Origin: Carnobacterium divergens DSM 20623 | GTDB lineage: Bacteria > Bacillota > Bacilli > Lactobacillales > Carnobacteriaceae | NCBI RefSeq assembly: GCF_000744255.1 | Contig: NZ_JQLO01000001.1 | Coordinates: 248,001 to 312,000, forward strand | DNA length: 64,000 nt | Reading direction: 5' to 3' | Shown here: piece by piece, positions 1-64,000 of the stretch | Numbering within the stretch: position 1 is the stretch's first letter | How the letters are laid out: every line of letters starts with the position of its first letter | Notes under the pieces: model-generated | What the model saw: the letters and a program-made list of their open reading frames with translations, nothing else | What the model was told of the DNA's origin: nothing | Databases searched by the model: none | Translations under genes and position numbers: made by a program

Positions 1-1
1 T

Positions 2-526
2 ACAAATCCTTTTTTTAAGAAACGAACAATTGCTGTTAATATTCCCTCTAGTGATGTGACAGATGATACTTATATAGAAAAACTTTGCCATTATTTGCAA
101 GCTAATCTAAATGCGCCAGAACGCTTGGAGTTTGAGATTGTTGAACGACCAGAGATACAGGATTTGGAACGAGCTAATCAAAATTTAGTTCAATTAAAAG
201 CATTAGGAATAAAAATTAGTTTAGACGATTTTGGACAAGGCTCATGTTCTTTGCAATATTTACACTCATTACCCGTTGATTGCTTAAAAATAGATCAAGC
301 TTTCATTCGCTCAACCGAACTAAAAGCAATGAAAATTATCGAATCGACGATTAAATTGGCTCATAGTTTGAATTTATCAGTGGTAGCAGAAGGTATAGAA
401 ACGCTAACTCAATTAAAACAAGTTCATGAACTAGGCTGTGATGTATTTCAAGGATATCTATTTGATTGCCCACTAAGTCTTTGTGAGCTAACAACTAAAA
501 ACAGAAAAAACGCAAGGCTCTTTTAA
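2..526 (+). CDS. EAL-domain protein, 3' part (probable c-di-GMP phosphodiesterase)
   Basis: The frame is open from base 2 through the window edge, so the N-terminus (including the EAL signature itself) lies outside. What remains is the C-terminal two thirds of an EAL domain: AVNIPSSDV, the Glu strand FEIVERPEI, the metal-binding DDFGQG, the Lys motif KIDQAFI, VVAEGIET and the closing FQGYLFD. These are the positions used by c-di-GMP phosphodiesterases. DDFGQG replaces the usual DDFGTG and the next residues (SCSL rather than YSSL) differ, so activity is likely but not certain. A second EAL protein of the same architecture lies at 21228. An intrinsic terminator follows directly. Confidence 0.85.
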   Translation, partial: TNPFFKKRTIAVNIPSSDVTDDTYIEKLCHYLQANLNAPERLEFEIVERPEIQDLERANQNLVQLKALGIKISLDDFGQGSCSLQYLHSLPVDCLKIDQAFIRSTELKAMKIIESTIKLAHSLNLSVVAEGIETLTQLKQVHELGCDVFQGYLFDCPLSLCELTTKNRKNARLF

Positions 527-546
527 AAGAGCCTTGCGTTTTTTTA
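508..546. terminator. Bidirectional intrinsic terminator
   Basis: Inverted repeat aacgcaaggctctttt / aaaagagccttgcgtt with A residues on the left and T residues on the right. It separates the EAL gene from the convergent ABC permease gene and can end both transcripts. Confidence 0.85.
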
Positions 547-547
547 A

Positions 548-1636
548 TTAAAAGCTTCTTTTTTTTAAAGCTTCTTTCTTGAATAGAAGGAACCAAGAAA
601 GGCTGCCACAAAAAGCGACACCAAATCCAAAGGACAGTAAATGATTAAGCCAGAAGAAGCGAGTAAGCTGAAGATTATAAAAATCAGCATAGAGCCAGTT
701 GCTTACTAGCATAAAAGGGACATAAAGACTGACAATCAGAATAAGAGGCTTATTTAATGTTGAAAATAAAATAAATTTACCGTTATTTTCTAACGAGAGT
801 TTTTTATAATAATGAGAAGATAACGCCACTAATAATCCAGTTGCCACACTATAAACTAAATAATACCAAATTGGAGGATGTTCCCCTTGAATTCCTGGAG
901 CTTTAAACAAACTAAAAACCCATGAATTACTTGCTATCCTAGAAATCGAACCATGTTGGTAATAATTCCATTTATCAAAAAGGGTGCGAAAGGTATTCAT
1001 AAAAAAGCCAATACTAATTGAAAATCCAATGCTAACAAAAATTAGAAAGAATACATCCCCGATGATGATAGCAAAAAACATCATCATGGAAAAAATTAAA
1101 CTATAAAATAATAAGCTTAATAATTGATTAGGTAAAAGTTCAAAAAATGTTGCATTGAAAAATTCGTTCGGAATTCTCATGTAAAGTAATCCGATAAAAA
1201 TTATTTTTCCAATGATTAAGCTGCCAAGAAGGGTACTAAAACCAAAAATCATTTTTGTTGAAAAAATCATTTTTTTCGAAAAACGACTAGCAAATAAAAA
1301 TTGATCGAAATCTGAAAATTTATCTAAAAAGAATAAACCAAAACTTAATAGTGCAATAGCAATCCATAAAATATGGGAGGGTTCATTAATAAAAGTAGTA
1401 AAAATTTTATTTGAAGATTGCCCCGGCGTATAAAATAAGGAAAAATCATAATCTTTTATCGTTTCCGTGCCTTCAGATAATTTGATTTGTTCAATTGTTG
1501 ATTGATAATTCTCGTTCCAGCTATTCACCTGATTAAGACCATTATATAAGTAAATTCCAACTACTGTTACAAAAAATAAACTCAATAATTTCCAATGGTG
1601 TTTCCAAAGTAAGCTATTCAAATCTTTATTCATCAC
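548..1636 (-). CDS. ABC transporter permease (YtrC/D-like)
   Basis: A 362-residue integral membrane protein with a hydrophobic segment near residues 15-30, a soluble stretch (about 31-85) and then about six further hydrophobic segments, e.g. ILWIAIALLSFGLFF. It starts 10 bases downstream of the ABC ATPase gene stop and belongs to the same regulator-ATPase-permease operon. This arrangement is that of YtrA-controlled exporters, which often respond to cell-wall-active compounds. The substrate cannot be read from the sequence. The assignment rests mainly on topology and operon position. Confidence 0.75.
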   Translation of the reverse strand: MMNKDLNSLLWKHHWKLLSLFFVTVVGIYLYNGLNQVNSWNENYQSTIEQIKLSEGTETIKDYDFSLFYTPGQSSNKIFTTFINEPSHILWIAIALLSFGLFFLDKFSDFDQFLFASRFSKKMIFSTKMIFGFSTLLGSLIIGKIIFIGLLYMRIPNEFFNATFFELLPNQLLSLLFYSLIFSMMMFFAIIIGDVFFLIFVSIGFSISIGFFMNTFRTLFDKWNYYQHGSISRIASNSWVFSLFKAPGIQGEHPPIWYYLVYSVATGLLVALSSHYYKKLSLENNGKFILFSTLNKPLILIVSLYVPFMLVSNWLYADFYNLQLTRFFWLNHLLSFGFGVAFCGSLSWFLLFKKEALKKRSF

Positions 1637-1645
1637 TCGTTCCTC

Positions 1646-2533
1646 CTAATTCATCATTTGGTAATCTGCATCTTTGGTGGATTGACTACGAATAATATCT
1701 TCAATAGAAACAGGTAGTCTATCAAATAATACAGGTTTCGTTTCTTTAATTTCATTTTCTAATTCTTGAGGCAATTCTTCAAATAAGTAAGTCAAAACAC
1801 GCCCCTCAACAGATAAAAGAGTAGCATTATCTTTTATAACAGAGGGAATGTCTTTTGTGACAAAAACAAATTGGACTTTAATAGCCGTTGAACGTAAGTG
1901 TTCTAAATAGAAATCTTTTGTTAAAGTTCCTTCTTTTAAAACTAAAATTCGGTCAGCAATGGTTTCCAGTTCTTGAAGTTGATGAGAGGCAATTAGAATA
2001 CTCACTTGATTTGTTGCAGCCTGTTTTAAAATAAAGGCTAACGCATGTTTCCTTTGAATTGTATCCAACCCATCTAACGGCTCATCTAACAAGAGATAAT
2101 TAGCTCCTGTAGCAAAAGCACTAATCAAACGAACCATTGTTTTAGTACCTTTTGATAATTTCCCATAACGTTCATCTAACGTTAGTTTGATTTTTTTGAG
2201 TTCTCGTTGAAATAAAGCTTGATCAAAATTTGGATAGACGATGTGGTAATAATTGCTGATTTCTTTTAATTTTAATGAATCAAAATAAGAAAGAGAATCT
2301 TGTAGTAAAAAAAGATGTTCTTTTTGTTCGGGAACCGTTTCAATCTCTTTCCCATCAATTAAAACGGAACCAGCATCTTTTTGATAAAGTCCAACCATGG
2401 TTTTAAATAAACTTGATTTTCCATTTCCATTCCGACCAATCAAACCCGTGATTTCTCCTGTTTTTAAGGTGAAATGAATATCCTTTAATGAAAATGAGGC
2501 ACTAACTTTTTTTGATAAATGTTGAATGTCCAT
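1646..2533 (-). CDS. ABC transporter ATP-binding protein (YtrB-like)
   Basis: Nucleotide-binding subunit: Walker A GRNGNGKSS, signature LSKGTK (a variant of LSGGQ), Walker B LLLDEPLDGLD and H-loop IASHQ. A longer frame begins at 2572, but the ATG at 2533 has an AAAGGAG ribosome site seven bases upstream and begins right after the GntR gene stop (2538), so I chose it (295 aa). The C-terminal 90 residues after the ATPase core are non-conserved, as in many drug/bacteriocin-type ABC ATPases. It should pair with the permease encoded immediately downstream. Confidence 0.88.
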   Translation of the reverse strand: MDIQHLSKKVSASFSLKDIHFTLKTGEITGLIGRNGNGKSSLFKTMVGLYQKDAGSVLIDGKEIETVPEQKEHLFLLQDSLSYFDSLKLKEISNYYHIVYPNFDQALFQRELKKIKLTLDERYGKLSKGTKTMVRLISAFATGANYLLLDEPLDGLDTIQRKHALAFILKQAATNQVSILIASHQLQELETIADRILVLKEGTLTKDFYLEHLRSTAIKVQFVFVTKDIPSVIKDNATLLSVEGRVLTYLFEELPQELENEIKETKPVLFDRLPVSIEDIIRSQSTKDADYQMMN

Positions 2534-2537
2534 TGGC

Positions 2538-2918
2538 TTACTCCTTTTTGAGTTTTTTATAGTTTTCTTCAATCCATGCTGTTAATGTTTCTTTGGGAAT
2601 TTCCAAGTAAAGAGCTTCTATACAAAATTCTTCCAATTGTTTTTGAAGTTTTAACTCTAATTCGGTATTGATGGGATTTGTTTGCCGTTCAGCTATATAG
2701 GTTCCTTTTCCTCTTAACGTTTCAATCACACCTTGACGCTCTAATTCTTGATAAGCTTTACTGATTGTATTTGGATTTACTAAAATAGTTCCAGCCATTT
2801 CACGTACAGACGGAAGCTTGTCGCCTGGTAATAATATTTTAGCTAAACATTGCTGTTTGATTGCTGATATGATTTGTTCATAATAAGGATGAGGGCTGCG
2901 GGGATCAATTTTAATCAT
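2538..2918 (-). CDS. GntR-family regulator, YtrA subfamily
   Basis: A 126-residue protein with an N-terminal winged helix typical of GntR (PHPYYEQIISAIKQQ, GDKLPSVREMA, NPNTISKAYQELERQGVIETLRGKG) and only a short helical tail instead of a large effector domain. This is the YtrA size class, almost always the first gene of an ABC exporter operon, as here. It probably represses its own operon through the inverted repeat at 2955-2977. Confidence 0.9.
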   Translation of the reverse strand: MIKIDPRSPHPYYEQIISAIKQQCLAKILLPGDKLPSVREMAGTILVNPNTISKAYQELERQGVIETLRGKGTYIAERQTNPINTELELKLQKQLEEFCIEALYLEIPKETLTAWIEENYKKLKKE

Positions 2919-2954
2919 AGTCAGACTCCTTCTGTACAGTTGTTTTTGTATTAT

Positions 2955-2990
2955 GTGTACTATTGTAACTAGTACACGTTAGAATGTAAA
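2955..2990 (-). promoter_or_regulatory. Promoter and operator of the ytrA-like operon
   Basis: On the minus strand there is a -35 TTTACA (2985-2990), a 17-base spacer and a -10 TACAAT (2962-2967). A perfect inverted repeat GTGTACTA / TAGTACAC (2955-2962 and 2970-2977, 7-base gap) covers the -10 and part of the spacer. That is a natural position for autorepression by the GntR regulator. Promoter and dyad are seen; the binding protein is inferred. Confidence 0.7.
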
Positions 2991-3059
2991 GAAATTTTAA
3001 AAAAAATTAAGTAATTATCTGGAAGTGTAGAGTTTATAATAGGGAAAGAGGTGAGAAGG

Positions 3060-4238
3060 ATGCGGAAAATTAGTTTAGCAATCATAGGTTTAAGTTTAGT
3101 TATAATAGGTGGAGTATTCCTTGCAACACCTCCCAAAAAAGAGAGCTTTGCAGCAAGCGCCTCGCATTCAAAGATTGGACTATACAAGTTAAAAGAAAAT
3201 GGCTTAGCACTGGATACGAATGATTCAGAAAAGTTAGTACCAAATCTTGATAATCCTAATGATGGAAATAAAACTCCTGAATTAACTACTAAAATTGAAA
3301 ATTTAATCCATCCAAAAGAATTTAACGGAACATTACTAGTCATTAAAAATAGAAAAGTCTTGCTAAATAAAGGCTACGGATATGCAAATAAAGAAATCAA
3401 CCAATTAAATACCTTTCAATCACTGTATTACATTGGCTCGATCGAAAAAAGTATTACGGCAACGGCTATTATGAAATTAGTAGATGAAGGAAAAATAAAA
3501 TTAACCGATCCTATCAAAAAGTATTACCCTACTATTAATGACAATGGTATCATCACAGTTAAACAATTATTAACCCATACGTCAGGAATTGTTGGAATGA
3601 AGAAAACAGGGCAACAAGTGACCCACAATGGCGCAGTTCAAGAGGTGTTAGACCAATTAAAAATTGTTAATAACGGACACTGGCACTATACCGATGACGA
3701 TTATACACTATTAGCAGGAATTGTTGAACGTGCTTCAGGCACAGATTACACCACCTACGTGACTAAGAATATTATCGAAAAAGCCAATTTATCCCACACC
3801 GGTTTTTATGATAGCTTTGATACAGACCTCTTTCATACGGTAGCTTACCAAAAAGTAGGAAATCAAGCCTATCAGCCACTTCCTATCACCAAAGGAAGCC
3901 TGTCTGAAGAATTTGGGGCTGGAAATATGTACATGACAGCAGGTGATTTAGTTAAATTCAACCAAGCGTTAGTGGATGGAAAATTAATCAGTAAAACAAG
4001 TTTAGATCAAATGCAAACGCCAGGATCATCCGAATCTTCCTACGGTTTTGGCATGTACCTTGGAGAAAAAACAAAATATAGCCACGGTGTGCTTGGTGGA
4101 TATCATAGTTTAATATTGATTTCAAAGGATGGCAACGATGGCGTTGTTGTGATGGCAAATGAAAAAACGCCCTTTGATATTCTTCAAACAGCGGGTGCTA
4201 TTTTAAAAGAAGCAGACAAAGTAGAAACCATCGATTAA
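3060..4238 (+). CDS. Membrane-anchored serine hydrolase, beta-lactamase/PBP-like
   Basis: A 392-residue protein with an N-terminal signal/anchor (IIGLSLVIIGGVFLATPP) and an extracellular class-C beta-lactamase-like domain. The nucleophile motif SxxK is SIEK (in YYIGSIEKSITATAI), the second motif reads YTD where YxN is usual, and the third is HGVLGGYHS (HxG type). Such proteins include D-alanyl esterases and peptidases acting on the wall. Penicillin resistance cannot be inferred. The start at 3060 was chosen over the GTG at 3051 because GAGGTG then lies at ribosome-site distance. A TATAAT at 3035-3040 may be its -10. Single gene ended by a strong terminator. Confidence 0.8.
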   Translation: MRKISLAIIGLSLVIIGGVFLATPPKKESFAASASHSKIGLYKLKENGLALDTNDSEKLVPNLDNPNDGNKTPELTTKIENLIHPKEFNGTLLVIKNRKVLLNKGYGYANKEINQLNTFQSLYYIGSIEKSITATAIMKLVDEGKIKLTDPIKKYYPTINDNGIITVKQLLTHTSGIVGMKKTGQQVTHNGAVQEVLDQLKIVNNGHWHYTDDDYTLLAGIVERASGTDYTTYVTKNIIEKANLSHTGFYDSFDTDLFHTVAYQKVGNQAYQPLPITKGSLSEEFGAGNMYMTAGDLVKFNQALVDGKLISKTSLDQMQTPGSSESSYGFGMYLGEKTKYSHGVLGGYHSLILISKDGNDGVVVMANEKTPFDILQTAGAILKEADKVETID

Positions 4239-4242
4239 AAAA

Positions 4243-4286
4243 GAGGTTAAAATCACAAAAATAAGTGATTTTAACCTCTTTTTTTT
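4243..4286 (+). terminator. Intrinsic terminator
   Basis: Perfect 14-bp stem gaggttaaaatcac / gtgattttaacctc followed by eight T residues, just after the serine hydrolase stop. Confidence 0.9.
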
Positions 4287-4438
4287 ATAAATACATAAAA
4301 AAATAAAAAAAGTTGATTTAAATGCTTGCAATTTAGTTCAAAAAGGAGTAAATTTATTCATGGATATAGAATATCTCTAATAGATAGCGAATGTATCTGA
4401 TTAGAGGCATTATTTTAAAGCTGAAAAGAGGCGAAATC

Positions 4439-4966
4439 ATGAAGCTGACAAAAGGCTTGGAACAAGCTGTCTGTGTGATTGCGTTATTAGCAACCCAAGA
4501 TCAAGAGATACCCGTTTCTTCACACATTATCAATTATCGGTTACAAGGCTCACCAACCTATTTGAAAAAATTAATGCGCAAGTTGGTAGTCAATAATCTT
4601 GTAACATCAGTATCAGGTATCAATGGTGGATTTTCACTGGCGAAAGCACCTGAAAAAATAACGATATTGGAAATTATTGAAGCGTTAGAAGGACCTGTGA
4701 TCACGTATCCAAATACAGGTTTAATCAACATGGTATTTCAAGATATGCAGCCTGTTGCCAATCAAGGAGATTTGGTATTAATGGATGTATTTCACGAAGC
4801 GGACAAGTATTACTCGGATTATTTAGGGAAGCAGACAGTTGAAGATTTGATCCAAGAAACGTTAGGACTTCGTGAAATTCCAATTTTAAATTGGAACGAT
4901 TTAGCTGAAAAAAAAGGGTTACTAAGAAAGGTGTTGAAAAACGTCAATGGAAATGATGAAAAATGA
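4439..4966 (+). CDS. Rrf2-family transcriptional regulator
   Basis: The N-terminal winged helix matches Rrf2: TKGLEQAVCVIALLA, YLKKLMRKLV, the wing SGINGGFSLAK and ITILEIIEALEGP. The three clustered cysteines used by iron-sulfur Rrf2 sensors (IscR, NsrR) are absent, so it is more likely a non-cluster repressor. The start at 4439 is chosen for the AAAGAGG upstream; an upstream ATG at 4391 has no clear ribosome site. The end overlaps the next gene by 20 bases, so the two are co-translated and it probably controls the YhgE-like gene. Confidence 0.85.
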   Translation: MKLTKGLEQAVCVIALLATQDQEIPVSSHIINYRLQGSPTYLKKLMRKLVVNNLVTSVSGINGGFSLAKAPEKITILEIIEALEGPVITYPNTGLINMVFQDMQPVANQGDLVLMDVFHEADKYYSDYLGKQTVEDLIQETLGLREIPILNWNDLAEKKGLLRKVLKNVNGNDEK

Positions 4967-7610
4967 ATGGAAAAAACTTGCCGGCAATAAATTATTACTA
5001 ATCTCATTTGTCGTGATTATGTTTATTCCTATCTTATACGCAGGATTCTTCTTGAAATCAGTGTGGGATCCATATGGTAAAACAGGTGAATTACCTGTTG
5101 CAGTTGTAAATTTAGATGAATCAGTCGACTATCAAGGGAAAACATTAGATGTCGGGGATCAACTAGTTGAGAATTTAAAGAAAAATGATTTATTAGATTG
5201 GCATTTCGTTTCAGAAAAAGCCGCTAAAGAAGGTATTAAAGATCGTAAGTACTATATGGTCGTGACGTTACCAAAGAATTTTTCTAAAAATGCTTCAACA
5301 CTATTAGACAAAGAACCAAAGAAAATGAATATCACTTATGAAACAAATGGCTCATTAAACTATATCGGTGAAGTTATTGGCGAGACGGCGGCTAAGCAAT
5401 TAAAAAGCGAAGTTTCAGCTAATGTAACAAAAGCCTATGCAGAATCAATTTTCGGTCAAATTGAAAAAGTTGGGGACGGCTTTACACAAGCGGCAGATGG
5501 TTCTAAAAAACTAGATGACGGAACAAAACAATTAACTGATGGAAACAAACAAATCACAGAAAACTTACAAAAATTAGCATCAAGTACCGTAACCTTCAGC
5601 GAAGGTGCAGAAAAACTAGAAGTCGGTTTAAATCAATATACAGACGGTGTGGCTCAACTTGATTCAGGAGCAACCAAATTAAATGATGGAATCGGACAAT
5701 TAGCTTCTAACGTCGGACCCCTTCAAACAGGTGTCGGTCAATTAAACGATGGTTCACAAACCTTAGCAAATGGCGTTGGCGCTTATACAGCAGGTGTGGG
5801 TCAGTTAGCCGATGGAAGCAATCAATTAGTTGCAAACAACGGCAAATTACAAGCAGGTGTTGCACAATTAAACGGTGGTGTTGATCAACTAGCAAATGGT
5901 GTTCAAGAAATGTCTAGCCAAATTGATCAAGCAAAACTAGCTCAATTGATTGAAGTACTGCCACAATTAAATGCAGGTATTCATCAATTGCAAACTCAAT
6001 TAGGTAATAGTGGAGCAATTGATCAATCAAAAATTAAAGAAGATTTAACAACTATTAGAACAAACTTAGGTGGAATTGAAGGTGATTTAACAAACCTAGA
6101 TAGTCAAAACCAAGAAAATCAAACAAAAACAGTAACAGCCATTCAAAAAACAGCAGCTTATCAAAGTTTATCAGATGCTGAAAAACAAGAATTAGTTAAT
6201 GCAGTTAAAACTGAATTAGGTACGCAAGCACAAACGCAAGAAGCAACAGCAAAAGCGATTGGTGAAAAAGCAACAGCAGCTGGAGCAGCGACTCAAGCAA
6301 CTGGAGCAGATATTCAAACTCTAGCAGCAGGTCTAACTACACAATTAAGTGAACTAAAATCTGGTGTCGATAAATTAGCGGCAGGTTCGGAAGCTTTACC
6401 AGGGGCTGTAAAAGCAGCACAAGGTTTATCTAACATTAAAACGGCTTTAGATCAACAACTAGCACCAGGTTTAGGTAAAATCCAAAATGGATTAAAAGGT
6501 GATACTGGTTTGGTTTCAGGAATCAATGCTTACACAAATGGCGTAGCATCTCTTAAATCAGGAAGCCAACAATTAACAGCAAACTCTAGCGCTCTTAACA
6601 GTGGAGCCAACGCTCTAAACGGCGGAATCGGTCAAATTTCTGGTAAATTACCAGACTTAATCAGTGGCGTGACTCAACTAAATGACGGCTCAAGTCAATT
6701 AGCACAAGGAACAGCTAAATTAACTGAAAACTCTCCACAATTAAATAGCGGGATTGGTCAATTAGCTGATGGGTCAACACAAATCCAATCAGGCTCAAGC
6801 CAATTAGCTGACGGTTCAGGTACATTAGGTACTGGTTTAGGAACCCTAAAAGACGGTACAAAAGAATTATCATCTAAATTAAAAGATGGTGCTAAAGAAG
6901 TAAACGGGATTACAGCAACAGATAAAACCTTCGATATGCTTGCGAGTCCAGATAAATTGACTCATAAAGAATACAGCCATGTTGAAAACTACGGTGCAGC
7001 TCTTGCTCCATACGTTTTATCATTAGCTTTATATGTTGGAGCGTTAGTCTTCAACTTTATCTTCCCAATCCGTAAAATTTCAATGACAGGTCAATCAAGC
7101 TTCTCATGGTGGTTAAGCAAATTCTCAATCGGTTTGGTTGCAGCAGTTGCAATGGCAGTGGTTGAAGCAGGCTTAATCCTAGCATTAGGCTTACATGTTG
7201 AGTCTGTTGCCCAATTTATGACAATGGCAATCGTAACCTCAATTGCTTACATGTTCTTGATTATGACGTTAGCCATGACATTTGATAACCCAGGACGTTT
7301 CATCGGAATGGTCTTATTAATTGTTCAACTTGGTGGAGCTGGTGGTACATTCCCAATTCCATTAACAAATAACTTCTTCAAAGCGATTCACCCATACTTG
7401 CCAATGTCTCATTCAATTTATGGATTTAGAGAAGCAATCAGTGGTGGATTAGGACAAGGTGTCTTTGTAAGTAGCGCATTGATCTTGTTGGCAATCTTCG
7501 TTGTCTTCAGTGGATTATTATTCCTTTCAATGAACTGGTTACAAAAAAGACATTTAGATGACGTCTCACAACTTGATGACAATCAAAAATTACAAGCTTT
7601 AGAAGACTAA
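4947..7610 (+). CDS. YhgE/Pip-like membrane protein with long Gly-Leu repeat ectodomain
   Basis: An 887-residue protein of the YhgE/phage-infection-protein (Pip) family. One N-terminal membrane segment (residues about 14-34) leads into a large extracellular region. From about residue 175 to 650 this contains many degenerate repeats of the type GxxQLxDGxxxL (e.g. GVGQLNDGSQTLANG, GVGQLADGSNQLVANN), interrupted by an Ala/Gln-rich coiled segment near residues 370-460. About five to six membrane segments form the C-terminus, ABC-2 permease style. Family members include phage receptors and accessory parts of type VII secretion-like systems. The exact role here is not shown. Co-transcribed with the Rrf2 gene and followed by a terminator. 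Confidence 0.85.
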   Translation: MEMMKNEWKKLAGNKLLLISFVVIMFIPILYAGFFLKSVWDPYGKTGELPVAVVNLDESVDYQGKTLDVGDQLVENLKKNDLLDWHFVSEKAAKEGIKDRKYYMVVTLPKNFSKNASTLLDKEPKKMNITYETNGSLNYIGEVIGETAAKQLKSEVSANVTKAYAESIFGQIEKVGDGFTQAADGSKKLDDGTKQLTDGNKQITENLQKLASSTVTFSEGAEKLEVGLNQYTDGVAQLDSGATKLNDGIGQLASNVGPLQTGVGQLNDGSQTLANGVGAYTAGVGQLADGSNQLVANNGKLQAGVAQLNGGVDQLANGVQEMSSQIDQAKLAQLIEVLPQLNAGIHQLQTQLGNSGAIDQSKIKEDLTTIRTNLGGIEGDLTNLDSQNQENQTKTVTAIQKTAAYQSLSDAEKQELVNAVKTELGTQAQTQEATAKAIGEKATAAGAATQATGADIQTLAAGLTTQLSELKSGVDKLAAGSEALPGAVKAAQGLSNIKTALDQQLAPGLGKIQNGLKGDTGLVSGINAYTNGVASLKSGSQQLTANSSALNSGANALNGGIGQISGKLPDLISGVTQLNDGSSQLAQGTAKLTENSPQLNSGIGQLADGSTQIQSGSSQLADGSGTLGTGLGTLKDGTKELSSKLKDGAKEVNGITATDKTFDMLASPDKLTHKEYSHVENYGAALAPYVLSLALYVGALVFNFIFPIRKISMTGQSSFSWWLSKFSIGLVAAVAMAVVEAGLILALGLHVESVAQFMTMAIVTSIAYMFLIMTLAMTFDNPGRFIGMVLLIVQLGGAGGTFPIPLTNNFFKAIHPYLPMSHSIYGFREAISGGLGQGVFVSSALILLAIFVVFSGLLFLSMNWLQKRHLDDVSQLDDNQKLQALED

Positions 7611-7617
7611 ACTTGAA

Positions 7618-7655
7618 ACAAGATAAAACCTAAATGGTTTTATCTTGTTTTTTTG
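7618..7655 (+). terminator. Intrinsic terminator
   Basis: Stem acaagataaaacc / ggttttatcttgt with a five-base loop and a T run, directly after the YhgE-like gene. Confidence 0.9.
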
Positions 7656-7693
7656 TTATACTAAAAAGAAATGGGGCTAAAAGGAGGAACCAA

Positions 7694-8083
7694 ATGTTAC
7701 ATCATCTTGATTTATACGTTAAAGATTTGCCGAAGCAAAAAGCCTTTTGGAGCCAATTTTTAAAAGCCTTAGGGTATCAAGAATACCAAAATTGGGATAC
7801 GGGGATCAGCTGGAAAAAAGAAAACTTTTATTTTGTGATTTCAATTGGAGATGGTAAAATGATTGAAACGCCTTATGTGAAAGGTGGGATCGGTTTGAAT
7901 CATGTCGCATTTGCAACTGAAACAAAAAAACAAGTAGATACTTTAAGAAAACAGATACCGTCCTTTGGTGGAACGCTTTTGTACGATGATGAGTATCCAT
8001 TTGCAGGCGGGCCTCATCACTATGCCTTGTATTTCCAAGACCCAGAAGGAATGAAGATGGAATTGGTCGCTATTGAAAGTTGA
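7694..8083 (+). CDS. VOC (glyoxalase/bleomycin-resistance fold) protein
   Basis: A 129-residue single VOC module set: MLHHLDLYVKDL at the start, GLNHVAFAT in the middle and DPEGMKMELV at the end, giving the His/His/Glu pattern usual for the metal site. An AAGGAGG eight bases before the ATG at 7694 fixes the start. Substrate unknown; small VOC proteins of this type are often dioxygenase- or lyase-like. It is 12 bases before a GNAT gene and probably in one operon with it. Confidence 0.8.
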   Translation: MLHHLDLYVKDLPKQKAFWSQFLKALGYQEYQNWDTGISWKKENFYFVISIGDGKMIETPYVKGGIGLNHVAFATETKKQVDTLRKQIPSFGGTLLYDDEYPFAGGPHHYALYFQDPEGMKMELVAIES

Positions 8084-8095
8084 AGGGAGAATAAA

Positions 8096-8554
8096 ATGAA
8101 GTATGTATCGATTAGAGAGAATCCGGCGTACGCAGAGAAAGCCATTTGCTACTTTCAAGAAAAGTGGGGAAGTGAAGAGACGAATTTGTTGTACGAAGAC
8201 TGCATTACCTCTTGTCTCACATCCCCATCAAAGTTACCACAATGGTATTTATTGCTAAAAGACGAGACGATTGTAGGGTGTGCAGGATTGATTCCAAATG
8301 ATTTTATTAGTCGGATGGACTTATATCCATGGCTCTGTGCGCTATATATTGAAGAAGAATTTCGTGGAAATAGCTATGGAAAATTGTTGATCGAGCACGT
8401 TAAAACTGAAACTAAAAAATTAGGGTTTGAAACATTGTATTTATGTACAGACCATACCTCTTACTATGAAAAGTATCAATTTGACTATCTAGGAGTAGGG
8501 TACCATCCTTGGGGCGAAAGTAGCCGTATTTACCAAACGAAACTTGTAGAATAA
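8096..8554 (+). CDS. GNAT-family N-acetyltransferase
   Basis: 152 residues with the GNAT core: LYIEEEFRGNSYGKLLIEHV contains the acetyl-CoA pyrophosphate loop (RGNSYGK; consensus R/QxxGxG/A), followed by LGFETLYLCTDHTSYYEKYQF. Substrate unknown. Preceded by GAAGGGAG. It follows the VOC gene closely and ends in a terminator. Confidence 0.85.
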   Translation: MKYVSIRENPAYAEKAICYFQEKWGSEETNLLYEDCITSCLTSPSKLPQWYLLLKDETIVGCAGLIPNDFISRMDLYPWLCALYIEEEFRGNSYGKLLIEHVKTETKKLGFETLYLCTDHTSYYEKYQFDYLGVGYHPWGESSRIYQTKLVE

Positions 8555-8559
8555 AAAGA

Positions 8560-8592
8560 AGCGCTACTCTATAACAGAGAGGCGCTTTTTAA
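8560..8592. terminator. Bidirectional intrinsic terminator
   Basis: Stem agcgctactct / agagaggcgct with one mismatch and a T run, between the convergent GNAT and small membrane-protein genes. Confidence 0.75.
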
Positions 8593-8981
8593 CTTTCATT
8601 TTCTATTTGGTTAGCGACAACACGTTGAAGCGCGTAAATTTTTTCTTCGGCATCATCATAAAGATCTAGCGTATCGTTGCTTGTTAAAGTAAAAATAAGT
8701 TGATAGCCATAGTGATCTTCAAAAATAAGTTTAGAACTACTTTGTTTTAATAAATGCCCTTCAATTGGGAGGTTATTTAAAAAGAATTCCATTTTGGGTG
8801 AAATCTCTAAAATTGTTTCGGTTGACTGATTGATAAAATGCCCTTTCCAAGATCCGATAAATTTAGATTTAGTTGAAAGCGTAGGAGCTTGAACTTTTTG
8901 ATTTTTTAAAAAGAATGAGCCGGTAATTCCTGCAAGCATAGATAAACCAAGAATAACTTGTAAATGTTTCTTTTTTGCCAT
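8589..8981 (-). CDS. Hypothetical membrane-anchored small protein
   Basis: 130 residues. The N-terminus has lysines followed by a hydrophobic stretch (LQVILGLSMLAGITGSFFL), so an anchor or uncleaved signal. The rest (SKFIGSWKGHFINQS, LYDDAEEKIYALQRV) looks like a small beta-rich extracellular domain of the type that begins with a W-x-G strand. No known family was recognised. Monocistronic, ATG with AAGGTGACATC upstream. Confidence 0.6.
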   Translation of the reverse strand: MAKKKHLQVILGLSMLAGITGSFFLKNQKVQAPTLSTKSKFIGSWKGHFINQSTETILEISPKMEFFLNNLPIEGHLLKQSSSKLIFEDHYGYQLIFTLTSNDTLDLYDDAEEKIYALQRVVANQIENES

Positions 8982-9142
8982 GATGTCACCTTCCCGTTAC
9001 AAAGATAAGTACCTCTTTCTATTATAATCTAATTGATGAGAAAATAGAAGTTATCTAATGAATATTATTATAATAAAACGAAGAGGGACTATCGTTTTCT
9101 TTTTATTTTTTTGTTAAAAATTGAATGGAAAACTACTATTTT

Positions 9143-9172
9143 TTGAATATCGTGATCAATTTTCGATAAAAT
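9143..9172 (+). promoter_or_regulatory. Possible aspartokinase promoter
   Basis: TTGAAT, 18 bases, then TAAAAT, about 100 bases before the aspartokinase ATG. The 9001-9275 intergenic stretch is very AT-rich; I looked for a lysine riboswitch (L box) and found no convincing core. Confidence 0.4.
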
Positions 9173-9275
9173 ACTAAAAAAGTGGATTTTAATGCAAAAA
9201 AAGATTGATTCTTTCGTAAAAAAGAGGGAAAATGATAAGTATGTTAAAAAAAAATGAGAAAAAGGATGTGACGCA

Positions 9276-10625
9276 ATGAAAGTGATTAAATTCGGTGGGA
9301 GTTCTTTAGCTTCGGCAACCCAATTAAAAAAAGTATTTCAGATTGTAAAAGAGGATTCGCAACGTAAGGTGGTTGTCGTATCTGCTCCAGGTAAACGCTC
9401 AAAAGCTGATGACAAAGTAACGGATTTATTAATTGATTGCGGCACAAAAGCACTTTTGAATGAAGCCTATCAACCTGTTTTAGTCAAAATAATCGCGCGT
9501 TATGAAGAAATGGCGGTTGATTTGAACTTAGATTTAGCAATTATTGATGAAATTAAAAGGGATTTAGAAACACTTGCATTAGGGGATAAATCCCAACCAG
9601 ACTATTTTTTAGATGCTTTTAAGGCAAGCGGAGAGAACAATAACGCAAAATTAATTGCAGCCTACTTCAACCATGAAGGGCTTGAAGCGACCTATGTCAA
9701 CCCAATGGAAGCTGGTTTATTTGTCACAGATGAGCCAGGAAATGCACAAGTGCTTCCAGAATCCTATGAGCGTCTGTATGAATTAAGAAAGCAAGCAGGT
9801 GTTTTAATTGTTCCGGGTTTTTTTGGCTATACAAAAGAAGGCAAATTAATTACATTTTCCCGTGGGGGTTCAGATATTACGGGGGCTATTTTAGCCAATG
9901 GACTGCAAGCAGAGCTCTACGAAAATTTTACCGATGTAGACGCAATTTATGCAGCAAATCCTAATGTCGTAGACAAACCTCAAGAAATTGAGACACTAAC
10001 GTATAAAGAAATGCGTGAACTTTCTTACGCTGGATTTTCGGTGTTTCACGACGAAGCTCTTTACCCAGCTTTTAAGGCGGGCGTACCCGTACAAATTAAA
10101 AACACGAATAACCCACATGCAGTTGGAACTAGAATTGCCACCACACGAGAAAAAAGCCCAGGAGCTGTCGTTGGAATTGCAAGCTCACCAGGATTTAGCA
10201 GTATTTATATTGAAAAATATTTGATGAATAGAGAAATTGGTTTTGGACGAAAGATGCTCGAAATTCTTGAAGATGCCGGTTTAAGCTATGAACACACTCC
10301 TTCTGGCATTGATGATTTGACAGTGATTCTTCGTAGCAATCAGCTTTCAGAAAGTCAGGAAAATGAGTTGTTAAATCGATTAAAAGAAGATTTACATGCT
10401 GATAAAGTTGTGATTCAACATAACTTAGCCTTAATGATGGTTGTGGGAGAAGAGATGCGCTGTAATGTAGGAACGATGGCAAAAGCATCAGAGGCATTAG
10501 CGGAACATGGAATCAATATTGAGATGATCAATCAAGGGTCTTCAGAAGTCAGCATGATGTTTGGCGTTCAAGAAGTAGATGAAGACAAGGCACTAAAAGC
10601 ACTTTACCAAGCATTTTTCAACTAG
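9276..10625 (+). CDS. Aspartate kinase
   Basis: 449 residues; phosphorylates aspartate in the first step of Lys/Thr/Met and diaminopimelate synthesis. The kinase domain opens with MKVIKFGGSSLAS and includes SRGGSDITGA and the ENFTDVDAIYAANP region. The C-terminal ~140 residues hold two ACT-type regulatory units (GIASSPGFSSIYI; NIEMINQGSSEVSMMFGV). Length and layout match monofunctional aspartokinases of the ThrA/LysC type. AAAAGGATG ribosome site upstream. It stands alone, with no other aspartate-pathway genes adjacent; feedback specificity cannot be read. Confidence 0.93.
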   Translation: MKVIKFGGSSLASATQLKKVFQIVKEDSQRKVVVVSAPGKRSKADDKVTDLLIDCGTKALLNEAYQPVLVKIIARYEEMAVDLNLDLAIIDEIKRDLETLALGDKSQPDYFLDAFKASGENNNAKLIAAYFNHEGLEATYVNPMEAGLFVTDEPGNAQVLPESYERLYELRKQAGVLIVPGFFGYTKEGKLITFSRGGSDITGAILANGLQAELYENFTDVDAIYAANPNVVDKPQEIETLTYKEMRELSYAGFSVFHDEALYPAFKAGVPVQIKNTNNPHAVGTRIATTREKSPGAVVGIASSPGFSSIYIEKYLMNREIGFGRKMLEILEDAGLSYEHTPSGIDDLTVILRSNQLSESQENELLNRLKEDLHADKVVIQHNLALMMVVGEEMRCNVGTMAKASEALAEHGINIEMINQGSSEVSMMFGVQEVDEDKALKALYQAFFN

Positions 10626-10672
10626 AAAAACGACCGACAGATAAAAAATTCTTTTATCTGTCGGTCGTTTTA
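10626..10672. terminator. Bidirectional intrinsic terminator
   Basis: Nearly perfect stem aaacgaccgacagataaaa / ttttatctgtcggtcgttt between the convergent aspartokinase and metal ATPase genes. Confidence 0.9.
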
Positions 10673-12547
10673 TGCTTTTAACGTTTTTAACAGGCGGAGT
10701 CCATTTAAAATAACCAAAATGGTACTTCCTTCATGTCCTACAACTCCAAGTGGCAAATTAATCATTTGGAATAAATTGGATAAAATTAATAAGGAGATAA
10801 CAGAAATTGAAAAAATCATATTTTGCAACGTAACTTTTTTTAGTTTTTCAGAAAGCTGATAACTATAAGTCAATTTATTCAGTTGATTTTTCATGAGTAC
10901 AACGTCAGCTACATCCATTGCAATATCTGTACCATTTCCCATGGCAATTCCAATTGAAGCATTTGCCAAAGCAGGGGCGTCATTGATGCCATCGCCTACC
11001 ATACCAATCGTTCCATATTGTTCCTTAAGTTCTTTGATGATGGCAGTTTTATCTTCTGGTAAGCAATTCGCCTTAATTTCATCAATTCCCAATTCTGTTC
11101 CAATCGTTTTTCCAGTCTGTTCATTATCACCAGTCAACATAACGGTATGGATACCTTGCTTTTTAAAGAAGGCAATCATCTCTTTTGCATCTGCTTTTGC
11201 TACATCAAGAAGTCCGATATAGCCTACGATTTGATGGTCGCAACTAATATACGTAACGGTTTTTCCTTCTAACTGCAAAGCTTCGGCTGTTGATAAAAAA
11301 GGTCGATTGAGATTTTCCTCATTAAAAATAAAATCTTTTTTCCCAATTCGCCACAATTGATTATAAGCAACACATTCTAGACCGTGTCCAGTAATATCCT
11401 TAATAATGATGTCTTCCAAAGTCTCAGTCGTTTGATCATTGAATTTTGTCACAATTGCTTTTGCTAATGGATGAGTAGACGTTTTTTCAAGAGCCACACA
11501 AACATTTAAGAGCTTTTGAGTGTCTATTTGTTCATCAAAAAAGGAATCTGTTACAACAGGAATGCCTTTTGTTAAGGTTCCCGTTTTATCAAACGCAATG
11601 GCTTTTAGTTGGCTAAAATTTTCTAAATAGGCGCCACCCTTAAATAAAATTCCGCGTTTTGCACCATTTGAAATGGCTGCTAGCGTAGCGGGTGTTGCGG
11701 ATGCAACTAAAGCACAAGGCGACGCAACAACTAATAGCACCATGCCGCGATAAAAAGATTCGTTCCAACCCCATTGGAAAATAAAATAGAAGACCGCAAT
11801 CATAATCGGCACAAAAATCAAAACAATTTTTACATAGATATTTTCAATGCGTTCGATCATGGTAGCTGTTTTTGAAGGGGTATTCTGAGCTTCGTTTACT
11901 AATCGAATAATTTTAGCAAAAAGAGTGTCGTCTGCAATTTTAGTGACACTCATTGTCAGCGCATCATTTAAATTAATCGTTCCGCCAAACAGTTCAGCGC
12001 CAGTATCTTTAGAAACAGGAATAGGCTCTCCAGTAATGGCTGCTTCATCAATTAAAGCATTGTCCGTTTTTAATAGACCATCAATTGGAATACTGCCTCC
12101 TTTTGGTACAAATAAGGTATCGCCAATTGTTAACTCATTAATAGAAACCTCCAGAAATGAACCATCGGGTTGGACTTTAAGTGCGGTTTCTGGCTGCATT
12201 TGCATTAAACTGGCAATGGCCTTTGAACTTTTTTCAGTTGCGTATTCTTCTAGCGAACCGCTTAATGAAAAAATAAAGATCAATAAAGCACCTTCCATCC
12301 AGTAACCAATAATCGACGCACCGATGGCAGCCAAGACCATTAAAATATCAACATTTAAGTGTTTGTTGACCCAAGTATCTTGAATGCCTTCCTTAGCTTG
12401 TTTAAATCCTCCAATGACAAATGAAGTGAGAAAAATAATGATTGCAGTAGTTTCGAAATGATTTATTTTGAATAGCCATCCTACTAAAATAAGAATCCCG
12501 CTAAGGATAGTCGCAGTCATGGCTTTGTTGTTCTTAAGAAAAGTCAT
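10670..12547 (-). CDS. P1B-4 type metal-transporting ATPase (PfeT/ZosA-like)
   Basis: A 625-residue P-type ATPase: TGEPIPVSK (actuator), the phosphorylation motif DKTGTLTKG, STHPLA (HP locus) and GDGINDAPALA. The metal-site helix carries SPC (VASPCALVASATPATL) instead of CPC and the last membrane helix has HEGSTILV. SPC plus HEGGT-like is the mark of the P1B-4 group (PfeT/ZosA, CoaT, CtpD), which export Fe(II), Co or Zn. No N-terminal heavy-metal-binding domain is present, also as in that group. Two Fur/PerR-like boxes at its promoter favour Fe(II) efflux as in PfeT. AGGAGG ribosome site before the ATG. Confidence 0.9.
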   Translation of the reverse strand: MTFLKNNKAMTATILSGILILVGWLFKINHFETTAIIIFLTSFVIGGFKQAKEGIQDTWVNKHLNVDILMVLAAIGASIIGYWMEGALLIFIFSLSGSLEEYATEKSSKAIASLMQMQPETALKVQPDGSFLEVSINELTIGDTLFVPKGGSIPIDGLLKTDNALIDEAAITGEPIPVSKDTGAELFGGTINLNDALTMSVTKIADDTLFAKIIRLVNEAQNTPSKTATMIERIENIYVKIVLIFVPIMIAVFYFIFQWGWNESFYRGMVLLVVASPCALVASATPATLAAISNGAKRGILFKGGAYLENFSQLKAIAFDKTGTLTKGIPVVTDSFFDEQIDTQKLLNVCVALEKTSTHPLAKAIVTKFNDQTTETLEDIIIKDITGHGLECVAYNQLWRIGKKDFIFNEENLNRPFLSTAEALQLEGKTVTYISCDHQIVGYIGLLDVAKADAKEMIAFFKKQGIHTVMLTGDNEQTGKTIGTELGIDEIKANCLPEDKTAIIKELKEQYGTIGMVGDGINDAPALANASIGIAMGNGTDIAMDVADVVLMKNQLNKLTYSYQLSEKLKKVTLQNMIFSISVISLLILSNLFQMINLPLGVVGHEGSTILVILNGLRLLKTLKA

Positions 12548-12583
12548 TAAAAATTCCTCCTAAACTATTTTTTGATAAACCAA

Positions 12584-12647
12584 GCATACCAAAATCAAAA
12601 ACTAAATGATAATGATTCTAATTAGTTGATAGTGATAATTACTATCA
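12584..12647 (-). promoter_or_regulatory. Metal ATPase promoter with two Fur/PerR-like boxes
   Basis: On the minus strand an extended -10 (TGGTATGCT; -10 hexamer 12584-12589) lies 17 bases from a -35 TTATCA (12607-12612). Two 7-1-7 boxes are seen on the plus strand: TGATAATGATTCTAA at 12607-12621, which covers the -35, and TGATAATTACTATCA at 12633-12647, which differs at one position from the Fur core TGATAATnATTATCA. Their centres are 26 bases apart. PfeT-type pumps are known PerR/Fur targets, so this is a coherent iron-responsive promoter. Confidence 0.75.
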
Positions 12648-12847
12648 ATGTCTATATTTAAGACAAAAGATGATTTTCCCAATGAGAATGAATATCAATT
12701 AAAGGAGATAGAAAGTTTTCTTTTAGACGAGTAATTCAAATTTGAGTAAAATTAAATTTTATTAATTATCGTTTTTATTATTTGAACTAGTTGGAAAATA
12801 CTTTTAATATCTAGTTTCAAAAGAAATTAATTCGTTTTTTTAAAATA

Positions 12848-12891
12848 AAATTTCAAAATTACTTGAAATTTCATTTCTAAAGAGTTATGAT
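12848..12891 (+). promoter_or_regulatory. mur operon promoter with palindromic operator
   Basis: -35 TTGAAA (12863-12868), 17-base spacer and -10 TATGAT (12886-12891). A perfect inverted repeat AAATTTCAA / TTGAAATTT (12848-12856 and 12863-12871) covers the -35. Its right arm is part of the 10-base palindrome TGAAATTTCA. The RpiR-type regulator encoded at the operon's end is the obvious candidate binder (inference). Confidence 0.75.
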
Positions 12892-12930
12892 ATGTTCAAG
12901 TAAAGAAAAGATTTTTTAAGGAGGGACAAT

Positions 12931-13998
12931 ATGTTAGGTATTTCCATCTTTTTAGGTGAAGAGTTAACAGAGGAAACAGAGCAGTATCTTTATAAAATGA
13001 ATGAAAGCGGATTCTCTGGAATCTTCTCATCTCTTCATATTCCAGAAGACAACGTCAGCCATTATCGTAAGCGCTTAGCAAAACTAAGCTCGTTCGCTAA
13101 AAAACTGAACATGGAGTTAATGGTGGATATTTCTGGTGAAGCCTTAACGAAGATCGGCTTATCCTTTGATCGACCCATTGAAATTTTAGCAACTGGTATT
13201 ACAGGGTTGCGAATGGATTATGCAATCTCCAATAAAACCATCGCATCCGTCAGCAATCATTTAAAAGTGGCTCTCAATGCAAGTACCATTAGTGAAGAAG
13301 ACGTTCATGAATTAAGAAAATATGGAGCAAATTTTGAAAATATGGAAGCTTGGCATAACTATTATCCACGACCAGAAACAGGCTTAGACATGCCTACATT
13401 TCTTGAAAAAAATAACTGGTTAAAAAGCTTAGGTTTTAGAATAATGGCTTTTGTACCAGGCAATGGGAAATTAAGAGGGCCCCTCTTTCAACAGTTGCCA
13501 ACTATAGAAGATCATCGCTTTAAGCATCCGCTAGCATGTAGCATTGAATTGACTAAAATAGGATTGGTAGATGATATTTATATTGGAGATCCTTCCATAA
13601 CAGATGAAACAAGAGAACAGTTTAAAGCTTATTATCAAGAACAAACGCTTATTTTAAAGTATACGCAAGTGAGCCACAATCCCATTTATTTAGATTTAAT
13701 TACTGGAAATCATTGGAACCGAATGGATCCAGCTAGAGACGTTCTACGAAGTGCGGAAGCACGATTTAAGCCAAGAGTAGAGATCAAACCAGAAGAAAAT
13801 CTTCAACCCCGCTCGAAAGGAAGTATCACAATTGATAACGAATTATATGGGCGCTATATGGGAGAGATTCAGATTACCAAACTAGATTTAAAAGCAGACA
13901 AAAAAGTGAATACAATTGCAAAAGTTGTAGAGACTGATTTAGATTTAATCGATTGGTGTCTTGCAGGTCAGCAATTTAAACTAAAATCAATGAATTGA
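12931..13998 (+). CDS. mupG: 6-phospho-N-acetylmuramidase (MupG family, DUF871)
   Basis: 355 residues of the DUF871 family, whose characterised member MupG of Staphylococcus aureus cleaves MurNAc-6-phosphate-GlcNAc after phosphotransferase uptake. TIM-barrel N-terminus ([33 protein letters not shown]), LALNAS-like strand VALNAS, the segment [19 protein letters not shown] and the C-terminal small domain with [17 protein letters not shown] ribosome site. It is first in a four-gene set with murQ, murP and murR, the same set found in staphylococci, which strongly supports the function: recovery of cell-wall amino sugar. Confidence 0.9.
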
Positions 13999-14012
13999 AA
14001 GTAGGAAATAAA

Positions 14013-14900
14013 ATGAATTTAGAGAAATTAACAACAGAGACAAGAAACGAAGAAACCATGCGATTGGATGAACTATCAACTGCAGAGGTCGCTCGTATTA
14101 TGAACCAAGAAGACCAAAAAGTAGCCGTAGCTGTTGAAAAAGAATTAGCAAGTATCACGACAGTCATTGATAACATTATTAAATCATTTAAAGCAGGCGG
14201 ACGCTTAATTTACATGGGAGCTGGAACAAGTGGTCGGTTAGGCGTACTAGATGCAGCCGAATGTGTACCAACCTTTAGTGCAGATCCATCGATGGTTCAA
14301 GGTTTAATAGCGGGTGGAATGGAAGCCATGACGGTAGCTGTTGAAGGCGCAGAGGATTCAAAAGAGTTTGGAGAATCTGATTTAAAAGCAATTTCCCTAA
14401 CAGCTGATGATATTGTAATCGGAATTGCTGCCAGTGGACGGACGCCATATGTGATTGGTGGGTTAGAGTACGCAACTAAAGTAGGAGCTACAACCGCAAC
14501 ACTTTCATGTAATAAAGAAGCTGAAATTAGTCAATATGCAACTTACCCAATTGAAGTGGATGCAGGTCCTGAAATCTTAACCGGTTCAACACGCTTAAAA
14601 TCAGGAACCGCGCAAAAATTAGTTCTGAATATGCTATCAACCATCTCGATGATTGGGATTGGAAAAGTGTATCAAAATTTAATGGTAGATGTAAAACCAA
14701 CGAATGAAAAATTAGAAGAACGATCAAAACGAATCATCATGCAAGCCACTGAATGTAGCTATGAAAAGGCTAGTCTTACATTTATTGAAGCAGACCAGCA
14801 GGTGAAATTAGCAATTGTAATGATTTTGACAGATAGCACTAAAGAAGAGGCAACTGAAAAATTAACAAAAGCAAATGGCTTTATTCGCAAAACGATTTAA
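14013..14900 (+). CDS. murQ: N-acetylmuramic acid 6-phosphate etherase
   Basis: 295-residue SIS-fold enzyme that splits the D-lactyl ether of MurNAc-6P to GlcNAc-6P. Diagnostic segments: [40 protein letters not shown] (with the conserved Glu after DAA), [15 protein letters not shown] and [21 protein letters not shown] longer frame starts at 13995, overlapping mupG, but ATG 14013 has AGGAAA upstream and matches the usual MurQ N-terminus. Lies between mupG and murP in the operon. Confidence 0.96.
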
Positions 14901-14929
14901 CCACTTTAGAAAGAAAAGGGGAATAGAAA

Positions 14930-16390
14930 ATGGCTGAATTAAAAGAAGAGCGTTTGGCAAGAGAGATTTATGAAAAAGTTGGTGGAATGGGGAACGTCAA
15001 TAAAATTATTCATTGTATGACTCGTGTACGAATGTCATTAAATGATGAAGAGAAGGTTGACTTAGTTGGATTAAAAGCAATTGATGGCGTGATGGGTGTC
15101 GTTGAAGATGATACATTACAAGTCATTGTTGGCCCTGGAACAGTGAATAAAGTAGCCAATAAAATGGTAGAAATGGCAGGCGTTCGCTTAGGTGATCCAA
15201 TCATGATCCAAGAAACCAATCAACCTGTAAAAGGAAATAAAACAGGTTTAGAGGCAGCTGAAGAACTGGCTCGTGAAACTAAAGCTAAACAGAAAAAGAA
15301 AAATAATACACCTTTTAAAAGAGCTTTAAAATCAATCTCAAATATTTTTGTTCCGATGATTCCAGCATTTGTTGGTGCAGGTATTATTGGCGGAATAGCA
15401 GCTGTTTTATCGAATATGCTGGTGGCTGGAACGATTAGTGGCGATAATTGGGCAAATAGTGTTCTTGTCCTTAACATTATTAAAAACGGTTTGTTTACGT
15501 ACTTGCAAATTTATGTTGGGATCAATGCAGCTAGAGAATTTGGTGCAACTGAAGCATTAGGTGGAATCGTTGGTGGGATCGTTTATCTAAGCGGTATGAC
15601 ACCTGAAGCGCCATTGCCTAATATTTTAACCGGTGGGACACTTTCACCTGGGCAAGGTGGGATTATTGGTGTCATTCTAGCAGTTTGGCTGATTGCTTTA
15701 CTTGAAAAACGTCTTCATAAAGTGATTCCAGAAGCAATTGATATTATTTTAACACCAACGATTGCATTATTAGTGATTGGTTTATTGACGATTTTCTTAA
15801 TTATGCCTGTTGCAGGAGCAATCTCAACAGCGCTAGTAGGTGCAATCAACTGGGTCTTAACCATTGGTGGCGCATTTGCAGGTTTTGTTTTAGGTGCTTT
15901 ATTCTTACCGATGGTGATGTTTGGATTACATCAAGTCTTAACTCCAATTCATATTGAAATGATTAGTTCAACTGGAATGACGTTACTATTGCCTATTTTA
16001 GCTATGGCTGGTGGCGGTCAAGTTGGAGCAGCCTGCGCACTGTGGTTGAAATGTAAAAAGAACAAGCAATTGACCAACATGATTAAAGGTGCATTGCCTG
16101 TAGGTATTTTAGGAATTGGTGAGCCATTGATTTACGGCGTGACGTTACCATTAGGGAGACCTTTTGTAACCGCTTGTATTGGTGGCGGTATCGGTGGAGC
16201 TGTAATTGGAGCTCTCGGTGGAATTGGTGCAATTGCCATTGGTCCAAGTGGGGTAGCTTTAATTCCTCTTATTGCAAATGGACAATGGATTGGCTATATT
16301 TTAGGATTATTAGCAGCTTACGCAGGTGGATTTATTGCTACGTATTTCTTTGGAGTTCCAAAAGAAGCAATGGAACCAACTGAACTATAA
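14930..16390 (+). CDS. murP: PTS EIIBC component for MurNAc / MurNAc-GlcNAc
   Basis: 486 residues. N-terminal EIIB of the glucose superfamily with the phosphocysteine motif [12 protein letters not shown], a linker rich in Lys/Glu (residues about 95-130), then a ten-helix EIIC ([55 protein letters not shown]). No EIIA domain is present, so an external EIIA-Glc is needed, as for E. coli MurP; the lone EIIA-Glc at 20583 is a candidate. Context (mupG, murQ, murR) sets the substrate as MurNAc or its disaccharide with GlcNAc. Confidence 0.92.
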
Positions 16391-16437
16391 AATTAGGATT
16401 GTTTCTCTAATAAATTAATGATAGGATAAATGAATAA

Positions 16438-16481
16438 ACTTAAAAGACATGTGAATGTAAGGTTCAGATGTCTTTTAAAGT
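16438..16481 (+). other. Intercistronic RNA hairpin between murP and murR
   Basis: AAAAGACAT (16442-16450) pairs with ATGTCTTTT (16468-16476), extended by AACTT / AAAGTT with one bulge. No T run follows, so it is not a classical terminator. It could lower or stabilise expression of the downstream regulator gene. Confidence 0.55.
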
Positions 16482-16499
16482 TAAAAAGAGAGGGATTTT

Positions 16500-17345
16500 A
16501 TGCAACCTAATATTCTATTTGTTATCCAAGAAAAACTTGCTTCATTACCTAAATCAGAACAAAAAATTGGCGAAGCAATTTTAAAGGATCCCCAAAAAAT
16601 TATCCAAATGAATGCGACTCAATTAGGGAAATCAGCCAATTCAAGTCCAGCTGCAATCATTCGTTTTTGCCATTCAATCGGTCTAAAAGGCTTTACCGAA
16701 TTAAAGCTCCAATTGTCGGCTGAATCAAAAATGATTGAAGAAAAGCTATACACCGAGATACTACCAGACGAAGAATTTGAACAAATGAAGAAAAAATTAT
16801 TATTAACAACTGAACATGTTTTAAGAGAAACCAGTAAATTACTAGAGACCGCTCAAGTGGAAGAAGTAACCAAAGCTTTCAATCAAAGCCCCATTATCTA
16901 TACTTATGGACTAGGAGCCTCTCATTTAGTGGCGCTAGATATCCAACAAAAGTACAGTCGAATTGGCAAACATGTCATGAGCACGCTAGATACACATTCC
17001 TTGGTGGCTTCAATGTCAACAGCTCCAAAAGAGGCGATTTTCTTTGGTATTTCTAATAGTGGAGAAACAAAAGAAGTCATTCAATTGATGAAGGCAGCGC
17101 AAAAATTTGGCCTTCAAACCATTTCATTAACAGAGCTAGGCGATAATTCCTTAAAGAAATTGTCGACGATTTCCTTACAAACAGGCATTAGTGGTGAAGC
17201 ACCTTTAAGAAGTGCTGCTACCAGTTCCCTACTAACACAACTATACGCAATCGATTTGCTTTTCTATGATTTTGCTACTAAAAATTACGAAACCATTTTA
17301 GAGAGATTAGAAAAATCGAAGGCGGGAATTCAATTATTGAACTAA
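16500..17345 (+). CDS. murR: RpiR-family regulator MurR
   Basis: 281 residues: N-terminal RpiR helix-turn-helix (residues 1-77; LGKSANSSPAAIIRFCHSIGLKGFTELKLQL) and a C-terminal SIS sugar-phosphate domain (YTYGLGASHLVALDIQQK, GISNSGETKEVIQLM). It most likely senses MurNAc-6P and represses the operon through the dyad at 12848-12871. AAAAAGAGAGGG ribosome site. Separated from murP by 109 bases with a hairpin. Confidence 0.9.
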   Translation: MQPNILFVIQEKLASLPKSEQKIGEAILKDPQKIIQMNATQLGKSANSSPAAIIRFCHSIGLKGFTELKLQLSAESKMIEEKLYTEILPDEEFEQMKKKLLLTTEHVLRETSKLLETAQVEEVTKAFNQSPIIYTYGLGASHLVALDIQQKYSRIGKHVMSTLDTHSLVASMSTAPKEAIFFGISNSGETKEVIQLMKAAQKFGLQTISLTELGDNSLKKLSTISLQTGISGEAPLRSAATSSLLTQLYAIDLLFYDFATKNYETILERLEKSKAGIQLLN

Positions 17346-17348
17346 AAA

Positions 17349-17390
17349 AACGAACCGACAGTCATTTCTGACTGCTGGTTCGTTTTTACT
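17349..17390. terminator. Bidirectional intrinsic terminator
   Basis: Stem cgaaccgacagtca / tgactgctggttcg with flanking A and T runs, between convergent murR and uppP. Confidence 0.88.
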
Positions 17391-17393
17391 TAC

Positions 17394-18212
17394 TTATTTA
17401 AATAAGACCATATACCCAATCAAAATTACACCTAAAATAATACGATAGTACCCAAAGGCTTTAAAGTCATTTTGTTTGATATAGCTCATTAAGAATTTAA
17501 TTGCGATAATAGATACGACAAAGGCCACGATCATGCCGGTAAACAGAATAGCATATTCCATACCAGTAAAGTGGAACCCGAATTTCACAAGTTTTAGTAA
17601 ACTTGCACCAAACATAACTGGAATTGATAAGAAGAATGAAAATTCAGCAGCAATGTAACGGGATGTTCCTAAAATAATTGCACCAATAATGGTCGCGCCT
17701 GAACGTGAAGTTCCAGGAATTAAGGCCAACACTTGGAAAACACCAATCAATAAGGCTGTTTTATAAGTCAGTTGATTGAAGGTAGTAATTGCCGGTTTTC
17801 TGTCCTTATTCCAATTTTCAATAACAATAAATAAAATACCATAAATAATTAATGTGAATGCAACGGTTTGAAAGTTATAGAACTTTGCTTCTAACATATC
17901 GTCAAACTTTAACCCAATGACAGCAGCAGGTAATACAGCTACGATTACTTTAAACCAAAGGGAGAAGGTGTCTGATTTTTCCTCCTTTGTTTTTTTAGGG
18001 GAAAAAGGATTTAACTTGTGAAAATAGAGGACAACAACTGCTAAAATAGCTCCTAATTGAATAACAACAAAAAACATTTCTTTAAAGGCAGCAGAAGTAT
18101 TTAACTTAATAAATTCGTCTACTAAAATCATATGACCTGTACTACTAATCGGTAACCATTCAGTAATTCCCTCAACGATTCCTAAAAGTACGGCTTTTAG
18201 AATTTCAATCAT
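17394..18212 (-). CDS. uppP: Undecaprenyl-diphosphatase UppP/BacA
   Basis: 272-residue membrane phosphatase that recycles the C55-PP lipid carrier of wall synthesis; excess copies give bacitracin tolerance. The two catalytic motifs are clear: [18 protein letters not shown] near the N-terminus and [14 protein letters not shown] mid-protein. About eight membrane segments. Monocistronic and convergent with murR, so it lies next to another wall-recycling function. Confidence 0.97.
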
Positions 18213-18359
18213 ACGTGATATATCTTCCTCTCAAAATTATTTCCTATTTTAAAATAGGCTCAGTAACTATTAGTATAAGCTTTTTTTGTAAATATTCCTA
18301 ATGAAATAATGAATATTTATAGATTTTTAAGAAATCCTAAACCTTAAAAAAAACCGTAG

Positions 18360-18379
18360 ATTATTTCCCCGGAAATAAT
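18360..18379. repeat. 20-base near-contiguous palindrome
   Basis: ATTATTTCC-CC-GGAAATAAT, a perfect 9-base inverted repeat around two C residues, in the 210-base gap between uppP and the HdeD-like gene. A two-base centre does not favour an RNA hairpin, so a protein-binding site is more likely. The rest of the gap is AT-rich with no gene. Confidence 0.5.
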
Positions 18380-18389
18380 TCACAAAAAA

Positions 18390-18418
18390 ATCGTTTGCCT
18401 CTAAAGACAAACGATTCT
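18390..18418 (-). terminator. Intrinsic terminator of the HdeD-like gene
   Basis: Stem AATCGTTTG / CAAACGATT with a ten-base loop, reading into T residues on the minus strand. Confidence 0.75.
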
Positions 18419-18422
18419 TTGT

Positions 18423-18944
18423 TTAACGATAATTTTTAATTGCAAGATAAACCATAATGCAGCTAAATCCTTGGATAATAAAGAATGCTCCCAAAATTAA
18501 GCCAATCCCAATTCCAATCAAAATGGGACTAAAGAAAGAAATAATTGCTACAATTACAGCAATAACACCCAAGGTTAAAATCCAAGTCCAGCCAGGGAAA
18601 TTCTTCATTGCAACAGCAGTCATTAAACGCATAATACCTGAAAATAAAACCCAGATAGCAAATAATAAGACCAATGTTTTTTGAGCGATTGCTGTATCGA
18701 ATAAAATAAAGCCACCGGCTACAAGAGAAGCAATCCCATCAAATAAAACCCAATTGGATATATTCCATACTCTACGTTCTTGAATATAAGAAAAGATTTC
18801 AATCACACCGTTTGCTGCTAATAATAACCCAATCAAGATAATAGCTGTTTTCAGAGAACCGCTTGGGTTGAAAATAAACCAAAAACCTAAGACAATCATT
18901 AAGATGCCACTCAGTAATAATAAGGTTTTAAAAAAATTCTTCAT
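18423..18944 (-). CDS. HdeD/DUF308-family membrane protein
   Basis: A 173-residue protein with six membrane segments in three similar pairs, the pattern of DUF308 (HdeD): LLLLSGILMIVLGFWFIFNP, IILIGLLLAANGVIEI, GIASLVAGGFILF, LVLLFAIWVLFSGIMRL. In E. coli HdeD is tied to acid resistance; the role in Firmicutes is not known. A longer frame from 19013 exists, but ATG 18944 has AGGAGG at the right distance. Confidence 0.82.
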   Translation of the reverse strand: MKNFFKTLLLLSGILMIVLGFWFIFNPSGSLKTAIILIGLLLAANGVIEIFSYIQERRVWNISNWVLFDGIASLVAGGFILFDTAIAQKTLVLLFAIWVLFSGIMRLMTAVAMKNFPGWTWILTLGVIAVIVAIISFFSPILIGIGIGLILGAFFIIQGFSCIMVYLAIKNYR

Positions 18945-19027
18945 GAGCTTTCGCCTCCTAGTTAAGTAAGTACCTAATAAGCATACTATAAGACGCAGAA
19001 AATTTCTTCTCATAACCCTTAAAAAAA

Positions 19028-20395
19028 CTAATTAATAGGGGCTTGCTTTGTTTTCAATTCCTTCTCGTAAAAATAGAGAGTTGTCAGGTAACAGACAGAA
19101 ATTCCAAATAAAATAACTCCGCCCGTTATTCTTAAAACAAATACAATGCTCGTTAAATGAGGCGCAAGGGATTTACCTGTAATTGTTTCTAGTAAAGAAA
19201 GAATAGGGATTTCAAAGAAATGACAAAAACTAATAAACAATAAAAATAAAAGACTTTGTTGAAAGATACTCCCTAACTTTCCCCATCTATTTTTCACCAA
19301 TAAACTGCTATCCTTAAGTCCAGTGGTTTTTGTGTAAGCAACTTTATTAAGCAATGAACTATTAAGATTACTAAAAAAACCAATTAAAAATCCACCAACT
19401 GGAATGCAAACTGGAATAAAAATCAATCCGGTTCCCACTAACAAGGAAATACCACAAAGCGTTACTTTTTCTACTTTTGGGAACAAATTTAAAACTTTAG
19501 TGCCTAAAAATAACGAGCTGATAATTCCTAACCCGTAAGCTAGATAGATAAATGAATAGAGATATACTCCTTTTTGTAAAGAGAAAAGATAAAATGTTCC
19601 AAATAAAATAAAGAAATTTGTTAACATTCCCTGTAAAAAACTGAATAGATAAACATAACGAGGTAAGCTAAATTTAAAGGAAGAGTGTTGAATTAAATAA
19701 AACACTCCAATCAAAAGAATGGCAAGCAAGGTCATTAAAATCAAGCTAAAATGATTATCAGCTAACACTCTCAGGGATTTTACAGCAAAAGTCATACCTG
19801 CTAAAACTAAAAATAAAAGAAAGAAACGACTATCAAATGAGGTATTTGGCATTTTTCCATGATCGTAATGCGGCAAGTTTCTTAGTAAAAAGAAACTAAC
19901 TAAAAAAGCGATTCCATACAGACCAAAGGCTAATTCAGGAAGGTTTACTTTTACTAAAAGAATAATTAAAGGCATGAACAAAAGTATGGTTAAAAAAGCA
20001 AAGCCATAATCTTTTCCAGAAAAAGACCGATGAAATAGTCGGCGTTCATGGTATTGAATCGTTAAGTAGAGTGGCAATAAAAGACTACAAGATAAGCCGA
20101 GTAAAATAGCTGATAGGTCTAGCCACAAAGCATTTATAGAAACCAAAATCCCTAAGAAAGAGCCAACAGAAGCTAAGAGTAAAAAGAAGAGCAACAATTC
20201 TCTAGTGGAGACCTTTTTTCCAAAAGAACGAACCAAAAAAGTGCCAGTTAAATTACACACATAAAAAACAATTAATGGAAACCAACCGTTTAAAAAAGTA
20301 GGGTAATGATTGCCGATTAGCAAGTATAAAAAATAAGGTAAAAATAAAGTTGTATTCACCACAGCATACGTAAAAAAAAGCAACTTGTTTTTCAT
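19028..20395 (-). CDS. Twelve-segment membrane protein, MFS transporter-like
   Basis: 455 very hydrophobic residues with about 12 segments and a central polar loop, e.g. GFLIGFFSNLNSSLLNKVAY. The general layout is that of a major facilitator transporter, but I see no conserved MFS loop motif strong enough to name a subfamily or substrate. Monocistronic; AGGAAGG ribosome site before the ATG. Confidence 0.65.
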   Translation of the reverse strand: MKNKLLFFTYAVVNTTLFLPYFLYLLIGNHYPTFLNGWFPLIVFYVCNLTGTFLVRSFGKKVSTRELLLFFLLLASVGSFLGILVSINALWLDLSAILLGLSCSLLLPLYLTIQYHERRLFHRSFSGKDYGFAFLTILLFMPLIILLVKVNLPELAFGLYGIAFLVSFFLLRNLPHYDHGKMPNTSFDSRFFLLFLVLAGMTFAVKSLRVLADNHFSLILMTLLAILLIGVFYLIQHSSFKFSLPRYVYLFSFLQGMLTNFFILFGTFYLFSLQKGVYLYSFIYLAYGLGIISSLFLGTKVLNLFPKVEKVTLCGISLLVGTGLIFIPVCIPVGGFLIGFFSNLNSSLLNKVAYTKTTGLKDSSLLVKNRWGKLGSIFQQSLLFLLFISFCHFFEIPILSLLETITGKSLAPHLTSIVFVLRITGGVILFGISVCYLTTLYFYEKELKTKQAPIN

Positions 20396-20509
20396 TGAGA
20401 AATTCCTTCCTAATTCCTAAATTTGACTACTTTTAATGCTAAATCAAATTGATTTAAAAAGCAATTAAGGAATTGTTAAATTGCTCGTTTTTTGATTCTC
20501 AACAATGGT

Positions 20510-20531
20510 CACTTTATGGTATGATAAAGTG
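20510..20531 (+). promoter_or_regulatory. Extended -10 promoter with overlapping inverted repeat
   Basis: CACTTTAT (20510-20517) and ATAAAGTG (20524-20531) form a perfect 8-base inverted repeat with a 6-base gap. The -10 TATGAT (20520-20525), extended by TGG, lies inside it. This is where a repressor would block the EIIA-Glc gene at 20583. The regulator is unknown. Confidence 0.6.
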
Positions 20532-20582
20532 TAAGCCTAGACGGGTTAGATAAAATTTAAACAAATGAAGTGAGGGATTTAG

Positions 20583-21089
20583 ATGTTTGGATTATTTAAG
20601 AAAAAAGAAGCGCAAAAAGAAGTCTCAGAATTAAAAGGGAAATTGTTTTCACCAGCAAACGGCGAAGTGATTGCAATTGATAAGGTTAGTGATCCAGTCT
20701 TTTCACAAAAAATGATGGGAGACGGTTATGCAGTAATTCCAACCGACGGAAAAATCTATTCTCCAGTAAACGGCAAAGTACTAAGTGTTTTTCCAACGAA
20801 GCATGCTGTGGGGATTTTGATGGATAATGGCGTAGAAATTTTATTGCACATGGGGTTAGATACAGTCGAATTAAATGGAGCGCCATTTGATACAGTCGTG
20901 ACAGAAGGACAACTAATTACGCCAGAAACATTGATTTCAACTGTTGACTTAGAGCAATTAAAAGCGGCAGGTAAAGACAATGCGATGGTTGTTGTTATTA
21001 CGAATATGGAAAAAGTAGCCGACTATCATCTTACAGTTACTGGTGAAGCAAAAGCAAGCACAGAAGTTGCTTCATATACAGTTGCCTAA
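20583..21089 (+). CDS. Stand-alone PTS EIIA, glucose type (Crr-like)
   Basis: 168-residue EIIA of the glucose family: GKLFSPANGEVIAIDKVSDPVFSQKMMGDG, the second His region and the phospho-His motif EILLHMGLDTV, ending near TGEAKAS. No EIIB or EIIC is fused or adjacent. It would carry phosphate from HPr to EIIBC proteins lacking EIIA, such as MurP 4 kb away. GAGGGATTTAG ribosome site. Confidence 0.93.
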   Translation: MFGLFKKKEAQKEVSELKGKLFSPANGEVIAIDKVSDPVFSQKMMGDGYAVIPTDGKIYSPVNGKVLSVFPTKHAVGILMDNGVEILLHMGLDTVELNGAPFDTVVTEGQLITPETLISTVDLEQLKAAGKDNAMVVVITNMEKVADYHLTVTGEAKASTEVASYTVA

Positions 21090-21100
21090 TTTAAAAGGAA

Positions 21101-21132
21101 AACTTGTTATCCTAAGATAACAAGTTTTTTTT
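21101..21132 (+). terminator. Intrinsic terminator
   Basis: aacttgttatc / gataacaagtt with a four-base loop and eight T residues, after the EIIA gene. Confidence 0.9.
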
Positions 21133-21227
21133 GATTTCTTCACTTTTGAATGTTTTATTAAAAGCAAATATGCTATGATAATACGTAGCTTCACTACATA
21201 AGAAAAGCGCCAGAAAGGAGCAGGTTA

Positions 21228-22016
21228 ATGGAACAACTTCATAAAATCAAAGCGATTCAAAAGGCCATCATACAAAAACAATATAGTGTCTATTACCAAC
21301 CTAAAATTGAAAAACAAACCAGAAAAATCATTGGTGCAGAAGCCTTAATGCGTTTAAAAGTCGAAGCTGATATTGTTTCTCCATTTGAATTTATAAATGA
21401 AGTAATTCGTTTAGGGAAAATGGCTGAGATGCAAGCGTATCTAATCAAAGAAGTTGTTGCAAAACTTAATTCTGAAACGCTTATCCATAAAGAATTTTCT
21501 ATTTCAGTGAATATCAATGCAGAAGACTTGGTAAATGAACGTTACATTGAAGGCATTATCGAGGAGTTAAAGAAAGAACTGCTTAATCCATCCCAACTTG
21601 AATTAGAAATTACTGAAAAAAAAGAAATTGTAGACTTGATGAAGGCACAAAAAAATGTGACTAAATTAAAAGAACTCGCAATCAAACTGAGTTTAGATGA
21701 TTTTGGAAAAGGCTACAGCTCATTAGCCTATTTAAAAGCTTTTCCCATCGACACGTTAAAGATTGATCAATCTTTTGTTCAAGAGGCATTAGTCAGTTGG
21801 AAGACGCAAGAAATTATTCGCGCAATCATTCAATTAAGCCACAATCTCAACATTCAGGTGGTTGCAGAAGGTGTTGAAACAATCGAACAATTGCAATTTC
21901 TGGATGATTTAGGTTGTGATATTTATCAAGGATTTTATTTTGATGCAGCGATTCCTTTCAGTCAATTAAAAGAAAAATGGTTGGAAGATAAGGAAGGCAA
22001 TAGCTTAATTAACTAA
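21228..22016 (+). CDS. Stand-alone EAL-domain c-di-GMP phosphodiesterase
   Basis: 262 residues that are almost entirely an EAL domain, with no GGDEF, PAS or membrane part. Catalytic signatures are intact: GAEALMRL, SVNINAEDL, LEITEKKE, LSLDDFGKGYSSL, LKIDQSF, VVAEGVET and YQGFYFD. It should therefore hydrolyse c-di-GMP to pGpG. AGAAAGGAGCAGG ribosome site. Single gene with its own terminator. It resembles the partial EAL protein at the window start. Confidence 0.92.
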   Translation: MEQLHKIKAIQKAIIQKQYSVYYQPKIEKQTRKIIGAEALMRLKVEADIVSPFEFINEVIRLGKMAEMQAYLIKEVVAKLNSETLIHKEFSISVNINAEDLVNERYIEGIIEELKKELLNPSQLELEITEKKEIVDLMKAQKNVTKLKELAIKLSLDDFGKGYSSLAYLKAFPIDTLKIDQSFVQEALVSWKTQEIIRAIIQLSHNLNIQVVAEGVETIEQLQFLDDLGCDIYQGFYFDAAIPFSQLKEKWLEDKEGNSLIN

Positions 22017-22022
22017 TAAGAT

Positions 22023-22055
22023 AGACTCCCTTCACACGTTGAAGGGAGTCTTTTG
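22023..22055. terminator. Bidirectional intrinsic terminator
   Basis: Stem agactcccttca / tgaagggagtct with T run, between the convergent EAL and flavin reductase genes. Confidence 0.9.
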
Positions 22056-22057
22056 TA

Positions 22058-22678
22058 TTACTCAGGTCGAGTAATCGTGTATTCTTTTTTGAGAGTAGCG
22101 TATTGGTTCCCTGCTAAACGCGCCACAGGGTGTAGTTTAGCAGATAAAATATAGTCACGTTCTTGATCAAATACAGATTCCTTAAAGTAAAAATCAGTAA
22201 CGTTTACTAAAAAAAGATCGGTAATCACTTGTCCATCCTCATTGGTTACCGGGATGTGCTGATGCAAAGTAGCTTCAAAACGAATGTTAGCTTCAGCGAT
22301 ACTTGGCACAGCTACCGTTTTACTAGGGGTCGTAGTAAGAGATGTTAAGGCGAGTTCGCTCTCATCAAAAGCAAGCGAAGCAGCAGTCTGGTTCATTTCA
22401 GTGACAAGCGTTTCATCCACAATATGAACCACCAACTCTTTAGTCTCTAAAATATTTCGCGCAGAGTCCTTGCATTTGCCATCTCTTCTTAAAATAGCGA
22501 TAGAAAGCAAGGGCAACTCGTTAGAAACACCACTAAAAAAGCTAAAGGGAGCAATATTTAACACACCAGCATCCTTTGATTGGGTTGTTAGCCACGCAAT
22601 TGGTCGCGGAATCACACTGCCACTTAAAAATTTGTACTGCTGCTTCTTTGAAAGATCTTGGCTACGATAATGAATCAT
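22058..22678 (-). CDS. Flavin reductase-like FMN-binding protein
   Basis: 206 residues of the flavin reductase-like split-barrel family: SGSVIPRPIAWLTTQ, LNIAPFSFFSGVSNELPLLSIAI, KDSARNILETKELVVHIV and FEATLHQHIPV. Probably uses FMN to reduce a small substrate. Last gene of a four-gene minus-strand set with two ring-cleaving dioxygenases and an MhqD-like esterase; it overlaps the esterase gene by four bases. The set suggests quinone or aromatic electrophile detoxification. Confidence 0.85.
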   Translation of the reverse strand: MIHYRSQDLSKKQQYKFLSGSVIPRPIAWLTTQSKDAGVLNIAPFSFFSGVSNELPLLSIAILRRDGKCKDSARNILETKELVVHIVDETLVTEMNQTAASLAFDESELALTSLTTTPSKTVAVPSIAEANIRFEATLHQHIPVTNEDGQVITDLFLVNVTDFYFKESVFDQERDYILSAKLHPVARLAGNQYATLKKEYTITRPE

Positions 22679-23286
22679 TTTAGTGCTCCTTTAGTTGCAA
22701 GCCATTCCTTAGCAGAGGCAACTTCTTCATAGGTCAGTTGATGTCCTTGTTTGGTCCAGAGAACGTCGGTTTGTCCGTGTCGCATTTGAAAAGCATCGAC
22801 AAGAGCTTTCGTTGCCTCTTGTGGAACAATAGGGTCGTTAATTCCAGCCGAAAACCAAACACTTTTTTTAGCTAAGTCAAAATCAGCTTCGTGTTTTCCA
22901 AGAGACATCCCGTGAAAGAAAATCCCTCGATTTGGACTCTCCATTCGTTCTAACAAAAGATGCGCGCCAATATTAGCCCCGTTAGAATAACCTACAACCA
23001 CCCAATCGTAAAGGGCAATATTGTGTATGTCAGAAAATTCAATTAAAAAGGCAAGCAAGTAATCGGTTTGTACCTCTAAGTCAACTAAATCAAATTGTCC
23101 TTCAGCAAACCGACGAAAGAAACGATTTGCCCCTGCTTCAGAAACCCTTCCACGTAAAGATAAAACGGTTGAGTTTGGAGACAAGGCACTAGCCAAATCA
23201 ATTAAAGAGTGCTCATCTCCCCCCGTTCCATGAAGCAACAGTAGAGGAGGAGCAGTTTGAAGGCCTTCTTGATAAATATATTCCAT
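22675..23286 (-). CDS. MhqD-like carboxylesterase/hydrolase
   Basis: 203-residue alpha/beta hydrolase: oxyanion segment LLLLHGTGGDEHSL, nucleophile elbow VVGYSNGAN, Asp in GINDPIVPQ and His in KQGHQLTYEE. Matches the phospholipase/carboxylesterase family that includes MhqD, part of the MhqR quinone-stress regulon in Bacillus. The ATG at 23286 is preferred to a frame start at 23340 because AAGGAGAG precedes it and it begins one base after the upstream gene's stop. Confidence 0.87.
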   Translation of the reverse strand: MEYIYQEGLQTAPPLLLLHGTGGDEHSLIDLASALSPNSTVLSLRGRVSEAGANRFFRRFAEGQFDLVDLEVQTDYLLAFLIEFSDIHNIALYDWVVVGYSNGANIGAHLLLERMESPNRGIFFHGMSLGKHEADFDLAKKSVWFSAGINDPIVPQEATKALVDAFQMRHGQTDVLWTKQGHQLTYEEVASAKEWLATKGALK

Positions 23287-23287
23287 C

Positions 23288-24247
23288 TTAATCTCTCCTT
23301 GTTGTATCAAATGGGCGTACCATTCTTTCAATTTCTGCACGTTCAGCTTCTAAAAATGGCGGCAATGATAATTTTTCCCCCATCGTTTCATAAGGCTCAT
23401 CTTGCATAAAGCCAGGACCATCGGTTGCAAACTCAAATAAAATATGCGGACCTACTCGAACGTAAAGGGACTCAAAGTAAAAACGATCGACGTAACCTGA
23501 TTGAGGCAAACTATAATCTTGAATCCGACTAATCCAAGCTTCAAGAGCAGCACGATCTTCAACTCGAAAAGCGACATGATGCACATTGCCAAAGCCTTCC
23601 ATTGCTTGTGGTAAATCGTCACGATGCTCCACAATCACTTGACCGCCATTTCCACCTTCGCCAACTTCAAATAAATAGGCATTTTCTTCTTGAGCAATTT
23701 CATTCATTTTCATCACTTCAACAAGCATTAAACGCATTGCATCAAGAGAAGAAACTGTAAGAAAAATTGGTCCTAAGCCAACAATAGCGTAATCATAGGG
23801 AACAGGACCTTTTTGCCAAGGAATTCCTGCAGGAACACCAGAATTGTGTTCATCAGAAATCAATTGATACTGCTGACCATCAAAATCGACAAATTGAATG
23901 CTTTTATTGCCAAATTGAGATGTAAGGCCCGTATGAGTCACGTTATGTTGATCAAAACGCTCTAACCAGTAGTCTAACGCGTTATCACTTGGAACACGAA
24001 AAGAAGTTTTTGAAATACTGTTTGTTCCTTTTGTTCCCTTTGGAATCCCAGGGAAATCAAAAAAAGTCATATCAGTTCCGGCGCTTCCTCGATCATCTGC
24101 AAAAAAGGTATGGTATGTTTGAATATCATCTTGATTTACCGTTTTCTTTACTAAACGCATCCCTAATACCTCAGTGAAAAAATGGTAATTCTTTTCAGCG
24201 CTACTTGTCATTGCTGTTACATGGTGTATTCCTTTTAATTCGTTCAT
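23288..24247 (-). CDS. Ring-cleaving dioxygenase (MhqO/MhqA-like), VOC family
   Basis: 319 residues, two tandem VOC units: KGIHHVTAMTSSAEKNYHFF at the start and GNVHHVAFRVEDRAALEAW in the second unit, with EFATDGPGF supplying the third ligand. These match the Fe(II)-dependent ring-cleaving dioxygenases of the MhqA/MhqE/MhqO type. The gene overlaps its upstream paralogue by four bases (ATGA type). Confidence 0.9.
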   Translation of the reverse strand: MNELKGIHHVTAMTSSAEKNYHFFTEVLGMRLVKKTVNQDDIQTYHTFFADDRGSAGTDMTFFDFPGIPKGTKGTNSISKTSFRVPSDNALDYWLERFDQHNVTHTGLTSQFGNKSIQFVDFDGQQYQLISDEHNSGVPAGIPWQKGPVPYDYAIVGLGPIFLTVSSLDAMRLMLVEVMKMNEIAQEENAYLFEVGEGGNGGQVIVEHRDDLPQAMEGFGNVHHVAFRVEDRAALEAWISRIQDYSLPQSGYVDRFYFESLYVRVGPHILFEFATDGPGFMQDEPYETMGEKLSLPPFLEAERAEIERMVRPFDTTRRD

Positions 24248-25137
24248 TTTATTTCCTCCAGTTGAGCCTCAATGGCTGTTCTATTTTTTTCTAAAAATGG
24301 GGGTAACGCTAAATGGGTTCCTAATTCTTCAAGGGATTCATCTAATTGAAAGCCAGGAGAGAGAGTAGCTAATTCAATTCTTAAGCCACTAGGCTCTTTA
24401 ATATACAAGCTTTTAAAGTAACCACGATCGACGTATTCTTCAATAGTCCATTGATCCGTTAATGCTTGTTGATAGAAGCCTTCTAGTTCATCGTTGCTGT
24501 CAACTCCATAGGCGATGTGGTCAATTGTTCCACGGCCAAAGCGAGTTCGATCTTTTGACTGACTGGCAAGGACGGTTGTTTGATCCAAATGTTGCTCCGT
24601 AAAAAAAGTGTCATTTTCTTGTTTTAGACTTAAATAATCAGAAAGAAAGCGTTGCGTTTCTTTAAATTGATCTGCAACAATGCTTACTTTAGCAATCCGA
24701 ATAATTTGCTTGTTAGCAGGAATAGAAGTGTGTTTTGTAGCCTTGTGTGGCGCAATTTGTTCCTCCATTTCAACTAAGGCGATTTTAAAACCATCGTTGT
24801 CTTCTACTAAAAGCTCATGGTTTTTAAGCGTTGTTGAAATGTTAAAGTCAGCAAAGCGACGTTGCCAATAATCTAGACTGTGAGAAGGGACAGCTAATGA
24901 AACCGTTGAAAAATAACTTTTTTTATCGACACGATGACCTAGCTTTGGAATTTCAAAAAAAGTCAGCAAGGTTCCAGGTGTGCCTTCGTAATCTCCATAA
25001 AATAAATGACGCATCGTTGTATTTTCTTGGTTTACTGTATTTTTTACAAGACGTAAACCTAAAACAGTTGCGTAAAAGTCATAATTTTCAGTGGCATTTT
25101 TTGTAAATGCTGAAATGTGATGAAGTTGGTTGATCAT
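24244..25137 (-). CDS. Ring-cleaving dioxygenase paralogue, VOC family
   Basis: 297 residues with the same two-unit VOC layout as its neighbour: INQLHHISAFTKNATENYDFY, GRGTIDHIAYGVDSNDEL and RIELATLSPGFQLDE. Sequence identity to the downstream copy is moderate, so it is an old duplication and not an assembly repeat. It is first of the four-gene operon; AGGAGG-like AAAGAACCTCC complement precedes the ATG. No MhqR-like gene is in the window. Confidence 0.9.
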   Translation of the reverse strand: MINQLHHISAFTKNATENYDFYATVLGLRLVKNTVNQENTTMRHLFYGDYEGTPGTLLTFFEIPKLGHRVDKKSYFSTVSLAVPSHSLDYWQRRFADFNISTTLKNHELLVEDNDGFKIALVEMEEQIAPHKATKHTSIPANKQIIRIAKVSIVADQFKETQRFLSDYLSLKQENDTFFTEQHLDQTTVLASQSKDRTRFGRGTIDHIAYGVDSNDELEGFYQQALTDQWTIEEYVDRGYFKSLYIKEPSGLRIELATLSPGFQLDESLEELGTHLALPPFLEKNRTAIEAQLEEIK

Positions 25138-25218
25138 AAAAGAACCTCCTTTTTATCTGATAAATAGAGTATACCTTATTTACTTACAAAAAGGAAGTGA
25201 ATTGTTTTTTGTATGAAA

Positions 25219-25254
25219 AAAAACACTGAAAACCAAGAGGTTTCAGTGTTTTAT
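25219..25254 (-). terminator. Intrinsic terminator of the lactonase gene
   Basis: Stem aaacactgaaa / tttcagtgttt between the lactonase gene and the dioxygenase promoter region; T residues on the minus strand. Confidence 0.8.
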
Positions 25255-25270
25255 AAAAAAGGAAATTTTA

Positions 25271-26302
25271 TTAAACGTAGACACAAACACATTCAGGAGC
25301 ATAAACATCCTTTTGAACAAGACTTAATAATCCAGTCTGAGGGTCACGTTCAAATAAGGTTAAGTTGTCAGATTCTTGATGACCTACAACCACAAACTCA
25401 TCTCTTGCAGTTAAGTTGAAATCACGAGGGATTTGACCTTCTGTGCTAATTAATTGAATTTGTTTTAGTGAAGCACCGTCATTTTGAACTTCGTAAACAA
25501 CGATCGAATCATGTCCGCGATTGGATGCGTAAAGGAATTTTCCATCTTTTGATAGGCGAATAGCAGCGCCACCGTTAAAATCAGTGAAATTTTCAGGAAT
25601 TGTCGGCACGGTTTCTAATTCTTTAAAACGACCAGTTGCAGCATCATAACTTAAGACAACGACAACGCTTGCTAATTCACCAAAAAGATAAGCTACTTTT
25701 CCATTTGGATGGAAAACAAGATGACGAGGACCAGTTCCAGGAGCAGCTTTAAAGCGCGCCACTTCAGTTAGCTTTCCTTCGGTTGAAACGCTGTAAGTAT
25801 AAACTTCATCAGTTCCTAAATCGCAAGCGACAACATAGTGTTGATCTGGAGTTAAGTCGGCATAATGAGCATGAGGCGTTTGTTGATTTTCATGAACACT
25901 TGAACCTTGATGAGTCACTGTATCCAGCAACGTTAAAGTGCCATCAGCAGCTGTTTGTAAGACAGCAATTTCGCCTTTGTGGTAGTTAGCGGTGTATAAG
26001 AAGTTTCTAGTTGCATCTACTCCAACGTAACAAGGCGGAGCGCCTTCAGCAGTAACGCCATTGACGAAAATAAATTCGCCGTTTTCATTTTTACGGTAAG
26101 ATGCCATGCCGCCTTTTCCATCGATTTTTACAACAGGATAAAGCGTCTTGTAGTCAGGGGATAAGCCAAGATAAGTTGGACTATCAGCCTTAGCGACAAC
26201 GGTTAAATTTTCTAATTGTTTTTTCTCAGTATCTAATGTAATTTGATAAACACCTTCACTAGCGCGTTTGGTGTAAGTTCCTAAATAAATAGTCTCTTTC
26301 AT
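25271..26302 (-). CDS. Lactonase family protein (6-phosphogluconolactonase type)
   Basis: 343-residue seven-bladed propeller protein of the YkgB/Pgl lactonase family: YLGTYTKRASEGVYQITLD, FLYTANYHKGEIAVL, GPRHLVFHPNGKVAYL, DGKFLYASNRGHDSIVVYEV and GQIPRDFNLTARDEFVVVGHQ. Members hydrolyse 6-phosphogluconolactone in the pentose phosphate pathway, or related lactones. Monocistronic. Confidence 0.88.
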   Translation of the reverse strand: MKETIYLGTYTKRASEGVYQITLDTEKKQLENLTVVAKADSPTYLGLSPDYKTLYPVVKIDGKGGMASYRKNENGEFIFVNGVTAEGAPPCYVGVDATRNFLYTANYHKGEIAVLQTAADGTLTLLDTVTHQGSSVHENQQTPHAHYADLTPDQHYVVACDLGTDEVYTYSVSTEGKLTEVARFKAAPGTGPRHLVFHPNGKVAYLFGELASVVVVLSYDAATGRFKELETVPTIPENFTDFNGGAAIRLSKDGKFLYASNRGHDSIVVYEVQNDGASLKQIQLISTEGQIPRDFNLTARDEFVVVGHQESDNLTLFERDPQTGLLSLVQKDVYAPECVCVYV

Positions 26303-26404
26303 GATTGAATTCCTCCCAATGTTTGCGTATTCATCTGAACTCTTTTAGTATAGCATAAAATTTTGAAAGGGTTAACAATTTATTGGAGAAGGCTTATGAA
26401 AAAA

Positions 26405-26440
26405 ACACACGTTGAAATAGATGATTTCAACGTGTGTAAA
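26405..26440 (-). terminator. Intrinsic terminator
   Basis: Stem acacacgttgaaa / tttcaacgtgtgt with a seven-base loop, just after the stop of the minus-strand CDP-glycerol transferase family gene. Confidence 0.8.
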
Positions 26441-26443
26441 TGA

Positions 26444-28570
26444 TTATAAGAAAGGCATTCCTTTTTTTAAATGCGTAACTGCTTCAAAAATCCGTTCATT
26501 TGAGGCCGTATCTTTATGCTCAATCAGTAAATTTGCTTTTTGTTGATTTCCTTTGCTCATTTTAAAGTTATCAGAGGCAATCCGCTCAAGAATACAAATC
26601 AAATCATCTGCATTTACGGTTACTTCACCAGGCAATTCATTTTGGTACGCCTGCTGCAATTGAAGGGAATCTTTTTGTTGGTAAAAATTATTTTCAAATT
26701 GATAAAAGACAACCGGTTTAGTTAAGAAGCTAAAATCAAAGGCTTCTGAAGCGTAATCGGTAATCATCAGTTTGCTTTCTTTGATTAAAGTCATAGGATC
26801 ATCCATACGTTGCAAACGAACAGTGCAATTTAAGGCCTCAAATTCTGTTACATATGTTTCAAAAGCATGAGGTAAAGCGATGACAAATTCAAGCTTATGA
26901 CGAGCTAAAAACTCTTGCATGTCAGTGCTAGCAATCAAAGCCAAATAATTTTTAGCAAGGACATCGATAAACTCAGTTTGGAAATGCAAACCTGTTTCAT
27001 GATCGATAGGGTAAAAGAGCAATTGCTGCTTCATTTCAGGCGTTTCCTTATTATCAAAAAGACGATCATAGCGTGACAAGCCTGTAATAGCTACTTCTTT
27101 ATCAGTATAGCCTAAAACATCTTGTACGAGTCGTTTTTCATTTTTAGAACTCACCAAAAATAAATCTGTTTCAAATTGAAGAGAGCCACGACCTAGCGTC
27201 TTGGTCTCATCTTGCAAGCCAACGATGCCGTTTTGCAAGTACACTTTTTTAGCGCGAACAAAGTTTAATAAAGGCTTGGTTCTGGTTGGATAAATGTCGT
27301 AAGGGGCGAAGGCCGTCAACAAAGTCTCGCTCATCAATAAGTGCCAAATGTATTCTTTAGATTTGTATTTTAAAAGATGGTCTTCACCAAATGGCTGAAG
27401 CTTTTGATAAGCATCAGAAGCTGGATCAATGACATAATAAACTTCCTTTTCAGGATGCTGCTGGCGTAAGTAACGATAAAAATCAAAACCGTTAGAAGAC
27501 GCTTGCGTAGGTTTTTCGCCCACAATCCAAATTTTTCGACGTAAATAAAAAGGACGAATAAACCAAAAAGTCCATAATAATTCTTTAAAGTAATCAAACA
27601 CTTCTTTTTCAAAACGAGTCGAACAAATGCTTAGCCCTTGGTATTGCGTACTAAACTTAGGTGAAAAGGCAAACGTGGTATTGCCGTAAGAAAAATAAGT
27701 GTGCTTATAAATTTTTTGTGAATGCATTTTTTCAGGATTTGCAACGCGAACAACCGTCGGGTCAAAAAGTCCATTCAAGTACACATCAAAATAGAGATCA
27801 AATTCTTCGTCTGCCAAGTCATTTAAAAGCAACTCCATTGCAAAATCCTCTACATCAATTAAAAGATCATATCCATAACGATACAAATGTGTCCCAGCTT
27901 CTAATTCTTCAAGCATATGATTTGAATGAATCACATGGGTTAAGCCTGATTTACGACCCACCATAACTGTATCAATCCGGTTGATGGCAATGGCTTTTGA
28001 TACAATTTCTCCAGAAATTGCTATTTTATTTTTCTTCGTTTTAATCTGAGTAATATGGCTATCTTGAATATAACGAATGCTTCGAACAGGAATATTTACA
28101 GTAAAGCAAAACCCATTTGTTTTACGACTAATATAAGGATAGATATAGTCTTCACGATCTTTAAATTGAGTAATTCCATAGGAATCAAAGTAATCAAATA
28201 AATCAAGTGAAAGAGGTTCTTGTTTTTCAATCCACTCACCACCGATAAAATAGCTTATCTCAAAATAAAATTCAAAATGGGCACGTTCCCCAGTTGATAA
28301 TACTTGATGGATAAACGCTATTAAATTAAAACGGAAAGAAAAGGTATCCGTTTGGCTGACGATGGTTTCAAAGGTATAGCGCTTTCCAGTTTCTCTATGT
28401 AAAATAAAGAATTCTTTAAAATAAACCGGATGTTCTTTCGACAGTGAAACACTCGTGACAATGTCTTCTTCCTGTTTACTGATAGAAAACGTGGGGTGGG
28501 TAAGACTTGGTTCATTAGCTTTCTTTTTTAATAATAAGTGAGAATCTCTAATTGATGTTCTCAATGACAT
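26444..28570 (-). CDS. CDP-glycerol glycerophosphotransferase family protein
   Basis: 708 residues. The C-terminal ~380 residues are the teichoic-acid glycerophosphotransferase domain (TagB/TagF family): KIWIVGEKPTQASSNGFDFY, SEYIWHLLMSETLL-like segment, LPHAFETY and the closing MITDYASEAFDFSFLTKPVVFY. The N-terminal ~320 residues are a beta-rich region of unknown role. An oddity: the loop normally reading QHG (catalytic His in TagF) reads YLQNGIVGLQ here, so the usual His is Asn. It may be an altered-function transferase. Monocistronic. The 229 bases upstream to 28799 hold no gene. Confidence 0.85.
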   Translation of the reverse strand: MSLRTSIRDSHLLLKKKANEPSLTHPTFSISKQEEDIVTSVSLSKEHPVYFKEFFILHRETGKRYTFETIVSQTDTFSFRFNLIAFIHQVLSTGERAHFEFYFEISYFIGGEWIEKQEPLSLDLFDYFDSYGITQFKDREDYIYPYISRKTNGFCFTVNIPVRSIRYIQDSHITQIKTKKNKIAISGEIVSKAIAINRIDTVMVGRKSGLTHVIHSNHMLEELEAGTHLYRYGYDLLIDVEDFAMELLLNDLADEEFDLYFDVYLNGLFDPTVVRVANPEKMHSQKIYKHTYFSYGNTTFAFSPKFSTQYQGLSICSTRFEKEVFDYFKELLWTFWFIRPFYLRRKIWIVGEKPTQASSNGFDFYRYLRQQHPEKEVYYVIDPASDAYQKLQPFGEDHLLKYKSKEYIWHLLMSETLLTAFAPYDIYPTRTKPLLNFVRAKKVYLQNGIVGLQDETKTLGRGSLQFETDLFLVSSKNEKRLVQDVLGYTDKEVAITGLSRYDRLFDNKETPEMKQQLLFYPIDHETGLHFQTEFIDVLAKNYLALIASTDMQEFLARHKLEFVIALPHAFETYVTEFEALNCTVRLQRMDDPMTLIKESKLMITDYASEAFDFSFLTKPVVFYQFENNFYQQKDSLQLQQAYQNELPGEVTVNADDLICILERIASDNFKMSKGNQQKANLLIEHKDTASNERIFEAVTHLKKGMPFL

Positions 28571-28799
28571 AATAGTTTCCTCCGATATCGATTTGCTACC
28601 TAATTATCCAACGTTAATAATACCAGTATCCAGAACCTGTGGCAAATAAATCTAGGGAATGTAAAGGAACTGTAATGTGACTAGAAAACCGATTTTCTTA
28701 ATAGAAGCTCGTAGTTGAGTGCCCCTGCCTAACAAATCCATTCATTCTATGCTAAAATAAAAGGAACTAAAACGAATTATAGAAAGAAGGAAACACATC

Positions 28800-29162
28800 A
28801 TGTTAACCGGAACCGTAACGAGTATTGGCACGCAAGCCATCAGTCAAAAAGATCCTATTATTATTTTATTTGGAGAAGAAGCAACAGAAGATATTCGAGA
28901 AGTTTCAGTCATCCAAGCTTTTCCATCAGATAAAGAAGCGATTACTTTAGAAGTAGGACAAAAGGTAGCCTTTGACGACACTGTGTACATGATTACTGCG
29001 GTAGGCAGTTTAGCTTCTGATAATTTAAATAGCATTGGACATATTACTTTGAGCTTTACAGAAGTACCAACAGAGGACATGCTTGGTAATGGAATCTACT
29101 TAACCCCATTCGCCTTGCCAGAAATAAAAGAAGGAACGACCATTCATTACTATCAAGATTAA
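28800..29162 (+). CDS. PTS glucitol/sorbitol-specific EIIA-like protein
   Basis: 120 residues matching the EIIA-Gut family: TGTVTSIGTQAI, IILFGEEATEDIREVSVIQAF, VGQKVAFDDTVYMITAVG and ASDNLNSIGHITLSF. No other glucitol PTS genes are near, so it is an orphan whose partner is not visible. The residue equivalent to the phospho-His is not obvious, so it may have a binding rather than phosphotransfer role. GAAGGAAACACATC ribosome site. Confidence 0.75.
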   Translation: MLTGTVTSIGTQAISQKDPIIILFGEEATEDIREVSVIQAFPSDKEAITLEVGQKVAFDDTVYMITAVGSLASDNLNSIGHITLSFTEVPTEDMLGNGIYLTPFALPEIKEGTTIHYYQD

Positions 29163-29192
29163 CATTACAATCAAAAGGAGGAACTGGAATCA

Positions 29193-30395
29193 ATGGAAAA
29201 TCCAGAAAAAACAGAAACAAATCGCAAACCTTTTTCTTGGTTTTGGAAATGGTTTTTAAATAATAAGTTTGTGACTGTTTTATTAGTCAATTTATTGATT
29301 TTACTTAATGTTTTTACGCTTTCTAAGATGAGTTATCTTTTTGAACCTATTGGCAGCTTTTTTAGTGTTGTCGGGTTGCCAATTATTTTAGCGGGTATTT
29401 TATATTATTTGATTAATCCATTAATTGATTGGCTTGAAAAACGTCATGTGTCAAGAAATATAGGCATTACCATTGTCTTTATCTTAATTATTGGTCTGAT
29501 TGTGTGGGGAATTGCTATTTTGATTCCATTGATGCAAAAGCAGACGATGAGCTTTATTGACAATTGGCCTGACTATTGGAAAAAAATCAATACGGAAGTA
29601 GATGGCTTACTAAATAGTGATTTGTTTTCTCAAGTACAGACTCAAATTAGTTCAGTAAACAAAGATTTATTTTCATCTACGGCAGGCAAATTAAATGGAA
29701 TGGTGAATTCAACCTTTTCTAGTATTGGAAGTATTGTTGGAACAGTCACCAATATTATCGTCGCCTTGATTACAATGCCGTTTATCTTATTTTATCTATT
29801 GAAAGATGGAAAACGATTGCCGCATTTTATCATGCCGCTAGTTCCAAGTAAAATGCGAGACACGACCTATAACGTTTTAAAAGAAATGAATACCCAAATC
29901 AGTCAATACATTCGAGGTCAATTAACGGTCGCCTTTTTTGTTGCCATTATGTTTATTGTTGGATATGCGGTGAGTGGGTTAGAGTATGCGGTAACGTTAG
30001 GAATTTTAGCTGGATTTTTGAATTTGATTCCATACTTAGGTTCATTTTTAGCGATGGTTCCAGCCGTTATTATTGGCTTGGTTGATTCACCAGGAATGTT
30101 AATTAAAGTCTTAATTGTTTTTGCAATTGAGCAAACGATTGAAAGTCGCGTGATTTCTCCACAGGTTTTGGGGAGCAATTTAGACATCCATCCGGTAACG
30201 ATTATTATCGTGTTATTGACGTCAGGAAAATTATTTGGTGTCGTAGGGGTTATTTTAGGAATTCCTGGATACGCTGTTTTAAAAGTCTTAATCGCCTATT
30301 TATTCGATTGGTACAAGGAAGTCTCTGGATTGTACAAGCATGATCACAACCCAGCACCCGACCCAGCCGCAAAAGAAACTGAAAAGTCTACGTAA
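29193..30395 (+). CDS. AI-2E/PerM-family transporter
   Basis: 400 residues with about eight membrane segments and the family's features: FSVVGLPIILAGILYYLINPLIDWLE, a soluble loop after segment 3, GQLTVAFFVAIMF, LGILAGFLNLIPYLGSFLAM and the C-terminal GVVGVILGIPGYAVLKVL. Family members export signals or ions; substrate here unknown. It starts 30 bases after the EIIA-Gut-like gene, possibly in one operon; AAAGGAGGAACTGG ribosome site. Confidence 0.88.
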   Translation: MENPEKTETNRKPFSWFWKWFLNNKFVTVLLVNLLILLNVFTLSKMSYLFEPIGSFFSVVGLPIILAGILYYLINPLIDWLEKRHVSRNIGITIVFILIIGLIVWGIAILIPLMQKQTMSFIDNWPDYWKKINTEVDGLLNSDLFSQVQTQISSVNKDLFSSTAGKLNGMVNSTFSSIGSIVGTVTNIIVALITMPFILFYLLKDGKRLPHFIMPLVPSKMRDTTYNVLKEMNTQISQYIRGQLTVAFFVAIMFIVGYAVSGLEYAVTLGILAGFLNLIPYLGSFLAMVPAVIIGLVDSPGMLIKVLIVFAIEQTIESRVISPQVLGSNLDIHPVTIIIVLLTSGKLFGVVGVILGIPGYAVLKVLIAYLFDWYKEVSGLYKHDHNPAPDPAAKETEKST

Positions 30396-30409
30396 AGTGC
30401 GTTCAATCA

Positions 30410-30453
30410 ATCAAAAGAGTTTGTTCATAAAATGTGAACAAACTCTTTTTGAT
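30410..30453 (+). terminator. Intrinsic terminator
   Basis: Stem aaagagtttgttca / tgaacaaactcttt with T run after the AI-2E type gene. Confidence 0.85.
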
Positions 30454-30642
30454 GTTGTAAGAATTTGCTAAGAATTGCAAAGGATTCTTTTTTTTAAAGA
30501 GAGAGTCTTATATAATATAGGAATCGAATTCTAGCCAATTTTTGGAATAAATGCATTCTAGAAGTTCTGGTTTCTAATAGAAATAGCAATAAAAATAAGG
30601 TATGATTAGATAAATGCTTAAAACAAGGAGATTTTTGAAAAG

Positions 30643-31827
30643 ATGACTGATAACATTGAAAGAAAAAGAGAGTCTAAAATAGATTACGGCATTATTTTAT
30701 CGGTTATGTTGTTGTGTGTCATCAGTATCGCAACAATTTATTCAACGACCGTAATCGCTCAAGACAACGGTCTAAAACCAACCATCATGCATATTGCGTG
30801 GTATGTTGTTGGTGCAGCAGCAATTGCTGTTATTATGCAGTTTGATTCCGAGCAGTTATGGAAGCTCGCCCCCATTGCGTATTGGGGCGGTATTATTTTA
30901 CTGGTTCTTGTTCTCTTTTTATACGATCGAGATACCGAAAAAGTAACTGGTGCAAAGAGTTGGTTCAAGATTGGTCCTTTAACCTTTCAACCATCAGAAG
31001 TCATGAAAGTTGCGTTTATCTTAATGATGGCGCGAGTGGTAACAAAGCACAATAGCGAGTATGCAAGGCATCAGGTTTCAACGGATTTTCTATTATTAGG
31101 AAAAATGTTGTTGACGTCATTAGTCCCATTAGTGTTAGTTCAATTGCAAAATGATTTAGGAACGACGCTTGTATTTTTAGCGATTATTGGTGGAATGGTC
31201 TTAATGTCAGGGGTTACTTGGCGTATTATTGCGCCTCTGTTTATTGCTGCTTTTGGGATATTTGGCGGAGCATTGTGGCTAGTAATGAACGATAGACCCT
31301 TCTTACTAAAAATGGGGTTTCATGAATATCAATTTGACCGAATTGACTCATGGTTAGATCCGTATCACGATGCAGCAGATGCAGCATACCAGCTTGTTCA
31401 AAGTATGAAGGCAATTGGTTCTGGGAAGGTATTTGGTAAAGGCTATGGCATTTTTGAAGTCTATGTACCTGTCCGAGAGTCAGACATGATTTTCTCAACA
31501 GTTGCTGAAAATTTTGGTTTCATTGGCAGCTGTTTATTGATTTTTATTTATTTCCTATTAATTTATCAAATGATTCGCATTTGTTTTGACACAAAAAATG
31601 AATTTTATGCCTACATTGCGACGGGTGTTATTATGATGATTTTGTTCCACGTATTGGAAAATATTGGAATGAGTATCGGGCTGTTGCCATTAACAGGAAT
31701 TCCGCTACCTTTTATTTCTCAAGGTGGAACGGCGTTACTTGGCAATATGATGGGCATCGGTTTGATTATGTCGATGCGGTACCATTATAAGAGTTATATG
31801 TTCTCAGATGAAGAACGAGAATTTTAA
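30643..31827 (+). CDS. SEDS-family peptidoglycan polymerase, RodA/FtsW type
   Basis: 394 residues, ten membrane segments, with SEDS signatures: GAKSWFKIGPLTFQPSEVMK, LQNDLGTTLVFLAI, FDRIDSWLDPYHD, GKGYGIFEVYVPVRESDMIFS and TGIPLPFISQGGTALLGNMM. This is the lipid II polymerase of elongation or division. RodA is favoured by the short C-terminal tail and the absence of division genes nearby. An AAGGAG site precedes the ATG. Confidence 0.92.
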   Translation: MTDNIERKRESKIDYGIILSVMLLCVISIATIYSTTVIAQDNGLKPTIMHIAWYVVGAAAIAVIMQFDSEQLWKLAPIAYWGGIILLVLVLFLYDRDTEKVTGAKSWFKIGPLTFQPSEVMKVAFILMMARVVTKHNSEYARHQVSTDFLLLGKMLLTSLVPLVLVQLQNDLGTTLVFLAIIGGMVLMSGVTWRIIAPLFIAAFGIFGGALWLVMNDRPFLLKMGFHEYQFDRIDSWLDPYHDAADAAYQLVQSMKAIGSGKVFGKGYGIFEVYVPVRESDMIFSTVAENFGFIGSCLLIFIYFLLIYQMIRICFDTKNEFYAYIATGVIMMILFHVLENIGMSIGLLPLTGIPLPFISQGGTALLGNMMGIGLIMSMRYHYKSYMFSDEEREF

Positions 31828-31893
31828 AATAAGTACAATGAAATGCACCCTCATGTTATACTAAATAAAATGACAAACGGGAGGAACCAAATA

Positions 31894-32247
31894 ATGATTC
31901 AATTTTACGAACACCCAAGATGCTCAACTTGTAAAAAAGCCAGAGCATGGTTAAATCAAAACGAAGTCGCTTATCAGCCAATCAATTTATTAGAAACACC
32001 TCCAACAAAAGTGGAGTTAAAGACTTGGATTGAGCAGTCAGGCTTGCCAATACGTCGCTTTTTTAATACAAGTGGTGGAAAATACCGTGAGTTAGGTTTA
32101 AAAGATAAATTGGATGAGATGGATTTAGAAGAAGCTTGCGAATTACTAGCTTCAGATGGAATGTTGATCAAACGTCCGTTAACAACCGATGGAAAAAAAT
32201 TGACCTCAGGTTTCAAAGAAGCAGATTACGAAGCAAATTGGAAATAG
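31894..32247 (+). CDS. ArsC/Spx-family thioredoxin-fold protein
   Basis: 117 residues: MIQFYEHPRCSTCKKARAWL carries a CxxC (CSTC) at the N-terminus, and the helical insert (LPIRRFFNTSGGKYRELGL) and MLIKRPLTTDGKK follow the ArsC/YffB/Spx pattern. The family includes arsenate reductase-like and regulator-like proteins; this one resembles the YusI/YffB type rather than Spx. ATG 31894 is preferred over an upstream start because GGGAGG lies just before it. Sits 16 bases before gcvH and is likely co-transcribed. Confidence 0.85.
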   Translation: MIQFYEHPRCSTCKKARAWLNQNEVAYQPINLLETPPTKVELKTWIEQSGLPIRRFFNTSGGKYRELGLKDKLDEMDLEEACELLASDGMLIKRPLTTDGKKLTSGFKEADYEANWK

Positions 32248-32263
32248 AGTGGAGCGATAATTC

Positions 32264-32620
32264 ATGACAATCAGATATAGCGACAATGGACTTTGGGTTC
32301 AAAAAGCAGGAAATGAATATACTTTAGGGTTGTCTATTAAAGGACAAGACGATTTAGGTGAAGTGATGTTCGTTGATTTAACAGATACAGCAGCTACAAT
32401 CGAAAAAAACGAAACCTTAATCGGTGTGGAAGCAGCAAAAGCAGTAACAGAATTAACCGCGCCTTTTGCGGGTAAATTAGTTAGAAAAAATGAAGGCTTG
32501 TCTGAAAATCCAGAAGCTTTAAATAGTACCAACTATAGTGAAAACTGGATTGCCGTATTAAGCAATGTAGATGAAACGGAATTTAATGCCCTATCTGAAA
32601 AAGAACCACAAATAGGTTGA
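32264..32620 (+). CDS. gcvH: Glycine cleavage H-like lipoyl protein
   Basis: 118 residues with the lipoyl-lysine hairpin GVEAAKAVTELTAPFAGKL; Lys in AAKAV is the expected lipoylation site, preceded by GEVMFVDL. The other glycine-cleavage genes (gcvT, gcvP) are absent here. In Firmicutes a lone GcvH often works as a relay for lipoate transfer to other complexes. The -35 of the next transcript overlaps its stop codon. Confidence 0.88.
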   Translation: MTIRYSDNGLWVQKAGNEYTLGLSIKGQDDLGEVMFVDLTDTAATIEKNETLIGVEAAKAVTELTAPFAGKLVRKNEGLSENPEALNSTNYSENWIAVLSNVDETEFNALSEKEPQIG

Positions 32621-32646
32621 CAGATAACTTTCCAGTCTGCTACACT
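32617..32646 (+). promoter_or_regulatory. Promoter of the T-box-metNIQ transcript
   Basis: Consensus -35 TTGACA (32617-32622), 18-base spacer, -10 TACACT (32641-32646). The -35 overlaps the TGA stop of gcvH. Confidence 0.8.
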
Positions 32647-32696
32647 AAGAACAATTCAAATAACAAAGCAATGATAAGAAGAGTAAGTTTTGACAC

Positions 32697-32963
32697 GCAT
32701 TTAATAAGAGAGCCTCGGTAGCTGAAAAGAGGAAATGTACGTAGAACTGAAGATGGTCTTTGAGCAGAGTAGATGAGCGAATAATCGTAAATCTATTACG
32801 GGTGCACCCGTTACAGTGCCACAGTATAACGAGTTGCATGAAAGCTCAAGTACTGATTGAGGTTGATTTAGTGATGAATCAATAAACCAAGGTGGTAACA
32901 CGAAACGTCAAAACTTTCGTCCTTGAATCAAGTGAAACTTGATTTAGGGATGGGAGTTTTTTT
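32697..32963 (+). ncRNA. T-box leader (methionine class) of metNIQ
   Basis: Stem I carries the usual AGAGAGCC ... GTAGCTGAAA elements. The likely specifier codon is ATG (32753-32755), just before TCTTTGAG. The T-box core AAGGTGGTAACACG (32889-32902) has TGGT for pairing with an uncharged tRNA end whose discriminator is A, as in tRNA-Met. It ends in a terminator: CCTTGAATCAAGT (32921-32933) paired with ACTTGATTTAGGG (32937-32949), followed by T residues. The competing antiterminator would turn on the transporter when tRNA-Met is uncharged. Confidence 0.92.
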
Positions 32964-33004
32964 ATTTTTCCATAAGTAAAAAAGAGGAAAGGTCGGTTAA
33001 GGAC

Positions 33005-34042
33005 ATGATTGAATTAAAAGCAATAAAAAAATCGTTTCAAACAAAAAATGGAACAATCAATGCAGTAAATGGCGTTGATTTAGCAATTAAAAGTGGCGAA
33101 ATTTATGGAGTCGTTGGGTATTCTGGGGCTGGGAAAAGCACGCTTATCCGCATGTTTAACGGATTAGAAACACCAACAACAGGAACCGTTTCAGTGGATG
33201 GGCAAGTGATTTCAAGCCTAAAAGGCGGAGCGCTACGTAAAGCACGTCAAAATATCGGCATGGTTTTCCAGCATTTCAATTTATTATGGTCAAGAACCGT
33301 GATTGAAAACATTATGTTTCCTCTTGAAATCGCACAATTTCCAAAAGCATTACGCTTAAAAAAAGCTAAAGAGCTGATTCAGCTTGTCGGTTTAGAAGGT
33401 CGTGAAAATGCTTATCCTGCTCAATTATCTGGTGGACAAAAGCAACGTGTGGGAATTGCGCGGGCACTTGCGAATGATCCTAGTTTGCTCCTTTGTGACG
33501 AGGCTACAAGTGCTTTAGATCCACAAACAACGGATGAAGTGTTAGATTTATTATTAGATATCAACAAACGACTAAACCTAACAATTGTACTGATTACTCA
33601 CGAAATGCACGTGATTCGTAAAATCTGTGATCAAGTGGCTGTGATGGAAGACGGGAAAATTGTTGAACAAGGAAACGTGTTAGATATTTTTACAAAACCA
33701 AAAGAAGCTGTGACCAAGCGCTTCATTCAACAAGACAGCAATCCAGATCTTGGAGATACCAATTTAGTGGTCGAGGAGTTAGTACAGCAATATCCAGAAG
33801 GAAAGGTTGTTCGTCTAACCTTCCACGGAGAGCAAGCAAAATTGCCAATCATTTCAAAGGTTGTCAAAGAAGATGGCATTGATTTGAGCATTATTCAAGG
33901 CAGTATCCAACAGACACAAGAAGGTGCCATCGGTTCTCTTTACGTTCAATTAACAGGAGAGTCGCTTAAAATTGACGATGCAATTAAAAATTTACGAACA
34001 TTACGTGTTGAAGTTGAGGTGATTACAAATGCAGAATCTTAA
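33005..34042 (+). CDS. metN: Methionine ABC transporter ATP-binding protein
   Basis: 345 residues: Walker A GYSGAGKSTL, signature LSGGQKQRVGIARAL, Walker B LLCDEATSALDP, H-loop LITHEMHV, and a C-terminal NIL domain (about residues 265-345) that binds methionine for feedback in MetN. The gene overlaps metI by 14 bases. The upstream methionine-class T-box supports the substrate. Confidence 0.96.
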   Translation: MIELKAIKKSFQTKNGTINAVNGVDLAIKSGEIYGVVGYSGAGKSTLIRMFNGLETPTTGTVSVDGQVISSLKGGALRKARQNIGMVFQHFNLLWSRTVIENIMFPLEIAQFPKALRLKKAKELIQLVGLEGRENAYPAQLSGGQKQRVGIARALANDPSLLLCDEATSALDPQTTDEVLDLLLDINKRLNLTIVLITHEMHVIRKICDQVAVMEDGKIVEQGNVLDIFTKPKEAVTKRFIQQDSNPDLGDTNLVVEELVQQYPEGKVVRLTFHGEQAKLPIISKVVKEDGIDLSIIQGSIQQTQEGAIGSLYVQLTGESLKIDDAIKNLRTLRVEVEVITNAES

Positions 34043-34712
34043 AATAGGAACCGTTGATTTTTCACAAGTAGATCCAGAAAAAATCAAAAGTGCGACACTT
34101 CAAACCTTAGGAATGACAGCAGGTTCTTTGATATTGGTCTTTGTATTAGGTATTTTACTAGGCTTGCTACTCTATCAAACAAGTGGAAAAAGCAACCCAC
34201 TGGCGCGACTATTGTATTGGGTCGTTGCGATCTTAGTCAATGTGTTCCGCTCAATTCCTTTTATTATTTTAATTGTTCTATTATTGCCTTTCACCAAAGC
34301 ACTTGTAGGAAGCATTATCGGACCAACCGCTGCGTTACCTGCCCTAATTATTTCAGCAGCTCCATTCTATGCACGGATGGTGGAAATTGGTTTTAGAGAA
34401 ATTGATAAAGGTGTCATTGAAGCAGCAGAAGCAATGGGAGCCAATAAATTTCAAATTATTTACAAAGTACTATTACCAGAAAGTTTACCAGCCATCGTTT
34501 CAGGCTTAACCGTAACCGCCATTTCCTTAGTGGGCTATACTGCAATGGCGGGTGTTATTGGAGCAGGTGGTTTAGGAAATCTAGCTTACCTAGAAGGCTT
34601 CCAACGCAATCAAACAGCAGTGACAATTGTAGCCACACTAGTGATTTTAATTATCGTCTTTTGTATTCAAGCGATTGGCGATATTGCAGTAAAACGTATT
34701 GACAAACGATAA
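34029..34712 (+). CDS. metI: Methionine ABC transporter permease
   Basis: 227 residues with five to six membrane segments and the EAA coupling loop EAAEAMGANKFQIIYKVLLP. MetI family features include VNVFRSIPFIILIVLLLPFT and AMAGVIGAGGLGNLAY. Between metN and metQ in the T-box-controlled operon. Confidence 0.96.
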   Translation: MQNLKIGTVDFSQVDPEKIKSATLQTLGMTAGSLILVFVLGILLGLLLYQTSGKSNPLARLLYWVVAILVNVFRSIPFIILIVLLLPFTKALVGSIIGPTAALPALIISAAPFYARMVEIGFREIDKGVIEAAEAMGANKFQIIYKVLLPESLPAIVSGLTVTAISLVGYTAMAGVIGAGGLGNLAYLEGFQRNQTAVTIVATLVILIIVFCIQAIGDIAVKRIDKR

Positions 34713-34742
34713 TAAAAAAATGAGAATGTGGGGGAATTTATT

Positions 34743-35573
34743 ATGAAAAAATCGAAAATTTTTGGAATCATTTTAACATTAGGTTTAGTAGGAACACTAG
34801 CAGCTTGTGGAAATGGCGGCAAAGACAGTAAAAAAAGCGACGAAGATACCTTGAAAATTGGGGCAAGTAACGTCCCTCATGCTGAAATTTTAGAACATGT
34901 GAAACCAATTCTTGAAAAAGAAGGGGTTAAATTGGATATTAAAACGTATACTGATTACGTGATTCCCAATAAAGCCTTAGCAGACGGGGAAATTGATGCG
35001 AACTATTTCCAACATATTCCTTATTTTAAAAACCAAGTCAAAGAAAACAATTACAAATTTGAAAATGCTGGAGAGATTCATATTGAACCTCTTGGCTTGT
35101 ATTCAAAACGCGTGAAAGATTTAAAAGATGTTAAAGAAGGCGCAACTGTAATTGTGAGCAATTCACAAACCGATTGGGGTCGAGTAATCAGCATTTTACA
35201 AGATGCCGGTCTCGTAAAAGTTAAAAAAGGTGTGGATATTACAACAGCAACCTTTGACGATATCGCTGAAAACCCTAAAAAGCTAAAATTCACATATGAA
35301 AGTGACCCTGCATTAATGACAACGTTCCTAGACAATGACGAAGGAGACTTGATTGCAATCAACTCTAACTTTGCTGTTGATGCCGGATTAGATCCATTAA
35401 AAGACGCAGTCGCTCTTGAAAAAACAAGTTCACCTTATGCAAATATTATTGCAGTTCGCTCTGAAGATAAAGACGATCCACGCATCAAAAAACTAGTAAA
35501 AGTACTAAAATCAGAAGATGTAAAAAAATGGATTTTAGACAAGTGGAAAGGTGCCGTTGTACCGGTTGACTAA
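34743..35573 (+). CDS. metQ: Methionine-binding lipoprotein
   Basis: 276-residue NlpA/MetQ family solute-binding protein. Signal peptide ends in the lipobox LAAC (GTLAACGNGG), so it is anchored as a lipoprotein. Body motifs: IGASNVPHAEILEHVKPIL, GEIDANYFQHIPYF and FAVDAGLDPLKDA. The ATG at 34743 is preferred to a start at 34728 since GGGGGAA precedes it and it gives a normal signal peptide. A weak hairpin with T run follows at 35585-35620. Confidence 0.95.
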   Translation: MKKSKIFGIILTLGLVGTLAACGNGGKDSKKSDEDTLKIGASNVPHAEILEHVKPILEKEGVKLDIKTYTDYVIPNKALADGEIDANYFQHIPYFKNQVKENNYKFENAGEIHIEPLGLYSKRVKDLKDVKEGATVIVSNSQTDWGRVISILQDAGLVKVKKGVDITTATFDDIAENPKKLKFTYESDPALMTTFLDNDEGDLIAINSNFAVDAGLDPLKDAVALEKTSSPYANIIAVRSEDKDDPRIKKLVKVLKSEDVKKWILDKWKGAVVPVD

Positions 35574-35677
35574 TGAATAAAAAATGAGAAAGTAGGCTTT
35601 TAAAGCGTACTTTCTTTTTTATTGGATTCCAATTATGTTAAACTTAACTGAATGATTTAGGACAAAGGAGCATACTT

Positions 35678-36058
35678 ATGAACTTACAAACCATCCATCA
35701 TGTTGCAATTATAGTGTCAGATTACCAACGATCAAAAGAATTTTATGTAGAAAAACTAGGCTTTAAAATTATCCGCGAAAACCATCGAAAAGAACGCAAC
35801 GATGTGAAATTAGATTTAAAATTAGGCGCAAGCGAGCTAGAAATCTTTGCAATGCCAAACAGTCCAAAACGGGTTTCACAGCCAGAAGCATGTGGCTTAC
35901 GACATTTAGCCTTTAAGGTTGAGGAAATCGAGGAAACGATTGCAGAATTAACGGCTTTAGGAATTCCTTGTGAACCGATTCGAATTGATGACTATACAGG
36001 TGAAAAAATGACCTTTTTCTTTGATCCAGATGGCTTGCCATTGGAGTTGCACGAATAG
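35678..36058 (+). CDS. Glyoxalase/VOC family protein (YaeR/GloA2-like)
   Basis: 126 residues: IHHVAIIVSDYQRSKEFYVE, LGASELEIFAMP, GLRHLAFKVEEI and FFFDPDGLPLELHE. These give the His/Glu/His/Glu positions of single-domain glyoxalase I relatives such as YaeR. Substrate not established. Monocistronic with an AAAGGAGC site and its own terminator. Confidence 0.85.
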   Translation: MNLQTIHHVAIIVSDYQRSKEFYVEKLGFKIIRENHRKERNDVKLDLKLGASELEIFAMPNSPKRVSQPEACGLRHLAFKVEEIEETIAELTALGIPCEPIRIDDYTGEKMTFFFDPDGLPLELHE

Positions 36059-36095
36059 AATGGCAGAATTTCAAGTTACTACAACCGATAAAATT

Positions 36096-36140
36096 AAACC
36101 GACCTCCAAAAATTAATTTTTGGAGGTCGGTTTTTTTATT
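36096..36140. terminator. Strong intrinsic terminator
   Basis: Perfect stem aaaccgacctccaaaaatt / aatttttggaggtcggttt followed by T residues. Confidence 0.92.
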
Positions 36141-36218
36141 AATACGAAAATTAATTTAGTCTATCTTTAAAAGGGAGATAGATACTTGTGATTATCAAAA
36201 AGCAGGGTTAAGAAGTTT

Positions 36219-36941
36219 TTAATGACTTGCTCTTTCAATAAAATCATTAAACAACCCTTGCATTTTCTCATCGGTTGCCTGCATCAATTCAGGATGCCAT
36301 TGGACAGCCACAATGCTTTGCGCAGGATCTTTTGCTTCATAAGCTTCCACCAAACCATCCGTGCTCCATGCAGTTGCGACAAAATCAGTAGCCAACTCTT
36401 TGATTGCTTGGTGATGGTAAGAATTGACCAACACAGAAGTTCCTAGCAATGAAGCTAAATGACTTTTAGAATCGATACTAACTGAATGACTGCCAACAGT
36501 CGGGATACTGGGTTGTAAATGCTGGACGCTCCATTGAGGGTATTCTGATAAGTCTTGATAAAGTGTTCCACCTTGCACACTGTTTAAAATTTGAATGCCT
36601 CGGCAAACCGCAAAAATAGGTTTCTTTTGTTTTAAAGCTTCTTCAATCAGGGCTTTTTCAAAGAAATCACGACGAGGTTCAGTTTCCTGTAGTTTAAGGC
36701 TAGGTTCTGCTCCGTAAAAGGAAGGAGCGACGTCTTGCCCACCGGCTAATAAGAGACCATCGATTTGGTCAATATAGGCTTTGGCGTCTGCGGGGTTTCC
36801 AATTGGGAAAACCAATGGCAAACCATTTGCCTGTTGAACGCCGTCAACAAAACCTTGAGGCGTATAAGTCACAAGATTATCATGAAATACCTCCGCATGT
36901 TTTGTTAATAAATTTCCTGCTATTCCAATAATTGGCTTCAT
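36219..36941 (-). CDS. Gamma-glutamyl-gamma-aminobutyrate hydrolase-like class I amidotransferase
   Basis: 240 residues of the PuuD/peptidase C26 family: IGIAGNLL start, the GGQDVAP loop, nucleophile Cys in FAVCRGIQILN, and the His/Glu pair in VQWHPELM. Members hydrolyse gamma-glutamyl amides. No polyamine genes adjoin it, so the substrate is open. Monocistronic; ATGAAATGG region preceded by GTGGGGATT on the minus strand. Confidence 0.88.
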   Translation of the reverse strand: MKPIIGIAGNLLTKHAEVFHDNLVTYTPQGFVDGVQQANGLPLVFPIGNPADAKAYIDQIDGLLLAGGQDVAPSFYGAEPSLKLQETEPRRDFFEKALIEEALKQKKPIFAVCRGIQILNSVQGGTLYQDLSEYPQWSVQHLQPSIPTVGSHSVSIDSKSHLASLLGTSVLVNSYHHQAIKELATDFVATAWSTDGLVEAYEAKDPAQSIVAVQWHPELMQATDEKMQGLFNDFIERASH

Positions 36942-37104
36942 TTCATAATCCCCACTTTCTATAAGATAGTATTTTACACTATTTCAAAAAGAATTGCTAA
37001 TTAATAGTAAGCATGAGAAACTAATGATAACAGCACTTACTTGATAAAAATTCTAAATTGATAGGATATTCGCTTGTTTTTCAAGACTTTTTTAGTGTAT
37101 TTGA

Positions 37105-37133
37105 TTGCGAAAGGTTCTCAATTGGGCTAAAAT
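37105..37133 (+). promoter_or_regulatory. suf operon promoter
   Basis: -35 TTGCGA (37105-37110), 17-base spacer, -10 TAAAAT (37128-37133). The untranslated leader contains an ACACAA / TTGTGT inverted repeat (37159-37174). No Rrf2-type (IscR) gene adjoins. Confidence 0.55.
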
Positions 37134-37202
37134 AGAGGAAGGTCAAAGAAGACACTCACACAACTAGTTTGTGTAGAAATAGATAGCAAAGGGGATACAA
37201 AA

Positions 37203-37976
37203 ATGGCAGTTTTAGAAATTAAAAATCTACATGTGTCAATTGAAGACAAAGAAATTTTAAAAGGTGTTAATTTAACAATGAAAACTGGGGAAATCCATGC
37301 CATCATGGGACCAAATGGAACAGGTAAATCAACTTTATCTGCAGCCATTATGGGTCACCCTAGCTATGAAGTAACAGAAGGCGAAATTCTATTAGACGGC
37401 GAAAATGTCTTAGAAATGGAAGTAGACGAACGTGCTCGCGCGGGTCTTTTCTTAGCGATGCAATACCCAAGTGAAATCGCTGGAATCACAAATGCTGAAT
37501 TTATGCGTGCTGCAATCAACGCACGACGTGAGGAAGACAATAAAATTTCAGTGATGGACTTTATCAAAAAATTAGACAGTAAAATGGCGATTTTAGATAT
37601 GCCAGAAGAAATGGCTGAACGTTATTTAAACGAAGGCTTTTCAGGCGGAGAAAAAAAACGCAATGAAATTTTACAATTAATGATGATCGAACCAACCTTT
37701 GCAATCTTAGATGAAATCGATTCAGGCTTAGATATCGATGCTCTTAAAGTAGTATCAAAAGGCGTGAATGCAATGCGTGGCGACAACTTTGGTTCATTGA
37801 TTATTACCCATTACCAACGCCTGTTAAACTACATCACACCAGACGTAGTACACGTTATGATGAACGGAATTGTGGTTAAAACCGGTGGCGCAGAGCTTGC
37901 GAAACGTTTAGAAGCAGAAGGATACAAAGGAATTCGCGATGAACTAGGAATTGACATCGTATTAGACGAAGACTAA
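37203..37976 (+). CDS. sufC: Fe-S cluster assembly ATPase SufC
   Basis: 257-residue ABC ATPase: Walker A GPNGTGKSTL, signature FSGGEKKRNEI, Walker B FAILDEIDSGLD and H-loop IITHYQRL. This is the SufC form (SGGEKKR). With SufB and SufD it forms the scaffold complex that builds Fe-S clusters. First gene of sufCDSUB, the standard Firmicutes order; AAAGGGGATAC site. Confidence 0.98.
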   Translation: MAVLEIKNLHVSIEDKEILKGVNLTMKTGEIHAIMGPNGTGKSTLSAAIMGHPSYEVTEGEILLDGENVLEMEVDERARAGLFLAMQYPSEIAGITNAEFMRAAINARREEDNKISVMDFIKKLDSKMAILDMPEEMAERYLNEGFSGGEKKRNEILQLMMIEPTFAILDEIDSGLDIDALKVVSKGVNAMRGDNFGSLIITHYQRLLNYITPDVVHVMMNGIVVKTGGAELAKRLEAEGYKGIRDELGIDIVLDED

Positions 37977-37988
37977 GGAGGATTCAAG

Positions 37989-40961
<2,973 letters not shown>

Positions 40962-40998
40962 TGAACCTTAAAAACAAAACAAAAGGAGTGAATCCAAC

Positions 40999-42393
40999 AT
41001 GAGTGGAGTACCAGAATTAGAAGATTACCAATTTGGTTTTCATGATGAGGTCACATCGGTCTTTACTACGGGAACCGGTTTAAGCGAAGACGTTGTTCGC
41101 GAAATTTCAAGAGTTAAAGATGAACCTGAATGGATGCTAGATTTCCGTTTAAAAGCCTTAGAAACCTTTAATAAAATGCACATGCAAACATGGGGACCGG
41201 ATTTATCCGATATCGATTTCGATGCCATCACTTATTTCAGCCGTTCAAGTGATAAAGCTGCCCGTGATTGGGACGACGTACCTGAAAAAATCAAAGAAAC
41301 CTTTGAAAGAATCGGAATTCCAGAAGCAGAGCAAAAATATTTAGCCGGCGCATCCGCTCAGTACGAATCAGAAGTGGTGTACCATAACATGAAGGAAGAA
41401 TTTGAAAAATTAGGGATTGTCTTTACTGACACAGATTCAGCCTTAAAAGAGTACCCAGAATTGTTTAAAGAGTACTTTGCGAAGCTTGTGCCACCAACAG
41501 ACAATAAGCTAGCCGCATTGAACTCAGCGGTATGGTCAGGTGGAACCTTTATCTATGTACCAAAAGGCGTTAAATGTGATGTTCCTTTACAAACCTATTT
41601 CCGAATCAACCAAGAAAACATGGGACAATTTGAACGTACCTTAATTATCGTGGATGAAGAAGCAAGCGTGCATTATGTAGAAGGCTGTACCGCACCAAGC
41701 TATACAACCAACAGCTTACACGCTGCAATCGTGGAAATATTTGTTCGCAAAGATGCCTATTGCCGTTACACTACAATCCAAAACTGGTCAGACAATGTTT
41801 ACAACCTTGTAACGAAGAGAGCCAAAGCCTTAGAGGGCGCAACAATGGAATGGATTGACGGAAACTTAGGCGCGAAAACAACGATGAAATACCCAAGTAT
41901 CTTCCTAGATGGCCGTGGCGCACGTGGCACGATGTTGTCAATTGCCTTTGCAGGGGAAGGTCAAAACCAAGATACTGGTGCAAAAATGATTCATAACGCA
42001 CCAAATACCTCAAGCTCAATCGTCTCAAAATCGATTGCTAAAGATGGCGGGGAAGTAAACTATCGCGGACAAGTAACCTTTGGCCGTAAGAGTGAAGGCT
42101 CGATTTCACATATCGAGTGCGATACGATTATTATGGATGACAAATCGAAATCAGATACCATTCCATTTAATGAAATTCGTAATAGCAACGTTTCTTTAGA
42201 GCATGAAGCGAAGGTTTCGAAGATTTCTGAGGAGCAGCTTTATTATTTAATGAGTCGTGGGTTGAGTGAACAGGAAGCGACTGAAATGATTATTATGGGC
42301 TTTGTGGAGCCGTTTACGAAGGAACTGCCGATGGAATATGCGGTGGAGTTGAATCGATTGATTCAGTATGAGATGGAAGGCAGTGTAGGGTAA
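40999..42393 (+). CDS. sufB: Fe-S cluster assembly protein SufB; 3' end is the island attachment site
   Basis: 464 residues: [73 protein letters not shown] and [18 protein letters not shown]. Last gene of sufCDSUB; AAAAGGAGTG site. Its final 21 bases recur in decayed form at 58680-58700, which marks the end of sufB as the integration site of the adjoining island. The gene itself remains intact (ending MEGSVG). Confidence 0.98.
42373..42393 (+). other. attL-side repeat: sufB 3' end
   Basis: The last 21 bases of sufB match 18 of 21 bases at 58680-58700. Upstream of this point the two loci share no similarity; downstream the match continues through the terminator and integrase tail. The repeat therefore starts in sufB, as expected for a tyrosine-integrase attachment core. 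Confidence 0.7.
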
Positions 42394-42396
42394 CCT

Positions 42397-42454
42397 ACAA
42401 ATAGAGGTTAGGAACGCTTTAGTAAAGGCGTTCCTGACCTCTATTTGTTTTGCC
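42397..42454. terminator. sufB intrinsic terminator, also next to the integrase remnant
   Basis: Long hairpin with arms caaatagaggttaggaacg and cgttcctgacctctatttg, followed by TTTT. It ends the suf operon. A degraded copy of its loop and right arm lies at 58715-58750. Confidence 0.9.
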
Positions 42455-42489
42455 TAGAAATAAAATGTAGACTGGTTTTTACACCGGAT

Positions 42490-43650
42490 TCAAAAATTAC
42501 AGTATTTTGCCAGTTTATCAGAAGTGTTTTTCTTGCCTGTATTTGTCACATGAGTATAAATTTCTAGTGTGACATCTGATGTTTTATGACCTAGCTGTTG
42601 TTGCACTTCTGGAACGGTAGCACCTGCTTCGAAAAGTAAGGAAGCACAAGTATGTCTGAATCCATGGGGTGTAATTTTTTCAACTGGTATTTTTGAATGA
42701 GGTACTTCAACCAATCATTTACCAATTGCGGATAATAAAGTTCATTACGATTATTCGTAAAAATAAATTGTTCCTCACTGTTTGTGTTGTAACCTAGCTT
42801 AAAATAGTCTTCACGTTGCTTTATACGCTATTTGGAAAGAATCTCAAAGAGTTTATTGTCTAACTCTAAAGTACGCTCAGAACTCTTCGTTTTAGGTGTT
42901 TGAATCACAAATTTACCAAATCCATCTGTTGCTAGTGTTTTTCCAATGGTTAGTTTCTTTTCCGTAAAATCAATATCATGCCATTGCGCTGCTAAAAGTT
43001 CTGATTTTCGACAACCAGTAAAAGCGAGTAAACGGAAAAAAGGTAAACTGTTTCTTGTTGCCAAAGTCTGTTAAACAATCAAAGAACTGTTTTAATTCTT
43101 CTTTATCATAAAAATTATCTACTTTTTCTTCTTCTTTTTTCCTTGGAATCAACGTTTTACTCATAGGGTTACTATCCATAATTTCCATTGCAATCCCAAA
43201 TTTAAAAATCTGAGCAGTTTGTTTTCTCAAGTAAGCCATATCGCTTATATTTTCCATGCCAGATATTGACTTGTTTTTGGCAAAAGGCAACGGTAATTTT
43301 ATTCAGTTTAAGTTTGCTGAATACAGGTAGGATATGGATTTTACAAAATCTTTGGGCTAAAGCAATACTTGATGGTTTGACACTTAAGCGATATTGACTT
43401 AACCATAGCTCATACAACTGTTGAAAAGTAATAATTTTTAAGCTGTTTTCAAAGCCATTTTGTTCATAATCAAGATGTAACTTTCTACATGCGTGTTGGC
43501 ATTTTTTTTTCGTTTTAAACTCTCTTCGAGTTGCACGAAATTCTTTTCCAGTAATTTTATCAGACTCTAAGTACGTTCTAAATTCTCAAGATACACTTTT
43601 TTCGGTACATTGCCATAAAACAAGTTCTCTTCTTCTTTCTCGTGGGCGAA
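42490..43650 (-). pseudogene. Decayed tyrosine-recombinase (phage-type) integrase
   Basis: Pieces of one integrase lie in several frames on the minus strand. N-terminal part (about 43440-43650), core-binding part with CKIHILPVFSKLKLNKI (43202-43417), NPMSKTLIPRKKEE (43100-43200), the catalytic Arg box TGCRKSELLAAQW (near 43000), and the C-terminal HGFRHTCASLLFEAG plus LGHKTSDVTLEIYTH (42490-42714) with the HxxR and Tyr residues. Frameshifts and stops separate them, so the enzyme cannot be made. The gene ends about 100 bases from sufB, the usual position of an island integrase. Confidence 0.9.
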
Positions 43651-43729
43651 CGGTTGATAAGTATTTGATTGGCAACTTTTGCTCATTTTCACTATCGATA
43701 TAATCAGTTAATATACTTTGAATATTTTT

Positions 43730-44038
43730 TTATTTATGCATCAACTGAGGCGACAAGAAAATTTTTAAGAAGACATCGTTAAGCAATGAATTCTTATTTA
43801 ATTGTTGTTTAATTTGAAAATCAATAACACAATAAATTGTGTCATCTGAAACTGGCTGGAAATAGTGAATGAAAAATTCGAACTGAATCGTTATTTCTGA
43901 ATCTTCAGATGTCGGTACTAATTTCAAAGATTGAAATAAATAAGTGTTTATCGTTAATTGTAAAGTTTCATTTTCGGGCGGTGAATCTAAATCGTAGTCT
44001 TCATTTGTTGTTTGAATAACTATTTTAAATGTATCCAA
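43730..44038 (-). CDS. Hypothetical protein, possibly remnant
   Basis: 102 codons from a TTG; the frame stays open upstream to about 44107 (adding KLEVVSYRQNPDNLLDTF) but without an ATG or a good ribosome site, so the true start may be lost. The protein is acidic with alternating hydrophobic strands (LQLTINTYLFQSLKLV, ITIQFEFFIHYF), no recognised family. It lies between the integrase remnant and the first defence locus. The 44040-44388 stretch is very AT-rich and holds no other gene that I can support. Confidence 0.4.
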   Translation of the reverse strand: MDTFKIVIQTTNEDYDLDSPPENETLQLTINTYLFQSLKLVPTSEDSEITIQFEFFIHYFQPVSDDTIYCVIDFQIKQQLNKNSLLNDVFLKIFLSPQLMHK

Positions 44039-44388
44039 TAAATTATCAGGATTTTGTCTGTAAGATACAACTTCTAATTTTTGATTTTTTTGATATTTTA
44101 AAGTGGTTGAATTCAGATTTTAAAATAATTAACTTCTTTTTTTAGTTTTAATTTGAATATGAGGAACATATGTTAGGATAGTTTTAATTATTTGTAACTT
44201 ATTTTTTTATAACGAAAATAATTATAAATGAGAAACATATTGTTACTATTGAAAATAAATGATAGAATCAATAATGAATAGATAAGTTTTTTTCTATATG
44301 GAAAAAATGATTGTAAACTACAAGTATATTGGATTCGTTAAATGAACAGTAGTAATCAAAAATTATTTTAATGACAGGGAGTTAAATT

Positions 44389-45536
44389 ATGATGGAGGTA
44401 GGCAACGTTATGGGTGGTATATCTAGTTTAGGTGGATTTGCTTTTCAAATCAGGGTATTCTTGTATTATTTACTTAATTTAGATGAAAATGAGATGATTG
44501 AATTTGAAGCTATTGATGATATTAATGTTAGTAAAATAGAATCTTTAAATATCGATAAATATGAAATTTCATTTATTAGTAAAATAAAAAAATAGATATA
44601 TCCCATCATGCTATTCAAGTCAAGAGAACAAACATTGATACGAGTACCGCGAGGAAAATTTTATTTAATTGGCTTTTAATTGAAATAGAGAATATAAATG
44701 TAGAACGATATACTTTACTAACTAGCGATTTAACTGTAAAAGATACTATAATAAGCAATTTAGATAAACATGATATATATATTTTTTTAAAGAATTCAAA
44801 AAAGAAAAAAAGCTCAAATGAAGCTAAATTAAAATTTTTTTTTGGAGCGAAATTTGATGAGTTTGAAACTTACTTTGATTCTGTTGTTGATAAACATGAA
44901 ATTGTTAGATTGGATAATGTAAATGAAATTATAGATCAAAATTGTAAGTATTTATTCAAGAAAAGTGGAGTAGATATATCTGTTTATAATTTAAGGGTAA
45001 GCCAACTATTAAATTATATAACATGCGAGATTTTAAATAGTATCCATGACAAGCGAAGTTTTGCTATTACGTATGCTAAGTTTATGCAAGAAGCAGAAAA
45101 TATATCAAATAATGCAACAGATGAAAGGATTAGTTTATCTTATTCTGAATTCAAACGAAATCATTCTATTGATTTGAATGAATTAGCTATTGCGAAATCT
45201 AGAGAGTATCAACAATTATTACATTGTGAAATGCCTAAAGCATTATTAACTGATTTTTTAACTAAGAGATTATACTATGGTCAATATAGAGCTTTGAATA
45301 TAGAATGCAATACTATACAACCAATAAATGATATTGAAGTTACAACTCATGAAAACTTTGTATTGGCAACAGAACAATTAAAGTATGATGGAAATGATAC
45401 ACCTAGACAAAGACTAAACAATACTATAAATCTGGAGAATAGCTATGCGGAAAATGTTCAGATTCGTCATGGAGTATGTGTTCATATGACAAAAGACGCC
45501 AAAAAACAAGATCAAATTTCTTGGAAGGATGAATAA
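44389..45536 (+). pseudogene. ABC-3C type nuclease/effector gene, frameshifted at an A7 run
   Basis: The first frame (44389-44595) encodes GGISSLGGFAFQIRVFLYY and EFEAIDD, the start of a DUF4297/Cap4-like double-strand nuclease fold, and stops at TAG. The -1 frame is open through to 45536 and continues with IDISHHAIQVKRTNID, where QVK fits the nuclease core, then a C-terminal domain (about 44910-45536) ending in QIRHGVCVHMTKD. The break is at ATA-AAA-AAA-TAG, so the slippery heptamer A-AAA-AAA (44586-44592) sits directly on the stop. A -1 slip or one extra A restores a ~382-residue protein. Followed by the middle component and ABC ATPase genes. GGGAG ribosome site before ATG 44389. Confidence 0.75.
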
Positions 45537-45538
45537 AT

Positions 45539-45976
45539 TTGAATGAATTGGAGATTGAAACTGAGATTGTTCAAATATCTTCTTATTGTGAAATAATATG
45601 TTGTATTTTAAAAACTCATAGAATTTTAAGTATCAATAAGATTATATTTTTTTCATATTTGATTAAACAGAAAAAATTTACTTTTAAAGAAGTTTATTCA
45701 GGAAATACTAAGAGAGATGTAATATTTAAATGTATCTCATTACTTTCGGGTGAATTTGAGGATTACTGTAATAGTATTTCTTTTATCATAAAATCTATTC
45801 ATTTATTAATTTTAAATGATAAGATTAAATTAAGTAATGGATTATTAATTCTTAATAATGAAGAAGGAAATGTTTCTCGAATATATGAATTGAATATTTT
45901 TATAAATAAAGCTATTGAAGAAAGTAGAAATTTGACTGAAAAACAATTTATGAGAGAGGTGATGCGTTGTGTTTAA
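45539..45976 (+). CDS. ABC-three-component system, middle component
   Basis: 145 residues, TTG start with AAGGATG eight bases upstream, three bases after the nuclease gene and overlapping the ATPase gene by eight. Small alpha-helical protein with SLLSGEFEDYCNSISFIIKS and IHLLILNDKIKL, resembling the small middle components of ABC-3C loci. In such systems it is thought to link the ATPase to the effector. Identification rests mainly on operon position plus size and partial sequence resemblance. Confidence 0.7.
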   Translation: MNELEIETEIVQISSYCEIICCILKTHRILSINKIIFFSYLIKQKKFTFKEVYSGNTKRDVIFKCISLLSGEFEDYCNSISFIIKSIHLLILNDKIKLSNGLLILNNEEGNVSRIYELNIFINKAIEESRNLTEKQFMREVMRCV

Positions 45977-47723
45977 AATAGACGAATTAAATTTATTAAG
46001 TAAATCTGGTGAAATATTTACTTATAAATTTTCAAATGGAATTAATTATTTCAAAGGGAAAAATAGTTCTGGTAAAAGTGAATTCTATAAATTTTTAGAT
46101 TTTATGTTTGGATCATCAGAGGATATAAGTAAGAACCGTTTATATAATGACACTATAGAACGCGCATCAATGTTAATATGTGTTAATGGCATAAAGTATT
46201 CTCTTACTAGAACTCGTGATATAGATAAAAATTATCTTCATTATACTGCGGAAGAAAAATTTGAAATTATTACTTTGAGAGAATATAAGAATAAATTAAA
46301 TTCAATATTTACAAAAGATGATTTTATGTTAAAAAAAATAAGAGAATTTACAAATGAAAATTTGACTTTCAGAACATTCACGATGTTTAATTTCTGGGGA
46401 GAGAAAAGACAAGGATTAATACAAGACTTTCTAGATAAATGTTCTGATATAAAATATTCAGTAAAATTGTCTCCTTTATTAAATTATATATTTAACGAGA
46501 ACTTAATAAAAATAAGTAAGCTACAAAAGGAATTACTAGAATTAAATGAAAATATTAAAGTTTTAGAGAAGCAATCTGCACGTTATTCATTTGTATGTGA
46601 GCAAATAAATAAATCGTTGAAAATATTAGATGCTGACATTGTTTATAATGGAAAAAATTCAAAAAAGGTACAGACTGTTATTGAAAAAATAAAATTAATG
46701 CAAGAGATGCAAAGAAAAAACTCCAGTAATAATATAGTAAAGTTGAAAGTGGCTTTTAATAAAATATCAGAACAAATTAAGGTTTATGAAAATACAATTT
46801 CGGATGTTAAGCAGTTTGAGATTGAAGATCAGAATAGAAAAATTTTGATAGGAAATTTAAATGAGCTCATTGAAAGAGAACATTCTTTTGAATATTTGGT
46901 AGAACCACTTAAATCAATTATTGACGAATTAGATACAACTATTTCATTTAATAATTACGTAATTAATGATAAAACAATTAAAGAATTAAAAAAACAACGA
47001 AGCAATTTGAAAAATGAAATTCAGTCTAATAATTCTAAATTTGAAATGTATTCACTTGAAGAAAAACAGAAAGCAATGGCTATAGTTGAAGAATATCTTT
47101 CAACAGATATTGTTTTTTCAGATGAAAAACTAAGTAGTATGAAAAAAAAGCTGATAGAATTAAAAAATACAATAAAAATACTCCAAAATGAAGATGATTA
47201 TAGAAAAATTAATCAGCTATCTCAGTATATTACAGATTTATATTTGTCGGCTAAAGACATTTCATCATTGGTTGATGATGATTTGAAACAAAATGGATTT
47301 AGAATTGATTATATAAAAAGGGGAAATATACTTCAACCCAAGGTAGAAGAGACAAAGAATGATGGAGAATATAGTGAAAATAATTTTGTGAATTTATATA
47401 TAGGAAGTATGGCTAGGCATACGTTGATACAGTTATGTGGCTATTTAGGATTTATGAATTTACTATTAATTGAAAACGCATATCCTATAATTCCAGTGCT
47501 TATTATTGATCATGTTTCAAAACCATTTGATGAAACTAATTCTAAAGCAATCGGAACAGTAATTAATAAAGTGTATGAAACGATAGATAAAGATGATTTA
47601 CAAATATTTTTATTTGATGATGAAGACCCCGAAACATTAGCTATTGTTCCAGATCACTTTGAAAATTTAGTGAATGATAGCAAAACTGGTTTTAATCCGT
47701 TTTATTTTGATGTAAGAGATTAA
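45969..47723 (+). CDS. ABC-three-component system ATPase (SMC/Rad50-like)
   Basis: 584 residues, GTG start. Walker A FKGKNSSGKSEFYKF at residues 28-42, a long helical middle (about 165-430) with coiled-coil character, then the signature region GSMARHTLIQLCGYLGF and the Walker B IPVLIIDHVSKPFDE near the C-terminus. Here the Walker B Glu is replaced by His, a pattern seen in ABC-3C ATPases. It should act as a DNA- or nucleoprotein-sensing ATPase. The P-loop is intact and the gene is complete even though the nuclease gene is frameshifted. Confidence 0.8.
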   Translation: MFKIDELNLLSKSGEIFTYKFSNGINYFKGKNSSGKSEFYKFLDFMFGSSEDISKNRLYNDTIERASMLICVNGIKYSLTRTRDIDKNYLHYTAEEKFEIITLREYKNKLNSIFTKDDFMLKKIREFTNENLTFRTFTMFNFWGEKRQGLIQDFLDKCSDIKYSVKLSPLLNYIFNENLIKISKLQKELLELNENIKVLEKQSARYSFVCEQINKSLKILDADIVYNGKNSKKVQTVIEKIKLMQEMQRKNSSNNIVKLKVAFNKISEQIKVYENTISDVKQFEIEDQNRKILIGNLNELIEREHSFEYLVEPLKSIIDELDTTISFNNYVINDKTIKELKKQRSNLKNEIQSNNSKFEMYSLEEKQKAMAIVEEYLSTDIVFSDEKLSSMKKKLIELKNTIKILQNEDDYRKINQLSQYITDLYLSAKDISSLVDDDLKQNGFRIDYIKRGNILQPKVEETKNDGEYSENNFVNLYIGSMARHTLIQLCGYLGFMNLLLIENAYPIIPVLIIDHVSKPFDETNSKAIGTVINKVYETIDKDDLQIFLFDDEDPETLAIVPDHFENLVNDSKTGFNPFYFDVRD

Positions 47724-47901
47724 CAGTGAAAGTCATATTTTTATATATCGAAACTTACACGGGATGACTTCAAAATCAATGAAATTAATTGCAATATTAA
47801 AATTTCCTAACTACTTAAAACTCTTGATATTACTGATATTTTAATCTATCTTAATCACAACTCGATATTGGAGGAATCGGTTGGATAGTAAAAAAATAGA
47901 A

Positions 47902-47940
47902 GTTAAGAACACAGTTATAGTGGTGTGTTCTTAATTTTTT
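47902..47940 (+). terminator. Intrinsic terminator of the ABC-3C operon
   Basis: ttaagaacac / gtgttcttaa with a T run about 180 bases after the ATPase gene. The remaining 47941-48589 stretch is AT-rich and without a convincing gene; short minus-strand runs such as MKIRDLVEWIQNPHIYAQKN (near 48280-48330) may be scraps of a lost gene. Confidence 0.65.
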
Positions 47941-48589
47941 TGATTTTGAAAAGTAAAAGTAGTACCAATATTTCAATATTTAGAAAAAGATGAGGCAAAA
48001 GAAATCGAGCTAAGTGAAATTCAATTCTAAAAAATGCTGTGCTAATGACAGAAATGACTATAGAAAGTTTGATAATTGTATTGATGTTAATATAATTATT
48101 AAAGAATATGTTTTATCTGTAGGTTCAATATAAGTGTTGTGAATAAGTATATGTGATAAGTATTTTATCAGAAGATACCACTGATTTAAATGAGTGAGCA
48201 GGAGGAAAAGGAAAATTTGATTTGTAAGGTTAATTGGTTGAATGTGACCTATTTAAAAAATTATTCATTTTTTTGAGCATAAATATGTGGATTTTGAATC
48301 CATTCAACTAGATCTCTGATTTTCATATTGTTTTTTAATTTTTTCAAATTCTTTATAGATTCTACTTCATATTAATTCATTTCTTTTTTTTGTTCTCTTT
48401 AATTGTGTTGGATGGAAACTTGGTTTAATTTTGAATTATAACTATATATGGTTATAATGAGCGTTTTTCATCCCTTTGCAATACCAAACCAAACAATGTC
48501 TTCATTTGTTAATACGACTTTTCAGAAATTTTATAAGTTAGAGTTAATTCATTTTTTAAGATTTCATTTTTATTATAATTCCATAATTT

Positions 48590-49846
48590 TCATCTATCGT
48601 ATGCATACAAATTTTCTAAAATATTTTGACTTATAATCTTTGAAAAATGTGGAGGAACAGCATTTCCAATTTGTTTAAATGCTGCAGTTCTAGAACTTTC
48701 AAAGTAAAAATCATCTGGGAACGTTTGAATTCTTGCTGCTTCACGAACTGTGATTGAGCGATTTTGAGATACATCCGGATGAATATAATAATGGCCATCT
48801 TTTGAAATATGAGCAACCACAGTATGGCTAAATCCGTTTCCATTTACAGCTTTAAATCTATCTAAAAAAATATCTGATTTTTTATGTGTGATTAATTCAG
48901 ATGGAAGGTCAGAATATTTAACATTTCTATTTTTTATTCTTTCATTTGCAACGATATTATAAATTTTTAGGTCGTTTTCGTTATTAGGGCGACAGATATT
49001 TTGAGTCAATGGAATTTCTACATTTCTTAAGTTCTTTGAAACATATTCTGAAGGCAATAAACTCGAATATGTATTTTTTGTTTCACCAGACTTCAATTTT
49101 GGTAAATCTTTAAATAATTCCTTGATTATTGGAGGTTTTTCTTGGAATTGCTCCAAGCTTTTGAAAAAATCAAATTTTTGCATTGAAGTTTTATATCCGA
49201 AAATGAATAATCTTTCTCTAACTTGAGGAACGCCGAAGTCAGCACAGTTAATCAATTTAATTTGTATATGGTAATGATTTATTGAAATGACATTTGTAAA
49301 CTCGTATTTTATTTTGTCTAAGAGATTATATCCATCTAAGTCTTTAAAGGATATCAATCCTTTAACATTTTCAAATACAAAAAAATCAGGATTATATTTT
49401 TCTAAAAACTTCAAATAGTATTTATACAAATAGATTCGTTCATCAGATTCTTTAATTTTTTCATTTCTTGCTCGCCCGATAGTTGAATATGCTTGGCATG
49501 GTGGTCCTCCGATAATACCATGGACTGTATTTGAATCTGGTTGTGAATCAATTTTTCTAAATATTTCTGGTAAAGTCTCTTCAGATATTGTTATATTCAT
49601 TACTTTTCCAGCGATTTCTTCAGGAATTTCAGCCAAGAATTCATCGTATGAAATCTTTCCTTCAATGTAACTGCAGTATTTAGTTAAATTTCCTGTACTT
49701 TTTAAGTAGTAGTAAGCATCTCTAATTTTCAATGTTTTACTTGTGGCTTCATCCATTTCAACGTGGGCAAGCAGATTGAAAGAATTATTCCTAAAACCTT
49801 CGGTTAAACCTCCGGCACCTGAAAATAAGTCTATAATATTTAACAT
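48590..49846 (-). CDS. drmMII: DNA (cytosine-5) methyltransferase, DISARM DrmMII
   Basis: 418 residues with all cytosine-5 methylase blocks: IDLFSGAGGLTEGF (I), the catalytic GGPPCQAYSTIGRAR (IV), FFVFENVKGL (VI), GVPQVRERLFIFGY (VIII), then after a target-recognition region SITVREAARIQTFPDDF (IX) and FKQIGNAVPPHFSK (X). Such a gene beside drmE-drmA-drmB marks class 2 DISARM, where the methylase protects host DNA. It is transcribed away from drmE. The recognised DNA site is not deducible. No restriction endonuclease gene is next to it. Confidence 0.92.
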   Translation of the reverse strand: MLNIIDLFSGAGGLTEGFRNNSFNLLAHVEMDEATSKTLKIRDAYYYLKSTGNLTKYCSYIEGKISYDEFLAEIPEEIAGKVMNITISEETLPEIFRKIDSQPDSNTVHGIIGGPPCQAYSTIGRARNEKIKESDERIYLYKYYLKFLEKYNPDFFVFENVKGLISFKDLDGYNLLDKIKYEFTNVISINHYHIQIKLINCADFGVPQVRERLFIFGYKTSMQKFDFFKSLEQFQEKPPIIKELFKDLPKLKSGETKNTYSSLLPSEYVSKNLRNVEIPLTQNICRPNNENDLKIYNIVANERIKNRNVKYSDLPSELITHKKSDIFLDRFKAVNGNGFSHTVVAHISKDGHYYIHPDVSQNRSITVREAARIQTFPDDFYFESSRTAAFKQIGNAVPPHFSKIISQNILENLYAYDR

Positions 49847-49996
49847 GATTTCACCTCAGAATAATTATACCAGGTTTGCAACAACTCTACTAGAGTAAAA
49901 AGAAAATTTAGTGAAAGTATGACTAAGATAGTTGGGAATAAGTGTGCAAATTAGTGTATAATTTTAATCATAGATAGTAAAAAAGGAGGAAGTAAT
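49847..49996. promoter_or_regulatory. Divergent promoter region of the DISARM-type locus
   Basis: 150 bases between drmMII and drmE. On the plus strand TATAAT (49957-49962) is a clear -10, with a poor -35 match, followed by the AAAGGAGGAAG ribosome site of drmE. Both arms of the system can be controlled here. No regulator gene is present. Confidence 0.5.
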
Positions 49997-52423
49997 ATGG
50001 ATGCTGTAATGCAACTCCTAGTATCAACCAGTCCATTTGGATATATTTCAAAAAATATGAAAAAAATATTGAATGATTTCTTAGCGTATGAAACTCTTGG
50101 AAAATCATACGCATATCAGTATTTAAATTCTTGTTACTATAAGGAATTGACTTTGTTGATTTGTTTAATGACTAGCTACAAAAATATTTCAAATGGAAAA
50201 AAAATTAATATAGACAATTTGAATATTGGAACTAAAATCTTATTTCAGAAGGAATACTATGTTTTTAATGGACAAGATAACGAGAGTGAAGGATATTCAT
50301 TGATTCAGTTACACAAGAAAAATCCGGTTACACGAATTTTAAAAAAAGATGTAATTGAAGCTGGGGCTAGCGTTGTAAGTAGTACCAAAAGAAGAAAAGT
50401 AGTAAGTGTTAAAGAAGATTTTGGAAAACAATTAGGACTTTCTTCGATAAGCTGGACAAATGAAGACAGTGTGATAGTAATTCTAGAGAAAAAAATATTA
50501 AATAAAATTATGGATGTACAATTTAGTCTTAATGGTAAATCTTCGTATTTAGGTGAATTTTGTGCGATAAAGTATTTGAAGGAATCAATGATTTTGGAAC
50601 AGTTACCACATTCTAACAGTACAGAGAAACCCATGGTTATTTTTTCATCAAATATGGGGGCGGTCATAGAATATTTAGATGAAAATGATGGGGAAATATC
50701 AGAAAAACGGGTATATATTATTGGAGATAAGTGGTTTGAAAACGGTCAATTTTCTAATTTGCTTACCCTTGAAGATGCTTGTAGTGATTTCAATATTCCT
50801 ATGACAGTTTTTTCTAGTGTTCCCTCAATTATGGATCAATCAAAATTCAAATTTTTGAAAAAAATGGAAAAAGAATTTTGTTGGCTTGAATCAGAAGCGT
50901 TTAGTGAGATGGATATTTCTTTTAAATTCGTATCGAGCAACAAAGCGTTTAGAAACTATTTAGATAAACTTGACGAATATTTAGAAGAAATTCGTGAAAT
51001 TCATTTATTAAGATACTTAGATAAACTATTGAAAAGATTTTTGAAAATGAACTATAGCAAAATAACTGGAAATTCAGAATCACTTGAGCAACAAATGATT
51101 ATTATTTCTGAATATATGGAAAAATTAAATTTAGAAGAGACTGAAGAAATTGCTGAGATTTTATATAATATTTACTGTAACAGATTTGGTTATCAAAATA
51201 AGAAAATAATTGATTTGGTTAGAAATGAGGATAAATGTGCACTGATTGTAATGGATGAGATGGTTGAAGAAACAAAAGAAATATATATAAATGATGATAT
51301 GATAACTGTTCTGCCTTATAGTGAAGCGATATTTGAGGATTTATACGGAGCATTTGGTACTATTATTTTACTTTCTCCATATGCAAAGGACAGAAAGAAG
51401 TGGCTGTCAAGTTATGTATCCAATAGAATTATTGTGGTTTTTCCAGATATTCAAAAAAAATATTTTAGCTACTCCTTAAAAAAAGATAAAAGAATTATCC
51501 AAGATTTGTATAAGTTGGATGATAGTTATTTTGAACGAGATTCAGCGTATTTAAAAGCAATTGATAAGTACTTTGAAAAAAATAAAAAAGAAACGATTAG
51601 AACAGATAATAGTAGCGAAGAGAAGCTACTATTTGATGAATTAGATAGAGAAGATAATGCACAAAAATCATACTCTATCTTGATAGATAGCTTAATGAAA
51701 GCTGTTTCTGAAGTTGAGAGCGAAAATGAATCTCAGTTTGTTAATGTTGTTCGTGGAATAGGTTTGGAATCGGGGAGAAATCTACTTGGAACAGAATTTG
51801 GAAAGATTTTTATTTTACAAGATAATTATTGTAGAAAAGTGGATGTTAGTAAAATAGAAATTGGTCAAAATATTGTGGAATTCGAAATTCCTTATTCAGA
51901 TTCTTTTTACAGGACACAGTTTAAAAAATATAATTTTAAAGATGAATATTTAAATTTGAGTAATATTACTGAAAATATAAAATTGGATTATTTCTGGAAA
52001 AAAATCTTACTTGATTATATTGAACAGGGAGAAGTAACTTCGGCTCAATTCAAAGAAAGAATGGATAAATTAGGTGCACCATATAAGACAAAGTCTTTTT
52101 ACGGATCATGGTCATCAATTGAAAAAATGCCAATTCTACCACGGGATTCTAGTTTCATCTATTATATCGGAATCCTTACAGGAAATTCTAAATTAATAAA
52201 TGAGTCTGACAAGTATTATAGTGCAAGTGAGAAAGTAAAGAGAAATTTAAATCAGGAAAGAGATAAGCTTATTGATTCATTTGATGGGCAAAATTTGGAT
52301 GAAATCATAAAAGATGAATCTATAGCTTCTTATTCAATAGATAAAGTAATTTTAGTTGAAGGTATAGATATTGAAGATGTGCCAAGGTATCTGACTAATA
52401 AGATTCTGGGAGGAAGTAGATAA
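49997..52423 (+). CDS. drmE: DISARM class 2 protein DrmE
   Basis: 808 residues, in the position (before drmA, beside drmMII) and with the length expected for DrmE, the class 2-specific component of unknown biochemistry. N-terminal PFGYISKNMKKILNDFL and YAYQYLNSCYYKELTLLICL; mid-region VIFSSNMGAVIEYLDEN and RVYIIGDKWF look like a nucleotide-free helicase-like fold; the C-terminus includes TSAQFKERMDKLGAPYKTKSF. No Walker motif is seen. Identification is by synteny and general resemblance. Stop and drmA start share an A (TAATG), so the two are translationally coupled. Confidence 0.82.
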   Translation: MDAVMQLLVSTSPFGYISKNMKKILNDFLAYETLGKSYAYQYLNSCYYKELTLLICLMTSYKNISNGKKINIDNLNIGTKILFQKEYYVFNGQDNESEGYSLIQLHKKNPVTRILKKDVIEAGASVVSSTKRRKVVSVKEDFGKQLGLSSISWTNEDSVIVILEKKILNKIMDVQFSLNGKSSYLGEFCAIKYLKESMILEQLPHSNSTEKPMVIFSSNMGAVIEYLDENDGEISEKRVYIIGDKWFENGQFSNLLTLEDACSDFNIPMTVFSSVPSIMDQSKFKFLKKMEKEFCWLESEAFSEMDISFKFVSSNKAFRNYLDKLDEYLEEIREIHLLRYLDKLLKRFLKMNYSKITGNSESLEQQMIIISEYMEKLNLEETEEIAEILYNIYCNRFGYQNKKIIDLVRNEDKCALIVMDEMVEETKEIYINDDMITVLPYSEAIFEDLYGAFGTIILLSPYAKDRKKWLSSYVSNRIIVVFPDIQKKYFSYSLKKDKRIIQDLYKLDDSYFERDSAYLKAIDKYFEKNKKETIRTDNSSEEKLLFDELDREDNAQKSYSILIDSLMKAVSEVESENESQFVNVVRGIGLESGRNLLGTEFGKIFILQDNYCRKVDVSKIEIGQNIVEFEIPYSDSFYRTQFKKYNFKDEYLNLSNITENIKLDYFWKKILLDYIEQGEVTSAQFKERMDKLGAPYKTKSFYGSWSSIEKMPILPRDSSFIYYIGILTGNSKLINESDKYYSASEKVKRNLNQERDKLIDSFDGQNLDEIIKDESIASYSIDKVILVEGIDIEDVPRYLTNKILGGSR

Positions 52424-55400
52424 TGGTAGGAATTACAGATAAGAAAGTTCAAAATAATGTTAGGGAAAAGTATTCTAATGCTATTTCACAATTGTTATTG
52501 GGGCCGGGGTCAGAAAAAATAAACAATGATGTTGAGCATGAGATAATTTCTGAAAAACCACAAACAAGGTATGTTACAGGAATCTTGTATCCTTTCAATG
52601 AATTAAAAAAAGCTTTGGATGAAGATATAGAAACAACCCTTGAAGCTCAAGAATTTTTAGATAAAGAAGAAGAGTCTACTGAAATTGATAACAGCTTTCT
52701 TCCATCTTCTCTAGGAATTACATTTTACTGTAAGAGTAACAAAAAAGATTTAAATATTGAGGTTCTTAGTTCTTATTATAAGAAAGTCAAGAATCCATTT
52801 CTTCAAACAAATAAAGAGGTACTTGAAGAATTAAAAGAAAAAATTATAATTTCGAAAGTTGTAAATATCGAAAAACTTTTTGAAATTGATAAAGAGAGTT
52901 CAAAAATTAAATATGATGAAGGATTTGAAGATAGAGATGAAACCATATCTGATTTTTTGAATGAGTTAAAACCAAAAGAGAAAATTAAAGATACAGAACT
53001 GTTATTTTTACTAAAAAAGATTAAAAACATAAATTATGGAAACAAGAGGTGTTTTGAGCGAGTTCCAGTTTCCTTTGAAGTGAGGATAGATTCTTCAGAA
53101 GAAAGAATATCTACTCAAGAGTTATTAGTTAAGGAAGAAAAGACGTTTCAAATCTTTTCAAAAGTACAAAAAATAAATCTGATAAATAATGAAACCGTTA
53201 CATCGATAACGGTTGTTTTAAAAAACATTTCAGAAAATCACTTTTTTCAAACAGAAATCATTATAAAATCTCAAGAAAACGTTGAATTTAAAGCTTCTGA
53301 AGATGTGAAATTGCCGGATTTGTCTAAATTAAATTCAGAAGATGCCATGAATTTTTTCTTATACAGAGATAAAAGGACCTATGCTTTCGGAAGAGGTGTA
53401 TCTGCAACTTGGAAAGAAAACAATGGAAAGATATCCGAAATCAAAACGTCATATATTCCAACTTATGAGTTACGACCGATGTCCTTTGATGTTGATGGTA
53501 TTTCGTCGGATGTTTTAAGTGCAGAAAGTTATATTGGGAACGACCACGAGATACAGGTAGAAAAATTGAATCAGTTTGTTGAAGCTTACGACAAATGGAT
53601 TGATTCAATTACGCAAAAATCTAAGTTGTTGGTTTCTGAATATACTGAGCTTTCAAAGGAAAATATAGAAAAATGTAGAAATTGTAGTCATCGTATGAAA
53701 AAAACGATAAAATTCTTGGCAAATGATAAAGAAGCTTTCATGGCATTTAATAAAGCCAACGAAGCAATGCTTTTACAAAGATTAAAAAATTCAATAGAAA
53801 AAGAAGAAGCATATAGCTCGAAAAACTATCAAAATGCAAACTTTAAGTGGAGACCATTCCAATTGGCTTTTGTGTTAAATTCGTTAGAGTCGATTTTGAA
53901 TGAAGAAAGTTCTGAGCGAGAAATGCTAGATTTAATTTGGGTTAGTACAGGTGGTGGAAAAACAGAGGCTTATTTATTTGCAATCGCAGCTGTTGTAGTT
54001 TATAGAAGATTGAAATATGAGAACTGCTCAGGTGTAACAGTAATCATGAGATATACTTTACGACTTCTGACAGCACAACAATTTGATCGGGCTTCTCAAT
54101 TAATTTGTGCGCTAGAGTTCATTAGAAGGCGAGAGGATTTTTTAGGTGATTTGGAAATTAGCATTGGACTTTGGATAGGTGAAGGAACCAAAAATAAACT
54201 AAAAGATGCTAAGTCAGACTTTAAAGATATGGTTGAACAAAAAAGCCTTGAAGCTGCAAAGAAAAAAAATACATTTCAAGTTTTGGAATGTCCCTGGTGC
54301 CATCAACAGCACAGTATTGTTCCTGATGAAAAAAACTTTCAAAGCAAAAGAAAATGGGGATACTACGAAATTGAAAAGAAAAATGGCTTCAACATGAAAT
54401 GTTTAAATAAAAATTGTGAGTTTTCTAAAGGTTTGCCAATCTATGTAGTCGATGAATTAATTTATGAAAAGAGACCAACATTGCTTTTTGGTACTGTGGA
54501 CAAGTTCGCTCAAGTTCCTTTAAAAGAAGAAACAGCAAATTTATTTGGTTCCGATAAACCAGAAAAGTATAGACGTCCTGAGTTAATTATCCAAGATGAA
54601 TTACATTTGATTTCTGGTCCGTTAGGAAGTATTGTTGGTCTTTATGAAGCAGGGTTTGATTATATTCTCAAAAATGCAAATAATAGCGTTGCTCCTAAAT
54701 ATATAGCTTCGACTGCAACAATTAGAAATGCAGCTGATCAAGTAAAAGGTATTTTTGATAGAAAGGTATCTCAATTTCCTCCAAGTGGAATTGAGATTTC
54801 AGATAATTTTTTTGTAAAAGAAGACACAAAGTCATACGGAAGACAGTACCTTGGAATTATGGCAACAGGAAAATCACAAATAACAGCCGAAATTCGACTG
54901 CTATCATCAATGTTACAAACAGTAACAGAGTTAGGTCTAAATATCGATGAAGAAGAATTATATTGGACGGTCGCCGGTTATTTTAATAGTATTCGAGAAC
55001 TTGGTAAAGCCTCAGGGCTGATTAAAGATGATGTAAAAGAACATATTAATCAACTTTATAGACGAAATAATACGAATAAACGTTTCATGAATGATGATAC
55101 AGGTGTTGAATTGACCGCACGTGTACCTGGGATAGAAATACCTACGATTTTAAAAAAATTGGATGTTCCTCATAATAGATCTCCAGAAGAAATTCAGAAT
55201 GGAGAAAAATATTCAAGAACTGTAGATACGTTAATTGCAACAAATATGTTGTCAGTAGGTGTTGATATTAATCGATTAAATGCAATGTTTGTAGTCGGAC
55301 AGCCTAAACTAACATCAGAGTATATTCAAGCTACCAGTCGAGTGGGAAGACAGTCTTTAGGATTAGTGTGCACACTATATAATTCTTCTCGAAGTCGTGA

Positions 55401-55902
55401 TAGGTCTCATTACGAAACGTTTCAATCTTACCATGAAAGTTTATATAAATTTGTTGAATCGAGTAGCGTCACACCATTTTCAGTACCTGCTTTAAAAAAA
55501 GCTGTTGCTGGAGTAATAGTTTCAATGCTTAGGAATACAATTGAAATATTATCTGGCGATGATTCTGCAAGGAACATTTTAGAATTTGAAGATGAACTTG
55601 AAAAAGTTAAGGATTATCTTTTGGCTAGAGTTAGAGCTAGTGAAGATAGACATCACCTTTACAGAGAAGATGCAAATAAAATAATAAATAAAGTTGTTGA
55701 TAAATGGTGTGATATTGCTGAAGAGATAGAAGAAAATGACGAAATGTTCAAATATTATCTATACAAGAGTATGACAGAAGATTTTCAAGGGAAACTATTA
55801 CTTAGATCCTTTGATGACAGAAGCACCCATCAAGAAGCTACTAAAGTTATGGGGACAATGAGGAACGTGGAAGATACAGCATATCTGAGAATAATAGATT
55901 AG
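52423..55902 (+). CDS. drmA: DISARM helicase DrmA
   Basis: 1159 residues. About 480 residues of N-terminal DNA-engaging region precede the helicase core: motif I WVSTGGGKTEAYLF, motif Ia MRYTLRLLTAQQFDRA, a four-Cys zinc-like insert (CPWCHQQH and CLNKNCEF), DELH box IIQDELHLISGPLGS, motif III IASTATIRNA, and motifs V/VI NMLSVGVDINRLNAMFV and QATSRVGRQSLG. These match DrmA, the SF2 helicase that with DrmB forms the DNA-loading core of DISARM. All motifs are intact. GGGAGGAAG site. Confidence 0.92.
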   Translation: MVGITDKKVQNNVREKYSNAISQLLLGPGSEKINNDVEHEIISEKPQTRYVTGILYPFNELKKALDEDIETTLEAQEFLDKEEESTEIDNSFLPSSLGITFYCKSNKKDLNIEVLSSYYKKVKNPFLQTNKEVLEELKEKIIISKVVNIEKLFEIDKESSKIKYDEGFEDRDETISDFLNELKPKEKIKDTELLFLLKKIKNINYGNKRCFERVPVSFEVRIDSSEERISTQELLVKEEKTFQIFSKVQKINLINNETVTSITVVLKNISENHFFQTEIIIKSQENVEFKASEDVKLPDLSKLNSEDAMNFFLYRDKRTYAFGRGVSATWKENNGKISEIKTSYIPTYELRPMSFDVDGISSDVLSAESYIGNDHEIQVEKLNQFVEAYDKWIDSITQKSKLLVSEYTELSKENIEKCRNCSHRMKKTIKFLANDKEAFMAFNKANEAMLLQRLKNSIEKEEAYSSKNYQNANFKWRPFQLAFVLNSLESILNEESSEREMLDLIWVSTGGGKTEAYLFAIAAVVVYRRLKYENCSGVTVIMRYTLRLLTAQQFDRASQLICALEFIRRREDFLGDLEISIGLWIGEGTKNKLKDAKSDFKDMVEQKSLEAAKKKNTFQVLECPWCHQQHSIVPDEKNFQSKRKWGYYEIEKKNGFNMKCLNKNCEFSKGLPIYVVDELIYEKRPTLLFGTVDKFAQVPLKEETANLFGSDKPEKYRRPELIIQDELHLISGPLGSIVGLYEAGFDYILKNANNSVAPKYIASTATIRNAADQVKGIFDRKVSQFPPSGIEISDNFFVKEDTKSYGRQYLGIMATGKSQITAEIRLLSSMLQTVTELGLNIDEEELYWTVAGYFNSIRELGKASGLIKDDVKEHINQLYRRNNTNKRFMNDDTGVELTARVPGIEIPTILKKLDVPHNRSPEEIQNGEKYSRTVDTLIATNMLSVGVDINRLNAMFVVGQPKLTSEYIQATSRVGRQSLGLVCTLYNSSRSRDRSHYETFQSYHESLYKFVESSSVTPFSVPALKKAVAGVIVSMLRNTIEILSGDDSARNILEFEDELEKVKDYLLARVRASEDRHHLYREDANKIINKVVDKWCDIAEEIEENDEMFKYYLYKSMTEDFQGKLLLRSFDDRSTHQEATKVMGTMRNVEDTAYLRIID

Positions 55903-55912
55903 AGGAGATATT

Positions 55913-57802
55913 ATGGTATATAAACGAAAAGATAAACCTGAGTTCAATGTTAGAAGATCTCAACTTTTAACGCCATTTGGCATTGGAGCATTAATGGACA
56001 TTAATAATCAATCTGTTATGATTGCGGATTCGGAGTATTGGGATACTAATAAATGTGTAAAAGTTCATGATATTCGTTTAGAGAAAGTCCTAGATGCTGA
56101 AGGTTTTATTGAGCCACCGGTTAAGGAGGAAGAGGATGTTGTAGGAAAAAGATTCCCACAGTGGTATTTTTCACCAGAAGATAGAAGTTTAAGAAAAATT
56201 GATTCATGGCGTCAATTAGTAGAAGCAAAAGGAATACCGAGCTTAGTCAAAGCATTTAATCAAAAACCAATTGATGTTCGTAAAAGAAGAACAGAACTTG
56301 TTCCTGTCCGTATTATTTGTGCGTGTTGTAATGGACATGCGCAAGACTTTCCTTGGTTAGAATGGGTTCATGAAGGCTTAAGTTATGATAGTTATAAAGA
56401 TCATGAAATTACATTGGGAAGTACAGCACAAACTGGGTCTATTTCAGATTTAATAGTTTCGTGTAAAAGATGCAATGAGAGCCGAAATTTAGCTGGAGTA
56501 TTTGATGAAAAGAATTTTCCAAAGAAATTAGAGCGATTAGGGGTAGGTTGTAAAGGTGAATACATTTGGAAGAAAGGAGAAGAAGGAAGTAAATGTGAAG
56601 AAGATGTTCATGTGCTTCTGAGAAATGCTAATAATTTCTTTTTCCCAAACATTTCAAGTTCAGTGAATATTCCATTCAAAGAGAATAAACTAATTGAACT
56701 AATTCAAAGTAACAAATATTATAGCGTCTTGGCATCAGAATTAAGAGAAGTCCCTCGAGAAAAAGGAATTACAAAACTTAAAGAGGATGAATTAATAAAT
56801 AAAATGATTGCACGATTAGCTCAGGAAATTGAGCATGATCTTGATGAAGTTAAAAATTTAATTTCAATTAAGTTTTTTGATAAAGCTAGTGAAGATCATC
56901 CTGATAGTGTAATGGACTATAGAAGAGCAGAGTTTGAAGTGCTATCCGGAAAAGAAAAATATGATGAGGAGTCAGAAAGATTTAAAATAAAAGCTTTCAA
57001 ACGAGAAGATTTGTCTGGTTACACTCATAGTGAATTATTGAATGGGATAACTTTGGTACATCAACTTGAGGTAGTTAATGCTCTTCGAAGTTATAGTAGA
57101 ATTCAAACTACTGATTCAGAATTGATGAAGGAGCAATCCTTAGATGGTGAGAAGACTTTGGGTAAATCCTTTGAAATTTCACTGCGAAGAAAGGATAACT
57201 ATTATGTCGGAATGCGTTCATTAGGAGAAGGAATATTTTTTTCTATGAATAGTGAAGAAATAAAAAAATGGAAATCTAAAATCAAAGAGTCCGCAATTTC
57301 AAAAAAAATATATAAAAAAATGAGCAATGTAAGATTTCCAGATGAGGAAAGCTATATTTCTCCAGATTATTATCTTATTCATACTTTATCACATTTACTC
57401 ATTAAAGAATTGAGTATGAGCAGTGGTTATTCTTCATCTTCATTGAGGGAAAGGATATATTATTCAGATGAAGATGGGCAGGAAATGTATGGAATTTTGA
57501 TTTATACATCGAGTTCTGATTCTGAAGGAACATTAGGTGGGTTAGTTAAGCAGGGGGTACCAGAAAAATTCTTTGAATTGTTAACTGCTGCGTTAGAAAA
57601 AGCGAAATGGTGTAGCTTTGATCCAGTCTGCATTGAGAGTAATTCTCAAGGTCGAGAGTCATTAAATGCTGCTGCATGTCATGCTTGCTCACTTATTTCG
57701 GAGACTAGTTGTGAGAAAATGAATGTTTTTTTAGATAGAAGTGTGCTAATTGGTAGTATAGAAGAGCCATATTTAGGATTTTTTTGCGGAGGAAATAATT
57801 AA
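55913..57802 (+). CDS. drmB: DISARM protein DrmB (DUF1998)
   Basis: 629 residues beginning with RRSQLLTPFGIGALMDI. Cysteine pairs ICACCNGHAQDF and VSCKRCNES suggest a zinc site. The C-terminal DUF1998 domain has HTLSHLLIKELSM, GILIYTSSSDSEGTLGGL and a Cys cluster CSFDPVCIES / AAACHACSLISETSC. DrmB binds DrmA. AGAGGAGA ribosome site ten bases after drmA; its stop overlaps the next ATG (TAATG). Confidence 0.92.
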   Translation: MVYKRKDKPEFNVRRSQLLTPFGIGALMDINNQSVMIADSEYWDTNKCVKVHDIRLEKVLDAEGFIEPPVKEEEDVVGKRFPQWYFSPEDRSLRKIDSWRQLVEAKGIPSLVKAFNQKPIDVRKRRTELVPVRIICACCNGHAQDFPWLEWVHEGLSYDSYKDHEITLGSTAQTGSISDLIVSCKRCNESRNLAGVFDEKNFPKKLERLGVGCKGEYIWKKGEEGSKCEEDVHVLLRNANNFFFPNISSSVNIPFKENKLIELIQSNKYYSVLASELREVPREKGITKLKEDELINKMIARLAQEIEHDLDEVKNLISIKFFDKASEDHPDSVMDYRRAEFEVLSGKEKYDEESERFKIKAFKREDLSGYTHSELLNGITLVHQLEVVNALRSYSRIQTTDSELMKEQSLDGEKTLGKSFEISLRRKDNYYVGMRSLGEGIFFSMNSEEIKKWKSKIKESAISKKIYKKMSNVRFPDEESYISPDYYLIHTLSHLLIKELSMSSGYSSSSLRERIYYSDEDGQEMYGILIYTSSSDSEGTLGGLVKQGVPEKFFELLTAALEKAKWCSFDPVCIESNSQGRESLNAAACHACSLISETSCEKMNVFLDRSVLIGSIEEPYLGFFCGGNN

Positions 57803-58495
57803 TGACATTTCCAGATTTGATATTTAAGGATAGCTATAAAGAGGTTAGGAGAGTAAAAGAGGCAAATAATTCTTCATTGGCTCAGCGTGATAATGTTGTT
57901 TCAGGGTATCTATTTGATGGTAAATCCACATAGATTATTAGAGAATGAAACAGTTGGAATAGCTAAAAGAGGGTATACTGCAATGAATGTCGTACACTAT
58001 TATGGATTGAGTGACCATCATAAAATTTTTTATAAGAATATTTCATTAAAGGATGGGATAAGTGGGCTGCGGATGTTTGAAGATAAAGAACATTCAACAA
58101 TTGCTGATTTATTGGAACGAGCAAATGACTCATTAATTGAAAGTGAAGTACGAGAATTGTTAGATATTGAGTCAAACAAAAAAGTACCTGATTGGTTAAT
58201 TGAATTAAGAAAAGAACATCCTAATATTGTTGGCTACAATGAGATCACTGAAGTAAACCAAGGTATAGGAAATACAGGACTTATTTCAGAATCAGTAATA
58301 AAATATTCTACTAGAACGATTTCAGATGATGATCTTGAAGTAAATTTGTTAGGTCAAAAGTATTTTGGTAATATTGGCGAAGAACTTGTATTACAACATT
58401 ATGCCAAAATTATTGATATCCTTGGAAATACAGAAAAGACCAAATACTTCATTGATGAAATGAAGTACACCGGAAAGAAACACGAAAAATTTTAA
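57802..58495 (+). pseudogene. Unrecognised DISARM-linked gene, frameshifted
   Basis: The ATG at 57802 overlaps the drmB stop, so it belongs to the operon. Its frame (FPDLIFKDSYKEV ... VVSGYLFDGKS) ends at TAG 57931. The next forward frame is open from 57857 to 58495 and continues naturally (HRLLENETVGIAKRGYTAM, VVHYYGLSDHHKIFYKN), so one base has probably been gained or lost at 57890-57930. The joined product is ~230 residues. It lacks the HxKxxxxD motif of the phospholipase-D protein DrmC expected here. The last 45 residues (GNIGEELVLQHYAK) resemble the beginning of DUF3883-type modules, so the 3' part may also be lost. Function unknown. Confidence 0.6.
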
Positions 58496-58679
58496 TGAAG
58501 AGTAGAATAAAGCATTCGAATTATAAGTATTTATTTCTTTCCTATATACCCACAGATCTTATTTTTTGGAATGTTATTCCCTTAACTTTAATTGAATTAC
58601 GGTGATAATTATTTAAACTGTATATCTCTATAATCGTTGATATTACAGTCATTTCCAACAATTATAAGTTTGCTTCCAT
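58496..58679. other. Non-coding end of the island
   Basis: About 184 AT-rich bases after the frameshifted gene. No gene or clear terminator was found; the stretch runs up to the sufB-end repeat. Confidence 0.5.
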
Positions 58680-58955
58680 ATGGAAAGCAATGTAGGTTAA
58701 ATCTATAAATAAAAATCATAAATACTTTAATAAAGGTGTTTCTGATTTTTTATTTTACTTAAAAGTAAACCAATTATTACACCAGATTCAAAAATCACAG
58801 TTTTTTTGCTAGTTTATCATAAGCATTTTCTTCCCTGTATTTGTCACATCGATATAAATTTCTAATATTTTATGACCTAAAGATTGTTACAATTATGAAA
58901 TAATTGAGCCTATTAAAAAAAGTAGATCAGATAGCTATAAAAATAACTATGAAGA
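58680..58955. repeat. Decayed second copy of sufB 3' end, terminator and integrase tail
   Basis: 58680-58700 repeats the last 21 bases of sufB (18 of 21 identical, would read MESNVG-stop). 58701-58750 follows the sufB terminator (aatactttaataaagg against aacgctttagtaaagg). 58777-58890 follows the integrase 3' end, including accagattcaaaaatcacag and ccctgtatttgtcaca. Weaker similarity goes on to about 58955. Most differences are G-to-A or C-to-T. It is in the same orientation as the copy at 42373-42650, giving an imperfect direct repeat around the defence island. Confidence 0.8.
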
Positions 58956-59077
58956 TTAATAGTTTAGCAAGACTTTTTCAAATGGAGTGTCAGTAAGAGT
59001 TAAAATAATATCTTCAGAAAACTTTAATACGTAGAACAAATTAGGTATACTTAAAACAAAAAGACTAAGGAGATAAT

Positions 59078-59566
59078 ATGGATATAGATAATGGGCTAGT
59101 AAACTTACTTTATACGCATGTTTCAAAGTATAATAGAAAGAAATATTGGGTATGGCGAGCAGAAGTGGTAAATCCTGATTCAAAAAAAAGCAAATTAAAA
59201 AGATACTATTGGTTTTATAAGATAAAAAAAGCCGATGCTTTTAACAATGCCACGATGGGAACTGCAATAGGTAGTGGAGCTCAATTTAAATCTCCCCCAA
59301 TTCTTAGGCACGGACTGAATGGAATTGTAATTTCTCATTATGCTAAAATAGGCCGAGATTGTGAACTATTTCAAAATGTAACAATTGCACAAGATGGACC
59401 TAATAAAAAAGCTGCTGAAATTGGAGATAATTGTTCTATTGGAGCAGGGGCAGTTATCTTAGCGGTAACGATAGGGGATAATGTTAAAATAGGAGCTAAC
59501 GCAGTAGTGACAAAGGATGTACCTAGTAATTGTACAGTGGTTGGAAATCCGGGGAAAATCGTTTAA
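59078..59566 (+). CDS. Hexapeptide-repeat acetyltransferase, serine acetyltransferase-like
   Basis: 162 residues. The C-terminal ~100 residues are a left-handed beta-helix: GIVISHYAKIGRDCELFQNVTIAQ, IGDNCSIGAGAVILAV, IGDNVKIGANAVVTKDVP and VVGNPGKIV, close to CysE-type acetyltransferases. The N-terminus is much shorter than in standard CysE, so it may instead acetylate a sugar or surface polymer. AAGGAGATAAT site. First gene outside the island on the right. Confidence 0.8.
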   Translation: MDIDNGLVNLLYTHVSKYNRKKYWVWRAEVVNPDSKKSKLKRYYWFYKIKKADAFNNATMGTAIGSGAQFKSPPILRHGLNGIVISHYAKIGRDCELFQNVTIAQDGPNKKAAEIGDNCSIGAGAVILAVTIGDNVKIGANAVVTKDVPSNCTVVGNPGKIV

Positions 59567-59576
59567 ATTGATTAAG

Positions 59577-59605
59577 AAAACTCGCTTTAGGCGAGTTTTT
59601 TTGAC
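59577..59605 (+). terminator. Intrinsic terminator
   Basis: aaaactcgc / gcgagtttt with a T run. The following 200 bases to 59808 hold no gene. Confidence 0.85.
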
Positions 59606-59808
59606 TTTAAAAGGTAGAATAGCTTACTATTACTGATGGCGTTTTTATTAAAAAACCATACTATACTGCTTCTCCAAACGTCTAGAATTTCTTAGATTCT
59701 TTGTTATTGAAAAAAGAAATCAACCATCATCTATCTCCAAAAAGCTACATTTGTACTATTTAAAAATAGTCGGTATAATTTAAAAAAAGAACTTATTTGG
59801 AGGAAACA

Positions 59809-60246
59809 ATGAACATCAGAAAATCAACCAATAAGGATACGACAATTGCAGCTGAACTTTACGTCAAAACATTTAGCCAAGAACCCTGGAATGAAAAAAA
59901 TAAAGTAGAGGATATCGTAGCGCATTTTCAACGTTTAACCCAGATGAACACGGAAAAATCCTTTATTTTAGAAAAAGATCAAATGATGATAGGAATCGCA
60001 TTAGGTTTTACAAGATCGTGGTATAAAGGAAATCAGTACCACCTCGACACATTTTGTATAGATCCAGCTTTTCAAGGTAGAGGTTACGGAAAATTATTTA
60101 TGAATAAAATCAAAAATGAGCTAGTGGCTGACGAAGTTCATACGATTATTTTAGATACGGATCGAGATATGCCAGCTGAAAAATTTTATCAATCCACGGG
60201 TTTCACTAAACTGGCTGACTCGGTTTTATATGCGATTGATTTTTAA
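59809..60246 (+). CDS. GNAT-family N-acetyltransferase
   Basis: 145 residues with the acetyl-CoA loop in IDPAFQGRGYGKLFMNKI (QGRGYGK) and the downstream strand TIILDTDRDMPAEKFYQSTGF. Substrate unknown. ATG 59809 with GGAGG five bases upstream is preferred to a TTG at 59797. Confidence 0.88.
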   Translation: MNIRKSTNKDTTIAAELYVKTFSQEPWNEKNKVEDIVAHFQRLTQMNTEKSFILEKDQMMIGIALGFTRSWYKGNQYHLDTFCIDPAFQGRGYGKLFMNKIKNELVADEVHTIILDTDRDMPAEKFYQSTGFTKLADSVLYAIDF

Positions 60247-60324
60247 ACAACTCTTCCCAATTGAGTGTCAGAAATATGGTGAGGGAACATTAACCAAAAC
60301 GCGGGTAGTGAAAGGTGCATAAAC

Positions 60325-60825
60325 ATGAAAAAGATCATAATAAATGAATTGGAGATTCGTTTAGTTAGATACAATCGCAAGTATTTACCAGCTATCGTAA
60401 CGCTATTTAACAGCACCATTCAAAGGGTAAATAGTAAGGATTACAGTCAAGCTGAATTAAATGAGTGGCTTCAAAAAAATCCTGACCTTGATTCGTGGCA
60501 TGAGAAGTTAACAACTAGCGATTGTTTAGTGGCTATTAAAGAAGAAACTTTAGTGGGATTTGGCAATATAACAAGCGAAGGGTATCTTGATTTATTCTAT
60601 ATTTCTTATACTATGATCCATCAAGGTGTAGGTCGCTTCATTTTTAATGAACTAGAGAAATATGCAGTGTTAGAAAAAGCAAAGTCTATCTATACAGATG
60701 CTTCAATAACAGCAGTCCCATTTTTTACGAAAATGGGTTTAGAAGTGATGAGAAAACAAGACAATCAACGAAATGGTGAAAACCTAGTCAACTATCGCAT
60801 GATAAAGAAATTAGTTGTGAGGTGA
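60325..60825 (+). CDS. GNAT-family N-acetyltransferase
   Basis: 166 residues: LVGFGNITSEGYLDLFYISY, MIHQGVGRFIFNELEKYA (loop HQGVGR) and TDASITAVPFFTKMGLEVM. The layout is that of small YafP-like GNATs. Substrate unknown. AAAGGTG site. Not close enough to the preceding GNAT in sequence to be a recent duplicate. Confidence 0.86.
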   Translation: MKKIIINELEIRLVRYNRKYLPAIVTLFNSTIQRVNSKDYSQAELNEWLQKNPDLDSWHEKLTTSDCLVAIKEETLVGFGNITSEGYLDLFYISYTMIHQGVGRFIFNELEKYAVLEKAKSIYTDASITAVPFFTKMGLEVMRKQDNQRNGENLVNYRMIKKLVVR

Positions 60826-60856
60826 AACGCATTACTTTATTGAGGAGAGAAGACTA

Positions 60857-61042
60857 ATGATTGCAACAAAACGGTTAATACTTCTTTTAGAGATTGATTG
60901 TAACCTAGCCTAGAGTAAAAAAATTAGTCTAGCAGAAGTACAAGAGATACTGACTCATATTGTCTCTTACGATGAAATAGGGAATAGTTTGTTAAACCGT
61001 TTAGACGAACTCAATAATGGATACTTAAAAATTAGAATTTAA
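60857..61042 (+). pseudogene. Small gene with in-frame amber stop
   Basis: ATG at 60857 with GAGGAGAG upstream reads IATKRLILLLEIDCNLA, then TAG (60911-60913), then continues in the same frame with KKISLAEVQEILTHIVSYDE and LDELNNGYLKIRI to TAA at 61040. The absence of other disruptions suggests a recent nonsense mutation or a remnant of a ~61-residue protein. Family not recognised. Confidence 0.45.
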
Positions 61043-61149
61043 CTGAACAAAAACCACCCAATTGTGAATTCCCCTCATTACTGCTACAATAAACAAATAA
61101 ATACATCCACCAGAAATAATCTAAGCAATCAGAGGAGCAAACTAAAACG

Positions 61150-61890
61150 ATGAGAAATATCAAACTAACAATTGAGTACGACGGAAAACGCTATTTAGGC
61201 TGGCAAAGGCTGGGAGATTCTGATAACACCATTCAAGGGAAAATCGAAGGTGTTTTAACACAACTCACAGGAGAAAAAATTGAAATTATCGGTTCAGGTC
61301 GAACCGATGCTGGCGCCCATGCAAGGGGACAGGTGGCGAATTTTAAAACGGAGACAACCATGGAGCGAGAAAAAATGCTTGATTTTATGAACCGTTACTT
61401 ACCGCAAGACATTATCATAAAAAAAGTAGAAGACGTTCCTGAACGCTTCCATGCCAGGTATAACACGACGGGCAAAAAGTACAGCTACTATGTTTGGAAT
61501 GATGCCATTCCTTCTGCCTTTGAACGTTACTATAGCTTACACTATCCTCAACCGTTAGACATTGATAAAATGAATCAAGCTTGTAGCCTATTAGTAGGAA
61601 GCCATGATTTTCTTGGTTTTTCATCTCTTAAAAAAATGAAAAAATCAACCGTTAGAACCATTGACGAGCTTTCTATTCAAAGAGAAGGCAGCTTACTCCA
61701 TTTCACTTTTGTAGGGGATGGCTTCTTGTACAATATGGTTCGAATTATCATGGGTACCCTTTTAGAAATTGGAGCAGGTACGATGGAAGTAAGTGCAATT
61801 GAAGAGATATTTAAAAATAGAATTAGACAACATGCAGGTGAGACAGCTCCTTCTCATGGACTGTTTCTGGATGAAGTCTATTATCGTTAA
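61150..61890 (+). CDS. truA: tRNA pseudouridine(38-40) synthase
   Basis: 246 residues: IEYDGKRYLGWQR, the catalytic Asp in GSGRTDAGAHARGQVANF, FHARYNTTGKKYSYYVW and LYNMVRIIMGTLLEIG. Modifies U38-U40 of the tRNA anticodon arm. Monocistronic here, whereas truA often follows ribosomal-protein or ecf genes. CAGAGGAGC site. Confidence 0.97.
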   Translation: MRNIKLTIEYDGKRYLGWQRLGDSDNTIQGKIEGVLTQLTGEKIEIIGSGRTDAGAHARGQVANFKTETTMEREKMLDFMNRYLPQDIIIKKVEDVPERFHARYNTTGKKYSYYVWNDAIPSAFERYYSLHYPQPLDIDKMNQACSLLVGSHDFLGFSSLKKMKKSTVRTIDELSIQREGSLLHFTFVGDGFLYNMVRIIMGTLLEIGAGTMEVSAIEEIFKNRIRQHAGETAPSHGLFLDEVYYR

Positions 61891-61915
61891 GCTGAAAAAA
61901 CCCTCAACTAAATAA

Positions 61916-61980
61916 GCAAAAAGGCTTTTCCTAAAAATAAACTCATTCGTGGTTTTGTTTTTAGAGAAAAGCCTTTTTTG
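61916..61980. terminator. Long bidirectional terminator
   Basis: aaaaaggcttttcctaaaaa pairs with ttttagagaaaagccttttt across an AT-rich loop, between convergent truA and the LysR gene. Confidence 0.75.
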
Positions 61981-61992
61981 TAAGTAAGGGAG

Positions 61993-62859
61993 TTAAATCG
62001 ACTGAATACACTGTAAAAAAGCAGTAGCAGATCTTGAAAAAAATGAATCTTTTTTCCAAACAATACTGATGGAGGCAGTCAACTCTGGCATTAATGGAAT
62101 GAAGGTTAAATTCGTACCAGCGGTGTTGATAATGCCATCAATACAAAGCGCACTAGCCACATCTTCTTTTACTAATAAAGAAGCATTATAGAGCAAATTA
62201 TAGGTGCCCACTACATTTAAATGATCCAAATTTCCCCCTAACCACTCAGCTAATTGAGTATCCACAAAAGATTGATTAGAAACCAATAAAGGAACCGTTT
62301 CAATATCTTTAGGAGAAATCGTTTGTTTAGAAAACAAAGGACTAGCTGAATGAACCATTAACCCCCAACGATCCACCAAAGGCAACTGAATAAAATCATA
62401 TTTCTGTTTTTCAACAGGATCAATCACCAATCCAAAATCCAGCACACCTTTGTCAATTTTTTCCAACACATCATCCGCATTCCCGCTATAAAGTTCCAAT
62501 TGAATATCAGGGTGTTCTTCCCTTAAGTGATAAAGAACTTTCCCAATCAACTGAAAGGCCAGCGTTTCACCTCCACCAATGGTTATTTTCCCACTAATAC
62601 GATCCTTTTTAATTAAATTAGCAGTGGTTGAATCAACTAAAGAAAGAATTTCTTTCCCCTTGTTGACCAAATAAACACCATCCTCCGTTAACGTAATAAA
62701 TCGATTGCCACGTTCAAATAACGTCACACCCAGTTCTTCCTCCAATTCCTTCAATTGTTTTGAAAGAGTGGGTTGAGAAAGATGGAGGACTTGTGCAGCT
62801 TGACTAATTGTTTTTTCCCTAGCTACGGTTAAAAAATAGTTTAAAACACGCAATTCCAT
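61993..62859 (-). CDS. LysR-family transcriptional regulator
   Basis: 288 residues: N-terminal LysR helix-turn-helix (LNYFLTVAREKTISQAAQ, LHLSQPTLSKQLKELEEELG, LFERGNRFITLTEDG) and a two-lobed substrate domain (ITIGGGETLAFQLIGKVLYH onward). It is divergent from an acetyltransferase-dehydrogenase pair that it probably controls. Confidence 0.93.
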   Translation of the reverse strand: MELRVLNYFLTVAREKTISQAAQVLHLSQPTLSKQLKELEEELGVTLFERGNRFITLTEDGVYLVNKGKEILSLVDSTTANLIKKDRISGKITIGGGETLAFQLIGKVLYHLREEHPDIQLELYSGNADDVLEKIDKGVLDFGLVIDPVEKQKYDFIQLPLVDRWGLMVHSASPLFSKQTISPKDIETVPLLVSNQSFVDTQLAEWLGGNLDHLNVVGTYNLLYNASLLVKEDVASALCIDGIINTAGTNLTFIPLMPELTASISIVWKKDSFFSRSATAFLQCIQSI

Positions 62860-62886
62860 TTAAAATACCTCCTATAGTTAAAAATA

Positions 62887-62900
62887 ATAGCTAGCTATTG
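62887..62900. promoter_or_regulatory. Candidate LysR operator
   Basis: The 14-base perfect palindrome AATAGCTAGCTATT lies in the 117-base divergent region between the LysR gene and the acetyltransferase gene, where LysR proteins bind. Confidence 0.55.
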
Positions 62901-62976
62901 TATATAAGTATTAGTTAAGTATAACGTAATCCATTACAATAAAGTAGTAAAATAATTTATGTTTAGGAGGGAAAGT

Positions 62977-63543
62977 ATGCTTAAACCTACACTACAAGAA
63001 AAACTAATTGGCAAAGAAATACTACCAGAAACGACACTCTATAAAGAAATTCACACTGTAAAAGCAGACAATGAGCGCTTAGTGATGGAATTAAATAGCC
63101 AATATCATACTCCACAAGAAATACAGAACTATTTAAAAAAAATCACTGGTAAAGAAGTTGATGCTTCAGTTAACATTTCACAACCCTTTTACAGTGATTT
63201 TGGCAAACACATCACCTTTGGCAAGGATATTTTCATCAATCAAAATGTAACATTTGTTGATTTAGGCGGCATTACAATTGAGGATCAAGTATTGATTGGT
63301 CCATGCGCGCGCTTAATCACAGTCAATCATTTAACGGACCCGAAAAAACGCCGCGGACTTAGCGTAGCACCTATTCGGATCAAAAAGAACGCATGGATTG
63401 GAGCGAACGTTACCATTTTACCGGGCATTACAGTTGGTGAAAATGCCATTATTGCAGCAGATTCTACGGTGACTAAAGATGTACCAGCAAATGTCATCGT
63501 AGCAGGAAGTCCAGCCAAAATAATGCGTGAAATAAATCGCTAA
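62977..63543 (+). CDS. Maltose/galactoside O-acetyltransferase-like protein
   Basis: 188 residues of the Maa/LacA family: a helical N-terminus, then the beta-helix with FGKDIFINQNVTFVDLGG, IGPCARLITVNH (catalytic His region), NAWIGANVTILPGITVGENA and PANVIVAGSPAKIMREI. Transfers acetyl groups to sugars. ATG 62977 with TAGGAGGG is preferred over the frame start at 62959. Followed after 60 bases by the SDR gene. Confidence 0.92.
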   Translation: MLKPTLQEKLIGKEILPETTLYKEIHTVKADNERLVMELNSQYHTPQEIQNYLKKITGKEVDASVNISQPFYSDFGKHITFGKDIFINQNVTFVDLGGITIEDQVLIGPCARLITVNHLTDPKKRRGLSVAPIRIKKNAWIGANVTILPGITVGENAIIAADSTVTKDVPANVIVAGSPAKIMREINR

Positions 63544-63603
63544 TATTTTTTGAAAGTCTATTTATGAAGTGCAGAAAATAAGAATTTAAAGGAGAAAAAT
63601 ACA

Positions 63604-64000
63604 ATGACCACAAAAGGAAAAGTCGTAATTATCACAGGAGCTTCATCTGGTATCGGAGAAGCAACCGCTAAGTTGCTAGCTAAAAAGGGCGCAAAACTTG
63701 TCTTAGCTGCCCGCAGAGAAAGTAAGCTGATTAAACTTGTAGACGAAATTAAAGCCGATTCAGGTGAAGCTGTTTATTTCGTCACAGATGTTACAAAAGA
63801 GGAAGACAATCAGAATTTAGTAGCCTTTGCTAAAAAAACCTATGGAAAAATCGATGTGATTTTTCTAAATGCAGGCATTATGCCAAGCTCACCATTATCT
63901 GCTCTTAAGGTCAAAGAATGGAACGAAATGATTGACATCAATATCAAAGGTGTCTTAAACGGAATTGCCGCAGTATTGCCGTTATTCATTGAACAAAAAT
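63604..64000 (+). CDS. Short-chain dehydrogenase/reductase, 5' part
   Basis: 132 codons to the window edge. The Rossmann motif TGASSGIGEATAKLLA, the acidic site VTDV, NAGIMPSSPLS and the helix EWNEMIDINIKGVLNGI mark a classical SDR using NAD(P)H. The substrate is unknown; the Ser-Tyr-Lys part lies beyond the window. AAAGGAGAAAAATACA ribosome site. Confidence 0.93.
   Translation, partial: MTTKGKVVIITGASSGIGEATAKLLAKKGAKLVLAARRESKLIKLVDEIKADSGEAVYFVTDVTKEEDNQNLVAFAKKTYGKIDVIFLNAGIMPSSPLSALKVKEWNEMIDINIKGVLNGIAAVLPLFIEQK

What the first reader, a model, noticed from the sequence alone, without database searches (positions are those of the whole stretch)
48590..58495. Class 2 DISARM-type locus without drmC but with an unknown, frameshifted fifth gene
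drmMII, drmE, drmA and drmB are complete and in class 2 order, with drmMII divergent. The expected phospholipase-D gene drmC is absent. In its place, translationally coupled to drmB, is a frameshifted gene of unknown family whose end resembles the start of a DUF3883 module. It may be an alternative accessory subunit, now lost, or its loss may leave a reduced system. Reported DISARM work suggests drmC can be dispensable, so defence may persist.
Basis: partly seen in the sequence, partly recalled or inferred. Interest (0 to 1): 0.6.

Follow-up and report, generated by a model that had tools for sequence, protein, structure and literature searches.

The report
DISARM locus with a broken nuclease
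This bacterial anti-phage system keeps its four core genes intact but has lost a DNA-cutting partner gene that sits where its relatives carry other kinds of cutter; it suggests the cutter is a plug-in part of the system, not its heart.

Summary
Window 48590-57802 holds drmMII (divergent), drmE, drmA and drmB, all open: a class 2-like DISARM. There is no phospholipase drmC; none was found beside drmB in any of 16 loci of this branch. The fifth gene is the remnant of a nuclease gene: relatives in Enterococcus thailandicus (333 aa) and Salinicoccus hispanicus (318 aa) directly follow drmB and end in a NOV_C (DUF3883) domain with conserved GYD...EVK residues. The window copy is frameshifted near 57928 and its homology stops at 58483, just before those residues. 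In the branch the slot holds NOV_C (6 of 16), an HNH nuclease (2 of 16) or neither (8 of 16). Of 8 such nuclease copies 4 are damaged, against 2 of 64 core genes. Two canonical class 2 loci have drmC overlapping drmB in the same place. The nuclease's N-terminal part also occurs in HNH endonucleases, some beside C5-methyltransferases. Best reading: a DISARM core with an exchangeable, often-lost, restriction-type nuclease; here only the core survives. A new variant of a known system, moderately interesting.

The parts
48590..49846 (-). drmMII, C5-cytosine DNA methyltransferase, divergent
   Evidence: PDLC02649 DrmMII E 1.9e-133, PF00145 3e-55; PPCQ, ENV, QVRER, GNAVPP motifs present; NG86 dN/dS 0.084 against E. 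thailandicus
49997..52423 (+). drmE
   Evidence: NF038316 DrmE_fam E 2.3e-13 over 12-837/838, below curated cut-off; model pLDDT 82, residues 1-510 arranged like an SF2 helicase; dN/dS 0.156
52423..55902 (+). drmA, SF2 helicase
   Evidence: NF038325 6.8e-264, below curated cut-off; GGGKT, DELH, TAT, QATSRVGR motifs present; dN/dS 0.086
55913..57802 (+). drmB, DUF1998 / MrfA Zn-binding domain protein
   Evidence: NF038324 6.7e-137 over cut-off; PF09369 1.7e-10; dN/dS 0.089
57802..58495 (+). remnant of a NOV_C (DUF3883) nuclease gene in the drmC slot: first 43 codons and stop 57802-57933, then frameshifted body with homology 57929-58483, catalytic C-terminus missing
   Evidence: tblastn with the intact E. 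thailandicus protein: residues 1-43 in one frame (74% id), 44-229 in another (60% id), nothing for 230-329; full-length relatives match PF13020
   Evidence: 3 of 295 order genomes encode a relative, its own included
42463..42566 (.). left copy of an imperfect direct repeat (~105-150 bp) flanking the island
   Evidence: pairs with 58761-58864, equal spacing 16298; blastn 75% over 151 bp, E 5e-23
58761..58864 (.). right copy of the flanking direct repeat
42976..43290 (-). integrase remnant at the left end of the island (named by eye from its translation)
   Evidence: blastn aligns this stretch with G095, where a 380-aa integrase-like ORF (by eye) is intact

Best explanation
The locus is a class 2-like DISARM whose working part is DrmMII + DrmE + DrmA + DrmB. 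Seen in the sequences: different nuclease families occupy the position directly behind drmB. Two canonical class 2 loci have the PLD nuclease DrmC there; this branch has a NOV_C protein, an HNH protein, or neither. In the window the NOV_C gene was inactivated by a frameshift and by loss of its catalytic end, while the other four genes stay open and evolve under constraint. Inferred: the slot is exchangeable and the nuclease is a restriction-type effector. Its N-terminal helical module would read DNA, as in the HNH endonucleases that share it, and DrmMII methylation would spare the host; when intact it would cut DNA on which DrmAB has loaded, or unmethylated DNA on its own. Without it, DrmAB(E) would still block phage by loading on and unwinding DNA, as proposed for DISARM without DrmC.
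For: Core open by profile and motif; NG86 dN/dS against E. thailandicus 0.08-0.16 in the core, 0.29 in the nuclease body. Intact relatives with NOV_C behind drmB; HNH in the slot of E. alishanensis, decayed in Enterococcus sp. ZJ1622. drmC overlaps drmB in L167 and L168 as the NOV_C gene overlaps it in L024. Slot nucleases damaged in 4 of 8, core genes in 2 of 64, Fisher p 0.0009 (0.008 if E. viikkiensis is counted as intact). N-module shared with HNH endonucleases; 3 of 14 module genes have a DrmMII-like methyltransferase within the 1.5 kb held on each side; the one in L124 is 44% identical to window DrmMII and matches PDLC02649 at 2.6e-183. Literature: DrmC dispensable and often missing, DrmAB blocking model (PMC9142583, passages).
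Against: No experiment. NOV_C as an active nuclease rests on family and conserved residues; its model is poor (mostly pLDDT under 50 there) and fold matches weak (best Z 5.5). The damage comparison is biased: loci were found through drmB, relics were sought on purpose, and the E. viikkiensis frameshift lies beyond the core and could be a sequencing error. In Vagococcus the NOV_C gene is the third gene after drmB (gap 2088), and 8 of 16 loci have neither type, so the link may be loose. dS is near 1, so dN/dS values are rough; between E. thailandicus and E. viikkiensis the nuclease gives 0.45 on few changes, weak constraint even where it is nearly intact. drmB itself is damaged in 2 of 16 loci. 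L174 shows a similar methyltransferase-HNH pair behind other defence-like genes, so the nuclease may serve only the methyltransferase.
Confidence: 0.65

Rival explanations
1. The NOV_C gene never worked with DISARM; it is an independent restriction or defence gene that landed next to drmB by defence-island shuffling, and its loss is unrelated to DISARM.
For: NOV_C is the third gene in Vagococcus; 8 of 16 loci have neither nuclease type; the same N-module occurs with HNH domains and methyltransferases away from DISARM, once behind Mza-like genes; PADLOC has NOV_C proteins as candidate PDC-S36 (that the name means a single-gene candidate is recalled).
Against: The gene overlaps drmB in E. thailandicus and E. 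viikkiensis, follows it by 24 bp in Salinicoccus, and its window start codon overlaps the drmB stop; DrmC sits in that place in L167 and L168.
Confidence: 0.22
2. The whole locus is decaying and no longer defends the cell.
For: One gene is already dead; the flanking integrase is a remnant; two other loci have damaged drmB.
Against: All four core frames are open with catalytic motifs in DrmA and DrmMII, and dN/dS is 0.08-0.16 against a relative.
Confidence: 0.12
3. The truncated product is functional: read by programmed frameshifting, or as a catalytically dead N-terminal DNA-binding subunit that targets or regulates DrmAB.
For: The body frame stays open for 202 aa and dN/dS 0.29 is below 1.
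Against: Only 43 codons follow the start at drmB's end; the C-terminal third is absent; in relatives the protein is one frame with the catalytic part.
Confidence: 0.05
4. The frameshift is a sequencing or assembly error and the gene is intact in life.
For: A single shift explains the frame change.
Against: A second lesion removes about 100 residues, and the missing part has no significant match up to 59100; single-contig genome, 99.95% complete.
Confidence: 0.02

Closest known systems
Class 2 DISARM (DrmMII, DrmE, DrmA, DrmB, DrmC)
   Same: DrmE-DrmA-DrmB order with a C5-methyltransferase; each protein a profile relative
   Different: No DrmC; the slot held a NOV_C gene, now broken; DrmE has no PADLOC match and lies below NCBIfam's cut-off
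E. thailandicus / E. viikkiensis loci L024, L036
   Same: Same five genes in the same order, core proteins 70-85% identical to the window's
   Different: Nuclease gene intact (L024) or shifted only beyond its conserved E-V-K (L036)
PDC-S36 (PADLOC candidate with NOV_C)
   Same: C-terminal NOV_C region, E 2.5e-14 for L024
   Different: Match covers residues 144-308 only; the N-module is not covered
Methyltransferase plus HNH endonuclease pairs carrying the same N-module (L106, L113, L124)
   Same: N-module with a DrmMII-like methyltransferase within 1.5 kb; HNH shown by Pfam for L106 and L124, by eye for L113
   Different: HNH instead of NOV_C; no DrmB in the short stretches held nor in the longer stretches L174 and L177
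ARMADA / Druantia / Dpd (YprA helicase systems, PMC12458937)
   Same: YprA-type helicase and DUF1998 module
   Different: There the two parts are typically fused; in DISARM, and here, they are separate adjacent genes (passages)

Membership tests
DISARM | DrmA helicase | tested here: met
   NF038325 E 6.8e-264, 878.7 bits (cut-off 950 not reached); PDLC02575 8.1e-209; motifs present
DISARM | separate DUF1998 protein DrmB | tested here: met
   NF038324 457.8 bits over cut-off 240
DISARM | DNA methyltransferase DrmMI or DrmMII | tested here: met
   PDLC02649 DrmMII E 1.9e-133; methylation itself not testable
DISARM | PLD nuclease DrmC (listed among typical components, but called non-essential and often missing, in PMC9142583, passages) | tested here: not met
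   No PLD motif for 6 kb behind drmB; PLDc_2 only in two ORFs of 489 and 513 aa elsewhere
Class 2 DISARM | DrmE with DrmMII (class definition recalled from Ofir et al. 2018, not held) | tested here: met
   NF038316 full length E 2.3e-13 but 49.4 bits under cut-off 80; PADLOC DrmE none; Pfam DrmE_C none
NOV_C / DUF3883 (PF13020) | NOV_C domain | tested here: not met
   Window ORF has no match; it ends before the core. Its full-length relatives match at 2.4e-11 to 9e-14
PD-(D/E)XK nuclease superfamily (for the intact relatives) | fold and D...ExK active site | tested here: inconclusive
   Y232-D233 and E253-V254-K255 invariant in 4 of 4 relatives, two of which are 96% identical; model poor there, Hjc 2wiw Z 5.0
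DrmC (for the fifth gene) | PLD domain of the DrmC profiles | tested here: not met
   No PADLOC DrmC match at E 0.1 for the window ORF or for the L015 (same contig as L024) and L016 proteins
DISARM | phage restriction | not testable with these tools
   needs plating assays

The most novel reading that the evidence does not exclude
Class 2 DISARM is a two-layer system: a stable core (DrmE-DrmA-DrmB, with DrmMII) plus a swappable restriction-type nuclease cassette behind drmB (PLD, NOV_C or HNH). Cassettes arrive from ordinary restriction-modification systems, some through a shared DNA-reading N-module, and are repeatedly lost because the core defends without them.
Probability: 0.45. Interest if true: 0.6.

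Novelty: new variant of a known kind. Interest (0 to 1): 0.42.

Why it matters
It has been unclear which nuclease DISARM uses, since DrmC can be removed and is often missing (PMC9142583, passages). A branch in which other nucleases stand in DrmC's place, and in which these decay while the core stays, gives natural experiments: related loci with an intact nuclease, a dead one and none can be compared directly.

Tried and rejected
Rejected: fifth gene is a divergent drmC (no PLD); locus belongs to ARMADA, Druantia or Dpd (separate DrmB; DISARM profiles best); sequencing error (two lesions). A DrmC-type hit in 1 of 33 genes behind drmB in the branch: I take it to be the 509-aa gene of L036, the only ORF of those loci with the strict PLD motif; its translation begins with membrane-like stretches and has two HxK motifs, so I read it, by eye, as a cardiolipin synthase. 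The same tally lists single-member matches to other restriction or defence profiles (HNH, mREase_II, REase_II, RecD-like and others); apart from Pfam results for L030 and L031 I did not assign them to genes, so 'neither' in my slot count means neither NOV_C nor the HNH type, by tblastn with four proteins over at most 6 kb (L021: 6.7 kb) behind drmB.

Led nowhere: viral-contig scan with the NOV_C alignment, none of 133 stretches a relative; plasmids hold two partial matches at 31-32% identity; profile searches of solved structures gave designed proteins or chains at E 0.33 or above for the nuclease and its N-module and nothing below E 0.9 for DrmE; Foldseek on the nuclease model, best E 1.0. 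The ~330-aa gene in front of the split drmE was not significantly similar to DrmE's N-half (probability 0.5). The direct repeat was not found in the G025 or G095 stretches, so its role as an attachment site is unproven.

Dropped or limited: the genome-contig scan needs one of two short patterns, so the branch may have more loci. L021 (genome G221) belongs to the branch (DrmE E 1.8e-50) but came by another route; it is in the counts of 16 and not in the tree. Two further L. plantarum plasmids with DrmE were not examined and not counted. Of 80 same-strand genes behind drmB in the other 65 loci I gave 61 to the family search; genes on the opposite strand were not counted. Of 59 and 51 candidate split-drmE genes I aligned 21 and 21. 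Of the 21 genomes I fetched eight. The tree used 16 rows, one an outgroup; 3 of its 13 inner branches are not starred.
Full report
What is there. The window lies in a single-contig genome of 2.62 Mb. Its order is Lactobacillales: genomes G263 and G231 of the 'same order' have contigs of the same lengths (200664 and 56648) as the named records of Enterococcus thailandicus and E. viikkiensis. At 48590-57802 there are four long open frames, the first divergent. Profile searches name them DrmMII, DrmE, DrmA and DrmB. DrmB passes its curated cut-off; DrmA (878.7 of 950 bits) and DrmE (49.4 of 80 bits) do not, and PADLOC has no match for DrmE. The DrmE match nevertheless spans positions 12-837 of 838. 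Catalytic motifs of DrmA and DrmMII are present.

The fifth gene. On its own the 202-aa ORF matches nothing in Pfam (E up to 1), PADLOC or NCBIfam (E up to 0.1). In 295 genomes of the order it is found in 3: its own, and two with longer open frames, in E. thailandicus (333 aa) and E. viikkiensis (305 aa), both overlapping the end of drmB. These match NOV_C, PF13020, at E about 2e-12. An alignment with proteins of Salinicoccus hispanicus and Vagococcus allomyrinae shows invariant H-G-x-G-Y-D and I-E-V-K. That these are the PD-(D/E)XK residues of DUF3883 nucleases is recalled knowledge. Against the E. thailandicus protein the window has residues 1-43 in one frame, 44-229 in another, and nothing beyond. 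The break comes directly before the conserved core. DNA identity is 75% over 787 bp, including the end of drmB, and the alignment stops there. So the gene is dead by two lesions. No NOV_C protein was found elsewhere in the genome.

Is absence of drmC unusual? DrmB is found in 10 of 395 genomes of the order. A scan of the genome collection with a DrmB alignment gave 78 loci. Thirteen of them (L024-L036) have a DrmE that the window DrmE finds at 1e-5; with the window, a Lactiplantibacillus plantarum plasmid (L023) and genome G221 (L021) the branch has 16 loci. No DrmC was found beside drmB in them. Slot contents: NOV_C in E. thailandicus, S. hispanicus (24 bp behind drmB), V. allomyrinae (third gene), E. 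viikkiensis (frame shifted beyond the conserved residues), and relics in the window and in Lentilactobacillus fungorum; HNH in E. alishanensis, and a decayed HNH gene in Enterococcus sp. ZJ1622; neither in 8. One of these 8, Lacticaseibacillus hulanensis, has an AspBHI-N/HNH_2 gene beyond drmMII. So 4 of 8 nuclease copies are damaged, against 2 of 64 core genes (drmB of L034 and L035); Fisher p 0.0009, or 0.008 if E. viikkiensis is taken as intact. The test leans towards the claim, because loci were found through drmB and relics were sought. In a DrmA+DrmB tree of 16 rows (without L021, with an outgroup) the window groups with E. thailandicus and E. viikkiensis (100/100), and the two HNH loci group together (100/100); the Salinicoccus and Vagococcus rows, which hold the other intact NOV_C copies, join at an unresolved deep fork, so gain and loss cannot be told apart.

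The same slot in canonical systems. Among 398 genomes of the class, 21 match DrmE_fam, 9 over the cut-off. Of eight loci fetched from them, two (L167, L168) have a gene with a PLD motif that overlaps drmB and matches DrmC at 6e-16 and 2e-54; of the other six none shows the strict PLD motif, and L172 ends just after drmB. In the 65 other loci of the scan, 61 of 80 same-strand genes behind drmB were searched; matches include Vsr 7, HhH-GPD glycosylase 7, PLDc_2 3, NgoMIV 3, NaeI 2, AspBHI_N 2 and NOV_C 1. Restriction and repair enzymes are therefore common behind drmB, and PLD genes are a minority in this sample.

The N-terminal module. Residues about 20-110 of the nuclease form a helical domain in the model (pLDDT 81-90 per block of ten), with weak likeness to MarR-type winged helices (Z 4.5). 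The module recurs in other proteins of Bacilli: 24 of 398 class genomes match the nuclease alignment, 14 of them by this part. Seven such proteins sent to Pfam all matched an HNH family (L108 below the curated cut-off). Three of 14 have a DrmMII-like methyltransferase within the 1.5 kb held on each side. One of these (L124) is 44% identical to window DrmMII and fits the DrmMII profile better than the window's own protein; it lies behind a row of genes that look to me, by eye, like the Mza system, with a module-HNH gene after it. Of three genomes from which longer stretches around module genes were fetched (L174/L175, L176, L177), two have such a methyltransferase beside the module gene and L176 has none. 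This supports a restriction-type role for the nuclease, methylation by DrmMII being its natural counterpart. It is inference.

Mechanism. The published model has DrmAB loading on 5'-overhang phage DNA, blocking it, and possibly recruiting DrmC or another nuclease; DrmC is dispensable and often missing (PMC9142583, passages). The YprA preprint says DISARM typically has a PLD nuclease after the DUF1998 gene and mentions uncharacterised DISARM-like classes (PMC12458937, abstract and passages). In the window the step that needs a nuclease has lost its local enzyme. The dN/dS of the core (0.084, 0.156, 0.086, 0.089, against 0.29 for the nuclease body; NG86, dS near 1) argues that the core was kept for use over most of that history. 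It cannot show that the core works today. Between E. thailandicus and E. viikkiensis the nuclease gives 0.45 and the core 0.10-0.17, on few changes.

Setting. The island is poor in G+C (0.292 against 0.365 for window 1-42400). A close relative (G025, flanks 98% identical) lacks it and has instead an MzaB-like gene and a shorter MzaC-like gene at the same place; another (G095) has an integrase-like gene there. An imperfect direct repeat flanks the island. The site downstream of sufB (named by eye) looks like a defence hotspot.

Is it in print? Searches of the library for DISARM with drmE/drmMII, DUF3883, YprA/DrmB, drmC/class 2, DrmE/helicase, drmC/Enterococcus, phospholipase/HNH/drmB, DUF3883/nuclease/phage defense and DrmC/restriction endonuclease listed no paper that I could recognise as treating a NOV_C or HNH gene in the DISARM nuclease slot; I judged by listings and, for three papers, passages. 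Lists were cut at 10 to 20 papers. The single DISARM-DUF3883 paper (PMC6098607, passages) mentions the two terms in unrelated places. The original DISARM paper is not held.

Noticed in passing
window 44910-47723: Three-gene row upstream (208, 145 and 584 aa); the last matches Lamassu LmuB (PDLC03859, 4.7e-25), the others match no PADLOC family: perhaps an ABC-ATPase three-component defence system.
   Followed up: partly
window 42463-58864: The whole defence island is flanked by an imperfect ~105-150 bp direct repeat with an integrase remnant (by eye) at its left end; the place holds Mza-like genes in G025 and an integrase-like gene in G095.
   Followed up: partly
window 49997-52423: DrmE model: residues 1-510 resemble the two RecA-like domains of SF2 helicases (Z up to 13.5, rmsd 5.3 over 295), but no Walker A motif is conserved; DrmE may be a degenerate helicase.
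   Followed up: partly
L055:2854-4395 and similar genes in other DISARM loci; L172:4178-5695: A ~500-540 aa gene before drmA is homologous to DrmE residues 275-808 (hhalign probability 95, E 1.8e-8) and follows a ~330-aa gene: DrmE seems to be split in two in many DISARM systems.
   Followed up: partly
L174:9886-19380: A DrmMII-like methyltransferase and a module-HNH endonuclease directly behind what looks, by eye, like an Mza defence system: the pair may be a mobile cassette shared by several defence systems.
   Followed up: partly
L037-L101: Type II restriction enzymes (NgoMIV, NaeI, AspBHI-like), Vsr and HhH-GPD glycosylases are frequent behind drmB.
   Followed up: partly
L031:13696-14727: Lacticaseibacillus hulanensis DISARM has a gene with AspBHI N-terminal and HNH_2 domains next to drmMII.
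   Followed up: no
L030:13029-14792: Schlafen-type helicase with a GIY-YIG match about 1.1 kb behind drmB in Lentilactobacillus fungorum.
   Followed up: no
L029:12043-13755: Two genes (320 and 239 aa) without a PADLOC match between drmB and the NOV_C gene of Vagococcus allomyrinae.
   Followed up: partly
L034:9980-11894, L035:9995-11653: drmB is split in Liquorilactobacillus satsumensis and cut short in Companilactobacillus musae, so some cores decay too.
   Followed up: no
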